DNA from: Bdellovibrio sp.
GTDB lineage: Bacteria > Bdellovibrionota > Bacteriovoracia > Bacteriovoracales > Bacteriovoracaceae
DNA: 64,000 bases
Direction: 5' to 3'
Assembly (NCBI GenBank): GCA_016187935.1
Contig: JACPIU010000008.1
Coordinates: 120,916-184,915 of the forward strand
Positions within the stretch are counted from its first letter, which is position 1. Every line of letters starts with the position of its first letter. Below the pieces are notes generated by a model, which saw nothing but the letters and a program-made list of their open reading frames with translations, did no database searches and was not told where the DNA came from. A program made the translations under genes and the position numbers. This document shows positions 1 to 64,000 of the stretch, piece by piece.

Positions 1-770
1 GCTCTTCTCATTGCCAAAGGAGCGGGAAAAGTGAAATTTGTCTTAACACGCTCTTTTATCTGAGACTCTATTCTGGCGAGAACACTTCTTTTCAGTTTAA
101 AACGGATCGCAAAAAACTTTTTGTCCAAGGTTCTTTGAAATTCCTTAAAAACATCTTCCGTTTTGCGACTGTTTAAATCCAGAACCTCTTCTAAATTCTT
201 ATAGGTCTGTTTAATCAACTCCATCGATTCTTCGTAAACAATATCGCGAAACCTATTTCTAAATTCCCCAAGACATAAATTACACTGGCATGGAAAATCT
301 TTTGGCTTTATTTCGGAATTAAATTTCTCTTTTAACAGATTTTGGGTTTTTTCGTGGCCCAGAACTATTTCTGTGGACCACTTGAGAAAAAAAAGTTCCT
401 GTTCTTTTAATTTATCTATTGAAAGTGTACCTGTTTCCAAATCAGTAAAGAGGCCGATTTCTTTGTCTGGGAATAAAAAGTCGTCAAGGAAACATATTTC
501 CAATACCACAGCACGGTTAAGAAATTCACCGTAAAAACCAAACTCTTGATTAAAAAAAGGAATCAATGATGGAAAGGCCATGAATGTCTTGTCTAATGTT
601 AACTGAATCGTCGCCAAGGTATCTAAAATGACGGCGGCATCGCTGGTTGAGCGGATTAAATTTTCTTCTTCGTTAAAAGCATTGACTCGGATAATGGCCT
701 TTCTTTCTGCATCTAAGAGTAGTTTAAGGGAAGTAAAATCAATAGGACGTTGGATTTCAGAGGGATTCAC
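1..770 (-). CDS. Unknown protein, 3' end outside window
   Basis: An open frame of about 256 codons runs off the left edge on the minus strand, so the C terminus is missing. An in-frame TAG lies seven codons upstream, and GTG at 770 is the first usual start. No clear Shine-Dalgarno is visible, and an ATG about 60 codons further in is an alternative. The protein is rich in Phe, Glu and Lys. It carries a short cysteine cluster (PCQCNLCLGEF) that could bind a metal, followed by a Lys/Glu-rich helical stretch with coiled-coil character. I recognise no family. Codon use matches the neighbours, so it is probably a real gene. Confidence 0.6.
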   Translation of the reverse strand, partial: MNPSEIQRPIDFTSLKLLLDAERKAIIRVNAFNEEENLIRSTSDAAVILDTLATIQLTLDKTFMAFPSLIPFFNQEFGFYGEFLNRAVVLEICFLDDFLFPDKEIGLFTDLETGTLSIDKLKEQELFFLKWSTEIVLGHEKTQNLLKEKFNSEIKPKDFPCQCNLCLGEFRNRFRDIVYEESMELIKQTYKNLEEVLDLNSRKTEDVFKEFQRTLDKKFFAIRFKLKRSVLARIESQIKERVKTNFTFPAPLAMRR

Positions 771-776
771 TAAGCT

Positions 777-823
777 AAGAATGCCTGAAATGATCTACAT
801 TGTAAATCACCACAGGCATTCTT
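777..823 (-). other. Nested near-perfect inverted repeat (RNA hairpin)
   Basis: Outer arms AAGAATGCCTG and CAGGCATTCTT are perfect 11-bp complements (777-787 and 813-823). Inside them TGATCTACA and TGTAAATCA (791-799 and 801-809) pair with one mismatch around a single central base. Read as minus-strand RNA, the mismatch becomes a G-U pair and the 3-nt spacers UGG/UUU can also wobble-pair. The result is one continuous hairpin of about 23 bp. It lies between the M28 peptidase stop and the next minus-strand start. It has no U-tract, so it could be an RNA-processing or weak termination signal, an operator, or a small mobile palindrome. Confidence 0.7.
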
Positions 824-837
824 GATCATGAGACTAA

Positions 838-2073
838 TTAATTATCGAGTTCTACTGCGAACGCTACACCGAGTTTAGCAAAATGCAGAGCATGCTGAGC
901 GTTGCCACGAGAAAGTTCTATCGTATCTTGCGGGGTATGAATTCTCCGATTCATCTCATTCATGCGGGCCTCAAATGGCATGGAGGCCGGAAATCCCTGA
1001 CCATGCCAAGAAGCATGATCACTACAAGCATATCCACAGCGATCTTGTCCCCAAGGAACTTTGACGTATTCATCAATTAAACGTCCCATAAAAGCATTTT
1101 GTTCAGTATTGGTATAGTCCGACATTAAAACAATATCCAGATCGGCGGAACCCTTATAATTCGTCATATCAAGCTGCATGACTCCGATGATATTTTGATT
1201 CTCGCGTTTTGCCTGTTGGGCGATCTCTTTTGAACCCCATAATCCAACTTCTTCCGCGGCATAGGCCATGAATTTGATAGTATGCTTTGGACGGTAAGAT
1301 GACGTCATTAAAACTCTCACAATCTCGGTTAGAGTTGCGATACCGCTCGCGTTATCATCAGCTCCGGGAGCATGGTTACTGGATCGATCACCAAAGTACC
1401 CTGAAATAGAATCCCCATGGCCGCCAAGCACGATAATTTCTTCTGGTGTCTCACTCCCGGTAAGTGTCAATACAACCGAAGGTTGAGGCCAGCCAGAGTG
1501 TCGAAAAAATTCAACCTTGGCATCCGTTCGTCCTTGCACCAGGGTTTCCCAAGTTTCTTTCACCAATTTTTGAGAATCTTGTCCGGTTTGTGACTTATAG
1601 TAGCGGTTTTTAAAACTAGAAAGTTTTTGAATGGTACTCGCAATATTCGGTGCACTCAATTCGGTCAAAAGCGCTCGAACACTCTCGCCTTGATTAATAG
1701 AATAATCAGCAAAATTCATGGATTTGGCGTGAAAACGTTCCCCTTCATTATTGGCCCATTCAAGTGCCTCTGCCAAAGTCTCATGGCCGATAAAACCACC
1801 ACATCGATGAAATTTGTCGTGCATTAGATGACCAATTTGGTGAAGCTCACTTTCACGCACTTTCATGACAGTAATGCCATTAGAAAATTCTTGCTTCTCA
1901 CTAGGATCGTGAAGAAATCCAAAAGTTTTTCCTATTTGAAGAGCGGCATCGTGGCCAATCGTGGCCCAAAATTCTCGATCAAGATTTTTGATATTCTTTG
2001 AGATGGTGGCTTCGGCTTCCAACACAAAGGGACCAATTAAAAACAGCAAGAGTAGCAATCGGCCTAGCTTCAT
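838..2073 (-). CDS. Exported M28-family zinc aminopeptidase
   Basis: Likely removes N-terminal residues from peptides outside the cytoplasm. The N terminus (MKLGRLLLLLFLIG) is a signal peptide. The M28 di-zinc set appears in order: GGHGDS (His/Asp ligands), PGADDNASG (bridging Asp), AEEVGLWGS (catalytic and ligand Glu), LDMTNY (Asp) and CSDHASWH (His). The start is set at 2073 because GGAGGG sits 8 nt upstream; a start 27 nt earlier lacks a ribosome-binding site. At about 411 residues it is a normal length for a secreted bacterial leucyl-aminopeptidase-like enzyme with an N-terminal extension. The substrate cannot be read from sequence. Confidence 0.88.
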   Translation of the reverse strand: MKLGRLLLLLFLIGPFVLEAEATISKNIKNLDREFWATIGHDAALQIGKTFGFLHDPSEKQEFSNGITVMKVRESELHQIGHLMHDKFHRCGGFIGHETLAEALEWANNEGERFHAKSMNFADYSINQGESVRALLTELSAPNIASTIQKLSSFKNRYYKSQTGQDSQKLVKETWETLVQGRTDAKVEFFRHSGWPQPSVVLTLTGSETPEEIIVLGGHGDSISGYFGDRSSNHAPGADDNASGIATLTEIVRVLMTSSYRPKHTIKFMAYAAEEVGLWGSKEIAQQAKRENQNIIGVMQLDMTNYKGSADLDIVLMSDYTNTEQNAFMGRLIDEYVKVPWGQDRCGYACSDHASWHGQGFPASMPFEARMNEMNRRIHTPQDTIELSRGNAQHALHFAKLGVAFAVELDN

Positions 2074-2207
2074 AAAAAAAACCCTCCATTGGCAATTCAA
2101 CTGTCATCCCTGACAACATGAAAACTAATTAGAATAGTGTAATGGAAAACGAGGGTCGGATGTTCTAATAATTACTTACAGCTGGTAGTGTAAAAAACTC
2201 ACATCAG

Positions 2208-4238
2208 TCAACTAAGTCCAGCTCGCTTAAGTAATGCATCGATAGTAGGACCTTTTCCTCTAAAGTTCTTGTACAGAATCATTGGATGCTCACTCCCACC
2301 TCGTGACAAAATATCATTTTTAAATTTATGGGCGACCTCAGCATTGAATATTCCCTTTTCTTTGAAGTACATAAAGGCATCTGCATCTAAGACCTCGGCC
2401 CATTTATAACTATAGTAGCCTGCCGAATACCCACCGGAAAAGATATGCGAAAAGGCGCTGCTTATATTCGTCCCTCTGGCCAAAGGCATGAGTTCCAGTG
2501 GCCCTAAGATTTTGGCCTCAAACATGTCCACGTCTGTATAGAGCGATACTTGTTGATTATGCCAAGCCATATCCAACAAGCTCATCCCAAGCTGCCGAAC
2601 AGTCATACGGCCCTCATGAAAATTCATGCTACTTTTAATTCTCGAAATCAAATCCTCGGGTATTCTTTCGCCTGATTGATAATGTCTCGCAAAAAGATCT
2701 AAACATTCTTTCTCATAGATCCAATTTTCCATGATTTGTGAAGGCAGTTCTACAAAATCCCAATACACATTAGTGCCGGCAAGGGATTCATAATACACAT
2801 CTGAAAGAAGACCATGAAGAGCATGACCAAATTCGTGAAAGAGAGTCAAAACTTCACTTAATCCTAAGAGTGAAGGTTGGTCTGGGGTGGATTTGGTAAA
2901 ATTACATACGATTGCCACGTGCGGGCACAATTCTTCTCCGGTGCTCTTTGATTGGCTTCGAAATTCTGTCATCCATGCACCGCTTCTTTTGCCTGCTCTG
3001 GGGAAAAAATCAGCGTAAAAGATTCCAAGCACTCTCTGTTTACTATCAAGGACGCGATAAACCCGCACTTCCGGGTTATAGGTCTCAATTTCTGAATCTA
3101 AGATAAAATGCAGTCCGTACAACTTTTGAGCAACTTGAAAAGCGCCCTCGATGACATTTTCTAATTTAAAATAAGGACGCAACATCTCATCATCAACATT
3201 AAATCGCTCTTTTTTTAATTTCTCAGTGTAATAGGCCAAATCCCAGCGACATAACTCGGATAGACCATGATGTTTTTTGGCGTATTGCTTAAGCTCATCT
3301 ATTTCTTTTTCCGCAAAAGGGCGGGCCTTGTCATAAAGCTCTTTCAAAAATTTTTCTACATTTTCAGGTGACTCTGCCATGCGCTCGGCCAAAACATAGT
3401 GGGAATGCGAAGGAAAACCGAGCAGCTTCGCTCGCTGTAATCTTAGTTTTACGGTTTCCAATACGATCGGGCGATTATCATAGCTGTTGGCTTTAGCGCC
3501 CAATGATCCTTGGGCGAAAAATAATTTCTCACGCAACTGGCGATTATCAGCATAGGTCATGAATGGCATATAGCTTGGAAAATCAAGGTTAAAATACCAA
3601 GCGTTCGGACGACCTTTCTCTTTTGCTTGTGCACTTGCCATCTCACGCACAGAATCTGGTAGACCACTCAAATCTTTCTCATCTTCAATCCATAATTCGA
3701 ATTGCTTTCGTTCTTCCAAAACATGTTCACTGAAATTCAGGGATAAATCACTCAAACGTTTGTCGATAGCGCGCATCTCGTCCTTTTTTTCAGATGGAAG
3801 AAGAGCACCGTTGCGTACAAAATTTTTGTACTGTTTTTCCAGCAATGTCAGTTGCTGAGGAGTTAAGTTGAAGGTGAATCGTTGATCAAAGATTGTCTTG
3901 ACCTTTTTAAAGAGGGCCTGGTCCAGACTGACATCATTGCCGTATTCCGTGATCATGGGTGAAATTTCTTTTGCCAGTTTCTGTCTCTCTTCGTTGGTAT
4001 CGGCAGAATGGAGATTGAAAAAAAGATTAGAAATGATGTTGAGCCGGTGATCGACGACATCAAGCACCTCGCACACATTCTGAAATGTGGGAGTCTCCGG
4101 ATTATTCTTAATGGTCTCGATTTTTGCCTTTGCCTTCTCTATTGCATCTTTAACGGCAGGAATGAAATAATCATTTTTAATTTGAGAAAAAGGAACTGTT
4201 TCAAATTTTGTGTTAAACTTTTTCAGCAAACAATTCAT
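2208..4238 (-). CDS. prlC: M3-family oligopeptidase (oligopeptidase A-like)
   Basis: Cytoplasmic zinc oligopeptidase that degrades short peptides. The M3 signature HEFGHALHG gives the HExxH zinc motif in the last third, with the downstream Glu ligand region (SQIMENW). There is no signal peptide. Length (about 676 residues) matches PrlC/OpdA. ATG at 4238 is chosen because AGGAG lies 7 nt upstream; the TTG two codons earlier is worse placed. It begins 10 nt after the stop of the upstream membrane carrier, so the two genes are probably one transcript. The gene symbol is by family and the paralogue was not tested. Confidence 0.9.
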   Translation of the reverse strand: MNCLLKKFNTKFETVPFSQIKNDYFIPAVKDAIEKAKAKIETIKNNPETPTFQNVCEVLDVVDHRLNIISNLFFNLHSADTNEERQKLAKEISPMITEYGNDVSLDQALFKKVKTIFDQRFTFNLTPQQLTLLEKQYKNFVRNGALLPSEKKDEMRAIDKRLSDLSLNFSEHVLEERKQFELWIEDEKDLSGLPDSVREMASAQAKEKGRPNAWYFNLDFPSYMPFMTYADNRQLREKLFFAQGSLGAKANSYDNRPIVLETVKLRLQRAKLLGFPSHSHYVLAERMAESPENVEKFLKELYDKARPFAEKEIDELKQYAKKHHGLSELCRWDLAYYTEKLKKERFNVDDEMLRPYFKLENVIEGAFQVAQKLYGLHFILDSEIETYNPEVRVYRVLDSKQRVLGIFYADFFPRAGKRSGAWMTEFRSQSKSTGEELCPHVAIVCNFTKSTPDQPSLLGLSEVLTLFHEFGHALHGLLSDVYYESLAGTNVYWDFVELPSQIMENWIYEKECLDLFARHYQSGERIPEDLISRIKSSMNFHEGRMTVRQLGMSLLDMAWHNQQVSLYTDVDMFEAKILGPLELMPLARGTNISSAFSHIFSGGYSAGYYSYKWAEVLDADAFMYFKEKGIFNAEVAHKFKNDILSRGGSEHPMILYKNFRGKGPTIDALLKRAGLS

Positions 4239-4248
4239 AAACAAACTC

Positions 4249-5508
4249 CTAGGATTCTAAGGAAGAAATTTTTCGCTGCTCTTTAAAGAGAGGAAAAATC
4301 ACCACAAACCATGCTATGCATAGACCGACAAGCAACCAATCTATCAACCAAGGCATTTGAAAAAATATCAAAAAAAGTGAAATAAGTCCTTTGGAAAAAC
4401 GATAAATAACCATATCGATAATATACTTAGCGCCATATTTTTGCTCTGGGCCTAATGCATAATACATCAATTCCTTCACGGCCGAAAAAAGTGAATAATC
4501 GGTGCCCTTCATAGTTCCAAAAGCAAAAGATACAAGCATTAGGTAGGCACCGCCAAAAATTAACCCGACAAGTGATAGCAGCAAAAACAAAACGGGTACA
4601 AAAAGGTGTATTCTTCGACGAGAAAATTTCGCTAAGACATAGGGAAGGACAAAGACTTGAAGTACCAGTCCAATACTATTCACCAGCGTGTAAAGATGGC
4701 CTAAATATCTTGTTTTTAAATCCTTGTTTGGCACTAAACCGGTGAAGAGAACATCAAATTTAAAATTGGCCAAATTAATTACAAACTGTGATAGAGACAC
4801 CACCAAGCAAAGCAACGCCACATATTTACCCACCCCAGCAAGCGACAATAGTGGCGAGGGAGTTGGAGGTGTGTCAGATTCAACTTTCATTATGGTGGTG
4901 GGACCAAAAAGGCCGCGGGCAGCATAAAATGCTATAGCAGAAAGAATGACGAACAGGACGCCAATACCCAAAATCGTCTCAGTGGTAAAATAATAGGTTA
5001 GCCAACCAGTGAACAGCCCGCCAAAAATCCCCCCCAGAGAACCTAAGGCACCCAAAGGCCCATAAAAAACTTTTGCCTCTTCCAATCGCAAAGAAGCATT
5101 AGCAACACCGAAAATCATATGCACCAGCAAAACGATATATGCTTCTTTCCAGACAAATAATAAATAAGCCGAAGGCCCCCAAGACAAATTCAAAAGATAG
5201 ATGCCTCCAAAAAAGATTCCTACGGATAACAATACCGTTACATTATAGAGCTGAAAGAGTGGCCAACGTTGTTGGGCCCTATCATAAAAAAAGACACATC
5301 CCATAATGGCCAATACTGAATAGAACCAAACATAGGGCGAATTCTGCGCGCCAAAATAATGCAAAAAAAGCCCCGTCGTTGTGGAACGGAGAACGGGATA
5401 TGACATGAGAACTAAAAAAAGAGAAGCACCCAATGCCATCAAGCCGTTCCGTTTATGTACTTCCATTGTCTGAATAATTGATCGAAATGCATAAGTTTTA
5501 AATTGCAT
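4249..5508 (-). CDS. MFS-type carrier, ADP/ATP-translocase-like
   Basis: A polytopic membrane protein of 419 residues with about 11-12 hydrophobic segments. The first helices (RSTTTGLFLHYFG, then a Tyr/Trp-rich loop) and the GPLGALGSLGGIFGGL helix resemble the Npt1/Npt2 ADP/ATP-translocase-like group within the major facilitator superfamily. If that is right, it may import nucleotides or related organic anions. This assignment rests on recalled similarity and the substrate is uncertain. ATG at 5508 is preceded by GGAGAAGAGG. It is the first gene of a probable operon with the oligopeptidase. Confidence 0.65.
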   Translation of the reverse strand: MQFKTYAFRSIIQTMEVHKRNGLMALGASLFLVLMSYPVLRSTTTGLFLHYFGAQNSPYVWFYSVLAIMGCVFFYDRAQQRWPLFQLYNVTVLLSVGIFFGGIYLLNLSWGPSAYLLFVWKEAYIVLLVHMIFGVANASLRLEEAKVFYGPLGALGSLGGIFGGLFTGWLTYYFTTETILGIGVLFVILSAIAFYAARGLFGPTTIMKVESDTPPTPSPLLSLAGVGKYVALLCLVVSLSQFVINLANFKFDVLFTGLVPNKDLKTRYLGHLYTLVNSIGLVLQVFVLPYVLAKFSRRRIHLFVPVLFLLLSLVGLIFGGAYLMLVSFAFGTMKGTDYSLFSAVKELMYYALGPEQKYGAKYIIDMVIYRFSKGLISLFLIFFQMPWLIDWLLVGLCIAWFVVIFPLFKEQRKISSLES

Positions 5509-5592
5509 TTGGCCTCTTCTCCATTCGATGGTGCTTTATATCCTGTGATTTATTCTAAACTTACACAAAAAGGTGTATTAAACTAGATATCT

Positions 5593-6345
5593 ATGCCCAA
5601 TAAATCTCAGTATCCCCATGTTCACACTCTTTCCGTAGTCATTCCAGTATATAATGAGCAAAGTGCTATCGAGAAGATACTTCAGGATTGGGTGACGGAA
5701 TTATGTAACACCAAAATTTCCTTTCAGCTTATTTTGATCAATGATGGTTCGACTGATAATTCCTTACTCAATATTAATAACTGGATGGCAAAGCACCCCG
5801 AAGCTTCTGTACAAGTGATCTCGCAGCCGAACCAAGGACATGGCGCAAGCATTTTGAATGGATATCAATTAGCTCTCGCTCATATGTCGCCCTGGATTTT
5901 CCAATGTGACAGTGACGATCAGATTGAAGCAAAAAACTTTTCCAAACTCTGGTCAAAAACGGCCAACTTCGATTTTATTTTAGGACAACGCCTCGATCGC
6001 CACGATCCTATTGTTCGTCTTGTAATGTCCAAAATAATGCGACTGTGGGTCTTTCTACTCTATGGTCTGATCATTCCTGATCCCAATTGCCCTTTTCGTT
6101 TATTTAAACGCGATTTTCTCCAAGATGCCTTAACCAAAATACCTCCCAATCCTTTCGCTCCCAATATTCACCTGTCTATTGAAGCATTCAAATATGCCAG
6201 AAACGGCATCCTCAAATGTAAAACTGTTCCCATTATCCACCAATCACGGCAAACCGGGGTCCCTTCATTAAAGGGCATTTTAAAACTTGCCACAATCTCC
6301 CTTAGGGTAATTCGAGAATTGATTACGCATCGGTGGCAAAGATGA
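5593..6345 (+). CDS. Family 2 glycosyltransferase
   Basis: GT-A fold transferase of 250 residues. It opens with the GT2 nucleotide-sugar motif VVIPVYNEQ, then LINDGSTDNS and the metal-binding DSDD. A single hydrophobic stretch near residue 150 (VFLLYGLIIP) could touch the membrane, as in dolichol-phosphate-sugar synthases. The donor and acceptor are unknown. Its stop overlaps the next start (ATGA), and all three genes to 9470 are tightly packed, so it should act with the FAD enzyme and the Agl23-like membrane protein. A weak short-leader promoter (TATTAA about 11 nt before the ATG) is possible. Confidence 0.85.
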   Translation: MPNKSQYPHVHTLSVVIPVYNEQSAIEKILQDWVTELCNTKISFQLILINDGSTDNSLLNINNWMAKHPEASVQVISQPNQGHGASILNGYQLALAHMSPWIFQCDSDDQIEAKNFSKLWSKTANFDFILGQRLDRHDPIVRLVMSKIMRLWVFLLYGLIIPDPNCPFRLFKRDFLQDALTKIPPNPFAPNIHLSIEAFKYARNGILKCKTVPIIHQSRQTGVPSLKGILKLATISLRVIRELITHRWQR

Positions 6346-7700
6346 GAGACGAATGTGATTTTTTAATTTTAGGCGCCGGCCCAACAGGTCTTGGTGCTGC
6401 TTATCGCCTGCAAGAGTTGGGAATTTCAAATTTTCTAGTCTTAGAGGCCCAAGATGAGGTGGGAGGATTATCACGCAGTTTTGTTGATGATGCTGGCTTT
6501 ACATGGGATATTGGCGGACACGTCCAGTTTTCCCATTATTCTTACTTTGATGAGGTCATGGAGCGCGCCGTCCCAAAAGCCGATCGATACTTGCACGAAC
6601 GAGAGGCATGGGTTTACTTTCAAAAAAAATTCATTCCTTACCCTTTTCAAAACAATATTCATCTTCTCGATGACGAACAGGCCCTAAAGTGCTTCAATGG
6701 CCTTAAAAATATTCAGCAGAATACTTGTCCCCATGATTTTAAGCAATGGATCATAAGTAAATTTGGCCAGCCCCTTTCTAATCTTTTTATGCTCCCGTAC
6801 AACTACAAGGTTTGGGCACATCCTCCTGAACTCATGAATTATTCTTGGATTGGCGAAAGAGTCAGTGTTGTCGATCTTGCCAGGATACAACGCAATTTCA
6901 TTTCGAAACTTCCTGATAAAAATTGGGGACCCAATAACCAATTTTGGTTTCCAAAAAATGGAGGGACAGGTGCCATCTGGAAAAATGTCGCCCAACTGAT
7001 CGGACGTGATAAATTCATTTTCAACGTCAATATTCGCAACATTGATTTTAATCAAAAACGTGTAATTTTAGCTGACGGTACCGCCATACAATATAATTCT
7101 CTACTTTCAACCATTCCTCTGTTAACACTTGGCCCTTTATTAGTTCCGACACAAGATGTCTTGATTCAAAACGCTGCTCAACTTCTCTACTCCACTGGTC
7201 ACATCTTCGGCATTGGGGTCAAAGGACAATTGCCCGCTCATTTGGAAAAGAAGTGCTGGATTTATTTTTCAGAAGAACAGACACCTTGTTATCGTGTCAC
7301 TATTTTTTCCAACTACTCACCTCATCATGTTCCTCATCCGGGAATGGAATACTCCCTTCTATGTGAAGTCAGCAGCTCCGAAAACAAAACAGTTGATTCA
7401 AACAATTTAATGGACCAAGTTATCACTGGGTTAATTAATACCACTCTCCTTCGCCCCCATGATGAAATACTCTCCAAATGGTATTTCAAAGCAAACTTCA
7501 GTTACCCCACACCTTCACTGAATCGCGATGCCCTATTAAAAGAACTTAACCTCCATTTAGAAGCTTTTGATATTTACTCTCGCGGACGATTTGGCGGTTG
7601 GAAATACGAAGTTGCCAATCAAGATCATTCCTTTATGCAAGGGGTGGATTTGGTCAATCGACGAATATCAAATAACCCGGAAACAATTTTTCAAGTATAA
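6342..7700 (+). CDS. FAD-dependent amine-oxidase-like oxidoreductase
   Basis: The N-terminal Rossmann motif GAGPTGLGAAYRL binds FAD and is followed by VGGLSRSF and GFTWDIGGH, as in UDP-galactopyranose mutase, phytoene desaturase and protoporphyrinogen oxidase relatives. The C terminus (GRFGGWKYE, NQDHSFMQG) is typical of a group of these proteins found beside glycosyltransferases. The start is taken as ATG 6342, which overlaps the upstream stop as ATGA; GTG 6333 is the alternative. It probably acts on a sugar nucleotide or polyprenyl-linked sugar, but the reaction is not known. Confidence 0.8.
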   Translation: MRDECDFLILGAGPTGLGAAYRLQELGISNFLVLEAQDEVGGLSRSFVDDAGFTWDIGGHVQFSHYSYFDEVMERAVPKADRYLHEREAWVYFQKKFIPYPFQNNIHLLDDEQALKCFNGLKNIQQNTCPHDFKQWIISKFGQPLSNLFMLPYNYKVWAHPPELMNYSWIGERVSVVDLARIQRNFISKLPDKNWGPNNQFWFPKNGGTGAIWKNVAQLIGRDKFIFNVNIRNIDFNQKRVILADGTAIQYNSLLSTIPLLTLGPLLVPTQDVLIQNAAQLLYSTGHIFGIGVKGQLPAHLEKKCWIYFSEEQTPCYRVTIFSNYSPHHVPHPGMEYSLLCEVSSSENKTVDSNNLMDQVITGLINTTLLRPHDEILSKWYFKANFSYPTPSLNRDALLKELNLHLEAFDIYSRGRFGGWKYEVANQDHSFMQGVDLVNRRISNNPETIFQV

Positions 7701-7703
7701 GAC

Positions 7704-9470
7704 ATGGGAAAATTCTCTCAATTTTTAGTTTTTGCTGCAATCATGGGTTTATTGATTTTTGCTATCATCATGCGTTTCGATCGTATCGGCCATCGTTCTA
7801 TCCATCATGACGAATCCTTGCATGCACTTTATGGTAAATATTTTCATGATTCACCCAAAACACATTATTACAAATATGACCCACTATTGCATGGCCCACT
7901 TTTGTACCACCTCATTCCTTATGCTTATCATGTGGGAGGGCAAAGTCTTGAATCGGCCCGAATGATTTCTGTTATCTTCGGCCTGTTTCTGGTCCTCACC
8001 CCATTTTTTTTCAGACATTTATATTCATCCTTTACTCTATGGACTTTGGTACTCTATGGGGCTTTATCTCCGACACTCATCTATTGGTCACGTTTTTTGC
8101 GAGAAGATATACTCATTTTATTCTGCATGTCCTTTCTGTTGATAGGAATAACCCTGATTAAAAAGCCCTTATGGAAAATATTATCTATTTCCGTGGCATT
8201 CGGACTCATCTTTTGCACTAAAGAAAATTATTTCATTACTTTAGTGTTACTTCTTGTTTACTTATTGTTTGAATTTGTATTTCTGGCCTTCATAAAAAAT
8301 TCAAATTCATCATTGCTGAGTAAATTATTCCTTTTCCTACGACATAATTGGTTAGGTTCGTTACTGGGGATACTCTTATGCACTCTTATTATCAGTTATT
8401 TCTATTCCGCAGGATTTCAGTATACACAAGGAATAAAAGACTTTTTTTTCGCCAAAGGTTTTCAGTATTGGATTGGTCAACACCATCACGAAAGATTGAC
8501 CGGGCCATTCTCCTTCCATGTTTTACTCTTGTCATGGTATGAATTCCCAATCGTCTTTTTATGGCTCTTTCTGATTTGCTATTTTTTCATTCAATTTCCA
8601 TTGGCCATGTCCATTATCAGTTTGGTTTCGTTTGGGATGGCATTGACGACCTATCTTCTCTGTCACAATTTCGAAAATATAAATCAATGGGTCGGAACAT
8701 ATTTGAAACTAAAAACCAGTCTTGATTTTCCTGTTTTTTTTGGATCGTTGAGTATGGGACTGACCGGAACTTTATATTTCCTTGGACACAATAAACGCGC
8801 CCATGCTTTCTTCTTTTACTTTGCCTGCTCCACTTTGTTTGCCTATAGCTATGCAGGTGAAAAAGTTCCTTGGCTATCTCTCTATCCTTTTATCGCAAGT
8901 CTTGCATTCTTTGCAGTGTGGTCACGTGATTTCAATTTAAATTTTAGTTTTTTGTCGAGCGGTACTACTTTTCTTTTAATACTCATCACTGGAGCTATGC
9001 TCGGAACCCAGACCGTGCTTAGTTACTATGTGAACTTTTCCCGGGCAGGGGCCCAGGAAGAACTTCTGTCACAGGTCCACACGACTCCACAGTATGAAGA
9101 TATTTTGATTTCTCTTAGAAGAGAAACTATGTCTCGCGAAAAACCTATACGCATCCTCCTGTACCGTGAGAACACCTGGCCTGGGGCCTGGTTTTTATAC
9201 GGTTTACCCGAAGTCGGGTACACCACGAATGATGGTCTAAAAGCTTCCTATGATGTGGTGTTTACTTCTTACAAAGACCCCGAATTTAGACATCTCGGAT
9301 ATCAAGAATATAACGTGCCTTTTCGCTGGTGGTGGGTGCCGGATTATCAGCAGATGGGACCTAAAGAATTTTTTCAATATCTATTTCAACGCACGCCATG
9401 GAACAGCGCTGGTAGTATGTCGATTACCATTTATTACAAAGAAGAGATCAAGCCGGTCCTGGGAATCTAG
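7704..9470 (+). CDS. Agl23-like polytopic membrane glycosyltransferase-type protein
   Basis: 588 residues with about 12 transmembrane segments and a soluble C-terminal domain of about 130 residues. After the first helix comes HHDESLHALYGKYF and then YDPLLHGPLLYHL. This fits the PMT/ArnT-like fold and most closely resembles what I recall of the TIGR03663 (Agl23, flippase-associated) family. The acidic residue in HHDE matches the catalytic Asp of GT-C enzymes. It starts 4 nt after the FAD enzyme stop, so it is translationally coupled. It probably transfers or helps flip a lipid-linked sugar. Confidence 0.72.
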   Translation: MGKFSQFLVFAAIMGLLIFAIIMRFDRIGHRSIHHDESLHALYGKYFHDSPKTHYYKYDPLLHGPLLYHLIPYAYHVGGQSLESARMISVIFGLFLVLTPFFFRHLYSSFTLWTLVLYGALSPTLIYWSRFLREDILILFCMSFLLIGITLIKKPLWKILSISVAFGLIFCTKENYFITLVLLLVYLLFEFVFLAFIKNSNSSLLSKLFLFLRHNWLGSLLGILLCTLIISYFYSAGFQYTQGIKDFFFAKGFQYWIGQHHHERLTGPFSFHVLLLSWYEFPIVFLWLFLICYFFIQFPLAMSIISLVSFGMALTTYLLCHNFENINQWVGTYLKLKTSLDFPVFFGSLSMGLTGTLYFLGHNKRAHAFFFYFACSTLFAYSYAGEKVPWLSLYPFIASLAFFAVWSRDFNLNFSFLSSGTTFLLILITGAMLGTQTVLSYYVNFSRAGAQEELLSQVHTTPQYEDILISLRRETMSREKPIRILLYRENTWPGAWFLYGLPEVGYTTNDGLKASYDVVFTSYKDPEFRHLGYQEYNVPFRWWWVPDYQQMGPKEFFQYLFQRTPWNSAGSMSITIYYKEEIKPVLGI

Positions 9471-9471
9471 A

Positions 9472-10185
9472 TTAGGGTATAGATAAAAAATATTCGTAAT
9501 CATCATGTCCAGTGGTCTTGCTATAATCAATGCCTGAATTGATAGATAATGTCCGATTTTTGCCCGATAAATCTTTTACAACAGATCCGATATTAATTAG
9601 CTGACCTTTGCTGAGGTTGAGGGCCGTACTAATTCCTGAATCAGGCGACTTCAAAGTCACGGTTAAAATATAATTATCATTGTGACCACCTTGGCAGGTT
9701 ACAAAAACTTCTTCCTGGTCCAGCTTGAGCGATCCAGGGTAACCCTTGCGCAGAAGCAATTGGGAGCGGAGATCACCCGAAAGGTCTTCCTCTGATCGCT
9801 TTATTTTCCCTTTTTTGCCAAGAGAAAATTCATCAGTTTTGCGAATCTTGCTGCGTTTTTTGAGCAACTCTAAGCGACAATTCCCTTCAGTTGTACCAAC
9901 CAATTCCGTGTTAGGCGCCATTTGGTTCCCCTTATATGTCCGATTGAGTCGATATCTCTTTTGCAGATAAGACTCATATAAGGTACTCCTGGCATCACTC
10001 AGTAAGGCCTCCAGGCAGGGTCCCATCATATCAAGTTGGTCACTTGGTAGAGAGATGGGTTGAAGATAGCGACGCAGTTCCGATAATGACACGGCATCGG
10101 TAAAACAATAACCATAAATGCTTTTATCTTGTGCCGAACAAATTATGCTTAGACTAAAAACAATGGCAGTAATCAGTTTGTTCAT
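9472..10185 (-). CDS. Exported protein of unknown function
   Basis: 237 residues beginning with a clean signal peptide (MNKLITAIVFSLSIICSAQ, cleavage after SAQ). The mature part has an N-terminal helical region rich in Tyr and Arg and a C-terminal region of short beta-type segments (ILTVTLKSPDSG, RTLSINSGIDYS). No known motif was found. Its ATG overlaps the stop of the DtxR-type regulator (ATGA), so the two are co-translated and it may belong to the metal regulon. It converges with the upstream plus-strand gene, with one base between the stops. Confidence 0.7.
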   Translation of the reverse strand: MNKLITAIVFSLSIICSAQDKSIYGYCFTDAVSLSELRRYLQPISLPSDQLDMMGPCLEALLSDARSTLYESYLQKRYRLNRTYKGNQMAPNTELVGTTEGNCRLELLKKRSKIRKTDEFSLGKKGKIKRSEEDLSGDLRSQLLLRKGYPGSLKLDQEEVFVTCQGGHNDNYILTVTLKSPDSGISTALNLSKGQLINIGSVVKDLSGKNRTLSINSGIDYSKTTGHDDYEYFLSIP

Positions 10186-10721
10186 TTGTGAATATGAGCA
10201 TCGCCTTTTTGCTGATCAATAAATTGTTGGGGACCATCAAAATGACATAAATCCAATGAGGTGGCAAAATTTTGCAACCTTTTATTCTTGGCCTTGTTCT
10301 CACAGGTACAGGCAAGATCTTTCATAAAATGGAAAAGCTTTTCCAAACTTTCGGGACTCATCAAATGTTCCATCATACATGCATCTTTATTGGCAATATC
10401 TCTGGAAACCCCGATAAAATCTTTCAAGAAATAGTATAGAAGCGTGCGGGTGGATAAAATACGATGAACTTCCTGATGTCCTTCCTCGGTTAATAAAAGA
10501 AATTTTGAATCATCCTCTTCAATCACTAATCCGCGTTTTTTAAGATTAACAATGGCGGTTGAAACACTTCCCTTGGTTAAGTCGAGTTCCTTGGCAATAT
10601 CCGTTACTCGTGCATATCCCTTACCCTCTTTCAATTTGTGAATAGTAAGCAAATAGTGGGTCATGGAATGCGTAATATCGCTTTCAACAATTTTATGCAG
10701 GTTCTCAATATCTTTCGCCAT
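10182..10721 (-). CDS. DtxR/MntR-family metal-dependent repressor
   Basis: An N-terminal winged helix-turn-helix (HYLLTIHKL, VTDIAKELDLTKGSVSTAI) is followed by the DtxR dimerisation/metal domain (DACMMEHLMS). The primary metal-site residues Cys, Glu and His of CxxEH are kept. Aligned to diphtheria DtxR, the ancillary-site residues His79, Glu83 and His98 are replaced by Arg, Tyr and Asn. There is no SH3-like third domain, but the C terminus is Cys/His-rich (ACTCEN, CHFDG, HIHK). The ligand is likely Fe or Mn. It probably represses itself through the palindrome over its promoter. Confidence 0.85.
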   Translation of the reverse strand: MAKDIENLHKIVESDITHSMTHYLLTIHKLKEGKGYARVTDIAKELDLTKGSVSTAIVNLKKRGLVIEEDDSKFLLLTEEGHQEVHRILSTRTLLYYFLKDFIGVSRDIANKDACMMEHLMSPESLEKLFHFMKDLACTCENKAKNKRLQNFATSLDLCHFDGPQQFIDQQKGDAHIHK

Positions 10722-10724
10722 AAG

Positions 10725-10756
10725 TCAGGTTTAACTGATTGAACTTCCACAGTCAA
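10725..10756 (-). promoter_or_regulatory. Promoter with overlapping palindrome for the DtxR-type gene
   Basis: Read on the minus strand: TTGACT (10756-10751), a 17-bp spacer, then TAAACC (10733-10728), six bases and the ATG. The -10 sits inside TCAG-N6-CTGA (10725-10738), whose half TCAGGTT resembles the DtxR half-site TTAGGTT. The spacing puts transcription start at or next to the ATG, and no Shine-Dalgarno is present, so the mRNA is probably leaderless. An operator placed there would give autoregulation. Confidence 0.5.
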
Positions 10757-10902
10757 TGGATGGGTGATTGCCATAAATCTGTTGCACACCTTTAGGCCAA
10801 CATTCCCATCTCAAATCCGACATAAATAGTTGTTTTAGCAGGGTTTCTGCATGGATTTAATTGCCTTATCTCTCGGACCATCAGAAAAAAATAGTTCAAT
10901 GT

Positions 10903-10908
10903 TAAAAT
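10903..10908 (+). promoter_or_regulatory. Extended -10 promoter candidate
   Basis: TGtTAAAAT gives an extended -10 with five of six consensus bases, placing a transcript start near 10915 and a leader of about 25 nt before ATG 10942. No good -35 is visible, as expected for the extended class. The rest of 10757-10902 shows no gene or strong hairpin. Confidence 0.4.
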
Positions 10909-10941
10909 AATCGAAGACATTCTTTTGCATTGGATGGACCC

Positions 10942-12621
10942 ATGACTAGATTTATGGCCATGATAGTTTCAGTGGCACTGTCCTTTTCCCATAATATTTC
11001 GGCCCAGACGTATCAGGGAAGTAGCGCTCCTACAGGTAGTGTCTACGAAACTTCTGGTGGCAACTTAACTGACCAGGAAAGGGTCATGTCAGAAACCTAT
11101 ATTCACGAAGGACTCACCCAAGAGGCCATTCAAGCTGGCTGTAGTGGAACTGGCGCCGGAACAAATGACCAGGATGGAAGCGAAATCACTGGCAGTAAAG
11201 TAAACATGAAAGATGCCTGTGCCGGAAGAGAAACCCACGCCTGGGCGAATTGGGTACCCATGGTCATCAAGGCTTATGCGGTAGTTGTTGGTGCCGGGCT
11301 GATGGGAACATATGAAGTGAATAAACCAGCTAGTGCCGAAGTAGGCAAGTCATCAGAGGCAGGCGCCAATACATCTTCAACAGGAGCACCGGCCGCAAAA
11401 GAAACACCAAAGCAGGAAAAAGAAAAAAAGGAAGATTATTGCAAATATGTTGTGATGGGAACCGAAGCTCTGGCCATGTTCCAACAGACATCGGCACAAC
11501 AAAATCTGGCCAATGTCCCAGGCAATAATGCAAATGCACAAACAGAGGGGCTCTATAAAGCGAAACGCAGTCATGAGGAACGGGCCAAGACGGCTGAAAT
11601 TCAAGCATACGGTTGGGGAATCGGTGCAGGATGCTACGTCGTTGAAATTGCCTCTGGGGGATATGCTGATTGGACCTTGTATCTGAAAATGGGTCTGGCC
11701 GGTATTGCCACTCTCTATTTTGCCGCAGAGGTGAATCACCAGAAGACCGCAGCTGAGAAAATTCAGGCCGTGATCGACAGCATGCCCAAAGCCGGTGACT
11801 GTAACCCTGTAACCCACACACATTGTTTTTGCTCGCAGGAATCATCCAAGCTCGATATCACAAATTATGTGAAATATTGTCAACCGCAAATCAAAGCTGA
11901 ACAGATGGCCAACGGAATACGCATGGCATGCATCAACAAGCAGGCCAAAGCTGATCCTGAATGCTCTTGCACCCGGGATAATAGCTGCTTCGATGTTGAA
12001 TTCATGAATTTGATTGGAGGACTTAAATTTGGGAAATCGGCAGAAGACGTTCTGGGCAAACCAACATCTGACTTATCACGAGGGAAACTTTCGAACGCCA
12101 ATCTTGGCAGTGGGTCCATCTCTCAAAATGCCGTCAATCGTCTCAAATCTGGCATGAGATCAATATCGCTCGACAAAGCACCAAAGATGACTGGACTTAA
12201 TGCCAATCAGACAGGTTTCGTAGATGAACTATCTAATTTAGGCATTCCTCGCTCGATCGCCGCTCTCGCTGTAGGAGTAAAAGCACCGGCCAATGCCTCT
12301 CAATTCGCTAACCGAGTTAAGGCCTATGAAGTAGATACCAGCGCACTCATGGGACGAAATACCAATTATGATGACAATAAGATTCTCACCTTTACCGGCG
12401 GTGGAGGGAATTTCAAAAAAACCACCGGCAAAAAAGATGATTTCGATTTTAACAAATTACTTAAAAAGAAAGAAGCCACCGCCAGCAATGACAATATTTT
12501 GAAATTTGCTGACCGCGCGAGTGCTAGTGCGCAAATTAGTAAAAACCCCGATACGGTTATTTTTGATATTATTTCTAACCGCTACCGTATTTCAGGATGG
12601 AAACGGGTTAATTTTGAATAG
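10942..12621 (+). CDS. Large exported/membrane protein of unknown function
   Basis: About 559 residues. The N terminus is a signal peptide ending at ISAQ. Two hydrophobic segments follow (VIKAYAVVVGAGLMG near residue 110 and LYLKMGLAGIATLYFA near 255), separated by a Lys/Glu-rich low-complexity stretch. A cysteine-rich patch (THCFCSQE, CSCTRDNSC) near residues 300-350 suggests disulfides in the envelope. The C-terminal third is Asn/Ser-rich and polar. I recognise no family. ATG 10942 is preferred over TTG 10930, and a second ATG at 10954 is possible. Confidence 0.7.
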   Translation: MTRFMAMIVSVALSFSHNISAQTYQGSSAPTGSVYETSGGNLTDQERVMSETYIHEGLTQEAIQAGCSGTGAGTNDQDGSEITGSKVNMKDACAGRETHAWANWVPMVIKAYAVVVGAGLMGTYEVNKPASAEVGKSSEAGANTSSTGAPAAKETPKQEKEKKEDYCKYVVMGTEALAMFQQTSAQQNLANVPGNNANAQTEGLYKAKRSHEERAKTAEIQAYGWGIGAGCYVVEIASGGYADWTLYLKMGLAGIATLYFAAEVNHQKTAAEKIQAVIDSMPKAGDCNPVTHTHCFCSQESSKLDITNYVKYCQPQIKAEQMANGIRMACINKQAKADPECSCTRDNSCFDVEFMNLIGGLKFGKSAEDVLGKPTSDLSRGKLSNANLGSGSISQNAVNRLKSGMRSISLDKAPKMTGLNANQTGFVDELSNLGIPRSIAALAVGVKAPANASQFANRVKAYEVDTSALMGRNTNYDDNKILTFTGGGGNFKKTTGKKDDFDFNKLLKKKEATASNDNILKFADRASASAQISKNPDTVIFDIISNRYRISGWKRVNFE

Positions 12622-12647
12622 TTCAATGAAAAAACCATGAGGGTTTA

Positions 12648-13046
12648 ATGACAACACACGATCGTTTTCGCCTTCCCATTCTTTTGTATGATGATGAATG
12701 TCCTCTATGCTTGCGGTTTAAACAGGCCATGGAACGTCTACCAGGTCACGAATCCATTAATAAGATATCGATTCACGACCAAGAAATTTACCAAGTTCTC
12801 AATCAAGTTACCTATGAACAATGTCAACAATCAGTCCACTTCATTGAAGTCAACGGGGAGATTTTTCGAGGGGTCGAAGCCGTTCAAAAACTCATGCATC
12901 ATCTCCCTGCAGTGAAAGAATTTGGCTGGCTGGCCGAAAGCGAGATGGGAAAAAGAGCTGTCAATTATTTTTATGATATGGCGGAACATTATCGCAAAAA
13001 ATTGCAAAATCGTTGTCCATCGTGTAAAAAAGATCATTCACTTTAA
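12648..13046 (+). CDS. DCC-family (DUF393) thiol-disulfide oxidoreductase-like protein
   Basis: 132 residues. The DxxCxLC-type signature is present near residue 17 (YDDECPLCLRF), followed by a thioredoxin-like segment and a conserved hydrophobic end (FGWLAESEMGKRAVN). A second cysteine pair closes the protein (RCPSCKKDH). Members of this family are thought to catalyse thiol exchange, but the substrate is unknown. It starts 26 nt after the preceding gene and is followed closely by a glycosyltransferase, so these three plus-strand genes may be co-transcribed. Confidence 0.82.
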   Translation: MTTHDRFRLPILLYDDECPLCLRFKQAMERLPGHESINKISIHDQEIYQVLNQVTYEQCQQSVHFIEVNGEIFRGVEAVQKLMHHLPAVKEFGWLAESEMGKRAVNYFYDMAEHYRKKLQNRCPSCKKDHSL

Positions 13047-13064
13047 GTCGCAAATAGGATTGCT

Positions 13065-13790
13065 GTGCTGCCATTTGATAAAAGCCTTATCATTATCCCG
13101 ACCTATAACGAAATTGATAATATTGATAAAATGATTCGCACGGTATTTGGACTCTATCCTGAAATATCTATCCTGATCATTGATGATGGTTCTCCCGATG
13201 GAACAGCACAAGTGGTTGAAGGTCACCAAAAAGAGTTTAAAAATCTCCATCTCCTCAAGCGCTCGGGAAAACTAGGTCTTGGAACGGCCTACACGACCGG
13301 TTTTAAATGGGCCCTTGAACGAAAATATGATTATGTTTTTGAAATGGATTGTGATTTTTCCCACGACCCGGCTCAAGTGAAAAATTTACTTGAAGCCGCC
13401 CAAACCAATGACCTGGTCATTGGTAGCCGTTATATTGACGGTATTAGAATCATCAACTGGCCTTTTCGCAGACTGCTTCTCAGTTATCTTGCCTCTATTT
13501 ATACCCGATTTGTCACCGGTATCCCTATTCAAGACACCACCGGTGGTTTTAAATGCTTCACCCGCAAAGCGCTCAGCGCACTGAATCTCGATCAGATTGT
13601 AAGTAGTGGGTATATTTTCCAACTTGAACTCAATTATAAAATTTGGTTGAAAGGTTTGCGTATCAAGGAAGTGCCCATCATTTTTTACGAACGACGTGAC
13701 GGTCAATCCAAAATGGCCGGAGGAATTATCTTCGAAGCACTTTGGGCGGTTCTCCGCTTGCGCATAATGAAAATCTTCGGTTCAATCTAG
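13065..13790 (+). CDS. Polyprenol-phosphate mannose synthase-like GT2
   Basis: 241 residues with the DPM1-type layout: LIIIPTYNE, LIIDDGSPDGTAQVV, metal-binding MDCDFSHDP, GSRYIDG and TTGGFKCF. It probably transfers a hexose from a nucleotide sugar to a polyprenyl phosphate at the inner membrane. That would provide donor sugars for GT-C enzymes such as the GT22 protein at 21-22.5 kb or the Agl23-like protein. It lacks the C-terminal GtrA-like membrane domain of longer homologues. The start is GTG with AGGA six bases upstream. Confidence 0.88.
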   Translation: MLPFDKSLIIIPTYNEIDNIDKMIRTVFGLYPEISILIIDDGSPDGTAQVVEGHQKEFKNLHLLKRSGKLGLGTAYTTGFKWALERKYDYVFEMDCDFSHDPAQVKNLLEAAQTNDLVIGSRYIDGIRIINWPFRRLLLSYLASIYTRFVTGIPIQDTTGGFKCFTRKALSALNLDQIVSSGYIFQLELNYKIWLKGLRIKEVPIIFYERRDGQSKMAGGIIFEALWAVLRLRIMKIFGSI

Positions 13791-13813
13791 CATTCTGTAA
13801 TATTAATTCACAG

Positions 13814-14929
13814 TCATTTTTCAAAAATCGATTTATTCACGGGAAAAAAGTACAGGCAGAAAAATATCCAGACACCCGCAAACTCCATAAGTTCCCCCTT
13901 CTTGTGAGAACCTGAAGCATACGCCAAGAGAACGACAATGATATAGGCAAGAAGGTGCCATTTTTTGGGAATGGGAATTCCAAAATTATCCACGAATTTA
14001 CGAATGGTTTCCTTTCGGCGATAAACAATAGGCAAGACGAGAAAATAAAAGATAACACCAATAGTTAAACCTGTTCCAAAAATCAGCTTGTTTATTTTCA
14101 CACCGCCTATCACTAAATTATGAAAGCTCGTTTCACCTTGCGTGTTATTATTGGCAAAATAGGCAGGAGATTCATTCCCAAAAATTCTCTGTCCCCATGA
14201 AATTTCTTCACCGGCACCGAATAAAAAAAGCAGGGCCAAGATTATGAGTCCCAGGCGAAAAGTCCAGGTTCGCACACGCCACAAATCTTTTATGCGTTTG
14301 AGACAAAGTACAAGCAACAGCCCCAAGGCCCACACTCCGCCATATTCCAACCATCCGTCTTCGAGAGTATATACAGTTTCAAAATAAGTACGGTTGTATT
14401 GCGCCAGAATTGTTCCAAAGAGCACGGCGGCAATAACAGCACCTAGAATCCAATATTCGGGAGTCGCTAGTTTCTCAGGATTAACTTTCCCTACCGCTCC
14501 CAAATTATTGAATGTAGCGATGCGCTCGCTGTGACGTCCTCCTTCGAAAGCAGTCGTCAACCACACATCAACCATCTGCTTGATACTCTCAACGGAAGAT
14601 ATGCGAGCACCGACGCAAAGAATGTTGGCATCATTATGCTCACGGGATAATTTCGCCTCTTCAGACGTGCGACACAAAGCCGCCCGAACATTTCTATAGC
14701 GATTGGCAACCATAGAAACGCCAATACCAGAACCACATAACAAAAGGCCCAGGCCTTCCCTATTTTGGACTCGCAAAGCGACTTTTGTGGCCAAGTCGGA
14801 ATAGCTCGCGCGCTCAGGAGAAAAGCAACCTTCATCAAAACATTCAAATCCCAGCTTCGCCGCAAGATAAGCTTTAAGTTCTTCTTTCGCCGCAAAAGCA
14901 GCATGGTCTGATGCGATGAAGATCTTCAT
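13814..14929 (-). CDS. RpiB-type sugar-phosphate isomerase fused to a membrane domain
   Basis: Residues 1-150 form a complete RpiB/LacAB domain: SDHAAF, LLCGSGIGVSM with the catalytic Cys, RNVRAALC and REHNDANILCVGAR. From about residue 165 the same frame continues into about six transmembrane helices. One loop (GAGEEISWGQRIFG, then QGETSFHNL) is conserved in a family of uncharacterised membrane proteins. The frame shows no stop or frameshift. The RpiB part should interconvert ribose- and ribulose-5-phosphate or a related sugar phosphate. ATG lies 3 nt after the ahcY stop, so translation is coupled. Confidence 0.85.
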   Translation of the reverse strand: MKIFIASDHAAFAAKEELKAYLAAKLGFECFDEGCFSPERASYSDLATKVALRVQNREGLGLLLCGSGIGVSMVANRYRNVRAALCRTSEEAKLSREHNDANILCVGARISSVESIKQMVDVWLTTAFEGGRHSERIATFNNLGAVGKVNPEKLATPEYWILGAVIAAVLFGTILAQYNRTYFETVYTLEDGWLEYGGVWALGLLLVLCLKRIKDLWRVRTWTFRLGLIILALLFLFGAGEEISWGQRIFGNESPAYFANNNTQGETSFHNLVIGGVKINKLIFGTGLTIGVIFYFLVLPIVYRRKETIRKFVDNFGIPIPKKWHLLAYIIVVLLAYASGSHKKGELMEFAGVWIFFCLYFFPVNKSIFEK

Positions 14930-14932
14930 AAT

Positions 14933-16225
14933 TTAGTAACGATAATGTTCGGGTTTGAAAGGTCCTTCGACTTTGACACCGAGATATTCTGCCTGGGTTG
15001 GAGTTAGGGCCTCAAGCTGTATACCCAATTTCTCAATATGCAATCTGGCCACCATTTCATCCAAATGCTTGGGCAACATATAGACTTTGAGTTCATATTT
15101 CGAGGCATTTTGCCATAATTCCATTTGCGCCAACACCTGATTGGTAAAAGAATTCGACATAACAAACGAGGGATGTCCCGTAGCACAGCCTAAATTCACC
15201 AGACGTCCTTGAGCGAGTAAGACAATTCTTTTGCCTGACTGTGAAGTATACATGTCGACTTGTGGTTTAATGTTGGTCTCGCGATATTTTTTATGCAAAT
15301 GGGCCACATCAATTTCAGCATTAAAATGTCCGATGTTGCAAACAATTGCTCCATCTTTCATGCTATCGAGATGCTTGTGATTAATGACGTCAATACATCC
15401 TGTGGCCGTGACAAAGATATCACCAATTTTTGCCGCCTCATCCATGGTCATAACATCAAAACCTTCCATTGCCGCCTGCAAAGCACAGATGGGATCGATT
15501 TCGGTGATGATCACGCGTCCGCCAAGACCGATAAAGGATTGGGCACAACCCTTGCCCACATCACCGTACCCGGCAACTACGCAGACTTTTCCGGCAATCA
15601 TGATGTCGGTGGCACGCTTGATACCATCGATCAGTGACTCGCGACAGCCGTAAAGATTATCGAACTTAGACTTTGTGACAGAATCATTGACGTTGATGGC
15701 AGGAACCTTGAGAGTCCCATGTTTCACGCGTTCATAGAGGCGATGCACGCCTGTAGTAGTTTCTTCTGACAGACCACGAATTTCTTTCAAGAGCGCAGGT
15801 TGCTTATCATGGACAACATTGGTGAGGTCTCCACCATCATCCAAAATCATATTAAGACCAGAACCATTGGGCCAACGCAGAGTTTGTTCAATACACCATT
15901 CATATTCCTCTTCCGTCATGCCTTTCCAGGCGAATACGGGAATTCCTTTTGCCGCAACTGCTGCAGCCGCATGATCTTGTGTCGAATAAATATTGCATGA
16001 AGACCAGCGCACTTCAGCACCTAGTTCCGTCAAGGTTTCAATCAACACGGCGGTTTGAATTGTCATATGGAGGCAACCGGCAATGCGAGCACCCTTAAGT
16101 GGTTTTTGAGGTCCAAATTTTTTCCTCAAGGCCATTAAACCGGGCATTTCACTTTCGGCCAGCTGGATTTCTTTACGGCCCCAATCGGCCAAGGTGATGT
16201 CTTTAACTTTAAAGTCTTGCTTCAT
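14933..16225 (-). CDS. ahcY: Adenosylhomocysteinase
   Basis: Hydrolyses S-adenosylhomocysteine to adenosine and homocysteine, clearing the product of methylation. The substrate region ([11 protein letters not shown], then [11 protein letters not shown]), the NAD-binding [11 protein letters not shown] and the C-terminal KPEHYRY are all present, and length (430) is normal. The RBS GGAGGAG is 5 nt before ATG. It is the first gene of a two-gene unit with the RpiB-membrane fusion. Adenosine release and pentose-phosphate isomerisation are both nucleoside/ribose chemistry, but a functional link is inference. Confidence 0.97.
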
Positions 16226-16260
16226 GGTGCTCCTCCAACAATCTTCTACAATTTTCGGCC

Positions 16261-16289
16261 ACTATAACATGTGACTTCGGTGGCCACAA
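16261..16289 (-). promoter_or_regulatory. Sigma70-type promoter of ahcY
   Basis: On the minus strand TTGTGG (16289-16284), a 17-bp spacer and TATAGT (16266-16261) give a start about 30 nt before the ahcY ATG. The leader is too short for an SAH riboswitch. The divergent plus-strand gene begins 47 nt away on the other side. Confidence 0.5.
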
Positions 16290-16335
16290 GATTACTTCCT
16301 TGCCATCGTGAAGTTTTAGTAATACACAACGCAGC

Positions 16336-17562
16336 ATGAAGCAATTTTTTTTATCATGTCCCAAAGGTCTCGAATCTCTTCTTGAAGAAGAATGCCGCCA
16401 ATTCTTAGGTCAGTCTTTGACCGGTCTGAGGCCCAGCGAGGGCGGCATCAAAGTCGATGCGGAACTAAACAACTTTCTACCCTATTTACTCACCACGCGT
16501 CTGGCCAGTCGTGGTTATATGCAACTGGGGCAATGGCCGATGCATAAGTTGCAAGACCTGCATGAGCTGGCCCGCAATTTCGAGTTTGAGGCCTGGATGG
16601 ATTGGCGCCAAACTTTTAAAATCATCACTCTTTTTGATCTCAAGGCCAAGTATGTGCTGAAAAATTCACTCCTGGCATCGCAAATTTTTAAAGATGGTTT
16701 GGTGGATCGTTTGAGGGAGGTGACGGGGAATCGTCCAACCGTCGATGTGAAGCATCCCCAAGTCAGTTATCTTCTACGCATTGAAGAAGCGCGCAACACC
16801 AGTAAAATCGCTCCTTTCATGCTGACATTCTATCTGGATATGACAGGGATTCCCCTTTCTAATCGGGGTTACCGCGCCCCCGGCCACGAAGCTCCTCTGC
16901 GCGAAAACATTGCCGCGGCCATGGTGATGTGGGCGAATTTTGGCGAGAAAGCGGAAATCCTTCTTGATCCTTTCGTTGGTACAGGAACGATCTTAATTGA
17001 AAGCGCCATGCTCTTGGCGAAAGTGCCGGCCTCTTTTTTAAAACTGCGCGATTGGATCAAAGGGCGACGTCCTTATGACATGATTGAACATTTATGGTTT
17101 CAAAATAATATTAAACTCAGTTCACAGTTACTCGACTGGGCCAACACTCAAGTGGCAGTGGGAGAAAAATCCCTTTCCAAAATTCCTTCGGGAATCCTAT
17201 GGGGAAGCGATCTAGACCCCAATGCTATTATTTTAAGCAAAAAGAATTTAGCACGATTAGGTCTCGACAGAACCATTCGACTGAGTGAAGGCAATGCTCT
17301 TAATGTAATGCCTCCCGGACCTCCTCCCGGGGTCATCGTCACCAACCCTCCCTATGGTGAGCGATTGGGGACACCTGAAGAATCATGCCAACTTTTCTAT
17401 AATTTCAGCGAACATTTAAAAAACAACTTTAAGGGTTATCGCGCCTACCTCTTGTCGGGTGACCCCAAAATGCATAAGGGCATTCATTTAAAAACTTCGT
17501 GCAAGAAACCAGTTCGAAACGGCGATATTGAATGTCGTCTTCTTGGCTATAATCTGTTTTAA
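16336..17562 (+). CDS. THUMP-domain class I RNA methyltransferase (RlmL/RlmK N-type)
   Basis: SAM-dependent methyltransferase of the UPF0020 family, likely methylating guanine N2 in 23S rRNA. Residues 1-160 form the THUMP-type RNA-binding region. The methyltransferase part carries DPFVGTGTILIE (SAM-binding loop) and the catalytic NPPYGERLG. At 408 residues it corresponds to the N-terminal half of gammaproteobacterial RlmL, without the second RlmK domain. Its stop shares TTAA with the stop of the convergent gene. Confidence 0.88.
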   Translation: MKQFFLSCPKGLESLLEEECRQFLGQSLTGLRPSEGGIKVDAELNNFLPYLLTTRLASRGYMQLGQWPMHKLQDLHELARNFEFEAWMDWRQTFKIITLFDLKAKYVLKNSLLASQIFKDGLVDRLREVTGNRPTVDVKHPQVSYLLRIEEARNTSKIAPFMLTFYLDMTGIPLSNRGYRAPGHEAPLRENIAAAMVMWANFGEKAEILLDPFVGTGTILIESAMLLAKVPASFLKLRDWIKGRRPYDMIEHLWFQNNIKLSSQLLDWANTQVAVGEKSLSKIPSGILWGSDLDPNAIILSKKNLARLGLDRTIRLSEGNALNVMPPGPPPGVIVTNPPYGERLGTPEESCQLFYNFSEHLKNNFKGYRAYLLSGDPKMHKGIHLKTSCKKPVRNGDIECRLLGYNLF

Positions 17563-18386
17563 GCGCTGGGGTACCATTCGGCCAATTTCATGGCCAGAGT
17601 CGGTGTCGAATATTTAAGAAGTGCAGTGGGATTGGCCACCTTTTCTTTTTGTTTATGGGAATGGCTGAAAAAATATTGAGACACATCCTGATCTTTTAAA
17701 AACATGGTGTGCCCTTTCCCGGAAAACTTTCTCAAAACAAAATCAGAATCAAGCAAACACAATTCCCGAATCAAAAAGTTCTTAGTCAAATAGACGATCA
17801 CGCAATAATCACTTAACTCCACTAAAGATTTGCGAATTTTCACTCCTTTAGGGGAAGACTGATCGGCCCAGTGAACTTTGATCTCGGCGCGTTTGTCCCC
17901 AAGAAAAAAATCAAATCCTCTTTGGGAAGTAGACTTCACTTGGGTTAATCCAAAAATGGCCTTGGCATACCACTCACCCATCTGCGTGGGTAAATTTTTA
18001 CCATTCATGATAATGTTTTCTTGGCGCAATTTTTCATAACAGCGGTGCACTGTCTCAAGTGTCTCGATCACCACATGATTATTGGGAAGTTCTAAAACAA
18101 TAATGGAATTGGTGTAAGGCCTGGATAACTTACGCCCAAACTGTTTTTCATACCATTCGCAGAATGCTGGTGGTTCAAAAAAATTGTAGGCGTTCTGAAT
18201 AAAACCAACAGATAAAAGGGCATTCAAATTGTCAAATTCGGCCGACTTCTTCTTTAAATAAGAAAGGGGCGCGTATTCACCAGGTTTTTGTCCCCGAACA
18301 AAATGAGTGTCCTTGTTATAATCGGTACTGCCATGGGTTTTACTCGTGAACTCCTCTATTTCTCGATAAAGTTCATCAAAATTCAT
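17559..18386 (-). CDS. Unknown protein with PD-(D/E)xK nuclease-like core
   Basis: 275 residues. Near residue 150-185, MGEWYAKAIFGL precedes QRGFDFFLGDKRAEIKVHW. This is the spacing of Glu (helix), Asp and Glu-x-Lys seen in PD-(D/E)xK nucleases related to restriction enzymes. No methyltransferase or helicase is adjacent, so it is not a standard restriction system, and repair or another DNA role is possible. The nuclease call is by motif inference. The start is unclear (TTG-ATG, with no good RBS). Confidence 0.6.
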   Translation of the reverse strand: MNFDELYREIEEFTSKTHGSTDYNKDTHFVRGQKPGEYAPLSYLKKKSAEFDNLNALLSVGFIQNAYNFFEPPAFCEWYEKQFGRKLSRPYTNSIIVLELPNNHVVIETLETVHRCYEKLRQENIIMNGKNLPTQMGEWYAKAIFGLTQVKSTSQRGFDFFLGDKRAEIKVHWADQSSPKGVKIRKSLVELSDYCVIVYLTKNFLIRELCLLDSDFVLRKFSGKGHTMFLKDQDVSQYFFSHSHKQKEKVANPTALLKYSTPTLAMKLAEWYPSA

Positions 18387-18426
18387 CAATGTGCCAAGTT
18401 TAAATTCAAATTAATTGAATACTAAC

Positions 18427-20151
18427 TTAAAACTCGACAGAGGTCACGCTAAAGTCTGAATTGAACATAGCGTAAAAGAGTCCTTCGTTCTTTGATAACT
18501 GACTTTGGCAAAAAAAGCGAAAATCTTGGACTTTGGAGAGGTAATAAAGCTTATCATCACTAGAGGCATCGGTCAGACGCGTCTGCGCCAAACCAGCGTG
18601 CTCCAATAATTTCCACGCCACGACCAAATTACCCGAGAACATTAAAAAGTTATAAGTGTGCTCAAGTATTTGATCTATTTTATTTTGTGCTGCAAACTGG
18701 CCCAATTTTTCCAAAATCTTTCCGGCCAGGGCGAGATTTTTTCCAATTTGTGCGCATTCCGTCGGCCACCACTTGGCGTTTGAACCAACCAATTGGGCCA
18801 TTATTTTCTCTCCTACCTTTTTAAAAGTCACACCTTTGTCTTTTAATATTTTTCGCGTCACGAAGTCCATGGCCTGAATACCGTTGGTGCCTTCGTAAAT
18901 CGTGGCGATTTTACTATCACGCGCAAATTGTTCAATGCCATATTCCGAACAGTAACCGTAACCGCCATGAATTTGAATCGCCTCAGCTGCCACATTGTAG
19001 GCCTCTTCACTACACCAGGCCTTACAAATAGGAGTGAGCAAGGCCAATTCCTGCTCGGCGTCTTCCTGACCATTATGGGCGAAATCAAAAAGATTCGCCG
19101 TGTATAAAATGAGTGAGCGCATTCCGCGAGACAGTGAGCGCATCCTCAACAGCATGCGCTTCACATCGGGCATCTTGCATAACTCAGTTCCAAACTGCGT
19201 ACGTTCGTGGGCGTATTGCAACGTCAGCATATAGGCCAAATTGGCTTGGGCCTCCCCTTGCATGCCACACATCAAACGTGCCTCATTCATCATAATAAAC
19301 ATATTGGCCATGCCATCGCATTCTTTACCAATCAGCTCTCCCACACAATCACCGGTTAAACCAAAATTGAGTTCACAGGTGGGGGAACCATGCAGTCCCA
19401 TTTTTTCCTCAACCTTGGTGCACACGACATTATTACTTCCTCCCAAGCTCCCATCGGGATTGATCTTAAATCGCGGAACGATAAAAAGGGACAGGCCTTT
19501 GGTACCTTTGGGAGCACTGGGAGTCCGCGCTAATACCAAATGAATATTGTTATTGTAGAGTTCGCTTTCTCCGGCACTGATAAAAATTTTGGTCCCTTTG
19601 ATTTTATATTTGTCATTACCTAAGGCCGTCGCCACCGTGGCCACGGCACCGACGTCACTTCCCGCACCGGCTTCGGTCAAACACATGGTGCCGCCCCATT
19701 CACCTGTCATTATTTTCTCGCAATATAAGGCCTTCTGCTCTTCTGAGCCAACCGCCAAAATAACATTCAAAGCAGCGTGGGCCAGACCTGTAAACATATC
19801 GAAGGCCACATTCGCGCCAGCGGCAAGACTGCTGGTAGCAAGATGAATAGCATTGGGCGCTGGCATGCCTCCGATTTCCTCTGGCATTCCAAGACCAAAC
19901 CAACCATTTTCATAAAATTTTTGTTTTACAGGTAAAAAACAGGCCGGTACCACCACTTTTCCGTTCACCAACTTCACCCCCTCTTTGTCAGAGATACTGC
20001 GGGTGGGAAAGATCTCGTTGCCGACAAATTTGTCATATTCGTTCAAAATATCTTTAAGGTCATCTTCACCAGCTGCTCCGGTTTCATGCACCCGAATGGC
20101 TTCGAATAAATTAAAATGAATGTCACGCATGTCGGTTCGATATTGGGCCAC
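18427..20151 (-). CDS. Acyl-CoA dehydrogenase
   Basis: FAD-dependent enzyme of the long (about 575-600 residue) type that oxidises acyl-CoA at the alpha-beta bond. It has an extended N terminus, the middle beta domain (MCLTEAGAGSDVGAV) and the C-terminal helical domain with YEGTNGIQAMDF, which holds the catalytic Glu region, followed by the extra C-terminal segment of this subgroup. The start is GTG with AGGAG 6 nt upstream. It stands alone, with no thiolase, hydratase or ETF nearby, so the chain length it acts on is not indicated. Confidence 0.93.
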   Translation of the reverse strand: MAQYRTDMRDIHFNLFEAIRVHETGAAGEDDLKDILNEYDKFVGNEIFPTRSISDKEGVKLVNGKVVVPACFLPVKQKFYENGWFGLGMPEEIGGMPAPNAIHLATSSLAAGANVAFDMFTGLAHAALNVILAVGSEEQKALYCEKIMTGEWGGTMCLTEAGAGSDVGAVATVATALGNDKYKIKGTKIFISAGESELYNNNIHLVLARTPSAPKGTKGLSLFIVPRFKINPDGSLGGSNNVVCTKVEEKMGLHGSPTCELNFGLTGDCVGELIGKECDGMANMFIMMNEARLMCGMQGEAQANLAYMLTLQYAHERTQFGTELCKMPDVKRMLLRMRSLSRGMRSLILYTANLFDFAHNGQEDAEQELALLTPICKAWCSEEAYNVAAEAIQIHGGYGYCSEYGIEQFARDSKIATIYEGTNGIQAMDFVTRKILKDKGVTFKKVGEKIMAQLVGSNAKWWPTECAQIGKNLALAGKILEKLGQFAAQNKIDQILEHTYNFLMFSGNLVVAWKLLEHAGLAQTRLTDASSDDKLYYLSKVQDFRFFCQSQLSKNEGLFYAMFNSDFSVTSVEF

Positions 20152-20202
20152 AAATAACTCCTATGTATCGGATCTACTTAATTTTATGGCCTATTATAAA
20201 AT

Positions 20203-20231
20203 AAAAAGGGCGGATTTGCTCCGCCCTTTTT
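20203..20231 (-). terminator. Rho-independent terminator of the lipoprotein gene
   Basis: AAAAAGGGCGGA and TCCGCCCTTTTT pair perfectly over 12 bp around a 5-nt loop, and on the minus strand the hairpin is followed by a T-rich tract. It ends the gene at 20258 before the acyl-CoA dehydrogenase promoter region. The A/T flanks would also let it work on the plus strand. Confidence 0.9.
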
Positions 20232-20257
20232 ATTTTTATTTGTGATGTGTTTTTTAA

Positions 20258-20899
20258 CTAGAGGCTGTAGGACATAATGCCTAGTATATATAGGTCATAG
20301 CGTGCAGAGCTGATCAGGGAAGCTCTACTCACTGGATTGGCAACTGCCGGAATCCCCATGTGATACTCGTAAATGTAGTCACCACTAATAAACTTTACCC
20401 GTTGATTATCAATCCGAAATGAACCTGCATTACCTGATGCGGCGTTCACAATTTCTATCAACTTTGCCTTAATAGCTGCTTCAGTCGAACCTAAGCTACT
20501 GCCACTCACTGTTCCATTTAAATAGTTTACTTCAAAGCTCTTTGAACAGGATGTACTATTAAAACTAAATATCAGCCATTTGTCGGTACTCGTCGAGCAT
20601 GAGTAATATGGGTACACTTCGTTATAACCAAAAACTGGCCGAAATTGGCTGTTTCTAACTGCGGTTCTAAAACTTTCAAAGTCAGCAAATGAACCAGCAG
20701 CCACCGGGTTATAAGCCGTCGTTCCATTAACCGTGGGGCAAGGAACACCACTTGGGTTATAGGTCGAATAATAAGGGTTACACTGAACTGGTGCCGATGT
20801 TGTTGCAGCAGTGGTTTTTTTGTTGTCCTTGCCGCATGCACTTAAAAGGGCACAAATCACCAGTAAGCCAATCAGGTGCTTAAAATTAATATTACTCAT
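20258..20899 (-). CDS. Lipoprotein of unknown function
   Basis: 213 residues. A lipobox (ALLSAC, Cys near residue 22) directs lipid attachment. The start is fixed at ATG 20899 by GAGGAGG six bases upstream. The mature protein begins with a Lys/Thr-rich linker and a Tyr/Pro/Asn-rich segment with several cysteines (QCNPYY, VPCPT, YSCSTSTD, TSCSKSF), followed by a compact C-terminal domain. No family was recognised. It is transcribed alone and ends in a strong terminator. Confidence 0.8.
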   Translation of the reverse strand: MSNINFKHLIGLLVICALLSACGKDNKKTTAATTSAPVQCNPYYSTYNPSGVPCPTVNGTTAYNPVAAGSFADFESFRTAVRNSQFRPVFGYNEVYPYYSCSTSTDKWLIFSFNSTSCSKSFEVNYLNGTVSGSSLGSTEAAIKAKLIEIVNAASGNAGSFRIDNQRVKFISGDYIYEYHMGIPAVANPVSRASLISSARYDLYILGIMSYSL

Positions 20900-21037
20900 A
20901 GAATGCCTCCTCAATAACGTCATATTACACAAGTTGCTGGCTTCTTATGCAGTTCTTGTGCCAGAGAGACGAGTGCTTAATTTCTAGTATTTAGCTCGCT
21001 AGGGGCGCAGTATCTAGGCAAGGAGAAAAACGGCCGT

Positions 21038-22570
21038 CTATTTTTTAGACACACAATAAAATAAGGACCAAATGCGACTTCGTTCAAGCCAACCACCAAA
21101 GTTAAAGCGCAGAAAGAACTGAGGGTAGCTTAGAAACTGGCTTTCACACTTCCATGGTCCTTGGTAATTTTTGACCGACCAAAAATCCTTCCCTGTGCGG
21201 GTAAAAAGATAGATAGGTTCAGAAGTTGATATCAGATCAATTTCCTGGGGTTCCGCGAGCTCCTTCGTCTCTAGTTCTTTGGGCCAGAAAAAACGCAGAG
21301 GATACCCCACCATGACGTAGGGGTTTTCTCTGACATGATAGAGTATTTTCGGAGGATTAGGCGCATCCATCAGATTTTCCATATAATGGTAAAAAGAAAC
21401 TGCTCCATTGGCCGGCCGTAAAGACGAAATCACTAACAAAACAAGGTTCAGGCCTAAAAGACCACGGGAAACTGGACGCCACCAAGGTTTTTTTAACCAA
21501 TCCCGTGCATACAGAAATTCACTAAAGACAATATAGGTCATCAGCGGCGCAAGGCAAATCACCGGATAGAGATAGCGCAATTCTTTGTGAGCAATCGCCG
21601 TATGAGCGATGACAAATGGAAAGGTGGCCCAGGTCATAATATTTTTAGGATTTTTCCACCAAAAATACACCACACCCACCATGCACAAGATGCTTAATGG
21701 TGGAATGCCTCGCATGAAGCTTAAGCGAAAATAATCCCACCAAGGCGATGGCATAATGGTACTTTGAATATGCGCCTTATAATCCTCCACCAGATAGTTC
21801 CATTGGCTGATGGTGAAGGTTTCATATCCCCAAGTATCGATAGCTATTCCGATACCTTTCGCCAAGCACAAACCAATCAACACAAGCGACACGCTTTTCA
21901 CAATCAACACGATCGGTTTTTTTTCCTGCAGTAAAGTATAGACCATCCATAACAACACCGGTCCCACGGCAGCGATGGCCTGGAAACGAAATTCAATGGC
22001 AAAACCCAAAAACAAACCAATGATCAATCCGATCTTGCCCTTCACCAAAGGGCCATAGAGATTAAGGCCCGCTAAACCTAAAATTAGAAAAGCGGCACCC
22101 CAGTTATCAGACGATGCCCTGGCATGGAGGTAGGGGAAAAACCACCACAAACATAAGAAACGCACTAACCACTGTGCGGCGACTTTATTGGCCCGCAAGA
22201 ATCCCAGCCCCATAAAGATGGTTGCCAATAAACTCACCCAACCTAAAACGGCGGAAATCAATCTAAAAAGTGTGGTTAAAACGTAAGTATTCTCCATTCC
22301 CAATTGTTTTAGAGGCCAAGCGATAAGATATAAAAGAAATGGCTGAAGCCATGGACGCATTTTATCCTGAAATTCCCAGGGCAGATCAGCAGGCAAGGTT
22401 CCGCCTAATTTTAAATTGATAAACTCCACAATTTGAAAATGTTCGTCATGATGATGATATCCGATACTAAAAAAACAGGTGAGAAGATGAATGCACAGGG
22501 CCAAACCGACCCAGCGTCTCAAAAACCGCATAAAAATGGGATCACTTAAAAATATTTTTAAAGAATGCAT
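21038..22570 (-). CDS. GT22/PIG-B-like membrane mannosyltransferase
   Basis: 510 residues, about 10 transmembrane segments. The first loop has the GT-C acidic motif HHHDEHFQIVEF, and the later HKELRYLYPV matches the HKExRF signature of the Alg9/PIG-B family. It should move a sugar, probably mannose, from a polyprenyl-phosphate donor to a lipid or glycan on the outer face of the inner membrane. A donor synthase candidate lies at 13 kb. It is divergent from gpmI, and its ATG region overlaps the gpmI promoter. Confidence 0.82.
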   Translation of the reverse strand: MHSLKIFLSDPIFMRFLRRWVGLALCIHLLTCFFSIGYHHHDEHFQIVEFINLKLGGTLPADLPWEFQDKMRPWLQPFLLYLIAWPLKQLGMENTYVLTTLFRLISAVLGWVSLLATIFMGLGFLRANKVAAQWLVRFLCLWWFFPYLHARASSDNWGAAFLILGLAGLNLYGPLVKGKIGLIIGLFLGFAIEFRFQAIAAVGPVLLWMVYTLLQEKKPIVLIVKSVSLVLIGLCLAKGIGIAIDTWGYETFTISQWNYLVEDYKAHIQSTIMPSPWWDYFRLSFMRGIPPLSILCMVGVVYFWWKNPKNIMTWATFPFVIAHTAIAHKELRYLYPVICLAPLMTYIVFSEFLYARDWLKKPWWRPVSRGLLGLNLVLLVISSLRPANGAVSFYHYMENLMDAPNPPKILYHVRENPYVMVGYPLRFFWPKELETKELAEPQEIDLISTSEPIYLFTRTGKDFWSVKNYQGPWKCESQFLSYPQFFLRFNFGGWLERSRIWSLFYCVSKK

Positions 22571-22583
22571 GGAGTGACTTTGC

Positions 22584-22589
22584 TATAGT
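22584..22589 (+). promoter_or_regulatory. Extended -10 promoter for gpmI-pfkA
   Basis: TGcTATAGT provides an extended -10, placing transcription start near 22596 and a short leader before gpmI. The -35 position falls inside the first codons of the divergent GT22 gene and is poor. The whole divergent gap is only about 45-55 nt. Confidence 0.5.
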
Positions 22590-22615
22590 GATCTTGTTAG
22601 ATTAATAAAATTACC

Positions 22616-24163
22616 TTGGGCAACATTGTGGCGCAAACACTCAAAAGTCTCAATAAAAAAATTATTTTATGTGTTCTAGATGGTTTCGGCATCAATTCAA
22701 AAGATTTAAAGAATGCCGTTCTACACGCTCACAAACCAAACTTTGACGATTTCATCAGCAATTATCCCAGCACCCTGATTGAGGCCGGGGGAGAACAGGT
22801 AGGACTCCCCAAAGGAGTGGCAGGAAATTCAGAGGTCGGGCATATTAATTTGGGAGCTGGCCGTCCTGTGCGCCAGGATTTAGTGCGAATCGACGAGGCC
22901 ATCGCTCACAAAACATTGGCACATATGCCAGAGCTGAATAATCTCATTCAAGCTGCCAGGCAAAATACCAAACGTATTCACCTCTTTGGACTTCTAAGTG
23001 ACGGATGCGTGCATTCTCATATTCGACATTTCAAAGAAATCATCAATATCTTATCTCAAGAGAAAGACCTCTCCATTTTTTTTCATGCCTTCATGGATGG
23101 CCGTGACACTGCCCCCGATGTAGGAGAAAAATATATCCACGAACTACTCTCTCTTCCCGGCTTTACTTTTGCTTCGATGCAAGGTCGAAGCTATGGGATG
23201 GATCGTGATCGTCGTTGGGAGAAAATCAAACTCTGTTATGAGACCTGGACGGGAAAAGGGGCCATTAAGAACATTCCCCCTCACCTCTACCTACAAGACC
23301 AATACCAAAAAAAGATCTATGATGAATTCATTACTCCAGTGTTGTTCCATCACGATTATGCCATCAGTAATGGGGATGCTCTTTTCTGCATGAATTTTCG
23401 TCCCGATCGCGCCATTCAGTTGGCCTTGGCGTTTAATTGGCAAAAGTTCAAAGAATTTCCAGTTACGGTAAAACCTTCATTTTATCTTTGCATGACACCT
23501 TATATTCCCGACGAGGAAAAGCTGCCGATTCTTTTTGATAAGGAAAATGTCTCGGAACCGCTTTCGCAATATCTCTCCGAGCTGGGAATGAAGCAATTTA
23601 AAATTGCTGAAACTGAAAAATATGCCCACGTCACATATTTTTTTAACGGCGGTCGAAAGAATCCTTTTCCTGGAGAAGAACATGTTTTGATTCCTTCTCC
23701 CAGGGAAGTCGCAACCTACGATCAAAAACCTGAAATGAGCGCCATTCTAATAACAGACCGAATAGTTCAAGCGATAGAAAGTTCACAATATAATTTTATT
23801 TTGGTGAATTACGCTAATGCCGATATGGTTGGTCATACTGGTAATTACAATGCCGCAGTCAAAGCGGTCGAAAGTGTGGACCTATGTCTACAACGCATTA
23901 GAGACGTTGCCGCCAAATATGATTATACCATCTTGTTAACGGCGGACCATGGGAACGCCGAGCAAATGATGTATGAAGACGGCCGGCCTCATACCAGTCA
24001 TAGCAACTCAAAAGTTCCTTTTATCGTGATCGATAAACGCCTTCGTCATGTAAAATTGCAGACCAAGAAAGAAGCAACTCTAATGGATGTTGCCCCCACG
24101 ATACTCTATGCTATGGGGCTAGCATGCCCATCCAAATTTGAAGGTAAAACAATTTTTGAATAA
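22616..24163 (+). CDS. gpmI: 2,3-bisphosphoglycerate-independent phosphoglycerate mutase
   Basis: Interconverts 3- and 2-phosphoglycerate using two Mn ions. Alkaline-phosphatase-fold motifs are present: LCVLDGFG near the N terminus, the phosphoserine loop GNSEVGH, FHAFMDGRDTAP, RPDRAIQL and TADHGNAEQM. Length (about 511-515) is typical. The start is either TTG 22616 or GTG 22628 and neither has a good Shine-Dalgarno, so translation may rely on a short leader. It is followed 23 nt later by pfkA, giving a two-gene glycolytic operon. Confidence 0.95.
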   Translation: MGNIVAQTLKSLNKKIILCVLDGFGINSKDLKNAVLHAHKPNFDDFISNYPSTLIEAGGEQVGLPKGVAGNSEVGHINLGAGRPVRQDLVRIDEAIAHKTLAHMPELNNLIQAARQNTKRIHLFGLLSDGCVHSHIRHFKEIINILSQEKDLSIFFHAFMDGRDTAPDVGEKYIHELLSLPGFTFASMQGRSYGMDRDRRWEKIKLCYETWTGKGAIKNIPPHLYLQDQYQKKIYDEFITPVLFHHDYAISNGDALFCMNFRPDRAIQLALAFNWQKFKEFPVTVKPSFYLCMTPYIPDEEKLPILFDKENVSEPLSQYLSELGMKQFKIAETEKYAHVTYFFNGGRKNPFPGEEHVLIPSPREVATYDQKPEMSAILITDRIVQAIESSQYNFILVNYANADMVGHTGNYNAAVKAVESVDLCLQRIRDVAAKYDYTILLTADHGNAEQMMYEDGRPHTSHSNSKVPFIVIDKRLRHVKLQTKKEATLMDVAPTILYAMGLACPSKFEGKTIFE

Positions 24164-24186
24164 TTATGATTATCGGGAGATGAAGT

Positions 24187-25170
24187 ATGAACAATAAACC
24201 TATTCACTCAGTCGGAGTTCTCTGTTCGGGAGGTGATAGTCCTGGCATGAATTGTGCCATTCGCGCCATTGTCCGAACGGCGCTAGGTCTGGGACTTAAT
24301 GCCTATGGTATTCAGCGCGGATATCAAGGATTGATTGAAAATCAAATCAGGTCGATGGATGCCTCCTCTGTTGGCAATATCATTCAAAGGGGCGGTACTA
24401 TTCTTCAAACGTCTCGTTCAAAAGAGTTTATGACGGCCGAAGGTAGAGCAAAAGCGGCCGCAAACTTAAAACAGCACAATATTGATTCCTTGATCGTGAT
24501 TGGTGGAAATGGTTCTTTCAAAGGCGCCATGAAATTTTTTGAAGAACATGGTATTCCCGTCGCCGGAGTACCAGGAACAATTGACAATGACATTAGCGGT
24601 ACTGATTATACAATCGGCTTTGATACGGCGGTGCAAGTCGCCATTGAAGCTGTTGACCGCATTCGCGACACTGCCTCATCTCATGATCGAACTTTTTTAG
24701 TTGAAGTTATGGGCCGCAATAGTCCAGAAATAGCTATTCACGTGGCGATATGTACAGGGGCAGAAAATATCGTTTTTTCCAAGCAAGAAATTCAATATGA
24801 TAAAATTTCTGAACACATTAAACGTGGAATGGCGCGCGGAAAAAATTCTTCCATTATTATCGTAACCGAGGGTGATAGGCCCGGATTGGCCTATCAAGTT
24901 CAGGATACGCTTAAAAAAGATTTCAAACTGGATGCTCATGTTTGTATTTTGGGCCACATTCAGCGTGGCGGAGCCCCTTCTCATATGGATCGTTTCATCG
25001 CATCGAGGATGGGTTATTTAGCAGTAAAGTCACTCGTCGATGGCAACTATCCACTGGTTACTGTCTATAGAGATGGACATGTCGCTACCGCACCTTTTGT
25101 CGAATGTATCCAAGATAAACATTCAATCGACAAATCTGAATTAGAATTAGTGCGCTTATTATCTATTTAA
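24187..25170 (+). CDS. pfkA: 6-phosphofructokinase
   Basis: Phosphorylates fructose-6-phosphate. Family motifs are present: CSGGDSPGMN, the catalytic PGTIDNDISGTDYTIGFDTA, EVMGR and GHIQRGG. Gly follows the third residue of the GGNGS loop (E. coli Gly104), which points to ATP rather than pyrophosphate as donor. Unusually, Asp103 of E. coli PfkA, which helps hold Mg, is Asn here (GGNGSFKGA). Length (327) is normal. RBS GGGAG precedes ATG. The 3' end overlaps the convergent gene by 12 bp. Confidence 0.95.
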   Translation: MNNKPIHSVGVLCSGGDSPGMNCAIRAIVRTALGLGLNAYGIQRGYQGLIENQIRSMDASSVGNIIQRGGTILQTSRSKEFMTAEGRAKAAANLKQHNIDSLIVIGGNGSFKGAMKFFEEHGIPVAGVPGTIDNDISGTDYTIGFDTAVQVAIEAVDRIRDTASSHDRTFLVEVMGRNSPEIAIHVAICTGAENIVFSKQEIQYDKISEHIKRGMARGKNSSIIIVTEGDRPGLAYQVQDTLKKDFKLDAHVCILGHIQRGGAPSHMDRFIASRMGYLAVKSLVDGNYPLVTVYRDGHVATAPFVECIQDKHSIDKSELELVRLLSI

Positions 25171-25719
25171 AGACAGGATTGTTGCCAATTCTGATCTAGG
25201 TGCTATTTTTTTGATATTAAGTTTGGAGTTTAGAATATCACTGAGAGGAAGGATTGGCCCAGGCCAGTCATCATTGTCCTGATCAAGAAAAGTTTTTATT
25301 TCTTCCCCGGTGGCAGCACAAAAAGATGTCAGAAGTGATTGAATGGGACGAACATCATCAGGTAAACACACTCCTCCATCGCTAGACAACTTTCCAAAGG
25401 CCAAACAATCATCCATTCTCTGTATTGGCAATACTCCGGCCAAATACCAAAGGATGAGAAGAAAAGGTAACTCTAGATAAATATAAGAAACTTTTTCAGG
25501 TAGCAGTTCCGTTCCATCAAGACAGACGATATAACGCCTCAAAGGCAATTTTATTCCATGCCAACGGGTGAAGTAGATCACTTTTTCTTTAAGTGAGCGC
25601 GCCAACTTACCGGCCCCGATGATTTCAATTCCCGGCAATCCTTGAGTGGCATATGCAAAAATATCGACTATTTGGTATTGCCCTTTGTATTCGGTCAAAC
25701 CATAAATTTTCCCGTTCAT
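25159..25719 (-). CDS. Stand-alone YifB/ComM N-terminal domain protein
   Basis: 186 residues matching only the first (S5-fold/ChlI N) domain of YifB/ComM: the GLPGIEIIGAGKLARSLKEK segment corresponds to the GLPxxxIVGLPxxAxxE signature, followed by KLPLRRYIVCLDG and the FGKLSSDGGVCLPDD turn. The AAA+ Mg-chelatase and C-terminal domains are absent, and the sequence ends after a short unrelated tail. ATG 25719 has GGAGG 6 nt upstream. It could be a decayed comM or a regulator that lost the motor. The gene is intact within its frame. Confidence 0.7.
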   Translation of the reverse strand: MNGKIYGLTEYKGQYQIVDIFAYATQGLPGIEIIGAGKLARSLKEKVIYFTRWHGIKLPLRRYIVCLDGTELLPEKVSYIYLELPFLLILWYLAGVLPIQRMDDCLAFGKLSSDGGVCLPDDVRPIQSLLTSFCAATGEEIKTFLDQDNDDWPGPILPLSDILNSKLNIKKIAPRSELATILSLNR

Positions 25720-25829
25720 ATTTAACCTCCACATATTGAACTGACTTCTATGCAAAGGCAGAGAATAAAATAACATTCTATCTGAATGAAATTGAAGTCT
25801 TTTAAAATGCACCGAGGAAACTAATTTCC

Positions 25830-26327
25830 TCAACCCTCGTTAACGGAAAAATAGCAGTTGAGTTCAGAAGCGCCACCTTTAGCATTTTTTTCGCTGACAG
25901 TTGATTTCCAAAGCGGGACCTCAGCAGAATATTTAGCTTTGAGTGCCAAGCAGGATTTTTTGGGGTCCTTGCATAAATCCAAGTAACCAGCTTCACAAAT
26001 CAAATTAAGTTGTGCGCCTTCACCGTATTCGCATACAACATCTTTTTTATCGGTGCGAACAAATGCACGCAAAAGTTTGGGCCTTTCTTCCAGTTCTTCA
26101 CCTTTTTTTAAACATACCGTTTGGGCATCCACCAGCTTCCCCATACAATCAATTTGGAAGAGAGAATGAGCGGTGATAAGCGGGACATCGCGCAAACGTT
26201 GACTCTTGCAGGATTCCTGAAAGGAATAAAAAAACTGCCGAGGTTTGATGGCCTGATACTGAACCAGCCCGACCTCGGCAGTCGTAACACTCGAAAAATA
26301 GATAAAAACGACGAAGGCCCAAATCAC
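25830..26327 (-). CDS. Small exported cysteine-containing protein
   Basis: 165 residues. The signal peptide is MIWAFVVFIYFSSVTTAE. The mature part has about nine cysteines (ESCKSQR, IDCMGK, TVCLKK, VVCEYG, LICEAG, DLCKDP, KSCLAL, LNCYFS), suggesting a disulfide-knit periplasmic domain. The start is GTG overlapping the gdh stop (GTGA), so it is translated with glutamate dehydrogenase. No family was recognised. Confidence 0.7.
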   Translation of the reverse strand: MIWAFVVFIYFSSVTTAEVGLVQYQAIKPRQFFYSFQESCKSQRLRDVPLITAHSLFQIDCMGKLVDAQTVCLKKGEELEERPKLLRAFVRTDKKDVVCEYGEGAQLNLICEAGYLDLCKDPKKSCLALKAKYSAEVPLWKSTVSEKNAKGGASELNCYFSVNEG

Positions 26328-27586
26328 GATGGGAAAAGACCTCGCAATTTCATGGCCGTCTCAAGACGTCGAAGCGCCGTAATAAAGGCAGCTTGCTTCA
26401 TGTCACAACGATACTGCTCCTGCACAGAACATACCTTATCAAATGACTGACGCAAAATTGTGTAAAGACGTTTGTTTACTTCTTCCAGATCCCAGAAGAA
26501 GCTCTGGAGGCCTTGAACCCATTCAAAGTACGATACGATAACACCACCAGCATTACAGAGAATGTCGGGAATCAAGAACGCCCCTCTTTTCGTGACAATC
26601 TGAATGGCCTCTTTTGTGAGAGGACCGTTGGCACCTTCAGCGATAATACGGGCCTTAACATTGTGTGCATTATCTTTCGTAACAACACCATCAATTGCGG
26701 CAGGAACGAGCACATCGACATCCAAGGCCAGAAGTTCTTCATTGGAAATAGTTTTGGCTTCCGGATAACCCTTCAAAAATTTGTTTTTTGCCACCCAATC
26801 AGTGACGTTTTTAATATTTAGGCCTTTGGCATTATAAATAGCACCTGTTACGTCAGAGACGGCAACGATTTTTGCACCTTGCGCAGAAAGATCTTCGGCG
26901 GCGGGCTGTCCGACTTTACCAAATCCATGGATAGCAACTGTGGTATCCGTTCCAATTTTGATACCAAGTCTTTCGGCCGCGAAGTTAATGCAAAATGCCA
27001 CCCCTTTTCCGGTAGACTCAGCGCGTCCAAGCGAGCCTCCAATACTAATTGGTTTCCCTGTTACTACACCGGGAACGGTGTAACCTTTTAATTGTGAATA
27101 GGTATCCATAAACCAGGCCATAGTTTGACCATCAGTACCGATATCAGGTGCTGGAACATCAATGTTTGGGCCTACGAGCATATTAATTTCTGTGGCATAA
27201 CGACGAGTCAGTGCCTGAAGTTCTTGTCTGGATAAATCATTGGGATCAACTTGCACGCCACCCTTTGCACCACCCAAAGGGAGTCCAACCAGGGCGCACT
27301 TAAAGGTCATCAACATGGCCAAAGCCGCTGTTTCGGATAAATCACATTTTGGGTGAAAGCGAATGCCTCCTTTGCCAGGTCCGATGGTCATATTATGCTG
27401 AACACGAAAACCTAAAAAGGTTTTAATCGTGCCATCATCAAGACGAACGGGTACGGAAACGGTTAAGGCCCGTTTTGGGTACTTAAGGCGCTCCAAAATA
27501 TTCGGATCAAGATTCATGGTTGTGGCAGCAGATGTCAGAGTTTCAAAGGCGTCCTGAAACAATGGACTCTCAAATAAAAAGTTCAT
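26324..27586 (-). CDS. gdhA: Glutamate dehydrogenase (Glu/Leu/Phe/Val family)
   Basis: Oxidative deamination of glutamate to 2-oxoglutarate with NAD(P). Motifs: GPGKGGIRFHP, KCALVGLPLGGAKGG with the catalytic Lys, APDIGT with the catalytic Asp, and the nucleotide-binding IHGFGKVGQPAAE. Length (420) fits the hexameric class. ATG 27586 is chosen because GGGAG lies 5 nt upstream. It is co-transcribed with the small exported protein that overlaps its stop. Coenzyme choice cannot be read here. The gene symbol is by family. Confidence 0.95.
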   Translation of the reverse strand: MNFLFESPLFQDAFETLTSAATTMNLDPNILERLKYPKRALTVSVPVRLDDGTIKTFLGFRVQHNMTIGPGKGGIRFHPKCDLSETAALAMLMTFKCALVGLPLGGAKGGVQVDPNDLSRQELQALTRRYATEINMLVGPNIDVPAPDIGTDGQTMAWFMDTYSQLKGYTVPGVVTGKPISIGGSLGRAESTGKGVAFCINFAAERLGIKIGTDTTVAIHGFGKVGQPAAEDLSAQGAKIVAVSDVTGAIYNAKGLNIKNVTDWVAKNKFLKGYPEAKTISNEELLALDVDVLVPAAIDGVVTKDNAHNVKARIIAEGANGPLTKEAIQIVTKRGAFLIPDILCNAGGVIVSYFEWVQGLQSFFWDLEEVNKRLYTILRQSFDKVCSVQEQYRCDMKQAAFITALRRLETAMKLRGLFPS

Positions 27587-27659
27587 AATGACTCCCAAAA
27601 AATTAAGGTGACAAATTTATACAGCGATTTGGAGGCATTTGAAAATGGGAGAATGGATA

Positions 27660-28514
27660 TTAAAAGGGCAGACTATAGAGCAGTTGAATAGTTTGGTCGG
27701 ATTGCTTATTAAACATCATAGTTTTGTCATTCTGCCGGCTTGAATAACGAGCAATGATGTGGTCGGTTAAAGATTTATCGACTTCGCCAACATATTCTCC
27801 CTGATTGGCGTAATAATTTACCCTCGTTGCAACGCCCAATCGCTTCAAACTTTTGGCCACAGATAGCTCCACACGACCACTTGCCGTTACCAAGGTTTGA
27901 GTTTCGACATAGGGATTTTCCAAAATAAAATAGGCCTTGCCCTGGAGGGCCTGGGCCTTAAAACGTAACTTCACATTCTCTGAAATTCGCGCCTCCGCCT
28001 TAGGTCGCAATGTTTTTTGCATTTGACCGACGGCCCTAAGCGCGGAATTATCCTCTGAATTTTTAATTTCCCCGGCCAACCGTTTATCAAAGTAACGCAG
28101 CAGATTGGTACCGATATAACTTTGCTTGCGACTGTCCGAAGGTGGATCGTAGAGTCCGGTTGATTCGAGGTCCCATAACTCTACATAGTTTCTCTGTGTA
28201 TCCCATTCAGAAATTTGATTCTGCATGTTTTTTAAAACACCAGCGTCATCCTCTACCAAAATTTGCTCGGTCCAAAGAGTTTGGCGTACGGGAACAATTT
28301 CCATCTCATCATCAGGCACCAAGTTGGCCGGTTTGCGCAAAGGTACGTCCTCTAATGGGTAGGACTGTGCAGAGACCTGTGACGTCACACTAAACAAAGC
28401 TATGAAAAGGATTAAAGGCCGTCTGATTTGTAGACACGTGCCGCGAAGACCAGACACTTGTGCTGGCCATCTTCGCCTTAACCCATTGAAAATAATAAAA
28501 AACACAGAGTTCAT
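27660..28514 (-). CDS. Exported protein, possibly outer-membrane barrel
   Basis: 284 residues with a long N-region before the signal core (LILFIALFSVTSQVSAQ). A GTG at 28457 would give a more normal 31-residue signal peptide. The first half is charged and helical. The last 100 residues show alternating hydrophobic strands ending in a terminal Phe (QTIQLLYSLPF), as in outer-membrane beta proteins. No family was recognised. A short GC hairpin (ACGGC/GCCGT) sits directly before the first ATG, leaving no room for an RBS there. Confidence 0.65.
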   Translation of the reverse strand: MNSVFFIIFNGLRRRWPAQVSGLRGTCLQIRRPLILFIALFSVTSQVSAQSYPLEDVPLRKPANLVPDDEMEIVPVRQTLWTEQILVEDDAGVLKNMQNQISEWDTQRNYVELWDLESTGLYDPPSDSRKQSYIGTNLLRYFDKRLAGEIKNSEDNSALRAVGQMQKTLRPKAEARISENVKLRFKAQALQGKAYFILENPYVETQTLVTASGRVELSVAKSLKRLGVATRVNYYANQGEYVGEVDKSLTDHIIARYSSRQNDKTMMFNKQSDQTIQLLYSLPF

Positions 28515-28552
28515 ACGGCAGATAACTGCAGGCCGTAGGCCAATTTGGAACT

Positions 28553-30397
28553 TTAACCCTCGGTAAGTTCTAGGGGAGATAAAGGCAGGAGCAAGATAGA
28601 GGAAACCAAGCGCAGAAATTCATATTCGAGAACTGTGATGCGCTTATCACCCTCAATAATTTGTTGGCAGGCAATTAAAAACTTCTTCTTAAAGGATATG
28701 GGCGCTTTTCTCATGAGTTCAAAGGCCTGAGTAATCTCGCCAAGCGTTTTGGTCGTCACCGTCGCTACTGGCAAGGGTTCTCCATAAAGATCTTTTGTTA
28801 CAGACTCAAAAATTAATGTTGTTTGCGACGTTTTTCCCAAGAGGAGGAGAAATGAAAGGATACAAGCAGATTTCTGTTTTAACTCATGGAAAGCAACGTG
28901 TTTATCAAAAAAAGTATGATTGCTCCGGAGTGATTGCCAGAATAATTCATAAAGAATGAATTCTCGTGAGGAAAGTTTCCCATCGGCCTGAATTAAATTT
29001 TTGCAATCCTCAAGAAAATTGGTGCGTTCTTCTGGTACCATGTTTTTCAAAATGGGGATGGCCAAATCGACTAAAGGCAGACGATATCTCTCACCCAGCG
29101 CATTCAGCTGAGTCTGAAGGACTGAAATTTCCTGCCAAAGCTGTAGTCTATTCTCAAAAAATTTTGCCTGCAGTTTTCTCCTCTCACTATTCCCATCGAG
29201 AAAAAAGGCGCAACAAAGTTTTTGTGCCCCTTCTTTTTCATGAGCAAGCTCGATTACAGAAGAAGGAATCTTTTCCAAAAGCTGCTGGGCGGTGGAAACA
29301 CCTTGTTGGGTAATTCGCCCCACCCTATCAACTGCCGGCCCAAAACTGGAGATTGCAGCATGTCCTTCAATCGGCTTCGCAATTTGCTCTTTGCCTATTT
29401 CCATTCCTTCAAGCAAGTGCTGATCAATGGCCTTAATTCTATCAACCAACGGCGGATGAGTGGCGAAGAACGAAAAAAAATGACTGACGGCTTCACCAAA
29501 GAACAAATGCCCAATTTCAGAGGCGCGAGGCTGCGTAATTAATGATCCGGCCTCAAGCCCCAGTATTTTCTTAAGCGCCCCGCCAATGCCATGTGGATTT
29601 CTGGTGAATTGCACGGCCGAAGCATCTGCCAAAAATTCTCGCTGCCTTGAAATAGCGGCCTTTATCAACCCAGCAAAAAACATTCCAATCAGCCCACAGA
29701 CATAGAAGATAAGACCAATTCCTGCGGCACCGTTACCCTTCTTGTTGCTTGAAAAACTTCTGCGCCGATTGGATCGCAGCAGCATATTGCCTATCTCGAC
29801 GAAGGCGGAGAGGCCAAAAAGATACCCCATCAACTTAATATTGAGTTTCATGTCCCCATTTAAAATATGACTGAATTCGTGGGCCACCACGCCCTGAAGT
29901 TCATCCCGAGTGAGGTGCTCGATAGCACCTCGTGAAACTGCCACGACCGCGTCATCAATGTCATACCCAGCAGCAAAAGCATTAATGGATAATTCTCCTT
30001 CCATAATGTAAATTGCCGGAACAGGTGTGCCAGAAGCTAAGGCCATCTCCTCAACTACATTAATATATTTTTTTAATTTTGGATCACCTGTTGTGCGCTC
30101 CACCATTATGGCCCCGACCATTTCAGCAATATATTTCCCACCCTTTGCGAGAACGATTATTTTAAAAGCGGAGCAGATTAAGATAAAGACAATCAGACCG
30201 ACAAAAATGTAAGCAAACATCGGATTGAGCAAAATTGCTTCGGGGAAAACCGAGTCTTTGGGATATATTTTTTCATTCCAACCGGCGACCAATAAGAATG
30301 CAATAATAAATGCCGTCAACAGGACGGCCATCAAATAGAAAAAAACTAACTTTTTTGTCTGTGAGCGAGCATGTTCTTGATTCTGAAAAAAGTTCAT
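28553..30397 (-). CDS. Membrane M48-family zinc protease with C-terminal extension
   Basis: 614 residues. Two N-terminal transmembrane helices precede an HtpX/M48 catalytic domain with HEFSHILNGD (HExxH) near residue 175, one or two further helices, and the third-ligand region REFLADASAVQF. From about residue 350 a soluble extension follows. One part (QADGKLSSREFILYELFW) recalls TerB-like domains, which is a tentative match. It starts 3 nt after the LemA stop. LemA plus M48 is a recurrent pair with a presumed role in envelope quality control. Confidence 0.9.
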   Translation of the reverse strand: MNFFQNQEHARSQTKKLVFFYLMAVLLTAFIIAFLLVAGWNEKIYPKDSVFPEAILLNPMFAYIFVGLIVFILICSAFKIIVLAKGGKYIAEMVGAIMVERTTGDPKLKKYINVVEEMALASGTPVPAIYIMEGELSINAFAAGYDIDDAVVAVSRGAIEHLTRDELQGVVAHEFSHILNGDMKLNIKLMGYLFGLSAFVEIGNMLLRSNRRRSFSSNKKGNGAAGIGLIFYVCGLIGMFFAGLIKAAISRQREFLADASAVQFTRNPHGIGGALKKILGLEAGSLITQPRASEIGHLFFGEAVSHFFSFFATHPPLVDRIKAIDQHLLEGMEIGKEQIAKPIEGHAAISSFGPAVDRVGRITQQGVSTAQQLLEKIPSSVIELAHEKEGAQKLCCAFFLDGNSERRKLQAKFFENRLQLWQEISVLQTQLNALGERYRLPLVDLAIPILKNMVPEERTNFLEDCKNLIQADGKLSSREFILYELFWQSLRSNHTFFDKHVAFHELKQKSACILSFLLLLGKTSQTTLIFESVTKDLYGEPLPVATVTTKTLGEITQAFELMRKAPISFKKKFLIACQQIIEGDKRITVLEYEFLRLVSSILLLPLSPLELTEG

Positions 30398-30400
30398 TAA

Positions 30401-30991
30401 CTAGAATTTAACCTTGATGCTTTCACGCGCTTTGGGCTCTTCCACTTCAAACTGTCGGGCCTCGGAAAAATTAAACATTCCTGCGATCACACTACTCGGA
30501 AATACTTCACGGGAATTATTATATTCCATGACAGCATCATTATAGGCCTGTCGGGCAAAAGAAACCTTGTTCTCGGTAGAGGTCAGCTCCTCCATCAATG
30601 TCATCATAGTAGAATTGGCCTTAAGATCGGGATAATTTTCGGCCAAGGCGAAAAAAGAACCCATACTTTTGGATAAAAGCCCTTCCGCTTTGGAAAGTTG
30701 CTCCATGGCCCCAGAGTCAGTAGGATTTTGCGCCAGATTCACCTGAATCTTCTGGGCCTGATTACGGGCCTCAATAACTTTCTGTAAAGTATCTTGTTCA
30801 TGTTTCATATAGCCTTTAGCTGTTTCTACCAAATTAGGAATAAGGTCATAGCGTCGCACCAGTTGAACATCAATTTGCGAATAGGCATTCTTGAATCGGT
30901 TCCTTAGCTTGACCAGACTGTTGTACATGGAAATAACAACAAGAAAAAATACAAGAACGACTCCAATGAGAATGATCAAAGGGAGAAACAT
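30401..30991 (-). CDS. lemA: LemA family protein
   Basis: 196 residues. One N-terminal membrane helix (LIILIGVVLVFFLVVI), then the LemA four-helix body: YNSLVKLRNRFKNAYSQIDV, RRYDLIPNLVETAKGYM and AENYPDLKAN. It is anchored with the helical body outside the cytoplasm. It is translated just ahead of the M48 protease and only 13 nt after parB. The molecular role is not established for the family. Confidence 0.93.
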   Translation of the reverse strand: MFLPLIILIGVVLVFFLVVISMYNSLVKLRNRFKNAYSQIDVQLVRRYDLIPNLVETAKGYMKHEQDTLQKVIEARNQAQKIQVNLAQNPTDSGAMEQLSKAEGLLSKSMGSFFALAENYPDLKANSTMMTLMEELTSTENKVSFARQAYNDAVMEYNNSREVFPSSVIAGMFNFSEARQFEVEEPKARESIKVKF

Positions 30992-31004
30992 GGATTTTCC
31001 TTTT

Positions 31005-31850
31005 TTATGAGAGCTTTTCTTCTAGACCGTCTTTTCTTTTCATGACAAGCCCGCTAATCGCCTTGATTGTCTCAGGATCGAGATCTTTGGCCTTCTCCTC
31101 AATCATCTGAATAAGAGAATTATTATTCACGGCCACGGACATTTTCGATGCTTCTTTGTTTTCATTCTTAAGAAGCTTTTTAAGATCATTTCGTTTCGTC
31201 ACTTCACCAGCAATGATCTTCTTTTCAATTTTTTGTTTAAGCGGACTTAAGGGAAGAGATTCCAATTCCAAAAGAACATATTTTTCTACGTCGTATTTTT
31301 TTGCCGCTTCTCGAATTTCTTGTGACAGACGAGCGATTTGCAAACCACGATGCACTTCAGATTTTGAAATCCCAAGGGCTTCAACGATTTTTCTTTCAGA
31401 GGCCTGAGTCGCTGCATGGTAATTAAAAATGCCCTCGGCCTTATCCACGTAATGTAATTCCTCACGGGAAGAATTCTCTGAGAACTGAATGGCCATCAAC
31501 TCTTCATCACTCTTATTTTCAAGGATAAAACAAGGGGCGGATTCCTGTTCAATTAAAGTCATCGCACGGAAGCGACGCTCACCACAGATCAATCTATAAA
31601 CAGAATTTTTGAGGTGAATCACCAGTGGTTGGATAAGACCATTCGTCCTGATATTGGCCGCCAGTTCACGTATAGAATCATCATTGAACTTGGTACGAAC
31701 CTGTTCCTTGACTTGTATTTCCTTCAACTTGATTTCCGCCAAACGCGCACCTTCAAGCAATTTTGAATCAGAAAAACGATAGAGCTGATCGTTGAAAGAA
31801 ATGCTTTTGCGCTCTTTTTTCGAGACTCGTGGGGCAAAGTCCTTGCTCAT
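31005..31850 (-). CDS. parB: ParB-family partition protein
   Basis: 281 residues. The ParB/Srx CTP-binding domain (NIRTNGLIQPLVIH, GERRFRAM, QFSENSSREEL) is followed by a helix-turn-helix (KIVEALGISKSEVHRGLQIA) and a Lys/Glu-rich C-terminal dimerisation region. It should load at parS centromere sites and work with ParA in chromosome or replicon segregation. ATG 31850 has GGAG 5 nt upstream. I found no canonical parS palindrome in the gene, its leader or the flanks. Confidence 0.9.
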   Translation of the reverse strand: MSKDFAPRVSKKERKSISFNDQLYRFSDSKLLEGARLAEIKLKEIQVKEQVRTKFNDDSIRELAANIRTNGLIQPLVIHLKNSVYRLICGERRFRAMTLIEQESAPCFILENKSDEELMAIQFSENSSREELHYVDKAEGIFNYHAATQASERKIVEALGISKSEVHRGLQIARLSQEIREAAKKYDVEKYVLLELESLPLSPLKQKIEKKIIAGEVTKRNDLKKLLKNENKEASKMSVAVNNNSLIQMIEEKAKDLDPETIKAISGLVMKRKDGLEEKLS

Positions 31851-31865
31851 AATCACTCCGAAATT

Positions 31866-32648
31866 TTAGAGTTCAGACAATCCGAGAGTTTTCCATAGAG
31901 ATTCATAATCTTGGCAACCTTTTGAACCCTTTCCCATCTTGAAGATTGGTCGCCCCAAGGCAATAGATTCTTGCATCTGGACTAAATTACGAATGGCTGG
32001 AGTGATCTCATAGGTTTGAGATAGCTCTTCTAATCTCTGGCGTTCAATTTTCCGTCGCATATTAACCATGCTAGGAACAATGTGAAATACTAGTTTAGGA
32101 TTTTCGGTGTCTTTGATGATTTCAAAGGTATCCATTAGCTCTTCCAAACCATCAATGGAATAATCCTGCGCTTGCGTCGGTACTAACACCCTATCGGCGG
32201 CAACAAGCGCCATAATAAGCTCATCACCTAACATGGGCGGAGTATCGATCACGATATAATCAAATTTTCCTTTGGCCTCTTCCAAACGCATCCGCAGCAG
32301 CCGCTCTTTGCGTCCGGCATTCTTGCGCACTTCTGTTTCCGATAAAATTAAAAGTTTGGAAAGATTGGCCAGATGCCTACTGGCAGGAACCAAAGTAATA
32401 TATTGGTGAAAATCATCTTTGCCTTCAGAAGGAACTGTGATGTCGGCCAGTTTTACATCACCAATAAGCCATTCTGGTATGAGAGTTCGCTGAATATTGA
32501 CTCCAAACGTGGAACTCAAATTTCCCTGCGAATCAAGATCGATAACGAGCACCTTTTTGCTTCGGGAGGCCAAGTGACATGCTAGCTGGTAACACTGCAT
32601 CGTCTTACCAACGCCACCCTTATTATTCCCGACAGTGATAACTTCCAT
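31866..32648 (-). CDS. parA: ParA-family partition ATPase
   Basis: 260 residues. The deviant Walker A KGGVGKT at the N terminus and DLDSQGN and IDTPPML blocks identify a Soj/ParA ATPase. ATG 32648 follows a strong GGAGGGG; upstream codons are leader. It should form nucleoid-bound gradients that move ParB complexes. It heads a minus-strand run parA-parB-lemA-M48 with gaps of 15, 13 and 3 nt. Chromosomal parAB normally sits by gidAB/oriC, which are not in this window. Confidence 0.93.
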   Translation of the reverse strand: MEVITVGNNKGGVGKTMQCYQLACHLASRSKKVLVIDLDSQGNLSSTFGVNIQRTLIPEWLIGDVKLADITVPSEGKDDFHQYITLVPASRHLANLSKLLILSETEVRKNAGRKERLLRMRLEEAKGKFDYIVIDTPPMLGDELIMALVAADRVLVPTQAQDYSIDGLEELMDTFEIIKDTENPKLVFHIVPSMVNMRRKIERQRLEELSQTYEITPAIRNLVQMQESIALGRPIFKMGKGSKGCQDYESLWKTLGLSEL

Positions 32649-32771
32649 GTTTCCCCTCCTATTTGGGCTCTTTAGGGCAGAACTGCCGGCGCAGATCTGG
32701 GCCAAAAGAGTTGGTCTGTGAGAGTGACCGACTTCATGCGATATCTCGATAAAAATCAGACCATTACAAAT

Positions 32772-32800
32772 AGTTTAGATGGAGTTGTATGGCCCGTCAA
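32772..32800 (-). promoter_or_regulatory. Sigma70-type promoter of parAB
   Basis: On the minus strand TTGACG (32800-32795), a 17-bp spacer and TAAACT (32777-32772) put a start near 32765, leaving a leader of about 115 nt before parA. The leader contains small GC-rich inverted repeats (GGCAG/CTGCC) of unknown role. Confidence 0.5.
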
Positions 32801-32830
32801 AATCATTTCACGCATTGCGCTGCGCCAGCT

Positions 32831-32859
32831 TTCACAAATGTACCGTCTCATGATAGAAA
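32831..32859 (+). promoter_or_regulatory. Promoter of the rhodanese-nadA operon
   Basis: TTCACA, a 17-bp spacer and TAGAAA with an upstream TG (TGaTAGAAA) suggest a start near 32866 and a leader of about 27 nt with GAGG before the rhodanese ATG. It is divergent from the parA promoter. Confidence 0.5.
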
Positions 32860-32892
32860 TAGCTCATTTTAATTTTAATTGAGGTTGCTAAT

Positions 32893-33216
32893 ATGAGTAT
32901 TAAACAGATTGCCCCCGATGAGCTTAAGATCAAGCTTGATAATGGTGAAGATCTGATCTTTATTGATTGCCGCGAGCGAAACGAATTTGAAGAAGGGCAC
33001 ATCCCACAGGCCCAGTTCATACCCCTTTCTCGTTTCGAAAAAGAAATTGATAAACTCAAGAATAAAAACATCGAAATCGTGGTGGCATGTCGTAGTGGAC
33101 ATCGAAGCATGAATGCCTGTGAAATTCTCGAAAGCAAAGGCTTCACTAATATTTCAAACCTTTCAGGAGGAATCCTGGGATGGATTGAGGATGGACTTGA
33201 AATTATCCGTGAATAA
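32893..33216 (+). CDS. Rhodanese-like sulfurtransferase
   Basis: 107-residue single-domain rhodanese: FIDCRERNEFEEGHIPQA and the active-site loop ACRSGHRS with the catalytic Cys. It carries persulfide sulfur. Its last 26 nt overlap the nadA start, and a cysteine desulfurase follows nadA, so it probably belongs to sulfur supply for the NadA iron-sulfur cluster. That role is inferred from context. Confidence 0.92.
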   Translation: MSIKQIAPDELKIKLDNGEDLIFIDCRERNEFEEGHIPQAQFIPLSRFEKEIDKLKNKNIEIVVACRSGHRSMNACEILESKGFTNISNLSGGILGWIEDGLEIIRE

Positions 33217-34336
33217 TTCGAAAACTACCTCCATCAATTTTCATGACAATGTGAAGGACGATTACCTCCCTTCAATTAGTGAAGCAGAACTTTCCGACGA
33301 AAAAGTTTTGAATGAATTGGATCAACTCCATGCTGAGTTACGTGATCAAGTGATTGTGCTTGGTCACCACTATCAACAGGATGATATTATTCGTTATGCC
33401 GATGTGACCGGGGATTCTCTTGCGCTGGCGCGGGAAGCGAAAGCCAGCACACGCCGTTACATTATGTTTTGTGGCGTGCATTTCATGGCAGAAACGGCTG
33501 ACATTTTGAAACGCTTGGACCAAACTGTCATTCTGCCCGATTTGCATGCTGGTTGCTCTATGGCAGACATGGCCAACCGCCAATATATTGATCAAGCCTG
33601 GTCCACCCTTGAGCAGTGGACAAAGGCGCGAGTTATTCCCGTCACCTATATCAACAGTGATGCCAAACTGAAGGCCTTCGTTGGTGACCATCACGGAGTC
33701 ATTTGCACTTCGTCCAATGCAGAAAAAATAATCCGCTGGGCCTTCGCACAAGGTGAAAAACTGCTCTTCTTTCCTGATCAACATTTGGGCCGCAACACCT
33801 GTTACAAAATGGGTATCCCTCTCGATCAAATGGTTGTGTACAACCCCACCATGTGGAATGGTGGTCTCACTCCCGAACAAGTTCATAAAGCAAAAGTTAT
33901 CTTGTGGTATGGATATTGTTCTGTTCATCAAGGTTTTACGCTTGAACATATCAAACGGATTAGGGCGCACCGACCAGAAACGACTGTCATTGTGCATCCG
34001 GAATGTTGCTTTGATGTCACCCACAACGCCGATGTTGCCGGCTCTACAAATTTTATTATTGATTATATTCGTAAGGCCCCTGCCGGAACTTCCTTCGCTG
34101 TAGGGACAGAAATAAACTTGGTAAATCGACTGGCGCGGGAATTCCCGGATAAAACTATTTTTTCTCTTAGCCCATATCAGTGTCTCTGTACAACAATGTA
34201 TCGTATTCGCCCCCGCTGGCTCTTGGCCACATATCGCGCAATTAAGGCGGGTTCACCCATCAATATTATTCGTGTTGATGAAGACACTAAAAGAAGTGCT
34301 TTGGTGGCACTGGAACGAATGCTGGCCATAAGCTAA
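33191..34336 (+). CDS. nadA: Quinolinate synthase
   Basis: Condenses iminoaspartate with dihydroxyacetone phosphate to quinolinate for NAD synthesis. It is about 380 residues. Three conserved cluster cysteines sit in LHAGCSMADM, HPECCFDV and PYQCLCTTMYRI. GHHYQQDDI and GVHFMAETADIL are substrate-side motifs. The start is taken as ATG 33191, with GGATTGAGG just upstream; GTG 33209 is the alternative. The gene overlaps the rhodanese. nadB and nadC are not in the window. Confidence 0.95.
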   Translation: MDLKLSVNNSKTTSINFHDNVKDDYLPSISEAELSDEKVLNELDQLHAELRDQVIVLGHHYQQDDIIRYADVTGDSLALAREAKASTRRYIMFCGVHFMAETADILKRLDQTVILPDLHAGCSMADMANRQYIDQAWSTLEQWTKARVIPVTYINSDAKLKAFVGDHHGVICTSSNAEKIIRWAFAQGEKLLFFPDQHLGRNTCYKMGIPLDQMVVYNPTMWNGGLTPEQVHKAKVILWYGYCSVHQGFTLEHIKRIRAHRPETTVIVHPECCFDVTHNADVAGSTNFIIDYIRKAPAGTSFAVGTEINLVNRLAREFPDKTIFSLSPYQCLCTTMYRIRPRWLLATYRAIKAGSPINIIRVDEDTKRSALVALERMLAIS

Positions 34337-34360
34337 AGACCAAGAGGGCAGGAGGCCAAA

Positions 34361-35521
34361 ATGATCTATGCCGACTACAATGGAACTGCGCCCATCAATC
34401 AAGCCGTCAAGGAATACCTTATTAACCGCCTTGAAAATGAAGGTCCTTACGCAAATCCCAATGCCATTCATTTTTTGGGCAGCAAATGCCTCCGGGCCTT
34501 AGAGACCGCCCGTCAAGTATGCGCAGATGTTTTGGGAGCACGACCGGACCAAGTTTTCTTTAACAGTGGTGCGTCTGAAGGAATTTCCACCATGTTTCAT
34601 AGCGCTGTACTACGCGCAAAAGAACAAGGCAGACAAACCATCTTAATTTCACAAATTGAACACGCCGCTACAATTACTGCCGCAAGTTACTATGAAAAAC
34701 AAGGAATGAAATTAGTGTGGATTCCCACCCATTCCTCAGGAGTTGTTGATTTAGAATTTATAAAAAAGACATTGGGAACGAAGGCCAAGGATATTGCCGG
34801 TATTGCGACTATGGCCGCCAACAATGAAACCGGTGTTATCCAACCTTACCAAGAGATTGCTAAATGGGCCGAAGAAAATCAGGTTTTATTCCTGTGTGAT
34901 ACAACCCAACTCATTGGTAAAGGCGAATTTAATTTCGCAACCTCACGAATCGATTTCGCTGTCTGTTCGGGCCACAAGTTAGGCAGCCTACCTGGTTCTG
35001 GTCTGCTCTTGGCCAAGCATCCCACTCTTCTTCAACCAATCGTTTTCGGTGGTGGACAGGAATTGGGAAAGCGAGGAGGTACTCAGAACTACATTGGTGC
35101 TGAAACTTTGGCCGTTGCACTTAAAAATTTCCAAGATAACAAACAAAGACTTGTCACTTTAAGTACAGCGCGCCGGAAATTTGAAAAAAAAATCAAAGAC
35201 GCTCTCCCTGAAATTATCATCTTTGGCGAAGAGGCATCTCGCCTGACTAATACCACTTTTCTCGCCTATCCTGGAGTTCTGGGGCAAGCTATTCAAATTG
35301 AACTCGAATCAAAAAATATTTTTATTACTACATCTTCTGCCTGTTCCGATAATGAACCGGTCACTTCCAAGGTCTTACATGCCATGAACATTAGCGATGC
35401 TGTCGGTCGTGGTGCGATTAGAATTTCTCTCGGCCTCTGGTCTGATCCTGAAGATTATGACAAGATGGCCGATGCAATAATATTGGCTTACTTAAAGTTG
35501 CTCAAAATACAAAGTTACTAA
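34361..35521 (+). CDS. Cysteine desulfurase (NifS/IscS-type)
   Basis: PLP enzyme of 386 residues that removes sulfur from cysteine for iron-sulfur clusters. Motifs: QIEHAATI, the PLP lysine in SGHKLGSLPGSG, the catalytic cysteine loop TSSACSDN, and RISLG near the end. RBS AGGAGG precedes ATG. Position right after nadA mirrors the nifS-nadA linkage of Bacillus, where the desulfurase matures NadA. That is the likely role here. Confidence 0.92.
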   Translation: MIYADYNGTAPINQAVKEYLINRLENEGPYANPNAIHFLGSKCLRALETARQVCADVLGARPDQVFFNSGASEGISTMFHSAVLRAKEQGRQTILISQIEHAATITAASYYEKQGMKLVWIPTHSSGVVDLEFIKKTLGTKAKDIAGIATMAANNETGVIQPYQEIAKWAEENQVLFLCDTTQLIGKGEFNFATSRIDFAVCSGHKLGSLPGSGLLLAKHPTLLQPIVFGGGQELGKRGGTQNYIGAETLAVALKNFQDNKQRLVTLSTARRKFEKKIKDALPEIIIFGEEASRLTNTTFLAYPGVLGQAIQIELESKNIFITTSSACSDNEPVTSKVLHAMNISDAVGRGAIRISLGLWSDPEDYDKMADAIILAYLKLLKIQSY

Positions 35522-35523
35522 TT

Positions 35524-36681
35524 TTGAATAAAAAATTTTTAGCATTACAAATTGCTGTCATTCTTTTTTTTGCCGCCCTGGTTTTTGAAATTATTCCTAG
35601 GCCGCAGGTCGAAGGCAAACGACTTTATACTAAAAGCTTTTCCCCGTCTTTCATTGAAATCCAAGAAGACTCGCCAGATTTCATTAAACTTAGCATTGGT
35701 CTGATCGGGCTAATAAAAACTGATTTGCAAGGTGATTCACCCGCAATCGAAGAGATTTTTAAATCAGAAACAGGGAAGACATGGAACGCCCAATCGGGTG
35801 GAACAGGCGTTTTGAAACAATACCTGCAAATCCTGCGCGAAAAATATGGCGAGGATTTTCTCTTACTTTCTATGGGAGGAATATTTCAAACCAACAACGA
35901 CTCTTTTCCTTTGCAAGAACTATTTCAAAATTTTCAAGCAATACAAACTGATTTCGAAAAAAATCCTCAATTCATTTGGCCGGAGGGCCTGCCTTGGGTG
36001 GCCTCAAATGTCTACAATATCGGAGCGAAATCCAATATTATCTTTCCTTCGGTTAAGCCCTATCTTCTACTTGAGCGACGCGGTCTACGAATTCTTATCG
36101 TTTCTATCTCTGAAGCTGACGAACGTGGACTTCCAGGCAAAGCATTAACATTTCATCGCGATCCGGTGGGGGCATTCACCCAAATTCGGCAAAGTTTTGG
36201 CAAAGCAAAACCGAATCTTATCATCGTCCTCTATCGTGGCGATGGTCTGTGTGTATCCAAGCATACAGAAAAAGAAATGAGTTGGTCGGAAAGTGCCAGT
36301 GCCGATCTGGAATGCAATAAAAATAAGGGACCTTTCAAATTCCTACGCCGACTCCCACCAGGTTCTGTCCATCTACTGGCATTAACTGACCCATATAATG
36401 CGTTTGGGACACACTCAGAAACGGCCATACAACAAGTTGGGGATCGTGGGAAATACATAGGAATGATTGATTTTTTCTTTGATAAAAACACAAAAATTCT
36501 TCGCAAAGAAAAAACACGCTTTCATGCCTTCGTAAAAACCTGCCATTACTTTCATCCTGAAACCCTTGATTGCACCCCAACATCTAATTACATAGAGAAA
36601 GAGACACCTGGCAAAGCAGCAAAGTATCAAAAGCCGGCATTCTATTACGGACAACAAATCCAAATTCCAGGAACCAATTAG
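35524..36681 (+). CDS. Exported 5'-nucleotidase-like pseudoenzyme
   Basis: 385 residues with a single N-terminal membrane anchor (LALQIAVILFFAALVF). The order of segments follows the UshA metallophosphatase domain: GGTGVLKQYLQILREKYG, LLLSMGGIFQTN, LPWVASNV, LERRGLRILIVSI, KPNLIIVLYRGD, LPPGSVHLLALTD and DRGKYIGMIDF. Every metal-site motif is changed: GGDI is GGIF, GNHExD is missing, the HMGH-type His residues are YRGD, and GGHS is LTDP. It should be catalytically dead. TTG start 2 nt after the desulfurase stop, so coupled. Confidence 0.6.
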   Translation: MNKKFLALQIAVILFFAALVFEIIPRPQVEGKRLYTKSFSPSFIEIQEDSPDFIKLSIGLIGLIKTDLQGDSPAIEEIFKSETGKTWNAQSGGTGVLKQYLQILREKYGEDFLLLSMGGIFQTNNDSFPLQELFQNFQAIQTDFEKNPQFIWPEGLPWVASNVYNIGAKSNIIFPSVKPYLLLERRGLRILIVSISEADERGLPGKALTFHRDPVGAFTQIRQSFGKAKPNLIIVLYRGDGLCVSKHTEKEMSWSESASADLECNKNKGPFKFLRRLPPGSVHLLALTDPYNAFGTHSETAIQQVGDRGKYIGMIDFFFDKNTKILRKEKTRFHAFVKTCHYFHPETLDCTPTSNYIEKETPGKAAKYQKPAFYYGQQIQIPGTN

Positions 36682-36691
36682 CAGTTCTTTT

Positions 36692-37738
36692 TTAGAGACA
36701 AACTTGAACGCCATGCTCATTACAGAATGGTTTCAATCCAGACCTGCAAATCCCGCTTTTGAATCCTGCAGTACATGCTCCCTCAATAAGTCCAATGGGT
36801 GCTCCACTTTTGTCCACATCGGTGCTCAAGTAATGATGCCCACGAGGGCAAGCTGGCGCTTCTTTTTCACCACACCTCCCAGAACCACAGACCCGGTGAA
36901 AAGTGGAACTGCAACCATAGGCGTTGGCACTCTGTGAAAATACAGCACATCGGTGACAAATATCCTCTCCGATGACTTGGCATTGATCATTGACCACGCG
37001 ACACATGGATTCGACCTTATCAATCTGGCCACCATACCAGATGATTTTCGCGTCAATTTTTCTCCCATTCTCTATCAGTGGCCCTAATTGCACTCCGGGG
37101 CGATATCGTTCAGCTTGAGTGTAGACACCGCGTAGATCCCATTGATGCAAGCGCCGTGGAGTAGTTGAATGTTTTAGGAATCCAGTCGGGACGTTGTAAA
37201 CAGGAATTGCCCACTCCACAGCACGCCCTTGATAGAAAAATTTCAAGATAAAATGATTGGCAATCATATCCTTACCCAGATTATCCATCGAGCCTGGATA
37301 AGTTAAATAAATCTGAAGTTGGTCAACACCAGATAAGAAAGCAAATGAATGTCTTACAAATTTATCATTGCAGTTTTCCTCCACCCCAACATCCACGATT
37401 TTCAAAAGACCTGGTTGCTCCAAAGCTTCGCTATCGGAGTGATGAGGAATAAGATAATAGAGGCAATGGGTATATCCTTTACCGTTTAAATCCAACCCCG
37501 TGACCCTTAAAATCGGCGACCATGTTAGAGGAGGTCTCGTCAGGGCAATACCATGGTTAAATAATTTGGGGCTGAGTTTTTCGATGCTCAGGGCCGATGG
37601 CCAAAGCGTCAATAGCTTGTTCTTAAACAAGCGTTCAAGTTGAGTGGCCTGATCATCAGATAAAGCTGGTGTTTGCATGAAGCCAACAAACAAACTACAT
37701 AACAGAAGTCGCCTGATAAAAATCGCCGGAATCATCAT
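36692..37738 (-). CDS. Exported cysteine-rich protein, partner of FGE-like protein
   Basis: 348 residues. Signal peptide LLLCSLFVGFMQTPALS. The middle region is a beta-rich domain without a known family. The last 110 residues carry about 18 cysteines in short spacings (DICHRCAVF, VCGSGRCGE, PACPRG, GACTAGF, PFCNEHG), a disulfide-dense extracytoplasmic module. Its ATG overlaps the stop of the FGE-like gene (ATGA), so the two proteins are made together and probably interact. Confidence 0.72.
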   Translation of the reverse strand: MMIPAIFIRRLLLCSLFVGFMQTPALSDDQATQLERLFKNKLLTLWPSALSIEKLSPKLFNHGIALTRPPLTWSPILRVTGLDLNGKGYTHCLYYLIPHHSDSEALEQPGLLKIVDVGVEENCNDKFVRHSFAFLSGVDQLQIYLTYPGSMDNLGKDMIANHFILKFFYQGRAVEWAIPVYNVPTGFLKHSTTPRRLHQWDLRGVYTQAERYRPGVQLGPLIENGRKIDAKIIWYGGQIDKVESMCRVVNDQCQVIGEDICHRCAVFSQSANAYGCSSTFHRVCGSGRCGEKEAPACPRGHHYLSTDVDKSGAPIGLIEGACTAGFKSGICRSGLKPFCNEHGVQVCL

Positions 37739-39060
37739 AGACGCTCCTCTGCAATTTCACGCATACAACGAAACCCAACGTCAAAATATTCAATTCCTCC
37801 AGGTAGGTCCAGATTGACTTCCTTGCGCGCTCCCGACGTTGAATCAAACATTCTGAAATGTTCCGCAGTATGGCCTTCACCATCCCAATGCGCCCGGACT
37901 CCCAAACGATGCCAAGCTGAAGAAAAGGGAAAATAAACACTGGAAACCTTAAGATTTAGCTCTGGTTCCAAAGGATTATCCAGATACTCCATAACTCCAC
38001 CCAAGATTTGAAATAATCCGGCAAAGCTTGAAGAATCACGAGAAAAAGATTTCCATGTCACCTGAGTTTGACATTCTTGTGCATACAACATCTGACAATT
38101 GGCCGCATTAATCTGGCCTTTATCGCCCTGAATGATTTTGTACACAAATGAATCCTTCTCCCGATGTCCCCAGGGATAAGGACCTCTTGATATGAATTCA
38201 GGCAAGGGATCATTTAGACGCAGAGGAAAAAAAGAAGCGGCATCAAAGACCAGAGCGCTCATCAAAGTTTTACCTTTATACTGGCAAAAAGCTTCCATAT
38301 CTGTAGGGAGCAATTCCACTGATGGCAGAGATGGGGCACGGGCAGATCGACGAATGCGCTCATCTAATTCTTTGGGCAATTTTACAAAATCGGCCCATTC
38401 GCGCACATCGCGTTCGGTTACCAAGTAACGATCAAATACTATTAATCGTCCCACTGAATCCCAAAGAAAATCTTTTCCCCGCTTACTGGGAGGGCCATAA
38501 GCATATTTTCGCTGAGGCAAAAAGGCCTCATGGCAACTATCTTCTAAAAATACCTCCTGCGAATATTGGGGTAATTCTGTAATTTGTAACTTAATCCGAA
38601 TGCCGGCCTGAAACGAAAATGGATTATCACTGATTGAACGATTGGACACTTGATACAGACGGGATTTACCTTCATTCGTTTTATAATCCGCAAGCAACAT
38701 CACATTAAAATGTTCGCTTCCGGTTTCGATTTTAATTGGTGTGCCTTTGCCAAAATAACATTGCAGAAGACCTGGATTGCATCGTAAAAAAATATTACTG
38801 GTGTTGGCGGTATCCCCGAGCCATTCAGCGCATGCAAGTTCCCCGCGTTCCCATGCACCATCCTGATCCCCTCTAAACCAGAGGTTCTCCACCTGTTCCA
38901 CAGCACGGCGTAATACTTGAGCTGCTTTGGCCCTTTCGGCCCAAAGTTCAGCATTGCGCTTTGGAATATAGTAATCTTTATATAGTTTCCATCCTCCACC
39001 TGCAAAGAGACCGACAACCCCGACTAGACCAAGTAAAAAGATCAGTTTTTTTCGCTTCAT
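37735..39060 (-). CDS. Membrane-anchored, degenerate formylglycine-synthase-like (SUMF1) protein
   Basis: 441 residues. An N-terminal anchor (LIFLLGLVGVVGLFAGGG) precedes about 180 residues of unknown type. A FGE-sulfatase/C-lectin fold follows: FDRYLVTERDVREW, TDMEAFCQYKGKTLMSA, GPYPWGHRE, LGGVMEYLDN and VGFRCMRE, matching in order the usual MxxYEVT, YCxWxGKRLPTE, YPWG, DMxGNVWEW and GFRCxR blocks. The catalytic cysteine pair is not evident, so it is more likely a binding or structural protein than an FGE. Confidence 0.72.
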   Translation of the reverse strand: MKRKKLIFLLGLVGVVGLFAGGGWKLYKDYYIPKRNAELWAERAKAAQVLRRAVEQVENLWFRGDQDGAWERGELACAEWLGDTANTSNIFLRCNPGLLQCYFGKGTPIKIETGSEHFNVMLLADYKTNEGKSRLYQVSNRSISDNPFSFQAGIRIKLQITELPQYSQEVFLEDSCHEAFLPQRKYAYGPPSKRGKDFLWDSVGRLIVFDRYLVTERDVREWADFVKLPKELDERIRRSARAPSLPSVELLPTDMEAFCQYKGKTLMSALVFDAASFFPLRLNDPLPEFISRGPYPWGHREKDSFVYKIIQGDKGQINAANCQMLYAQECQTQVTWKSFSRDSSSFAGLFQILGGVMEYLDNPLEPELNLKVSSVYFPFSSAWHRLGVRAHWDGEGHTAEHFRMFDSTSGARKEVNLDLPGGIEYFDVGFRCMREIAEERL

Positions 39061-39132
39061 GACGATGCTCTAAAAAATCAGTACAATAATACAAAGGCCA
39101 AATTTTTCAAGCCTGAATTAAGGACATTATTT

Positions 39133-41328
39133 ATGAAATGGATGGATGATGCAAGTAAAGAGGATCAAGGTCGAAACGAAGTTCTTTCGTTTCATGAGTA
39201 TATGGAAGTTTTTGAGCAAAACCCGCAAAGGGCCACCAGGCCATCATATCAATATCTTTTGGATATGCTCTCATCCTATCAAATGGCAAACTCGACAAAT
39301 TACGGACTTTTCGAAATTCCGCATGATGATGCACCTCCCGTCTACGGTCAGCATAAGATTCTTGAGACCATTATCCAAAATTTAAAAAATTTTAGTGAAG
39401 AAGGTTTTAATAATAAATTTATTCTTCTTGTCGGTCCAAATGGATCGGCAAAATCCAGCTTTATTAGGAAATTCATGAAAGGGGCGGAGGATTATTCAAA
39501 AAGTCCGGACGGAGCTCTGTACTCCTTTAGCTGGGTTTTTCCCATTGATAATTTTGTTAAAGGCACTCTTGGTCTCACCTCACAGATCACCGGTAGTGAG
39601 TTAAACTCTTACGCTCATCTTGAGGATAAAGATATTAGCGCTATTTTGCCATCTGAAATGCGCGACCACCCCTTGCTGCTGGTACCGGCAAGTCACCGTC
39701 GTCAACTTATCGATGAAAAAATGGGACACAATAAAGAATTACTCGATTCGGTAAAGAAATCCTATCTTTACCGAGGCGATCTCTCTAAGCGCAATCGCAT
39801 GGTCTACGATGCACTTCTTAAGAACTACAAGGGCAACCATAAAGAGGTGTTGAAGCACGTCAGAGTCGAACGCTTTAATATTTCACGCCGCTATTCAATC
39901 AGTGCCGTCACCATCGAACCGCAATTGCATGTCGATGCGACTGTTCAGCAAATCACCATGGATCGCCGTCTGGCCTCCCTCCCACCAAGTTTACAGTCCT
40001 TGAATCTCTTCCAAATTCAAGGCGAAGTCATGATGGCCAACAGAGGAATTCTTGAATATTCGGACTTATTAAAGCGGCCACTGGACACTTTTAAATATCT
40101 ATTGATGACAATGGAAACTGCCAATATCAATCTTCAGGGCATTTTAACCGAATTGGATATTTTCTTTATTGGCACCAGTAATGAAATTCATCTTTCCGCT
40201 TTTAAACAACACCCTGATTATAATTCCTTCAAAGGTCGCTTTAACTTTATCAAAGTGCCTTACCTGCTCGACTATCTTGAAGAAGAAAAAATCTACTCAG
40301 AGCAAATTGAGGGTCTGCGTGACCGAGCGATTTTTGAGCCCTTCGCCCTCCGTTCGCTTTGCCTGTTCGCCATTATGACAAGATTGCGCTCACCCCAGAC
40401 CAAGGATTATGAAGATAAAAAGCTATCCCAGATCGCCACGGATCTCAACCCTATCCAGAAAGCACTCCTTCTTTCATCCAAGCATGAAATGCCGGAAGGG
40501 ATGGATACCGAATCAAAGCAGGTTTTAAAAGGTGGCGTTCAGGAAATTGCCGATGAATATGAACATGATTCCCTTTACGAAGGAAAGTTCGGACTCAGTC
40601 CGCGCGACATGAAAAAGATCATTTACCAATTATCAGAAACTCAGAAACACATAACCTTCGTGGAAGTCCTGGACTATCTAAAAGACATGCTTGCCAAAAA
40701 AGGAGATTATGATTTTCTCAACATGACTCCCCATGGAGACTATCATCATCCTGCACGCTTTTTATCTCTTATCAAAACAACAGCGCTGGACCTCTTTGAC
40801 CGCGAATTGCGAGACAGCCTGGGACTGGTCGATAATCGGACTTACGAAGATTATATTCGTCGCTATATTACTAACATCAATGCTTACATTAAAGGTGAGA
40901 AAATTAAAAATGAAATCACTGGGAAGTTCGAGCCCTTCGACGACTTTTTTATCAAAGAATTTGAAAGCAACATCCTACTGAAGGAAGATGTCCAAAAATT
41001 CCGAAGTTTCTTGATCGCTAAGTTAGGCGCATATTCTCTGGATCACCCCAAAAAATCAATTATCTACGCGAATGTTTTTCCGGATATCGTCGATGCCCTC
41101 CGAGAGTCTTTCCGAACTGAGCAAAAAAAATGCATAGAAAATATTGCGAAGACCATTGTATTCTACGAAGCTGAACTAAGCGGAAGTTCCGAAAAAAAAG
41201 GTAGTCCGCTTTCGGAAAATGACAGGAAACAAATCCTCACGGTGATACACAATTTGGAATCTCGTTACAAGTATTCCAGAGATGGGGCACTCGCCTTAAT
41301 GAAGTATCTGATTAAAGAGCGATACTAA
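39133..41328 (+). CDS. prkA: PrkA-family AAA+ serine protein kinase
   Basis: 731 residues. N-terminal PrkA AAA domain with Walker A GPNGSAKSS near residue 100, a long helical middle, and the C-terminal PrkA kinase-like region. E. coli YeaG is shorter (about 644). Family members act in stress and stationary-phase signalling. The usual partners YeaH and SpoVR are not next to it, and the following gene is a pseudouridine synthase 20 nt away. ATG is preceded by AAGGA at a long spacing. Confidence 0.92.
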   Translation: MKWMDDASKEDQGRNEVLSFHEYMEVFEQNPQRATRPSYQYLLDMLSSYQMANSTNYGLFEIPHDDAPPVYGQHKILETIIQNLKNFSEEGFNNKFILLVGPNGSAKSSFIRKFMKGAEDYSKSPDGALYSFSWVFPIDNFVKGTLGLTSQITGSELNSYAHLEDKDISAILPSEMRDHPLLLVPASHRRQLIDEKMGHNKELLDSVKKSYLYRGDLSKRNRMVYDALLKNYKGNHKEVLKHVRVERFNISRRYSISAVTIEPQLHVDATVQQITMDRRLASLPPSLQSLNLFQIQGEVMMANRGILEYSDLLKRPLDTFKYLLMTMETANINLQGILTELDIFFIGTSNEIHLSAFKQHPDYNSFKGRFNFIKVPYLLDYLEEEKIYSEQIEGLRDRAIFEPFALRSLCLFAIMTRLRSPQTKDYEDKKLSQIATDLNPIQKALLLSSKHEMPEGMDTESKQVLKGGVQEIADEYEHDSLYEGKFGLSPRDMKKIIYQLSETQKHITFVEVLDYLKDMLAKKGDYDFLNMTPHGDYHHPARFLSLIKTTALDLFDRELRDSLGLVDNRTYEDYIRRYITNINAYIKGEKIKNEITGKFEPFDDFFIKEFESNILLKEDVQKFRSFLIAKLGAYSLDHPKKSIIYANVFPDIVDALRESFRTEQKKCIENIAKTIVFYEAELSGSSEKKGSPLSENDRKQILTVIHNLESRYKYSRDGALALMKYLIKERY

Positions 41329-41348
41329 GTACACTGAGGAATTTCACT

Positions 41349-42422
41349 ATGCTGATTGTGAGCAAGTCCTTTAAACAGGACTCCTATACAGTAATTCTTG
41401 AAGTTACTGAGACATCTAAAGAACTGAGGCTTGATCAATTCCTGCAAATCTATCTCCAGTCTCTATCGAGAGAATTTATAAAAAATAAAATTAAGTCCAA
41501 AGAGGTTATGATTCATGGCCGCCCCGGAAACCTGAGACCGGCCACTCGAGTTTTAAAAGGCGAACGGGTTCAGCTTTTTGTTCAACGTTCTCACGAAGAA
41601 GATGAGTACTGGAATGGCAAACAGCTCCCGCTCGAAAAAGATCCCCTGATTATTTTCGAAGATCAAAACATTATTGTCATTTCCAAACCACCCTACATGA
41701 CGACGCATCCGACCGGACGTCACCTTTTTTATTGCGCCACGGTTTATTTTGAAAATATCCATCAGCGCATGATTCATTCTATCCATCGAATTGATCGCGA
41801 AACCTCCGGGATTCTCTTGCTGGGCAAAAACCCTGTGGCCGCCAACCAACTTTCCACCGAATTTGAAAACAATCGTGTGAAGAAAGTCTATTTTTTCATT
41901 GCCAAAAAACATCCAACATCTTCTGACCCTGTAACTTTCCACGCTAATGAACGCATGGGCCCCATGGAAGATGGGCCAAAGCGCGTTTTTATTCATGCTT
42001 TCCCTGAAAATTCCCAGGAAGGAAAGGAAGCTAAAACGTATTTCGAAATTTTTTGGCAAAACCCACAATATGCTCTGGGTTTGGCCTTTCCTGTGACTGG
42101 ACGCCAGCACCAGATTCGCGTTCATGCTTCGGCCCATGGTTTTCCCTTATTGGGCGACAAGCTCTATCTTGGCAATTACCCAATGTTTCAGCGTTTTAAG
42201 GATCACATCGCCACGCCTGAGGAACATGATTTTATGGAGCTGCCGCGCCAAGCGCTTCACGCTACCGCTCTAAAAATTACTTATCAGAATAGGCCACAAC
42301 TTTTCCTATCTCCACTGCCCTATGATCTGCGAGATTGGATACAACACACTCTTAAGTTGGAAACTGAATCGGTTGAAAAAGAAATCAAACAACGAGTGGA
42401 GAATTATTTTCGGGAAAGATAA
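41349..42422 (+). CDS. RluA-family pseudouridine synthase
   Basis: 357 residues. An S4-like RNA-binding segment (LDQFLQIYLQSLSREFI) is followed by the RluA catalytic domain with HRIDRETSGILLLGKN (catalytic Asp) and RQHQIRVHASAHG. It isomerises uridine in rRNA or tRNA, but the site is not predictable. It runs close behind prkA and its 3' end overlaps the convergent HAD gene by 19 bp. Confidence 0.93.
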   Translation: MLIVSKSFKQDSYTVILEVTETSKELRLDQFLQIYLQSLSREFIKNKIKSKEVMIHGRPGNLRPATRVLKGERVQLFVQRSHEEDEYWNGKQLPLEKDPLIIFEDQNIIVISKPPYMTTHPTGRHLFYCATVYFENIHQRMIHSIHRIDRETSGILLLGKNPVAANQLSTEFENNRVKKVYFFIAKKHPTSSDPVTFHANERMGPMEDGPKRVFIHAFPENSQEGKEAKTYFEIFWQNPQYALGLAFPVTGRQHQIRVHASAHGFPLLGDKLYLGNYPMFQRFKDHIATPEEHDFMELPRQALHATALKITYQNRPQLFLSPLPYDLRDWIQHTLKLETESVEKEIKQRVENYFRER

Positions 42423-43129
42423 TCCAAATAATTAAGCACACCATAAGGGCCTTCATTATGTTCACCCATTAAGAGGACGCTGGGTTTAAAAGTTAATTCT
42501 TCTACGACCTCGCGAATGTTAGATACGCCGACAGTATTTTTCATTACTTCAAAAACACTCTCATCATTTTTTGAATCACCAAAATACATGCAATCATCAA
42601 TACTGATGTCTTGGGTGTGATTGGCCAAATAATATTTTATACCTTTAATTTTGCTGATATCACTGCACCAAAAATTCAGATGCACACTGGAACAGGAATA
42701 ATTAATTTGATGTGCCTGCATAAAGGAACTCAACTCTTTCAAACGCGGTTTCGCCACGGCCAATTCAATCGCTCGATCGGCCATACGGCCAATGCTATCA
42801 TTGGTCAGAGGAATATCAGGAAACTGCTCTTTGAGAAGTGCCACAAATTTCTTCAGACGATTGAATTCTTTTTCAGGTAGAAGGGGATAATCACAAAGAA
42901 GGTTATTCTTCTCACGAAGAGAAAGCATCCCTCCCCCTTCCGAAATCACTGCGGAAACATCCGTATGAGTCAAAAGAAAATGCCCCCAAGAAACCGAGCG
43001 GCCGGTGACAATGACAAGTTCACTATTTTTTGCCTTAATAAGTGCCAGGATATCAAAAAAAAAGGAACCCAAACTCAATCCATAAGTAAGGGTTCCGTCA
43101 AAATCGCTAAAAACAATCCGAGGAAACAT
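42404..43129 (-). CDS. HAD-superfamily (Cof/IIB-type) phosphatase
   Basis: 241 residues. HAD motif I SDFDGTLT at the N terminus, motif II VTGRSVSWG, the Lys of motif III in KIKGIKYYL, and motif IV YFGDSKNDESVFEVM. The cap insertion between motifs II and III is of C2 type, so a sugar phosphate or nucleotide is the likely substrate. It is followed upstream by an outer-membrane-like protein gene 12 nt away, in the same orientation. Confidence 0.88.
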   Translation of the reverse strand: MFPRIVFSDFDGTLTYGLSLGSFFFDILALIKAKNSELVIVTGRSVSWGHFLLTHTDVSAVISEGGGMLSLREKNNLLCDYPLLPEKEFNRLKKFVALLKEQFPDIPLTNDSIGRMADRAIELAVAKPRLKELSSFMQAHQINYSCSSVHLNFWCSDISKIKGIKYYLANHTQDISIDDCMYFGDSKNDESVFEVMKNTVGVSNIREVVEELTFKPSVLLMGEHNEGPYGVLNYLDYLSRK

Positions 43130-43141
43130 CTTTAGCGAAAC

Positions 43142-43768
43142 TTAATTAATGGGATAGCTCACACCCATAAAAATGGCCGTGAAACTGTTTTTTATACCTG
43201 CCGTCACTTCTACGTTGCCAATCAGCTTCTCGTATCCTTCAACAAACGTCAGGGGTGCACTGGCCCCTACCGCTACATCAAATTTTGTGGCATAGGTCTT
43301 ACGGTCACCATTGAGTGAAACACCATAAGGAAAAGCAATGTATGGATGGCCTTCTTTCCCCCAAAAGGAAAAACCCTTAGAAAAAACGGGAGCTACGCTA
43401 AAGATATTATAGGTCTGCCCAAACTCGCGAGCGTTGGCGATTGTGGCCTTGATAGATGCCCGTGGCTGTTTTTCATAATCAGGAAAAAGCTCATAATCCA
43501 TGCCAGCAAAAACACGGCTACTTCGATCACCGCTTGAAAGGCCCATTCCAAGATCAAGTGTCGTGCCGACATTTAAATTTTGAGTATAGCGTGCCTGGAT
43601 ACCGGCACCTGCACCGTGGGACATAATGCCAGTTGCTTCGGCCGAAACCATTCTTTTTTGAGCAGCAAGAGGGAAAGACGAAATCCCAATTCCATAAGCA
43701 TAAACCGTGTTCGTCATCAGCATTGCAAGAATAACCGCTAAGCAGTGTCGTATATTAGCTAGACGCAC
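43142..43768 (-). CDS. Exported, probable outer-membrane beta-barrel protein
   Basis: 208 residues. Signal peptide CLAVILAMLMTNTVYA. The mature part consists of alternating Gly/aromatic strands (AGIQARYTQNLNVGTTLDLG, RVFAGMDYELFP, AIFMGVSYPIN), in keeping with an eight-to-ten-stranded barrel. GTG 43768 is preferred because AAGGGG lies 6 nt upstream; TTG 43774 is the alternative. It lies just ahead of the HAD phosphatase and is likely co-transcribed with it. Confidence 0.68.
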   Translation of the reverse strand: MRLANIRHCLAVILAMLMTNTVYAYGIGISSFPLAAQKRMVSAEATGIMSHGAGAGIQARYTQNLNVGTTLDLGMGLSSGDRSSRVFAGMDYELFPDYEKQPRASIKATIANAREFGQTYNIFSVAPVFSKGFSFWGKEGHPYIAFPYGVSLNGDRKTYATKFDVAVGASAPLTFVEGYEKLIGNVEVTAGIKNSFTAIFMGVSYPIN

Positions 43769-43867
43769 AGTCAACCCCTTAGAAATTGATTAGCATCCAC
43801 ATTTGAGCATACCAAGCGCGGATCGTCAAATATGTAAGATTTCTTATTTTCTCTTCTTAAAATTCGG

Positions 43868-43897
43868 TTGACGATGCGTTCTATGAAAACTTATAAC
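43868..43897 (+). promoter_or_regulatory. Promoter of tRNA-His
   Basis: TTGACG (43868-43873), an 18-bp spacer and TATAAC (43892-43897) form a strong sigma70-type promoter, with a start near 43904 and a 5' leader of about 20 nt. The rest of 43769-43867 shows nothing recognisable. Confidence 0.65.
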
Positions 43898-43923
43898 ACC
43901 TGTGATTTTAAGCTCTTCTTATG

Positions 43924-43999
43924 GTGGCCGTAGTTCAGTTGGTAGAGCGCCAGATTGTGATTCTGGTTGTCGTGGGTTCGAGCCCCATCGGCCACCCCA
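43924..43999 (+). tRNA. tRNA-His (anticodon GTG)
   Basis: A full cloverleaf is visible. Acceptor stem GTGGCCG/CGGCCAC, D arm GTTC/GAGC, anticodon stem CCAGA/TCTGG with loop TTGTGAT giving anticodon GTG, and T arm GTGGG TTCGAGC CCCAT. The extra G-1 typical of histidine tRNA is encoded at 43923 and faces C73 at 43996. CCA is encoded (43997-43999). Confidence 0.98.
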
Positions 44000-44012
44000 T
44001 TTAAAAATAAAT

Positions 44013-44037
44013 AACCCAGCGAAAGCTGGGTTTTTTT
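44013..44037 (+). terminator. Intrinsic terminator of tRNA-His
   Basis: AACCCAGC, a GAAA tetraloop and GCTGGGTT, followed by seven T residues. A classic rho-independent terminator 13 nt after the tRNA. Confidence 0.92.
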
Positions 44038-44057
44038 ATACCCAAACATTCCGCACC

Positions 44058-44184
44058 GCCGATGGGGCTCGAAGCGAGAGAGCGAACGAGGGGAGGCCAC
44101 GCAGGGAGGGAGCGTGAAGCGACCGACTGTAGTGGCCGAGCCCCGTCGTGGCTTATTTCTGTTCGAACGCATTCATATAAGCCA
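44058..44184 (+). ncRNA. Candidate structured RNA downstream of tRNA-His
   Basis: A markedly GC-rich stretch in an AT-leaning genome, bounded by two intrinsic terminators. 44061-44071 and 44137-44147 can pair over 11 bp (one G-U). Inside, GCCAC and GTGGC (44096-44100/44132-44136) pair, and a separate 8-bp stem TGGCTTAT/ATAAGCCA (44149-44156/44177-44184) follows. 44058-44073 is also an exact 16-nt reverse complement of the tRNA-His T-arm/acceptor (43977-43992). No clear promoter of its own is visible (weak TATACC at 44037). It could be a small RNA, a tRNA remnant or a tandem-terminator spacer. Confidence 0.35.
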
Positions 44185-44189
44185 TTGCT

Positions 44190-44221
44190 AAGGCCCGGTT
44201 TAACCCACAGGGCCTTTTTTT
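44190..44221 (+). terminator. Second intrinsic terminator
   Basis: AAGGCCC and GGGCCTT pair over 7 bp around a 13-nt loop and are followed by seven T residues on the plus strand. It closes whatever is transcribed between 44041 and 44189. The minus-strand gene's stop codon lies in its T-tract. Confidence 0.8.
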
Positions 44222-44699
44222 ATTTGCGGGTAAAAGTTAAATACGAGACCTCTTTTTTATTTGAGTAGTAAACTATCGCCTGATTCTGGCATTCAAGCCA
44301 ATATCTCTTCTCAATATAATCGCGATGCGTGACTTGTTCGCTCTTGTCTGCGCATTTAAAATTCTTCCAGCGTATTTTAATTTTATCTAGTGAAAATTCT
44401 GCAACCTCATTTTCTTGAGGTTTAAAAGAAAAGCTCACAACCTGGCCATCTGCTTTATACTCAATCGCAAATAATTGCATTTTGGTATCTTGATCAAAAT
44501 ATAAATTAGTACTATCCGTCAGTACTTTGTCTGAGTGCCCTAACACACTTTCAATTTTATCCTTATTCCAGTTTTCTAGCATTATCCCATCAATAATATT
44601 CCAAGACGTAAGTGCCTGTGGTTGGCCCTGAATTGGATTAGTGGTGGTAGTACACGCTATAAGAAACAAAAGCGCTAATACGTTAAGTTTCTTGTTCAT
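44220..44699 (-). CDS. Small lipoprotein of unknown function
   Basis: 159 residues. Lipobox FLIAC near residue 16, then a Thr-rich linker (TTTTNPIQGQ). The mature domain mixes charged and aromatic strands, with two cysteines (FKCADK, LECQNQ). Its ATG overlaps the stop of the exported HExxH protein gene, so they are translated together. No family was recognised. Confidence 0.72.
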   Translation of the reverse strand: MNKKLNVLALLFLIACTTTTNPIQGQPQALTSWNIIDGIMLENWNKDKIESVLGHSDKVLTDSTNLYFDQDTKMQLFAIEYKADGQVVSFSFKPQENEVAEFSLDKIKIRWKNFKCADKSEQVTHRDYIEKRYWLECQNQAIVYYSNKKEVSYLTFTRK

Positions 44700-45406
44700 C
44701 TTTTTATTCCTATTATCTGTTTAAGACAATTTACAATCAGTGGCGAAATTTTTTGGTCATAATTTTTATTGGTGAGAAGATGCTCTACATTATTAGCGAA
44801 ATCTTCTTCTGGACTCGTCCGACCATCTTCTTCTGAAACAATGGCCCTTTGATTAAAAATTTCGCCTTTACTATTTAGAATCCAATCTGCGATTGAAAAA
44901 TATTTCTCACGTTCATTTTGATCAAGATTTTTCCAAAGAATATGAGACAACTCATGCGTTAAAACATTTCTTAATTTATAAGATGAGACGTTATTATAAA
45001 AAGTTATAATATTTTCTTCCGGTAGGCTCGTTGCCGCGTTTCCTTCCCACTTTGAGGTGCGGGCCCTATGTAATTTCAATGTCCCTACTTGAGTTAATGC
45101 CTTAGGGAGAGACTTCAAAATGTTACTGATTTCTTGTTTTTCTTTCGCACTCCAATCAATGAATTTTTCGTTCCTATTCGGCCAAGCAGTAGGGGTTTTG
45201 TGTAAAAATAATAATTTTGAGGGTCTTAAAAAGGAATATTTGCGGCAAGATTCTTTAACCTCTGCCGATCTTACATATGTACCATCTATCCTGGTGTAAT
45301 CGCTTCTGAAATGAGCAATGACATTACGAGTACCTTCAGGACAATCGATCGCAAACGTCAACGAAGAATAAGGGAGGATAATAAACAATAGAAACGCACT
45401 TTTCAT
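44696..45406 (-). CDS. Exported putative zinc metallopeptidase
   Basis: 236 residues with signal peptide MKSAFLLFIILPYSSLTFA. THELSHILW gives HExxH near residue 150, and about 45 residues later SPEEDFANNVEHLL offers acidic residues at the distance expected of a gluzincin third ligand. There is no other family signature, so the peptidase call rests on the motif and export. It is coupled to the lipoprotein downstream, which may be its partner or anchor. Confidence 0.62.
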   Translation of the reverse strand: MKSAFLLFIILPYSSLTFAIDCPEGTRNVIAHFRSDYTRIDGTYVRSAEVKESCRKYSFLRPSKLLFLHKTPTAWPNRNEKFIDWSAKEKQEISNILKSLPKALTQVGTLKLHRARTSKWEGNAATSLPEENIITFYNNVSSYKLRNVLTHELSHILWKNLDQNEREKYFSIADWILNSKGEIFNQRAIVSEEDGRTSPEEDFANNVEHLLTNKNYDQKISPLIVNCLKQIIGIKR

Positions 45407-45418
45407 GTCTCTCGCATT

Positions 45419-45709
45419 TTATCGCGGAGTCGTAAAAAGATCAAACACTGGGATTCGCATCAAAAAATCAAAAATTAATTTGGGATTTCTTAACATGCTT
45501 TGCTTAAATCCGATGTAACTAGAAATTTCTTCATTGCTGGCCCATGTATGTTTCTTTAACAACAAAAGAAGTTTCACAAATTTCTCGCTATTTGAAGGAG
45601 GGCGAAGCGTTTTTTCCAAATCAAAAAAATCTTTAGCTCCATCCTTTATCCTTAAATCTACTTCTTCTTTTGACCCACAGAATTCAACATAAGTTTCCCA
45701 ACGGACCAC
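45419..45709 (-). CDS. Short unknown protein, possibly 5'-truncated
   Basis: 96 codons from GTG 45709, with no proper RBS. The same frame is open back to the TAG stop of serS, 13 codons earlier, and that stretch (DPWKGIKDF) also reads like protein. A nearby ATG with AGAGGAG 12 nt upstream lies in another frame and ends after 15 codons. The product is rich in Lys, Leu and aromatic residues (KFVKLLLLLKKHTW). It may be a remnant, a frameshifted gene or a small real gene. Confidence 0.4.
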   Translation of the reverse strand: MVRWETYVEFCGSKEEVDLRIKDGAKDFFDLEKTLRPPSNSEKFVKLLLLLKKHTWASNEEISSYIGFKQSMLRNPKLIFDFLMRIPVFDLFTTPR

Positions 45710-45748
45710 AAAATCTTTTATCCCCTTCCATGGGTCTTTTTTTCTCCT

Positions 45749-46993
45749 CTACAAATACTCCTCAAGTTTCTTCGGAATTTTAACTGTCCCATCACTGCGC
45801 TGATGATTTTCAAGGAGAGCAACAAGAACTCGTGGAGTTGCAATGCCTGTGCAATTGAGCGTGTGGCAAAATTTTACTTCGCCATCAATATCTCGATAAC
45901 GAAGATTTGTTCTTCTCGCTTGCCAGTCATGCAAAGTGCTCCCACTATGCGTTTCTCTGTATCGGTTTTCACTCGGCACCCACGCTTCGATGTCATTCAT
46001 TCGATATTTTCCCAGTCCCATGTCACCAGTGCAACATTCCACAATTTGATAGGGAAGCTCCAAATCAAGTAATATCTCTTCCGCTATTTCAAGCATAAAG
46101 CTATGCCATTTCGCACTCTCATCAAAATCATTTTCACATATGATGTATTGTTCAGTTTTGTTGAATTGATGAACTCTCATGATTCCACCAACATCTTTTC
46201 CTGCGCTCCCGGCCTCTTTCCGAAAACACGTCCCAAAGGCGCCATAAAGCAAAGGCAGTTGTTCCTTCTTTAAGATCTCATCGGCGTGAAGACTATTGAT
46301 GATGACTTCCCCAGTGCCAGCGAGGAGAAGTTCCTCTTGATCTAATTTATAGACTTGATCTCTTCCCGTAGGGAAATGCCCGGTTCCATAAAAGGCTTCA
46401 TCCCTTGCAAAAGCAGGAACGGCCAATAGTTTAAAATGCTTCTCTCTGAGTTTATGCAAGACGAGGCGGTGAACTGCCATTTCAATCAAGACCAAGTCAC
46501 CTTTTAGAGCATAGGCCCGTTCGCCTGCAATTCTAATAATTCTATCAAACTCGGCCCAGTCATTAATTTTAAGAAGCTCCTTATGACTCCTCAAAGGGAA
46601 ATCAAATTTCTTTTTCTCGCCGACAGTTTTAATAACAATGTTGGCTGTAGCATCTTCTCCAACCGGTGCGCTTTTTATGGGAATATTTGGGATAAGCCAC
46701 ATCAGTTCGTGAAATTCAATCTGAAGTTTCTTTACAACGTCGTTTTGCTGACTCAAGTCCGTGCCAAGTTTTCTTCCCTCTTCAATGAGACAAGTCCTCT
46801 CTTGACCATTCTTTAGAGGAACTTCCCGAGCAATAAGATTTTTTCTTGTTTGCAATTCTTGCAATTTATTTTTTTCTTCTTTCAACTTTTGATCAATCTT
46901 AAGAACTTGCCCCAAATCTAGGTTTACACCCTTATCTCTAATTGCTTTTTTAACAAGCTCAGTATTTTTTCGAATGAAATTTATATCTAACAT
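45749..46993 (-). CDS. serS: Seryl-tRNA synthetase
   Basis: Charges tRNA-Ser. The N-terminal antiparallel coiled-coil arm spans residues 30-100 (KEEKNKLQELQTRKN). Class II motif 2 is FRKEAGSAGKD and motif 3 reads NCTGIATPRVLVALLENHQ. The usual bacterial NGSGLAVGR is replaced by NCTGIATPR, and TAEV by TGEV, so this is a divergent SerRS. Length (414) is slightly short of the usual 420-430. It starts 9 nt after the aspS stop and is the second gene of the attenuated operon. RBS AGGAG precedes the ATG. Confidence 0.93.
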   Translation of the reverse strand: MLDINFIRKNTELVKKAIRDKGVNLDLGQVLKIDQKLKEEKNKLQELQTRKNLIAREVPLKNGQERTCLIEEGRKLGTDLSQQNDVVKKLQIEFHELMWLIPNIPIKSAPVGEDATANIVIKTVGEKKKFDFPLRSHKELLKINDWAEFDRIIRIAGERAYALKGDLVLIEMAVHRLVLHKLREKHFKLLAVPAFARDEAFYGTGHFPTGRDQVYKLDQEELLLAGTGEVIINSLHADEILKKEQLPLLYGAFGTCFRKEAGSAGKDVGGIMRVHQFNKTEQYIICENDFDESAKWHSFMLEIAEEILLDLELPYQIVECCTGDMGLGKYRMNDIEAWVPSENRYRETHSGSTLHDWQARRTNLRYRDIDGEVKFCHTLNCTGIATPRVLVALLENHQRSDGTVKIPKKLEEYL

Positions 46994-47002
46994 TTTCCTC
47001 TC

Positions 47003-48274
47003 CTAGGGAAAAAGCCGGGTTACATCTCGGGGAAACATAGTCGCCTCTTTGATGTTATCAAGTCCAATAATTTTTTGGGTCAATCGTTCAAGTCCCATTC
47101 CAAAACCACCATGCGGTGGTAGTCCGTATTTGTGGGCATTGGAAAAGAAAGTGAATTCTTCCACATTCATCCCTCGATACTGCATTTTTTCAATCAACTC
47201 GTGATACTCATGAATGCGCTGACCTCCGGTGGTAATTTCTATTCCTCGAAAGAGTAAATCGAAACTTTCTGTTTCTTCCCTATTGTGAAGACTTTCTTTG
47301 GCGTAGAACGGACGTTTCACTGTCGGATAATGAGTCACGAAGACAAAATCGGAACCGGTTTTCTTTTTTATGAACTCGCATATTTTGCTTTCCTCAAGGG
47401 GAGATAAATCCGGTTCTTGCCTTTCATCAATGGAATACTCTTTAAAGACCATTTCTTTGGCCTCGGAAAATTTCAAAACAGGGATTTCCTTAATTTGGGG
47501 CAACGTAATTTCCAGCAGATTCAATTCATAAGAGCATTGAGCTTCAATCGTTGCCATGATTTCTTTTAAAATTTCCTCTTCAGTCTTCATAATTTCAAAA
47601 AAACTTTTGATCGGTCCCATCTCCATATCCAGTGAAGTATATTCATTGATATGGCGGTTGGTGTTGTGTTTTTCGGCGCGGAAAACTGGGCCGACCTCAA
47701 AAACTTTTTGAAAAACGCCACAACAAAACTCTTTATAAAACTGCGGACTTTGGGCAAGGAAGGCCTTTGAACCGAAATAATTAAGTTCAAAGATATTGGC
47801 GCCTCCTTCAGCTCCTGCCTTGACTATTTTGGGAGTTCGTATTTCGCTAAATCCCTGACGGTGCAAATAAGAGCGAAATCCGATCACGATTGCCTCTTGA
47901 ATTTTAAAAATGGCCTTAATTTTGGGATGCCGCATGGAAAGCGCTCTCAAGTCAAAGAGAACACTGTTGTTTATGTTCAATTCTTTTTTTGTAATATCAA
48001 ACGGAAATATTTCCGAGGGAGTAGAAAGGGCCTCTAATGAAGTGATTTTAAGCTCAAGATCGTTGGGAAAAATCAATTTGTCTTTAATTTGCGCCTTGCG
48101 AGCAATACCGGTGAAGGCCACCGCCGATTGTTCCTTAATTGCATCAGGAAGTTCGCCTTCAAAAATGGCCTGAATAATTTTGCCATCGACAATGATATGG
48201 AGAAAAGAAAACCCTTTTAATTTTTTAATACGATAAACAATACCCGTTTTACCCATCTCTTCATTTTCCTGCAT
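47003..48274 (-). CDS. aspS: Archaeal-type aspartyl-tRNA synthetase (AspRS2, probably non-discriminating)
   Basis: 423 residues of the archaeal/eukaryotic AspRS type: GAEGGANIFEL, FGSKAFLAQSPQFYKEF, motif 2 FRAEKHNTNRH then EYTSLDMEMG, THYPTVKRPFYAK and motif 3 FGMGLERLTQKI. The bacterial GAD insertion is absent and the N-terminal OB domain is short. Such bacterial AspRS2 enzymes usually charge tRNA-Asn as well as tRNA-Asp, and GatCAB then makes Asn-tRNA. The anticodon specificity here is inferred. GGAGG precedes the ATG and an intrinsic terminator sits just before that RBS. Confidence 0.9.
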   Translation of the reverse strand: MQENEEMGKTGIVYRIKKLKGFSFLHIIVDGKIIQAIFEGELPDAIKEQSAVAFTGIARKAQIKDKLIFPNDLELKITSLEALSTPSEIFPFDITKKELNINNSVLFDLRALSMRHPKIKAIFKIQEAIVIGFRSYLHRQGFSEIRTPKIVKAGAEGGANIFELNYFGSKAFLAQSPQFYKEFCCGVFQKVFEVGPVFRAEKHNTNRHINEYTSLDMEMGPIKSFFEIMKTEEEILKEIMATIEAQCSYELNLLEITLPQIKEIPVLKFSEAKEMVFKEYSIDERQEPDLSPLEESKICEFIKKKTGSDFVFVTHYPTVKRPFYAKESLHNREETESFDLLFRGIEITTGGQRIHEYHELIEKMQYRGMNVEEFTFFSNAHKYGLPPHGGFGMGLERLTQKIIGLDNIKEATMFPRDVTRLFP

Positions 48275-48292
48275 ATTTCCTCCACAAATAAG

Positions 48293-48314
48293 AAGGCCCC
48301 GAATTCGGGGCCTT
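48293..48314 (-). terminator. Attenuator terminator in the aspS-serS leader
   Basis: Minus-strand RNA AAGGCCCC, loop GAAUUC, GGGGCCUU, then CUUAUUUG. The 8-bp perfect stem with U-rich tail lies between the leader peptide stop and the aspS Shine-Dalgarno, whose GGAGG begins about 10 nt after the stem. It cannot be only the end of the aquaporin gene, because a promoter and leader ORF lie between the two. Confidence 0.88.
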
Positions 48315-48367
48315 TTGTCTGGTGTTTTTTCTTTTGTTTATGCACACCTAGGCAGGTCCCCGAGTTC
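48301..48367 (-). promoter_or_regulatory. Antiterminator alternative pairing
   Basis: Minus-strand GAACUCGGGGACCU (48367-48354), inside leader codons 21-25, nearly repeats the terminator 3' arm (GAAUUCGGGGCCUU). It can pair with AGGCCCCGAAUUC (48313-48301) using about 12 bp, one C-A mismatch and one bulged A. This competes with terminator formation. An upstream UCCCC in codons 7-8 (within 48403-48409) can pair with the GGGGA of this segment, supplying the classic region 1. Confidence 0.72.
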
Positions 48368-48427
48368 TAAATTAGAATCATCGGAATCATCACAATCAGA
48401 AAGGGGGGATGTGCTATACCTCAACAT
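48338..48427 (-). CDS. Asp/Ser-rich leader peptide of the aspS-serS operon
   Basis: A 29-residue ORF from ATG 48427 to TAA 48338-48340. Residues 10-19 are SDCDDSDDSN: five Asp, three Ser and one Asn codons in ten. The whole peptide has six Asp and five Ser. It ends 23 nt before the terminator stem. Slow decoding of Asp, Ser or Asn codons would stall the ribosome over region 1 and release the antiterminator segment. The ATG lies 6 nt after the -10 box, so it is probably translated from a leaderless 5' end. Confidence 0.85.
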   Translation of the reverse strand: MLRYSTSPLSDCDDSDDSNLELGDLPRCA

Positions 48428-48433
48428 AAAGTC

Positions 48434-48442
48434 AGTATAGCA
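48434..48442 (-). promoter_or_regulatory. Extended -10 promoter of the aspS-serS leader
   Basis: On the minus strand TGCTATACT (48442-48434) is an extended -10 with a near-consensus hexamer. The expected start, about 7 nt downstream, coincides with the A of the leader ATG. The -35 position (ATGTAA around 48462-48457) is weak. Confidence 0.72.
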
Positions 48443-48476
48443 AAAATGAAGATTTTTTACATCTAACAAAATCTTT

Positions 48477-49280
48477 CTACTTGGATTTGCCCAACAACAT
48501 TTTATCGATAAAAAAACGGAACATGAGAGCAGTGAAAATGCCGCCCGCAATCGGACCAAGCACATAAACGACCATGGAACCGACAAAACCACCGGCCAGC
48601 GCGGCTTCACCCCATCCCGCCATATAGGCAAACAGGCGAGGGGCCAAATCGCGCGCCGGATTGAAGCCGGCCTGGGAGAGATATCCAAACAATAAAATAT
48701 TAATGGAAACACCTAATCCGATAAAGAGCGGTATCATTTCATTACCGGGACTGCCGACACTACAATCGTGAGTCAGAATCATGATAAAAAAAAGCAGGAT
48801 GGCGGTTCCCAAGAATTCGGCCATAAATCCGGTAAACATCGTCACCTTGGCGGCATCTCCGGCGGTTGGATTAGGATAAAATTCACCAAACATCATGGCC
48901 GTTTTCACGGACTCCGGAGAACCACGCACAATATTATGGAGGCCTTCATATGTCACAATGGAATCCCTGAAGACCAAATACAAGAGGGCCGCGGCCAAAA
49001 AGGCACCGACAAATTGGGCCAGAAGATAAACAGGGAGCTTCTTACACTTCATACGACCACCAAAAACTAACGCAATACTGACGGCAGGGTTCAGGTGCGC
49101 GCACGAGAGTCCCCGGGCAGAGTAGATTGCCAGGGTTACAGCGACACCCCAAATCAGACACACCTCTACGAGGCTGAGTCCCGCACCGAAAAGGATACTA
49201 ACAACAACACTGCCACAACCAAACAGCACTATAATGGCAGTACCGAGCATTTCGCCGAAAAAATCATTCAATTTTGTCAT
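48477..49280 (-). CDS. glpF: MIP-family aquaglyceroporin
   Basis: 267 residues, six membrane helices and the two NPA half-helices: HLNPAVSIAL and GFNPARDLAPR. Asp after the second NPAR is the mark of glycerol facilitators rather than strict water channels. No glycerol kinase or dehydrogenase is adjacent. It begins 12 nt after the metG stop and has a weak RBS, so it is likely expressed from the metG transcript. The symbol is by family. Confidence 0.88.
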   Translation of the reverse strand: MTKLNDFFGEMLGTAIIVLFGCGSVVVSILFGAGLSLVEVCLIWGVAVTLAIYSARGLSCAHLNPAVSIALVFGGRMKCKKLPVYLLAQFVGAFLAAALLYLVFRDSIVTYEGLHNIVRGSPESVKTAMMFGEFYPNPTAGDAAKVTMFTGFMAEFLGTAILLFFIMILTHDCSVGSPGNEMIPLFIGLGVSINILLFGYLSQAGFNPARDLAPRLFAYMAGWGEAALAGGFVGSMVVYVLGPIAGGIFTALMFRFFIDKMLLGKSK

Positions 49281-49292
49281 ACGCTATGTTTA

Positions 49293-50963
49293 CTATTCTT
49301 GGGTGGCCTCTGTTTCAATTTTCTTAAACAAGATTTCCATCTTATGCAGAGGCGTATCTCCATCAGGAAATTTGAGGGCATTCTGCCAAGGAATCTCGCT
49401 TGAAACTCCGAAAATTTGTAGGATGCTCTTGCATTTCTGGGGAAAGAACGGACGAAGAACAGCGCCCAAGAAATAAATCGACTGGAGCGAGAGGGCCAGT
49501 GTTACCTTGGTAAGCTCAATATTGGTCTTACGGGTGCTCCATGGTGCTTTGTCATTAAAATATTTGTTGCACTGACGGGCGAAATCGAAAGCGGCAATCA
49601 TAGCGCGACGAGTGGACCATGCTTGGAAACAGGAAGAAATCTCGCTAAAACAATTCTTCATACTTTCCAAATGCTCGTGGTCTTCTTTGATCATCAAGGT
49701 CGGATCATAAATGGGCAACCGATCGCCAAGAAATTTCATGGAAAAGGAAAGAGAACGATTAATGAAATTGCCCAAAGTATCGGCAAGCTCAGAATTACAA
49801 AGGGCCACAAACTCGTCATAGTCAAAATTAGAGCGACTTTTTTCCGGGGCATTGATGGTCAAATAATATCTCAGATAGTCAGGATCATTGCCATCGGCAA
49901 GGTAGTCTAAAATCCAAATGGCATTCTTGCGCGACTTGGATATTTTTTCAATCGCATCACCTTTTTTGATATTCATGAACTTATTGACGATCACACCTTT
50001 GGGAAGGCTATAACCACCATGCACGTTCAGCATAGCTATCCAAATCACGCAATGAAAAACTGTATTGTCTTCACCGATGAAGTGATAAATTTCGGCATCA
50101 CTTTTCCACCAGTCATGATAGGCCGTCGCACCAGCACCTTGGGACACCAAGAGTTCTTTGGTATTGGAAATATATCCGATCGGGGCATCAAACCAAACGT
50201 ACATAACTTTGTTCTTGGCATCGGGATCTTTGAGAGGAACTGGCAGTCCCCAGTTAATATCTCTGGTCATGCTGCGCTTGACTAATCCCGTTTGCAGCAG
50301 GCTCTCGACGTAGTTTTTGGTATCACTTCTCATATCGGCATGTTCAAGCCATTTTCTGACCTGGTCTTCGGCCTTTGAGAGATCCAGATACCAATGGACT
50401 GTCTCCTTCTTACCAACAGGAGATCCAGTCAACGCATTTCTGGGATTTTTTAAAGCATCGACGTCCAAGATTTTTCCGCAATTTTCACATTGATCCCCGG
50501 TTTGATCTTTGGCATCACAAAACGCACAATCTCCCTTGACGTAGCGATCGGGTAAGAACATGTCTTCTTTTTCATCATAAAACTGCAGACTTTTTTCTTT
50601 GGTAAAATAGCCCTTCTCATAAATCTTTAAAAAGAAATCATTGGAAAGTTCCTTGTGAAATGGATTTTTGCTGGTGGAACCAAAAACATCAAAGCGGATA
50701 TCAAGACCCTCGAAGGCCTTGCGCTGTCTTTCATGATAGTGCTGAACCATTTCTTGAGGTGTTTTGCCCTCTTTCAATCCTGACAGAACAATGGCGACGC
50801 CATGGTCGTCAGTTCCGCAGATGTAAAGTGTCTCGCGTCCATTCAACTTAAAATAGCGATTGGCAATATCGGCAGGAAGATAGCATCCAGCAATGTGACC
50901 AACATGAATGTCGCCATTGGAATATGGAAGTCCAGCGGTGATAACCATTTTTTTAGTGTTCAT
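49293..50963 (-). CDS. metG: Methionyl-tRNA synthetase
   Basis: Class I enzyme charging tRNA-Met. HIGH-type motif HVGHIAG at residue 22, a four-cysteine zinc knuckle (CAFC, CENC) near residue 145, and KISKSRKN as the KMSKS loop near 340, then the helical anticodon-binding domain. At 556 residues it lacks the C-terminal EMAP/dimerisation domain. RBS GGAGAG is just upstream of ATG. The 139-nt divergent gap to the plus-strand gene holds the promoters; none could be fixed with confidence. Confidence 0.95.
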   Translation of the reverse strand: MNTKKMVITAGLPYSNGDIHVGHIAGCYLPADIANRYFKLNGRETLYICGTDDHGVAIVLSGLKEGKTPQEMVQHYHERQRKAFEGLDIRFDVFGSTSKNPFHKELSNDFFLKIYEKGYFTKEKSLQFYDEKEDMFLPDRYVKGDCAFCDAKDQTGDQCENCGKILDVDALKNPRNALTGSPVGKKETVHWYLDLSKAEDQVRKWLEHADMRSDTKNYVESLLQTGLVKRSMTRDINWGLPVPLKDPDAKNKVMYVWFDAPIGYISNTKELLVSQGAGATAYHDWWKSDAEIYHFIGEDNTVFHCVIWIAMLNVHGGYSLPKGVIVNKFMNIKKGDAIEKISKSRKNAIWILDYLADGNDPDYLRYYLTINAPEKSRSNFDYDEFVALCNSELADTLGNFINRSLSFSMKFLGDRLPIYDPTLMIKEDHEHLESMKNCFSEISSCFQAWSTRRAMIAAFDFARQCNKYFNDKAPWSTRKTNIELTKVTLALSLQSIYFLGAVLRPFFPQKCKSILQIFGVSSEIPWQNALKFPDGDTPLHKMEILFKKIETEATQE

Positions 50964-51102
50964 AACTCTCCAAATTATGCCATCTTACAATGCTTTTAGA
51001 TGGCCTATCAACTTGAAAAGACGTGTATTGTTTACAATTTGCATTGAAGCTGATTGAAATTTGTTTTATAGGTGCGAGAAACTTTTTAACCATAGGTACT
51101 TT

Positions 51103-51693
51103 ATGAGAAATTTCAAGCAGATGCTGGTCTTAATTGTGATCGCCTGTGTTTCGCTGCAGGCCCAGGCTGCCCCTCTACCCAATCTCTCTAAAAATGAACT
51201 GGAACTGAGAACCAGAGGTGCGACCCTTAAACAACGTTTGGGCAATCGCCAAATTCGCGTCCTTTGCGAAGATGAAACAATGACAAAAATGGAAGATTGC
51301 AAGGATTATGCTTTTTACCTGGTCAAGAAAGAAGCCAGGAAAAACTACTCTCTGCAAATGATTGGTGAAGATGTGGGAATTCTCGACTGGAAGAGTGCTC
51401 AGGACCGAATGACCTATGCGATTAACTATTTCCGTCCCCATCACGATAATAGCGACTTACTTTTGTTACTTTTGGCGTGTTTTTTTCCCCCCTTGATTAT
51501 CCCTGCGGTCATTGTGATCGCGGCCAATGATATGAGTGAAAGCATCCAAAATGCACGAATCAGAAATTTAAACGACCGTCTTGCCCGCTTTCAGCGTCAG
51601 GCAATGGCATCTAAGGACAAAACGATCCATCTGAATAAAAAGAAATTTGCGATGGCATTAACCGCTTTTCAACAAGTACTGATATCACAGTAA
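51103..51693 (+). CDS. Exported protein with C-terminal membrane helix
   Basis: 196 residues. Signal peptide MLVLIVIACVSLQAQA. A charged middle domain with two cysteines (VLCEDETM, EDCKDYAF) is followed by one long hydrophobic segment (LLLLLLACFFPPLIIPAVIVIAA) near residue 130 and a basic helical tail. ATG 51103 is preferred (AGG six bases upstream). No family was recognised. It begins a run of three exported unknowns on the plus strand. Confidence 0.7.
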   Translation: MRNFKQMLVLIVIACVSLQAQAAPLPNLSKNELELRTRGATLKQRLGNRQIRVLCEDETMTKMEDCKDYAFYLVKKEARKNYSLQMIGEDVGILDWKSAQDRMTYAINYFRPHHDNSDLLLLLLACFFPPLIIPAVIVIAANDMSESIQNARIRNLNDRLARFQRQAMASKDKTIHLNKKKFAMALTAFQQVLISQ

Positions 51694-51769
51694 CACCAGC
51701 ATATATCAGCTTTTCTATGCGCGACAGATAGGCTAGATTGGCAGCCTTTACGCTAATCTGGAGGTCGCC

Positions 51770-52318
51770 ATGTTAAAGATCTTAATCGGCATCATTCTTG
51801 CTGCTCTTCTTGTTTCTTGTGTGCCCGTCAAGACTTGTATGACTTATCCCTGTGATTCAGATTTAGATGATTTATTTGATGATCTGAATGATTCCATCGA
51901 CGACGAAATCGAGGTCAATACACCATCGGTAGTGATTCCTGTTAGGGGCTCGGTTGATGGCGAAAATTCGAGAGATCTAGAGAGATTGGCAGCAGTTAAA
52001 GAGCAACAAATTCTTGCCCGAAGAGCTGAACGAATTTCAGCTCAATTTGGACTGAGCAGTGAAAGAGGCACTGAACTGGCACGCCTTTACTCAATTTGGA
52101 GTAAGAAATCCTCCATGCGCTCCTTGAGCCAGAGTGAACAAGATCAAATGTCCATTCGTATAATGGGTAGTGACTTCACCACGCTGCGCAGCGCAGCAAT
52201 GCGAGCATCTCATGGCGATTCTCAGCTCTTAGATCAGGTAGCAAATAAGGCGGCACTCCTTAATGGAACAACTCCTGAGCATATGCGAGAAATCTTAAAC
52301 AACGCACTCGTTGACTAA
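51770..52318 (+). CDS. Lipoprotein of unknown function
   Basis: 182 residues. Lipobox LLVSC near residue 17. Just after it is an acidic stretch (DSDLDDLFDDLNDSIDDE), then a helical, Arg/Glu-rich body without cysteines. GGAGG precedes the ATG, and an 8-bp hairpin (AGATTGGC/GCTAATCT, 51735-51759) stands right before that RBS. No family was recognised. Confidence 0.75.
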   Translation: MLKILIGIILAALLVSCVPVKTCMTYPCDSDLDDLFDDLNDSIDDEIEVNTPSVVIPVRGSVDGENSRDLERLAAVKEQQILARRAERISAQFGLSSERGTELARLYSIWSKKSSMRSLSQSEQDQMSIRIMGSDFTTLRSAAMRASHGDSQLLDQVANKAALLNGTTPEHMREILNNALVD

Positions 52319-52357
52319 GCTAACACAACTTGCCATTACACTTACTGGATGCTAGTG

Positions 52358-52396
52358 AAGGCACCTCGTTGTTCATCCTTCATCATGAGGTGCCTT
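52358..52396 (+). promoter_or_regulatory. Hairpin that occludes the RBS of the next gene
   Basis: AAGGCACCTC (52358-52367) and GAGGTGCCTT (52387-52396) pair perfectly over 10 bp with a 19-nt loop. The 3' arm contains the GAGG Shine-Dalgarno of the gene starting two bases later at 52398. It may also end the upstream lipoprotein transcript, but the T-tract is only three bases. Confidence 0.7.
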
Positions 52397-52397
52397 T

Positions 52398-54323
52398 ATG
52401 AAATTATTGATTGCCATGGCATTTCTTTTGTCTCTCACGGATGCCCAGGCCGGTTTATGCAAAGACGGAAATGAAACACTGGTGTCTTACCCGGATAATC
52501 AATATTTTTGTTATCTCTCCAGGCCCATCCCAACCACCGAATTGGATGATTCACAGAATCTTTGGGAACAAACCACAAAGTCCCTCGATGAATTGCACAA
52601 GAGACTAAACGAGAATAAATATAAGGGCAGTTATAATGACCTGACAAAAGAACTTATCCAACTCTATGGAAATCTGGATTACGCAGCAAAGGCCAGTGGT
52701 CATAATTTTACCGGATTGGGACGCAGTTTTTTTGAAACAACTATCCTTGCTGTCCAAGGCAAGAAAGGTCCCAATGCCGTCAACGTCAAATGGCTTAAAA
52801 TGAAAGATGCCAACAATGCCCTGACACAATCCGCTTCCCACCTTCGCTTACAGACAAGAGAAACAAGTTGCGAAGCCGATTACCAAAAGCGCATTCGCAA
52901 ATTGGCCAAAAAAAGTGTCTTCGGCCCAACAATCACAGGCGCTTTGACCGGTACCAGTGCCACCTTAGCGTCCGGTCTGTACGCCATGTCGCTGGGGCCT
53001 GAGTTCCCCCTATGGTTGGCAAATTTAGTAGGTCGAGAAGTATACAAATTACCCTTCGCCACCATTGCTCCCGTCGCCGGTTGGATCGGACTTGGCGTCG
53101 GCGTGGCGACCTTAGTTGGTTATGAGGGTATTATTCTGGCCAAAATCATAAGAATGGCCCAAGCGCTTGATGTCATTCGCCAGGCCCAAAAGGGTCATGT
53201 CAAAAAATCCTTTGCCTCGAAACTTGGTGGAATTGCCAAGGTGACTGTGCGTGGATGGGACCCCAAAAAGAAAGAAGCCATTCTCGCTCAAACCATTACC
53301 ACTCTGGATCATCAAGGAATGCAAGGAGTGGCCCGTGGTGTTCTTGAAGCCGGCCCTTTTGAAGAAGGTGTTCAAGTTTGCAGCATTGATTTACCTCACA
53401 AGAAAGATCTTATTAATTTTATCAATATGAATCCCGAATATCTCTTGGCGCAACTCCAACCTCCATCAGTTAAAGACCTTCTGGCCAATGGAGCTACAAA
53501 AACTGAAATCAAAATTGAAGGTTGCAAAGTGAGCGGAGGGTTCGTTCCCGGGGCCAATATTCTGAGCATGAGATATAGCTCGGTAGGCATCAAAGAAGAG
53601 GGCGTCAAGCGGACAAACAGCAGCGAAGTATGGAACCAGCCTATTTCCCTTAGTTCAAATCAAGGAAAACTCCCAAAGGATTTAGTTGAGGAATTTAAGA
53701 ATTGCTTGGTTCCATCCAGAGATGGGAACATTGGCAAAAATATTTCGATGAAAATCGTATCTAATCTCAGCAATGATCCTGGCAGTCGTTCTATTATCCT
53801 AGAAGACGTAATGATGTCGAAAAAGGATAAAAGGAAAGAGGACGGATTGTTCATGCGGTTTATGGCAATGACTGTTCGAGAAGAATCCCGTAACTCGTAT
53901 CTCGAAACAGAAAAAGACATTGTCTTGGGAACTAAGATTAAAATTGTACAACCAGGAAGCGAACCCGATAGTGCCTGGGAAACATGCGTCGCCGGCGATT
54001 ATCGTATGCGTCCTGAAGTTGGCGATGAAGTTGTGGTGGCCCATCGCCGCGCCATCCGAGAACAAAGTGAAGCCAATATGGCGAGACGTACCTTTGCCGG
54101 TAAGAAACTTTTTTGGATAACCCATTTTGTGCGTCCCGATCTTCAAAAATGGAAGAGGATTGTTACCAATGTTGATATCAACCAAAATGGACAAGAGGAT
54201 AAATCGGTAAGCTATGAGGAATGCGTTCCTGAAGAATTTCAATTTCCAGTGTTACTTCCCGCCCCGACGGGTAATCTCATGGAAGAAGTCGTTTTCAGGC
54301 CAGTTCGCGGAGAGATTAAATAA
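52398..54323 (+). CDS. Large exported protein with central hydrophobic region
   Basis: 641 residues. Signal peptide MKLLIAMAFLLSLTDAQA. Residues about 170-250 contain two to three hydrophobic segments rich in Gly, Ala and Pro (GPTITGALTGTSATLASG, VAGWIGLGVGVATLVG), then a basic region and a polar C-terminal half with scattered cysteines. The arrangement (envelope protein with internal hairpin) recalls the unknown protein at 10.9-12.6 kb, but I see no clear sequence identity. Its translation start is inside a strong hairpin. Confidence 0.7.
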   Translation: MKLLIAMAFLLSLTDAQAGLCKDGNETLVSYPDNQYFCYLSRPIPTTELDDSQNLWEQTTKSLDELHKRLNENKYKGSYNDLTKELIQLYGNLDYAAKASGHNFTGLGRSFFETTILAVQGKKGPNAVNVKWLKMKDANNALTQSASHLRLQTRETSCEADYQKRIRKLAKKSVFGPTITGALTGTSATLASGLYAMSLGPEFPLWLANLVGREVYKLPFATIAPVAGWIGLGVGVATLVGYEGIILAKIIRMAQALDVIRQAQKGHVKKSFASKLGGIAKVTVRGWDPKKKEAILAQTITTLDHQGMQGVARGVLEAGPFEEGVQVCSIDLPHKKDLINFINMNPEYLLAQLQPPSVKDLLANGATKTEIKIEGCKVSGGFVPGANILSMRYSSVGIKEEGVKRTNSSEVWNQPISLSSNQGKLPKDLVEEFKNCLVPSRDGNIGKNISMKIVSNLSNDPGSRSIILEDVMMSKKDKRKEDGLFMRFMAMTVREESRNSYLETEKDIVLGTKIKIVQPGSEPDSAWETCVAGDYRMRPEVGDEVVVAHRRAIREQSEANMARRTFAGKKLFWITHFVRPDLQKWKRIVTNVDINQNGQEDKSVSYEECVPEEFQFPVLLPAPTGNLMEEVVFRPVRGEIK

Positions 54324-54342
54324 CTTGCTGTAATACTAGATC

Positions 54343-55152
54343 ATGACATTTCAGACAATCTCACTTTTTCTACTTGGGGCAGCCGCTAGTATGGCCGGCA
54401 ACATGATTGGTTTTGGTGGCGGCATTTTTGTCATTCCAATTCTCGTTATTGTCTTCAAAGTTCCAATGTCCATGGCGGTCGGCTCAATCACTATTAGCGT
54501 TCTTTTGGCAGCGACTATTTCAACTTTATTTAATTTAAGAAGCCGTAGCGTTGATATGAAAGTGGCCATTGCCATGGAAATTCCCACCATCATGGGGGCC
54601 ATTATCGGAGCAAAATTAACCGCTTTTCTCCCTCTTAAAACATTGGAAGTTTTATTCTCTTTTTTCATCACTATAATCGGCCTCAAAATGTTGAAAACCT
54701 CACGCCTTAAATTTGATGAAAGAATCAGTTGGAGTGATCGTTTAAATAACTGCCCCCCGCTAATTCACTCTTCACGTGGCCGTGTTATTAGCATCTGGGT
54801 GGCCGGTATTTTTGGTGGCATAGCTGGTTTGGTGGCAGGACTGTTCGGAATTGGCGGCGGCTTCCTTAAGACGCCTGTCATGATCAGAGTGGTTAAATTA
54901 CCCATTCAAATTGCTGTCAGTACCTCGCTTTTTATGATCGTTTTTACTTCGGTCACCTCAAGTGTTTCCCATTTCTACTTGGGACATATTGATTTTCACA
55001 TCACTTTGCCTTTGGCGATTGGTTTCGCATCCGGAGCGCTAGTAGCACAAAGATTTAGAAAAATTTCTGACTCGACGGTTGAAAAGCTAGTCGGTATTGG
55101 ACTTCTTGCGGCTTCCCTTTCTGTGCTGATTGATGCTCTTGTTCTTAAATAA
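54343..55152 (+). CDS. TauE/SafE-family membrane permease
   Basis: 269 residues, about eight membrane helices in two repeated halves. Each half opens with the family's glycine motif: NMIGFGGGIFVIPIL and GLFGIGGGFLKTPVM. Members move sulfite, sulfonates or other small anions, with substrates mostly unproven. It lies 19 nt after the exported protein and 15 nt before nnrS. Confidence 0.88.
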   Translation: MTFQTISLFLLGAAASMAGNMIGFGGGIFVIPILVIVFKVPMSMAVGSITISVLLAATISTLFNLRSRSVDMKVAIAMEIPTIMGAIIGAKLTAFLPLKTLEVLFSFFITIIGLKMLKTSRLKFDERISWSDRLNNCPPLIHSSRGRVISIWVAGIFGGIAGLVAGLFGIGGGFLKTPVMIRVVKLPIQIAVSTSLFMIVFTSVTSSVSHFYLGHIDFHITLPLAIGFASGALVAQRFRKISDSTVEKLVGIGLLAASLSVLIDALVLK

Positions 55153-55167
55153 TAATGAGGATATTTC

Positions 55168-56349
55168 ATGCTAAGAATTCACGCTCATCTCCAAAAATTT
55201 GCCTATTTTTCCGCGGCCTTTAGAACAATGTTTTTTCTTTGCGCGCTGGCAGGATTCTTTCTACCCAACTTTTTTGCCAGTTTTATCCTTAACCATCTGA
55301 ACTACCCGGGCGTATTCAAAAGTATTTTCAACTGGCATTCTCATGAAATGTTTTTTGGTTTTAGCTTGGCCCTCGTAAGCGGGTTCCTACTCACGGCCAG
55401 CATTAATTGGTCTGGAAATAAAATGAGAAATGGGCTTTGGCTTTTTGCCCTGGCGCTTTTTTGGGTTGGCGAGCGGATCGCCATGATGGCCCATCTTCCT
55501 GAGGCACTGGCGATTTTCTTAAACTTTCCCTTCATGATACTTTTTATCATCATGGCCGGATTGCAACTTAAGGGTAATCGCAATTTTCAAATTATTATGC
55601 CCGTACTCTTTGGTTTTTTTCTGGCAAAAGAAATGCTGTTTTTCGGCGATTTATACCAACATAAATCCATGACATGGGCAGGACGTGATTTGTCTTTAGG
55701 ACTAATTCGTTATCTCCTGGCCCTCTTCGCTTGCCGTCTTATTCCCTTTTTTTCCAGTAAGCGTTTCCCCAAAATTGGGACAATTCAAATTCCTCCGATG
55801 TTACGGGGAACTTTTTTAACCTCGCTTCTTCTTTCAGATGCACTGAAGGCCTTTTTCCATTTTTCTCCATTCATATTGGATATGCTTCTTCTCGTCGCTT
55901 TGATCATCGGTCTTTGGATTTGGAAATTGATGCGACCATTGCAAACTATCAAAGAACCCATGATTTTCATTTTAAATGTCGGTTTTTTGTGGCTTCTCTC
56001 ATCTTGTGTCGGGGAAATGATGGCCCATCATCTGCAATGGTTTGGCACGACCAATGTTCATATTCATATCTTAACCACTGGTGCCCTCGGATGCTTTTCC
56101 CTTGGCCTGATGACGAGAGTAAGTCTGGCGCATTCCGGGCACATGATGAAGGCCAACAACACTATTATTGCCTTGTTTATTTTGGTTAATATAGGTGCCC
56201 TAATGCGGGTTGTGATTCCGGTTATGGCGAATCAATATTTCTCACCTCTTCTTTATTTAATTGCCAGTCTTTGGGCCGGTGCATATTTTCTTTATCTAGT
56301 ATCCTTCACTAAAATTCTATGGACCCCTCAACAAGGATTTTTAAAATGA
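55168..56349 (+). CDS. nnrS: NnrS family membrane protein
   Basis: 393 residues, about 12 helices. The family signature is clear: NWHSHEMFFGFSLALVSGFL, then LTASINWSG, and later MMAHHLQWF with heme/copper-type histidines and LGLMTRVSLAHSGH. NnrS proteins are linked to nitric-oxide stress resistance. No denitrification genes accompany it here. Its stop overlaps the elbB start (ATGA). Confidence 0.9.
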   Translation: MLRIHAHLQKFAYFSAAFRTMFFLCALAGFFLPNFFASFILNHLNYPGVFKSIFNWHSHEMFFGFSLALVSGFLLTASINWSGNKMRNGLWLFALALFWVGERIAMMAHLPEALAIFLNFPFMILFIIMAGLQLKGNRNFQIIMPVLFGFFLAKEMLFFGDLYQHKSMTWAGRDLSLGLIRYLLALFACRLIPFFSSKRFPKIGTIQIPPMLRGTFLTSLLLSDALKAFFHFSPFILDMLLLVALIIGLWIWKLMRPLQTIKEPMIFILNVGFLWLLSSCVGEMMAHHLQWFGTTNVHIHILTTGALGCFSLGLMTRVSLAHSGHMMKANNTIIALFILVNIGALMRVVIPVMANQYFSPLLYLIASLWAGAYFLYLVSFTKILWTPQQGFLK

Positions 56350-57002
56350 AGAAAGTAGGAGTAATTCTCGCTGGTTGTGGTAATCGCGATGGTGCCGAAA
56401 TTCGTGAAGCCGTTTTCGCTTTACTTGCCATCGATAAACTGGAAGCCGAGGCAATTATCATGGCACCCAATATTAACCAGCATCACGTTGTTAGTCATTT
56501 TTCTGGCAATGAATTGCGGGAAACACGAAATATTTTAGAAGAATCGGCGCGAATTGCCCGAGGAAATATTCAGGATATTGCCAAAGTGAGGGCAGAGACG
56601 TTGGATGCCCTGATTATCCCGGGAGGCTACGGAGTAGCAAAAAATTTGTGCAAATTTGCTTTTGATGGTTCCAAGGCGACAGTTCTACCTGAAGTTCGGG
56701 CATTGGTTACAAAAATCCACGAGCTAAAGAAACCCATTGGTGCTATCTGCATCGCCCCCGCATTAATGGCCCTCTTGTTTGGCAATGAGCATCTCAAGGT
56801 AACGATAGGAAATGACAAAGAGACAGCGCAAGAAATAGAGAAAACTGGTGCCAAGCATGTTAACTGTGATGTTGATCAGATTTGTGCCGATCAAAGCGCT
56901 AAAATTGTCACTACGCCGGCCTATATGTACGGTGATGCCAAACTTCATGAGATATACTCAGGAATTGAGAAGTGTGTGGCCCAAGTTCTTTCATGGGCGT
57001 AG
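56346..57002 (+). CDS. elbB: ElbB-like glyoxalase (DJ-1/PfpI superfamily)
   Basis: 218 residues. The N terminus VGVILAGCGNRDGAEIREAV and the nucleophile elbow GAICIAPALMA are those of ElbB/GlxIII-like enzymes, and VNCDVDQICAD is also conserved. ElbB has weak glyoxalase activity, and an isoprenoid link has been suggested. ATG 56346 overlaps the nnrS stop and AAGGA lies upstream. Confidence 0.9.
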   Translation: MKKVGVILAGCGNRDGAEIREAVFALLAIDKLEAEAIIMAPNINQHHVVSHFSGNELRETRNILEESARIARGNIQDIAKVRAETLDALIIPGGYGVAKNLCKFAFDGSKATVLPEVRALVTKIHELKKPIGAICIAPALMALLFGNEHLKVTIGNDKETAQEIEKTGAKHVNCDVDQICADQSAKIVTTPAYMYGDAKLHEIYSGIEKCVAQVLSWA

Positions 57003-57104
57003 CCCTAAATCTATCCATTTTACAGATAGATACATTCGAATCAATCTAATTCAGAACAGCGCGATAATAGTGTAGAACGTGCCCACTTTGGCATTGGAGG
57101 TTCT

Positions 57105-57800
57105 ATGAAATCGCATTTGCTGGTTAGTACGCTTTTTATTCTTATCTCAAACTCAAATACATGGGCCCAGGCCAGTTCCTTCAAGTCGAGTATCAAGGAA
57201 CTTGATATTCGAAACACCCATTACGTTGGGAAAACATTGCAAATCATTCGTGGTCAAGCGCCTCAGGCCAATGTTCATCAACTCGTTGATCTCAATGTAA
57301 CCGATGTATTGATCTTTAAAAATGAAACCAAAAATGAAGTGCAAGCGGAACTTAAGGAATTAAAGCAACTTGGCATCAAAGGTCACCATATTCCTTTTTT
57401 ATGGAAGGACATTAGAAATCACAAACTGGCCTGCCGACAAATGGTCCAGGCCATCCACTTAATTGAAAAGGTTACAGGCGAAGAAAACGGAAAAATATTT
57501 TTCCACTGCACCGTTGGGGAAGATCGCACAGGTATTCTGGCGGGAGTGTGGCGTCTTCTCAGCGAAAAGAGACCCCAAGCTGAAAATACTTTTCAGCGCG
57601 AAATGTGCCAACGCGGTTTTGCCGAAGGTAATCCGGATAAACCAGAACATGTCGTCACCCAAGTCCAAGAGAATCTATCCCCTCTCTACATGTTTTTTGC
57701 CGAGCAGATCGAAAATGGTTTGACGATCAATGACTTGGATGAATCCTTGTGCAATGACTATAATCCCTCTGAATATCAGAATATTTTTCAATGTCGCTAA
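57105..57800 (+). CDS. Exported CX5R (tyrosine/dual-specificity) phosphatase-like protein
   Basis: 231 residues. The signal peptide (LVSTLFILISNSNTWAQA) places the enzyme in the envelope. The PTP loop HCTVGEDRTG (Cys-x5-Arg) is intact near residue 138, and an Asp in the WKDIRNH loop could be the general acid. The C-terminal tail has two or more cysteines. The target is unknown; phosphoinositides, sugars or host/prey proteins are possible. GGAGG lies 5 nt before the ATG. The stop overlaps that of the convergent regulator gene. Confidence 0.82.
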   Translation: MKSHLLVSTLFILISNSNTWAQASSFKSSIKELDIRNTHYVGKTLQIIRGQAPQANVHQLVDLNVTDVLIFKNETKNEVQAELKELKQLGIKGHHIPFLWKDIRNHKLACRQMVQAIHLIEKVTGEENGKIFFHCTVGEDRTGILAGVWRLLSEKRPQAENTFQREMCQRGFAEGNPDKPEHVVTQVQENLSPLYMFFAEQIENGLTINDLDESLCNDYNPSEYQNIFQCR

Positions 57801-58549
57801 CAGGGAAATATCTTGTCTAAAAGTTTTTTGCGATTATTGCGTGATACAGGTAATTCAATCCCATTTTTCAACTGTATAAGGAAAGGTTCTCCTTTTTTAA
57901 AAGCAGTAATGTCCCCCAGGGCGACTATGACATGGCGGTGAATCCTCAGAAATTTTTGAGCATCCAATTGCTCTTCCAGATATGCTAAAGAAAGATCTAT
58001 TAATTTTTCCCCCTCCTCCGTGATAGCATAGGTGTAGTGCTCGCGACTTTCGAAGTAGAGAACTTCGGAAACTTTAATGAATTTTATTTTTTCACCAAAC
58101 TTATAGGTGATTTTTTCTAAATACCTCCCGGTCGAACGATATGAATCTTCCAATTCATGCAAAACTCTCTCTTGCGAGTGAAGTTTCAATACCTTATTCA
58201 AAGCACGATCAAATCTTTCCTGATCAAAAGGTTTCAAAAGATAATCGCAAGCGCTTTCTTCAAAGGCCTTTAATGCGAACTCCTCATGGGCGGTGGCAAA
58301 AATAATTTTAAAGACGCGATCTTGGATTTGCTGCAATAATTCCATCCCACTTAGCCCGGGCATTTGGATATCTAAAAAAACCAAATCGGGAGCGAAAGAA
58401 GAAATTTTCGCCAAACCAATCAAGCCATTTTGAGCTTCCTCAATCACAAGATTACCTGGCAAAACAATAGCAGTTTTATCTAAAAATCGCAGGATTTTTT
58501 GTCGCGCCAATTCTTCATCATCAATCACGAGTATTTTATAGTCAGTCAA
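57797..58549 (-). CDS. LytTR-family response regulator
   Basis: 250 residues. Receiver domain with IDDEELAR (acidic pocket), phospho-acceptor Asp in LVFLDIQMPG, Thr in FATAHEE and Lys in LLKPFD. The C-terminal LytTR DNA-binding domain (VLYFESREHYTYAI, FLRIHRHVIV, VSRNNRKKL) follows. Its start overlaps the kinase stop by 8 bp, so the two form a cognate pair. Confidence 0.94.
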   Translation of the reverse strand: MTDYKILVIDDEELARQKILRFLDKTAIVLPGNLVIEEAQNGLIGLAKISSFAPDLVFLDIQMPGLSGMELLQQIQDRVFKIIFATAHEEFALKAFEESACDYLLKPFDQERFDRALNKVLKLHSQERVLHELEDSYRSTGRYLEKITYKFGEKIKFIKVSEVLYFESREHYTYAITEEGEKLIDLSLAYLEEQLDAQKFLRIHRHVIVALGDITAFKKGEPFLIQLKNGIELPVSRNNRKKLLDKIFPC

Positions 58550-59600
58550 TTTTTTCTCCCGTCATCCAAAATGTGGCAATTGTTTTATTCTTGGATGTTA
58601 GCGAAAACCCATGCCTCTCACCATAGAGAAGATGTAAACGAGAAATGGTGTTGGTAATCCCAATTCCAGTTCCCCCCTTACTCTCTGTTACAGGTGCTCC
58701 GGTATTTTCAACAGTGACTTGGTGACCGCCATTGTTGGAGACGACACTTATGTCAATGATTCCCCCCTCGATCGCAGGGGAAATCCCATGCTTGATGGCA
58801 TTCTCTACTAATGTTTGCACCACTAATGATGGGATGTAGATCTTCTCTAATTCGACCGGGTCTTGCGACAAGGAAATTTTATAATCCAAGCGCTTGCCAT
58901 AACGATATTGTTCCAATTTTATATATTTTTCCACCAGGGAAATTTCATCAACAAGTTTTACTGTTTTAGTTTTCGAATTTTTTAGAATCTCACGGTAAAG
59001 ATCGGCCAGCATTTGGGTCATGATACTGGCACGTTGAGGATCAGATTCTATCAATTCACTTAGACCATTTAAGGTATTAAAAAGAAAATGCGGTCGCATC
59101 TGATTTTTCAGAACATGCAATTCATTTTCAGCATTCAGCGCCTGCAATTTGATATTCTCTTCCGCGGAACTCTTATAATAAAAATAAAAAAGAAACATCA
59201 ACGTGATAAATGTTCCGACGAGAAAAGCTCCTCCCATATTGGAAAAGTTAGCGGGATATCCCTCGTAAAGGGCCTGAAAGTATCGGGCCAATAACAAACC
59301 CACAATCATTCCGATGAAACTAATCACGAAACTTAAGAAGAAATTTTCCCTCAATTCACGTTTATTTATAATTTCATACACTGCATGCACGATACAAAAA
59401 ATAAGCCAGATGCTCAGGAAACAGCAAAGCGAATAAATAAGCGGGCCGGAGAAAATTTTTATCCATACTATTTTTTCACCGGAAGAAATTTTGCCCACCA
59501 AGGAAACAACAGCGAAAGCCAGACCAACGGCCAGTGCTGGAAGCACTGACCGCAAGGCCTTAAGACAACGTATTAGATAAGTCGTGATTTCAGGTCGCAT
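58542..59600 (-). CDS. LytS/YehU-type sensor histidine kinase
   Basis: 352 residues. Four transmembrane helices occupy residues 15-155 with little periplasmic loop. The His_kinase motif LKNQMRPHFLFNTLNGLSEL holds the phosphorylated His. The ATPase domain shows LVENAIKHGI (N box) and GGTGIGITN (G box). It has no separate sensor domain, so the stimulus is read in or near the membrane. It begins one base after the stop of the small exported protein upstream. Confidence 0.93.
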   Translation of the reverse strand: MRPEITTYLIRCLKALRSVLPALAVGLAFAVVSLVGKISSGEKIVWIKIFSGPLIYSLCCFLSIWLIFCIVHAVYEIINKRELRENFFLSFVISFIGMIVGLLLARYFQALYEGYPANFSNMGGAFLVGTFITLMFLFYFYYKSSAEENIKLQALNAENELHVLKNQMRPHFLFNTLNGLSELIESDPQRASIMTQMLADLYREILKNSKTKTVKLVDEISLVEKYIKLEQYRYGKRLDYKISLSQDPVELEKIYIPSLVVQTLVENAIKHGISPAIEGGIIDISVVSNNGGHQVTVENTGAPVTESKGGTGIGITNTISRLHLLYGERHGFSLTSKNKTIATFWMTGEKID

Positions 59601-59601
59601 C

Positions 59602-60030
59602 TTATTCTCGCTCCAAATCCTCTTCCCAAGAAACTAACTTACCATTGTTATTCTTCTGCCCCAAGCGATAGAGATGACCTTGGTAAAATGTAAGTGTTTC
59701 TTCCAAAGAAAAATCGCCAATCTTAATCGAGTAATGGCACCAAACGCTCATACAATATCCTGTCCCGACTTTTGTCCCTTCCATCAGCACTTCAAAGAAA
59801 CCATGTTTATCAAAACGTGCCTGGAAAGCGTATTTCATCGTTTCACTGCCAACCCTATATGTGCTTTCGATGGCCTGCCCAGTTACTTTTGACTCAACTA
59901 AATATTGTTCATTTTTACCACCTTGATGAACCGCCAATCCGTCGCCTTGGTAGTTACCGGCAGGAAGTTGAGTCATGGCAATCACGTTGCCTGATAGCAA
60001 TAGGCCCATAATTAATGCTGTTTTTTTCAT
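59602..60030 (-). CDS. Small exported protein, first gene of the two-component operon
   Basis: 142 residues. Signal peptide MKKTALIMGLLLSGNVIA. The mature protein is beta-rich (QLPAGNYQGDG, KVGTGYCMSVWCHYSIKIG) with one close cysteine pair, reminiscent of lipocalin-like small folds but without a firm match. GGAGG lies before the ATG. It is coupled to the kinase and could be a periplasmic accessory sensor. Confidence 0.72.
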   Translation of the reverse strand: MKKTALIMGLLLSGNVIAMTQLPAGNYQGDGLAVHQGGKNEQYLVESKVTGQAIESTYRVGSETMKYAFQARFDKHGFFEVLMEGTKVGTGYCMSVWCHYSIKIGDFSLEETLTFYQGHLYRLGQKNNNGKLVSWEEDLERE

Positions 60031-60217
60031 AAAACCTCCAGAGTGTTATTGGTTGTGGCCAATTTAGCGCAGCTCTTTTTGGGTTCCTAGCAAGACCCAA
60101 CTGAATGGTTTAAAAGGCCAACCGAGTGGGGGGCCCCATGGCAACCATAGGAAATTACGAGTATTATGTTGCTTTGTAAAAACTCCCTATCAGGTTATCG
60201 TGACTTTAAAATATTGA

Positions 60218-60223
60218 TACAAT
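60218..60223 (+). promoter_or_regulatory. -10 box giving a probable leaderless mRNA
   Basis: TACAAT ends 7 nt before the ATG of the radical SAM gene, which has no Shine-Dalgarno. Transcription start should coincide with the ATG. The -35 position (TTATCG, 17-bp spacing) is weak. The rest of 60031-60217 holds no gene; GGGTT and AACCC-type short repeats are present but unremarkable. Confidence 0.5.
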
Positions 60224-60230
60224 GCATTAA

Positions 60231-61637
60231 ATGATCGCAACAAAAAAAATTCTTCTCATCATGCCCGATGCGAACATGCACAAACTCCGATTTGGAAGTT
60301 TTGTTCGTTCTGCACGGGAGGCCCCAATCACCTTAACTACTCTCGCGGCCCTAAGTGGTCATGATCCAGAAATCAATTACCGTCTGGTTGATGAAAGCAT
60401 CGATATTGTTCCTCTCGATTACCCCGCCGATTTGGTGGGAATTAGCGTGATGACGGGCACATCTCAACGTGCCTATGCTTTGGCCGATCACTTTCGAAGG
60501 CGTGGCATTCCGGTGGTCTTAGGTGGCATCCACGTCACTCTTTGTCCTTCTGAGGCCCGACGTTTTGCTGACACATTGGTGTTTGGTATGGCGGATGAAT
60601 CCTGGCCTAAACTCCTGAGCGATTTCAAGCGTGGCAAGCTGCAAGCGGAATATCGCGAAATACTTGGGCAGGGCCCGTTCACCAGGACCACCACACCTCC
60701 ACCCCGTTACGATTTGCAAAGGAAAAGCGGTTACATGGTTCCCTACGTTGTGCAAGCTACCCGCGGATGTATGCATGCATGCGATTTTTGTTCAGTACCT
60801 TCCTATTGGAATCGTTTCACGCGCAGACCGGTGGCCGATGTCATCCGTGATATTAAAACCATTCCGGCCAAACGCTTTGTCCTAAATGACGTAAGTCCTG
60901 TCGATGATGTGGAATATGCCAAAGAACTTTTTAAAGCATTGATTCCACTTAAGAAAACTTGGGGAGGACTGGCCACCACTCAAATTGTGGATGAACCGGA
61001 ACTCTTTGATCTCATGGTGAAAAGTGGTTGTGAATATTTATTGTTGGGATTTGAATCGGTTAACCAAAATGCCTTGGATAAAATCGGCAAGCGCTTTAAC
61101 TCGACTGAACGCTATCTTGAGCTGATGCGTATTCTTCACAAATCACATATTGTGGTTCAAGGATGTTTTGTCTTTGGGTTTGATCATGACCACAAAGATG
61201 TTTTTGCCAACACCGTACAACGTGTCCAAGAACTTAAAATCGATATTCCCCGATACTCCATTTACACTCCTTACCCAGGAACAAGGCTCTTCAAACGCCT
61301 TGAGGAAGAAAATAGAATTCTGAGTTACAACTGGGCCGACTACAATACAATGCATGTGGTGTATCAACCCAAGAATATGACCGCCACCGAATTGTATGAA
61401 GGATTTCGTTGGGCCTATCGTGAAACTTTCAAGGTTTCTAAAATATGGGAACGCACCAAGAGCAGTGGCCACAAATTCCCCATTACTTTCATGGGCAACC
61501 TGACTTACAATTTGTTTTCAAAGCGACTTTACACCAAACCCGGATTTGAAATGCGAGTAAATGGTCGAGATGCTTTTCTAGAAACTAAAAATACTAGTCT
61601 CCCATTGATCAGCACGGATCATCACATTACCCAATAA
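60231..61637 (+). CDS. B12-binding-domain radical SAM protein
   Basis: 468 residues. An N-terminal cobalamin-binding-like domain (MPDANMHKLRFGSF, DLVGISVMTG, IPVVLGGIHVTLCP) is followed by the radical SAM core with RGCMHACDFCSVP (Cys-x3-Cys-x2-Cys for the 4Fe-4S cluster) and a C-terminal extension. It belongs to the BchE/HpnJ-like type that carries out methylation or oxidative changes on lipids, tetrapyrroles and antibiotics. The substrate is unknown. A similar protein lies 1.1 kb away on the other strand. Confidence 0.88.
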   Translation: MIATKKILLIMPDANMHKLRFGSFVRSAREAPITLTTLAALSGHDPEINYRLVDESIDIVPLDYPADLVGISVMTGTSQRAYALADHFRRRGIPVVLGGIHVTLCPSEARRFADTLVFGMADESWPKLLSDFKRGKLQAEYREILGQGPFTRTTTPPPRYDLQRKSGYMVPYVVQATRGCMHACDFCSVPSYWNRFTRRPVADVIRDIKTIPAKRFVLNDVSPVDDVEYAKELFKALIPLKKTWGGLATTQIVDEPELFDLMVKSGCEYLLLGFESVNQNALDKIGKRFNSTERYLELMRILHKSHIVVQGCFVFGFDHDHKDVFANTVQRVQELKIDIPRYSIYTPYPGTRLFKRLEEENRILSYNWADYNTMHVVYQPKNMTATELYEGFRWAYRETFKVSKIWERTKSSGHKFPITFMGNLTYNLFSKRLYTKPGFEMRVNGRDAFLETKNTSLPLISTDHHITQ

Positions 61638-61644
61638 ATCATTT

Positions 61645-62784
61645 TTAAAGAATGGCAAGTTCAGGATGCGGAATTCTCTGAGTATCAATGGCCGATGCTG
61701 CCTGTTCTCCATCTTCCCAACAAACGGTAAAAAGGGCGCTGCGATATTCAACTTTCATCACGATCTTTTTCAGGACTGAGGCGAAGGGGTGATTATCGGC
61801 AAATCCAACGGCCAAGAACCGAATTTTTCTCAAATGGGCAATCTGCCGAATGCGCAAAAGAAGCTGAACGAAGACATTTTTTTCATCTTCATCGATGGCA
61901 ACGTGAGAAATAAAAGCAAAAGGAAGATGATCCTTGATGTTTGGCAAAGATGGTGTGTTTAAAAACTCTCCCAGACCTCTTGATAAAGAGGCGATACGGC
62001 CCAATATCGGCGAATAATCACAAATCACAGTTTGCTTGAAAGCGGTTTGATCCCATAATGCCATCACACCGCAAATCTCTCCCGGTGATCTTTCCGCGAG
62101 AATAAAATCTTCAATCTTAAGTCCCCGGGTGCGATCTGAATTACTGAAATCTTCACTCGTCCAAACTGGAGCAAACTGAAAACGTTGATAATTTCGCTGG
62201 AGACAATCCACGATGGCAGCCAGATCTGATTGCAAGGCCTGGCGGATATTCACATCACCTAGCTTAGAACGGGAAAATAGAGATGGGCCAATCGGCAACA
62301 AAAATGAAGAAAGTTCTCCATATCGCCTGTACTTGGGCATACCTTTGACGTTTCGACTTAAAATACGCATGGCCGTTTCGTTATCCGAAACAATGGTAGT
62401 GATATAGCAATCGATACGATTTTCAGTTTCCTGCATTTTCTTGTGAAGTTCATACATGTTTTGATAACCATGAATAATAAATTTCCCACGACTTCGAAAT
62501 TCACGGTCAATTCTAAGTTGCCCCAAATATCCCATACTCTTTTGTTGACCATCAATCCACATTTTGCGAACCGAGCGACTCCCCACGGCAATAATACGAT
62601 TTTCATCTGTAGTTCTGGCGACTAAAGTTTGGTGGGTATCCCCTTCAATGCCGGCGCCAAAAAAGAAATTCGGGCTTCTCTCCAATGAAATAGAGATACT
62701 TCCCGGCATGGGATTATTATGAAGAAAACATAGTAGCTCTTGGTTGTCAGATTCTGTCGCCAAGTTAAAATAAGTTGAACTCAT
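61645..62784 (-). CDS. GNAT-family N-acetyltransferase-like protein
   Basis: 379 residues. The acetyl-CoA-binding segment YLGQLRIDREFRSRGKFIIH lies near residue 90. A second GNAT-like half may follow (VNIRQALQSDLAAIVDCL near residue 185; FAFISHVAIDEDEKNVFVQL near 290), suggesting a tandem domain protein. The acceptor is unknown. It starts one base after the stop of the radical SAM gene at the right edge, so both are translated together. Confidence 0.78.
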   Translation of the reverse strand: MSSTYFNLATESDNQELLCFLHNNPMPGSISISLERSPNFFFGAGIEGDTHQTLVARTTDENRIIAVGSRSVRKMWIDGQQKSMGYLGQLRIDREFRSRGKFIIHGYQNMYELHKKMQETENRIDCYITTIVSDNETAMRILSRNVKGMPKYRRYGELSSFLLPIGPSLFSRSKLGDVNIRQALQSDLAAIVDCLQRNYQRFQFAPVWTSEDFSNSDRTRGLKIEDFILAERSPGEICGVMALWDQTAFKQTVICDYSPILGRIASLSRGLGEFLNTPSLPNIKDHLPFAFISHVAIDEDEKNVFVQLLLRIRQIAHLRKIRFLAVGFADNHPFASVLKKIVMKVEYRSALFTVCWEDGEQAASAIDTQRIPHPELAIL

Positions 62785-62785
62785 T

Positions 62786-64000
62786 TTAACGTGTGGCCTT
62801 CAACAGCACGCCGGTCCAGTTTTCATCCCCTAGGGGGTAACGATCTCTCTTGGCCAATTCTTTATGGTGCATAAGATTCATTAGAAAAAATGGTTTGCGG
62901 AAACCTTGATTCACCGAATGGACCAATCTCTTCATGATATTGCTGTATGAATAGAAAGTTCGTCGCGCATTGATGCATTGTTCGTGAACTTCTTCGGCGG
63001 ACATTAATTTGGGCCGAAAAGGGAGAAGATTGTAGCTGTAGGTATCATCCATCCACCACTTATCATAGATTAACCGTTTCTCCTGTTCTAGGCGCTTATA
63101 AAGTGTTGTCCCCGGGAAGGGAGTAAGATGATTAAAACCTGTGAGAAAAAAGGCATGTCGGGTTGCAAATTCCACAGACTCTTCAAAGGACTTCACCACA
63201 TCGTGGTCATAACCAAAAACAAAAGTTCCATAGATACGAATTTTATAGCGCTGAAACTTTTTCATGGCCTCTTCATAATCAATTCCAAGTGTATTGATTG
63301 ATTTATCCATTAACATAAGATTTTCCGCTTTTAGACTTTCAAAGCCAATCAATACGCCCTGACAACCGCTCTGCTGCATAAGTTGGAGAAGTTCCTCATC
63401 CTTGGCGGCACTGATCGTCGCCTGGCTGACCCATTTGATTTTGAGAGCGGCCAATTCACGAAAAAATTCTTTAGCCTTGCCTGGATTGGTCACTATGTTG
63501 TCATCAACAAAGAAAAAGAAGTCCGATTTGTCACGCAAAGACCTAACTTCCGACAAAATCTGGTCCATCGGTCGAAAATTTTGTGAACGTTTATAGACTG
63601 TCTGAATGGCGCAGAATTCACACCGCAAGCTGCATCCGCGACCTGCCTCGACTAATTGAACAGAGAGATATTTTTTATCCCGGAAGATAGAACGGTCAGG
63701 TGTGGATTTAAAGAGTTCAGGTCGGGTTGGTGCAGTATAAAATTTTTTAGCTGTGCCATTCTTGTAATCCTCAATGACCGTTTCCCAAATATCTTCAGCT
63801 TCACCAACGACCACTGTTTCAGCATATTGAGCGACTTCGTCCGGACATAAGGACGCATGAAATCCACCCATAACAACTGGTATATGACGCCGCCTATACT
63901 CACTGGCGATTTGATAGGCCCGCTTTGCGGTGTAGGTTTCAATCGACATCGCCACTAAATCAGTCGGCAGATCGAAAGGGATAGGCGCAATACGATCGTC
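62786..64000 (-). CDS. B12-binding-domain radical SAM protein, 5' end outside window
   Basis: The frame is open to the right edge, so the start is missing. At least 404 residues are visible. The cobalamin-binding region (DLVAMSIETYTAKRAY, IPVVMGGFHASLCPD) precedes RGCSLRCEFCAIQ, the Cys-x3-Cys-x2-Cys cluster motif, and FFFVDDNIVTNP. It aligns along its length with the protein at 60.2-61.6 kb (DLVGISVMTG and PVVLGGIHVTLCP), so the two are divergent paralogues. The C-terminal extension differs. Confidence 0.88.
   Translation of the reverse strand, partial: DDRIAPIPFDLPTDLVAMSIETYTAKRAYQIASEYRRRHIPVVMGGFHASLCPDEVAQYAETVVVGEAEDIWETVIEDYKNGTAKKFYTAPTRPELFKSTPDRSIFRDKKYLSVQLVEAGRGCSLRCEFCAIQTVYKRSQNFRPMDQILSEVRSLRDKSDFFFFVDDNIVTNPGKAKEFFRELAALKIKWVSQATISAAKDEELLQLMQQSGCQGVLIGFESLKAENLMLMDKSINTLGIDYEEAMKKFQRYKIRIYGTFVFGYDHDVVKSFEESVEFATRHAFFLTGFNHLTPFPGTTLYKRLEQEKRLIYDKWWMDDTYSYNLLPFRPKLMSAEEVHEQCINARRTFYSYSNIMKRLVHSVNQGFRKPFFLMNLMHHKELAKRDRYPLGDENWTGVLLKATR

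Follow-up and report, generated by a model that had tools for sequence, protein, structure and literature searches.

A probable ribosome-mediated attenuator with a run of Asp codons ahead of the aspS2-serS2 genes of a Bdellovibrio genome

Leader-peptide attenuation of aminoacyl-tRNA synthetase genes is known for Phe, Trp and Leu, and in the Firmicutes the T-box raises synthetase expression in response to uncharged tRNA, including that of second copies such as thrZ. The nearest precedent for the locus considered here is the auxiliary TrpRS of Streptomyces coelicolor, an antibiotic-resistant enzyme whose gene is reportedly subject to ribosome-mediated attenuation; mycobacteria are said to possess leaderless polycysteine attenuators. 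Attenuators have been described for pheST in gamma-proteobacteria and for trpS and leuS in Streptomyces (PMC1262725). A structured aspS 5' UTR predicted in Shewanella has been named only as a 'tRNA synthetase leader'. The mechanism that we propose below is already known (the trp, pheST and trpRS1 type); the open-access literature that we searched yielded no description of an Asp-reading leader, nor any paper on leader-peptide attenuation in Bdellovibrio.

The locus lies on the minus strand of the window, by which we mean the whole 64,000-nucleotide stretch of a Bdellovibrio sp. genome (G000 in our genome numbering) that was analysed. The gene aspS2 (47003..48274, with its ATG at 48274 and a GGAGG ribosome-binding site at 48279..48283) encodes a 423-aa AspRS of the archaeal or non-discriminating type, whose product passes the cut-off of NF003483 (477.8 bits; cut-off 353) and scores under that of TIGR00458 (324.8 bits; cut-off 368.4). 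A gap of 9 nt separates it from serS2 (45749..46993; TIGR00414, 409.8 bits), which by position belongs to the same operon; another serS is found on C19 of the same genome (503.6 bits), making that of the window a second SerRS gene. Upstream of aspS2, as the initial annotation had proposed, is a short leader ORF (48427-48338) of 29 codons and a stop, MLRYSTSPLSDCDDSDDSNLELGDLPRCA, which is probably leaderless and has counterparts in six relatives. It carries the cluster SDCDDSDDSN (48371..48400), in which nine of the ten codons specify Asp, Ser or Asn and five are GAT Asp codons. The GC-rich hairpin AAGGCCCCGAATTCGGGGCCTT with its tail CUUAUUUG (48314-48293; -17.4 kcal/mol), also anticipated by that annotation, follows the leader stop after 23 nt and adjoins the ribosome-binding site of aspS2; its U tail is weak, the U tracts of the six relatives being stronger. 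Against dinucleotide shuffles, the density of Asp, Ser and Asn codons in this ORF has a p of 0.0017, and that of Asp alone (four of six codons) a p of 0.0005; when the window's non-overlapping ORFs of 150 aa or more (54 in all) are ranked by upstream Asp density, aspS2 comes first.

With the S. coelicolor TrpRS gene the locus shares its kind (a synthetase gene), cognate codons in a leader ORF and, as we propose, ribosome-mediated attenuation. It differs in the amino acid (Asp against Trp), in the lineage (Bdellovibrionales against an actinobacterium) and in its organization, the single gene being replaced by an operon that also holds a second serS or cysS; further, the leader ORF here is probably leaderless, and aspS2 is the only AspRS gene found in the window's genome. 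The pheST, trpS and leuS attenuators likewise combine a leader peptide, an antiterminator (a putative one here) and a terminator before synthetase genes, but they concern other amino acids and other lineages. The polycysteine attenuators would have in common with it a leaderless short ORF with a codon run for one amino acid that controls a downstream operon, but they read Cys and do not govern synthetase genes. In the T-box, as would be the case here, uncharged tRNA raises expression of a synthetase gene, whereas there the RNA binds the tRNA directly; neither the window nor ten relatives' loci gave a match to the Rfam T-box model at its gathering cut-off, and none was listed up to an E-value of 5 for 48200-48520. 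As for the known Rfam leader families, the best score on the leader strand was that of Phe_leader (22.5 bits, under its cut-off of 55), and none matched in the ten relatives' loci scanned.

Conservation of the leader and the amino acid read

A search of 129 genomes of the family recovered twelve aspS2 loci. An Asp-run leader followed by a terminator stands directly before aspS2 in seven of them, namely the window and six relatives, and was not seen before aspS2 in the remaining five (L005, L006, L008, L056 and L058). The other leaders are MLNFSTSLIFSFPTSQYCDCDDSIINEVMLGCA, ...FIDRNDDDCCDYSWGVCLS, ...FIDRNDDDSLVYSRGSVWTR, ...KSDDDRSSLFRGRLN, MKTSRRPHSTFKFDDDSWDYLMAFV and ...FDQDDLDCDYYFASGAC. 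The seven loci thereby display two features of trp-type attenuators: a short, putatively translated leader ORF in which cognate codons cluster, here those for Asp only, and an intrinsic terminator between leader and gene, present in all seven, with a weak U tract in the window. The distance from leader stop to terminator is 23-30 nt throughout; for instance, the L004 terminator, read from sequence as a GCCCC/GGGC hairpin, lies about 29 nt past the stop. The upstream neighbours vary, being an aquaporin gene in the window, an acetyltransferase-like ORF at L032 and other ORFs elsewhere (names assigned by eye). On the AspRS tree, the genes with a leader group together, with one or two state changes; the nearest relative of the window's AspRS is that of G019, from another genus (82% identity), that of the same-genus G001 being only 58% identical. 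The leaders L001/L003 and L004/L055 form related pairs, and the seven loci are not fully independent. At the DNA level, a search of relatives had a single clear hit at the expected position, in G019, its other hits being rejected as short chance matches, and a contig scan of relatives gave three loci, G019 among them. No Asp leader with a terminator was seen ahead of the relatives' bacterial-type aspS genes, for which 20 upstream regions were covered (a few of them cut at contig ends).

To identify the amino acid being read, each of the 20 amino acids was located at its greatest density within the small upstream ORFs of each of the seven loci, and this maximum was compared with dinucleotide shuffles. 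Asp is enriched at every one of them (combined p about 4e-11, or 5e-13 with more shuffles) and is the sole enriched amino acid of the 20 over the seven leaders; Ser (combined p 0.89; 0.18 in the window alone), Asn (0.998) and Cys (0.96) are not. To judge from the comparison, it is thus Asp that the leader reads. The initial annotation had envisaged joint sensing of Asp, Ser and Asn, the last via a non-discriminating AspRS, and had suggested looking for enrichment of these three codon types before a terminator in relatives. Its core idea of a leader-peptide attenuator of aspS is well supported, in that the Asp-codon leader and terminator recur at seven of twelve aspS2 loci in varied neighbourhoods; the joint reading is not, as the relatives' leaders bear out Asp and neither Ser nor Asn. 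Further, the genome has a dedicated AsnRS of its own (TIGR00457, 590.7 bits) and the argument for Asn is hence not needed. The leader ORF, its Asp enrichment, the terminator and the conserved spacing are thereby established at the level of sequence and comparison.

These comparisons also bear on other readings of the locus. The hairpin is a perfect palindrome that follows the aquaporin stop at a distance of about 160 nt, ahead of aspS2, and might be just the terminator of that upstream gene, with the ORF arising by chance. However, leader, terminator and spacing recur at aspS2 with other upstream genes, and a chance ORF is at odds with the Asp clustering over the seven loci; the comparison of loci already contradicts this reading, which we hold to be exceedingly improbable. 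Alternatively, the leader product might be a small peptide with a function of its own, or one that arrests the ribosome, whose sequence and not the supply of Asp-tRNA would be what matters, and the close pair formed by the window and L003 does share ML..STS at the start and CA at the end, outside the Asp run. Yet the leaders are 25-35 aa long and vary widely in sequence, the Asp run alone being common to all seven, and such a peptide appears very unlikely.

More is to be said for a leader that senses the charging of both Asp and Ser (without Asn), such that a shortage of either would raise both synthetases of the operon. Ser codons do lie inside the Asp cluster, in the zone where a stalled ribosome would free the antiterminator segment; the serS2 of the window encodes a second SerRS; and the serS2 of the sister species has a Ser-rich leader of its own. 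Dual sensing would also suit G019, where the gene after aspS2 is a second cysS (L032:3001-5707) in an aspS2-cysS2 operon, the leader core being CDCDD. Nevertheless, as noted above, neither Ser nor Cys rises above the shuffles, and both also occur in Asp clusters without an adjoining second synthetase (L004, L007, L055 and L057). Hence, we regard dual sensing as doubtful and favour a leader that reads Asp.

The candidate switch and the start of the leader transcript

In every one of the seven loci, part of the leader ORF towards its end is predicted to be able to pair with the 5' arm of the terminator; in the window, the putative 5' segment of this antiterminator is CTCGGGGACCTG (48353..48364), in the last third of the ORF. 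The partners differ together across loci, e.g., CUCGGGGACC/GGCCCCG in the window, GAGGUC/GGCCUC at L003 and GGCCUUCGU/ACGAAGGCC at L059. The window duplex (-16.7 kcal/mol) has a p of 0.004 against shuffles; with shuffled leader segments as the reference, the seven loci together give a p of 0.001, single loci falling below 0.05 in three cases and being unremarkable in four, and an exchange of arms between loci favours the own partners (p 0.02). When the RNA of the window is cut before the 3' arm of the terminator, pairing of the 5' arm to upstream sequence has a probability of 0.87 for a ribosome at the Asp codons versus 0.14 for one at the stop; this model goes in the expected direction in six of the seven loci, L055 being the exception. 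Thus, computation supports the alternative pairing as that of a candidate antiterminator. At equilibrium, the full-length RNA of the window prefers the terminator for any ribosome position (0.95-0.98), implying that the switch would need a kinetic antiterminator.

A further comparison concerned promoter spacing in 18 leaders, comprising the seven for Asp along with nine for Thr and two for Ser that are described in the next section. Of the 18, 14 have a TATAAT-like hexamer whose end falls 6-8 nt upstream of the ATG (shuffles: mean 2.6, maximum 8 in 500), the four leaders without one at this spacing being L057, L059, L136 and L137. In the window, 6 nt separate the putative extended -10 TGCTATACT (48442-48434) from the leader ATG; with this spacing, the start near 48427 that had been proposed earlier is consistent with a leaderless transcript. 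This spacing, itself evident from sequence and comparison, suggests leaderless translation from the leader AUG.

Hence, we think it likely that the locus harbors a ribosome-mediated transcription attenuator that senses how fully tRNA-Asp is charged and sets expression of the aspS2-serS2 operon accordingly, with a shortage of charged Asp-tRNA probably switching AspRS on. Briefly, the RNA would start at the leader AUG or a few bases from it, and a ribosome would load on the leaderless message. With Asp-tRNA plentiful, it would reach the leader stop and cover CUCGGGGACC; the hairpin at 48314-48293 would then form and end transcription. With Asp-tRNA scarce, it would stall in the GAU run and leave CUCGGGGACC free to pair with the GGCCCCG arm once this is made, allowing RNA polymerase to continue into aspS2 and serS2. 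The stalling, the efficiency of termination and the response to charging are what we infer from this architecture.

Cognate-codon leaders of other synthetase genes and second copies

The Asp leader has parallels at other synthetase genes. The closest relatives of the window's serS2 are those of G002 (79%) and G102 (58%). In G002, the sister species, serS2 is preceded by the leader MEIIKFFHIQHYFIVGIQAAFVSSFSSLSSC, with a Ser cluster (p 0.001) and a hairpin before the gene (L144, upstream of 4763), whereas the Ser cluster of the G102 leader (L137) is weak (p 0.08). Single-copy serS orthologues have no comparable Ser leader adjoining the gene; some Ser-dense segments (e.g., SANSSSSS at L163) occur far upstream of them, in frames that may be read-through of neighbouring coding sequence. 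The gene after serS2 in G002 is a thrS2 with its own Thr leader (L144). A metG gene (556 aa; 49293-50963) lies near aspS2-serS2 in the window, and the same metG is found near serS2-thrS2 at L144 of G002; the synthetase neighbourhood is thus partly conserved between the two.

A truncated ThrRS of about 390 aa, consisting of the class II core and the anticodon domain only, is encoded in ten genomes, the window's own included. All ten thrS2 leaders have Thr codons at their end (e.g., MICLIYPHIVCITITTP), TTP preceding the stop in nine and ITP in one (L184). A CCCC/GGGG hairpin spans the leader stop codon in each of the ten, and a clear U-tailed terminator after this hairpin is absent in most, so that these leaders may act either on transcription or on translation. 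In the window's own genome thrS2 occupies L146:4958-6142 (G000:C5), with a leader at about 4790-4958; the other thrS2 loci with a Thr-codon leader are L177-L185. Given these parallel Ser and Thr leaders, the Asp unit is, on the sequence comparison, one of a set of cognate-codon leaders that mostly sit on second-copy synthetases.

The status of aspS2 itself differs between genomes. Among the seven leader genomes, five (G001, G019, G059, G102 and G110) also carry a bacterial-type AspRS, which was not found in G000 and G024; of the five genomes without a leader before aspS2, only G067 has such an AspRS. Hence, the idea of a backup enzyme suits most cases of aspS2 but not all, and in the window's genome, where aspS2 is the only AspRS found, the attenuator is possibly plain feedback control of the sole AspRS. 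The class II D/K/N core model retrieved only three proteins from this genome, namely AspRS2, AsnRS and one of 390 aa that by eye is EpmA-like, and neither a bacterial-type AspRS nor a class II LysRS.

A broader proposal, which we deem unlikely, is that the Asp leader integrates Asp and Ser charging on behalf of an operon with two alternative synthetases, and that across the family it belongs to a set of leaderless attenuators, for Asp, Ser and Thr, that hold backup enzymes off until the main enzyme fails in charging. If this were true, such failure could come from a synthetase inhibitor, e.g., a microcin C-like compound acting on AspRS or an albomycin-like one acting on SerRS. These comparisons suggest that one bacterial family has repeatedly put second or alternative synthetases for Asp, Ser and Thr under the control of the charging level of their own substrate. 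This offers a testable explanation for the persistence of duplicated synthetases, which may be induced only when charging fails.
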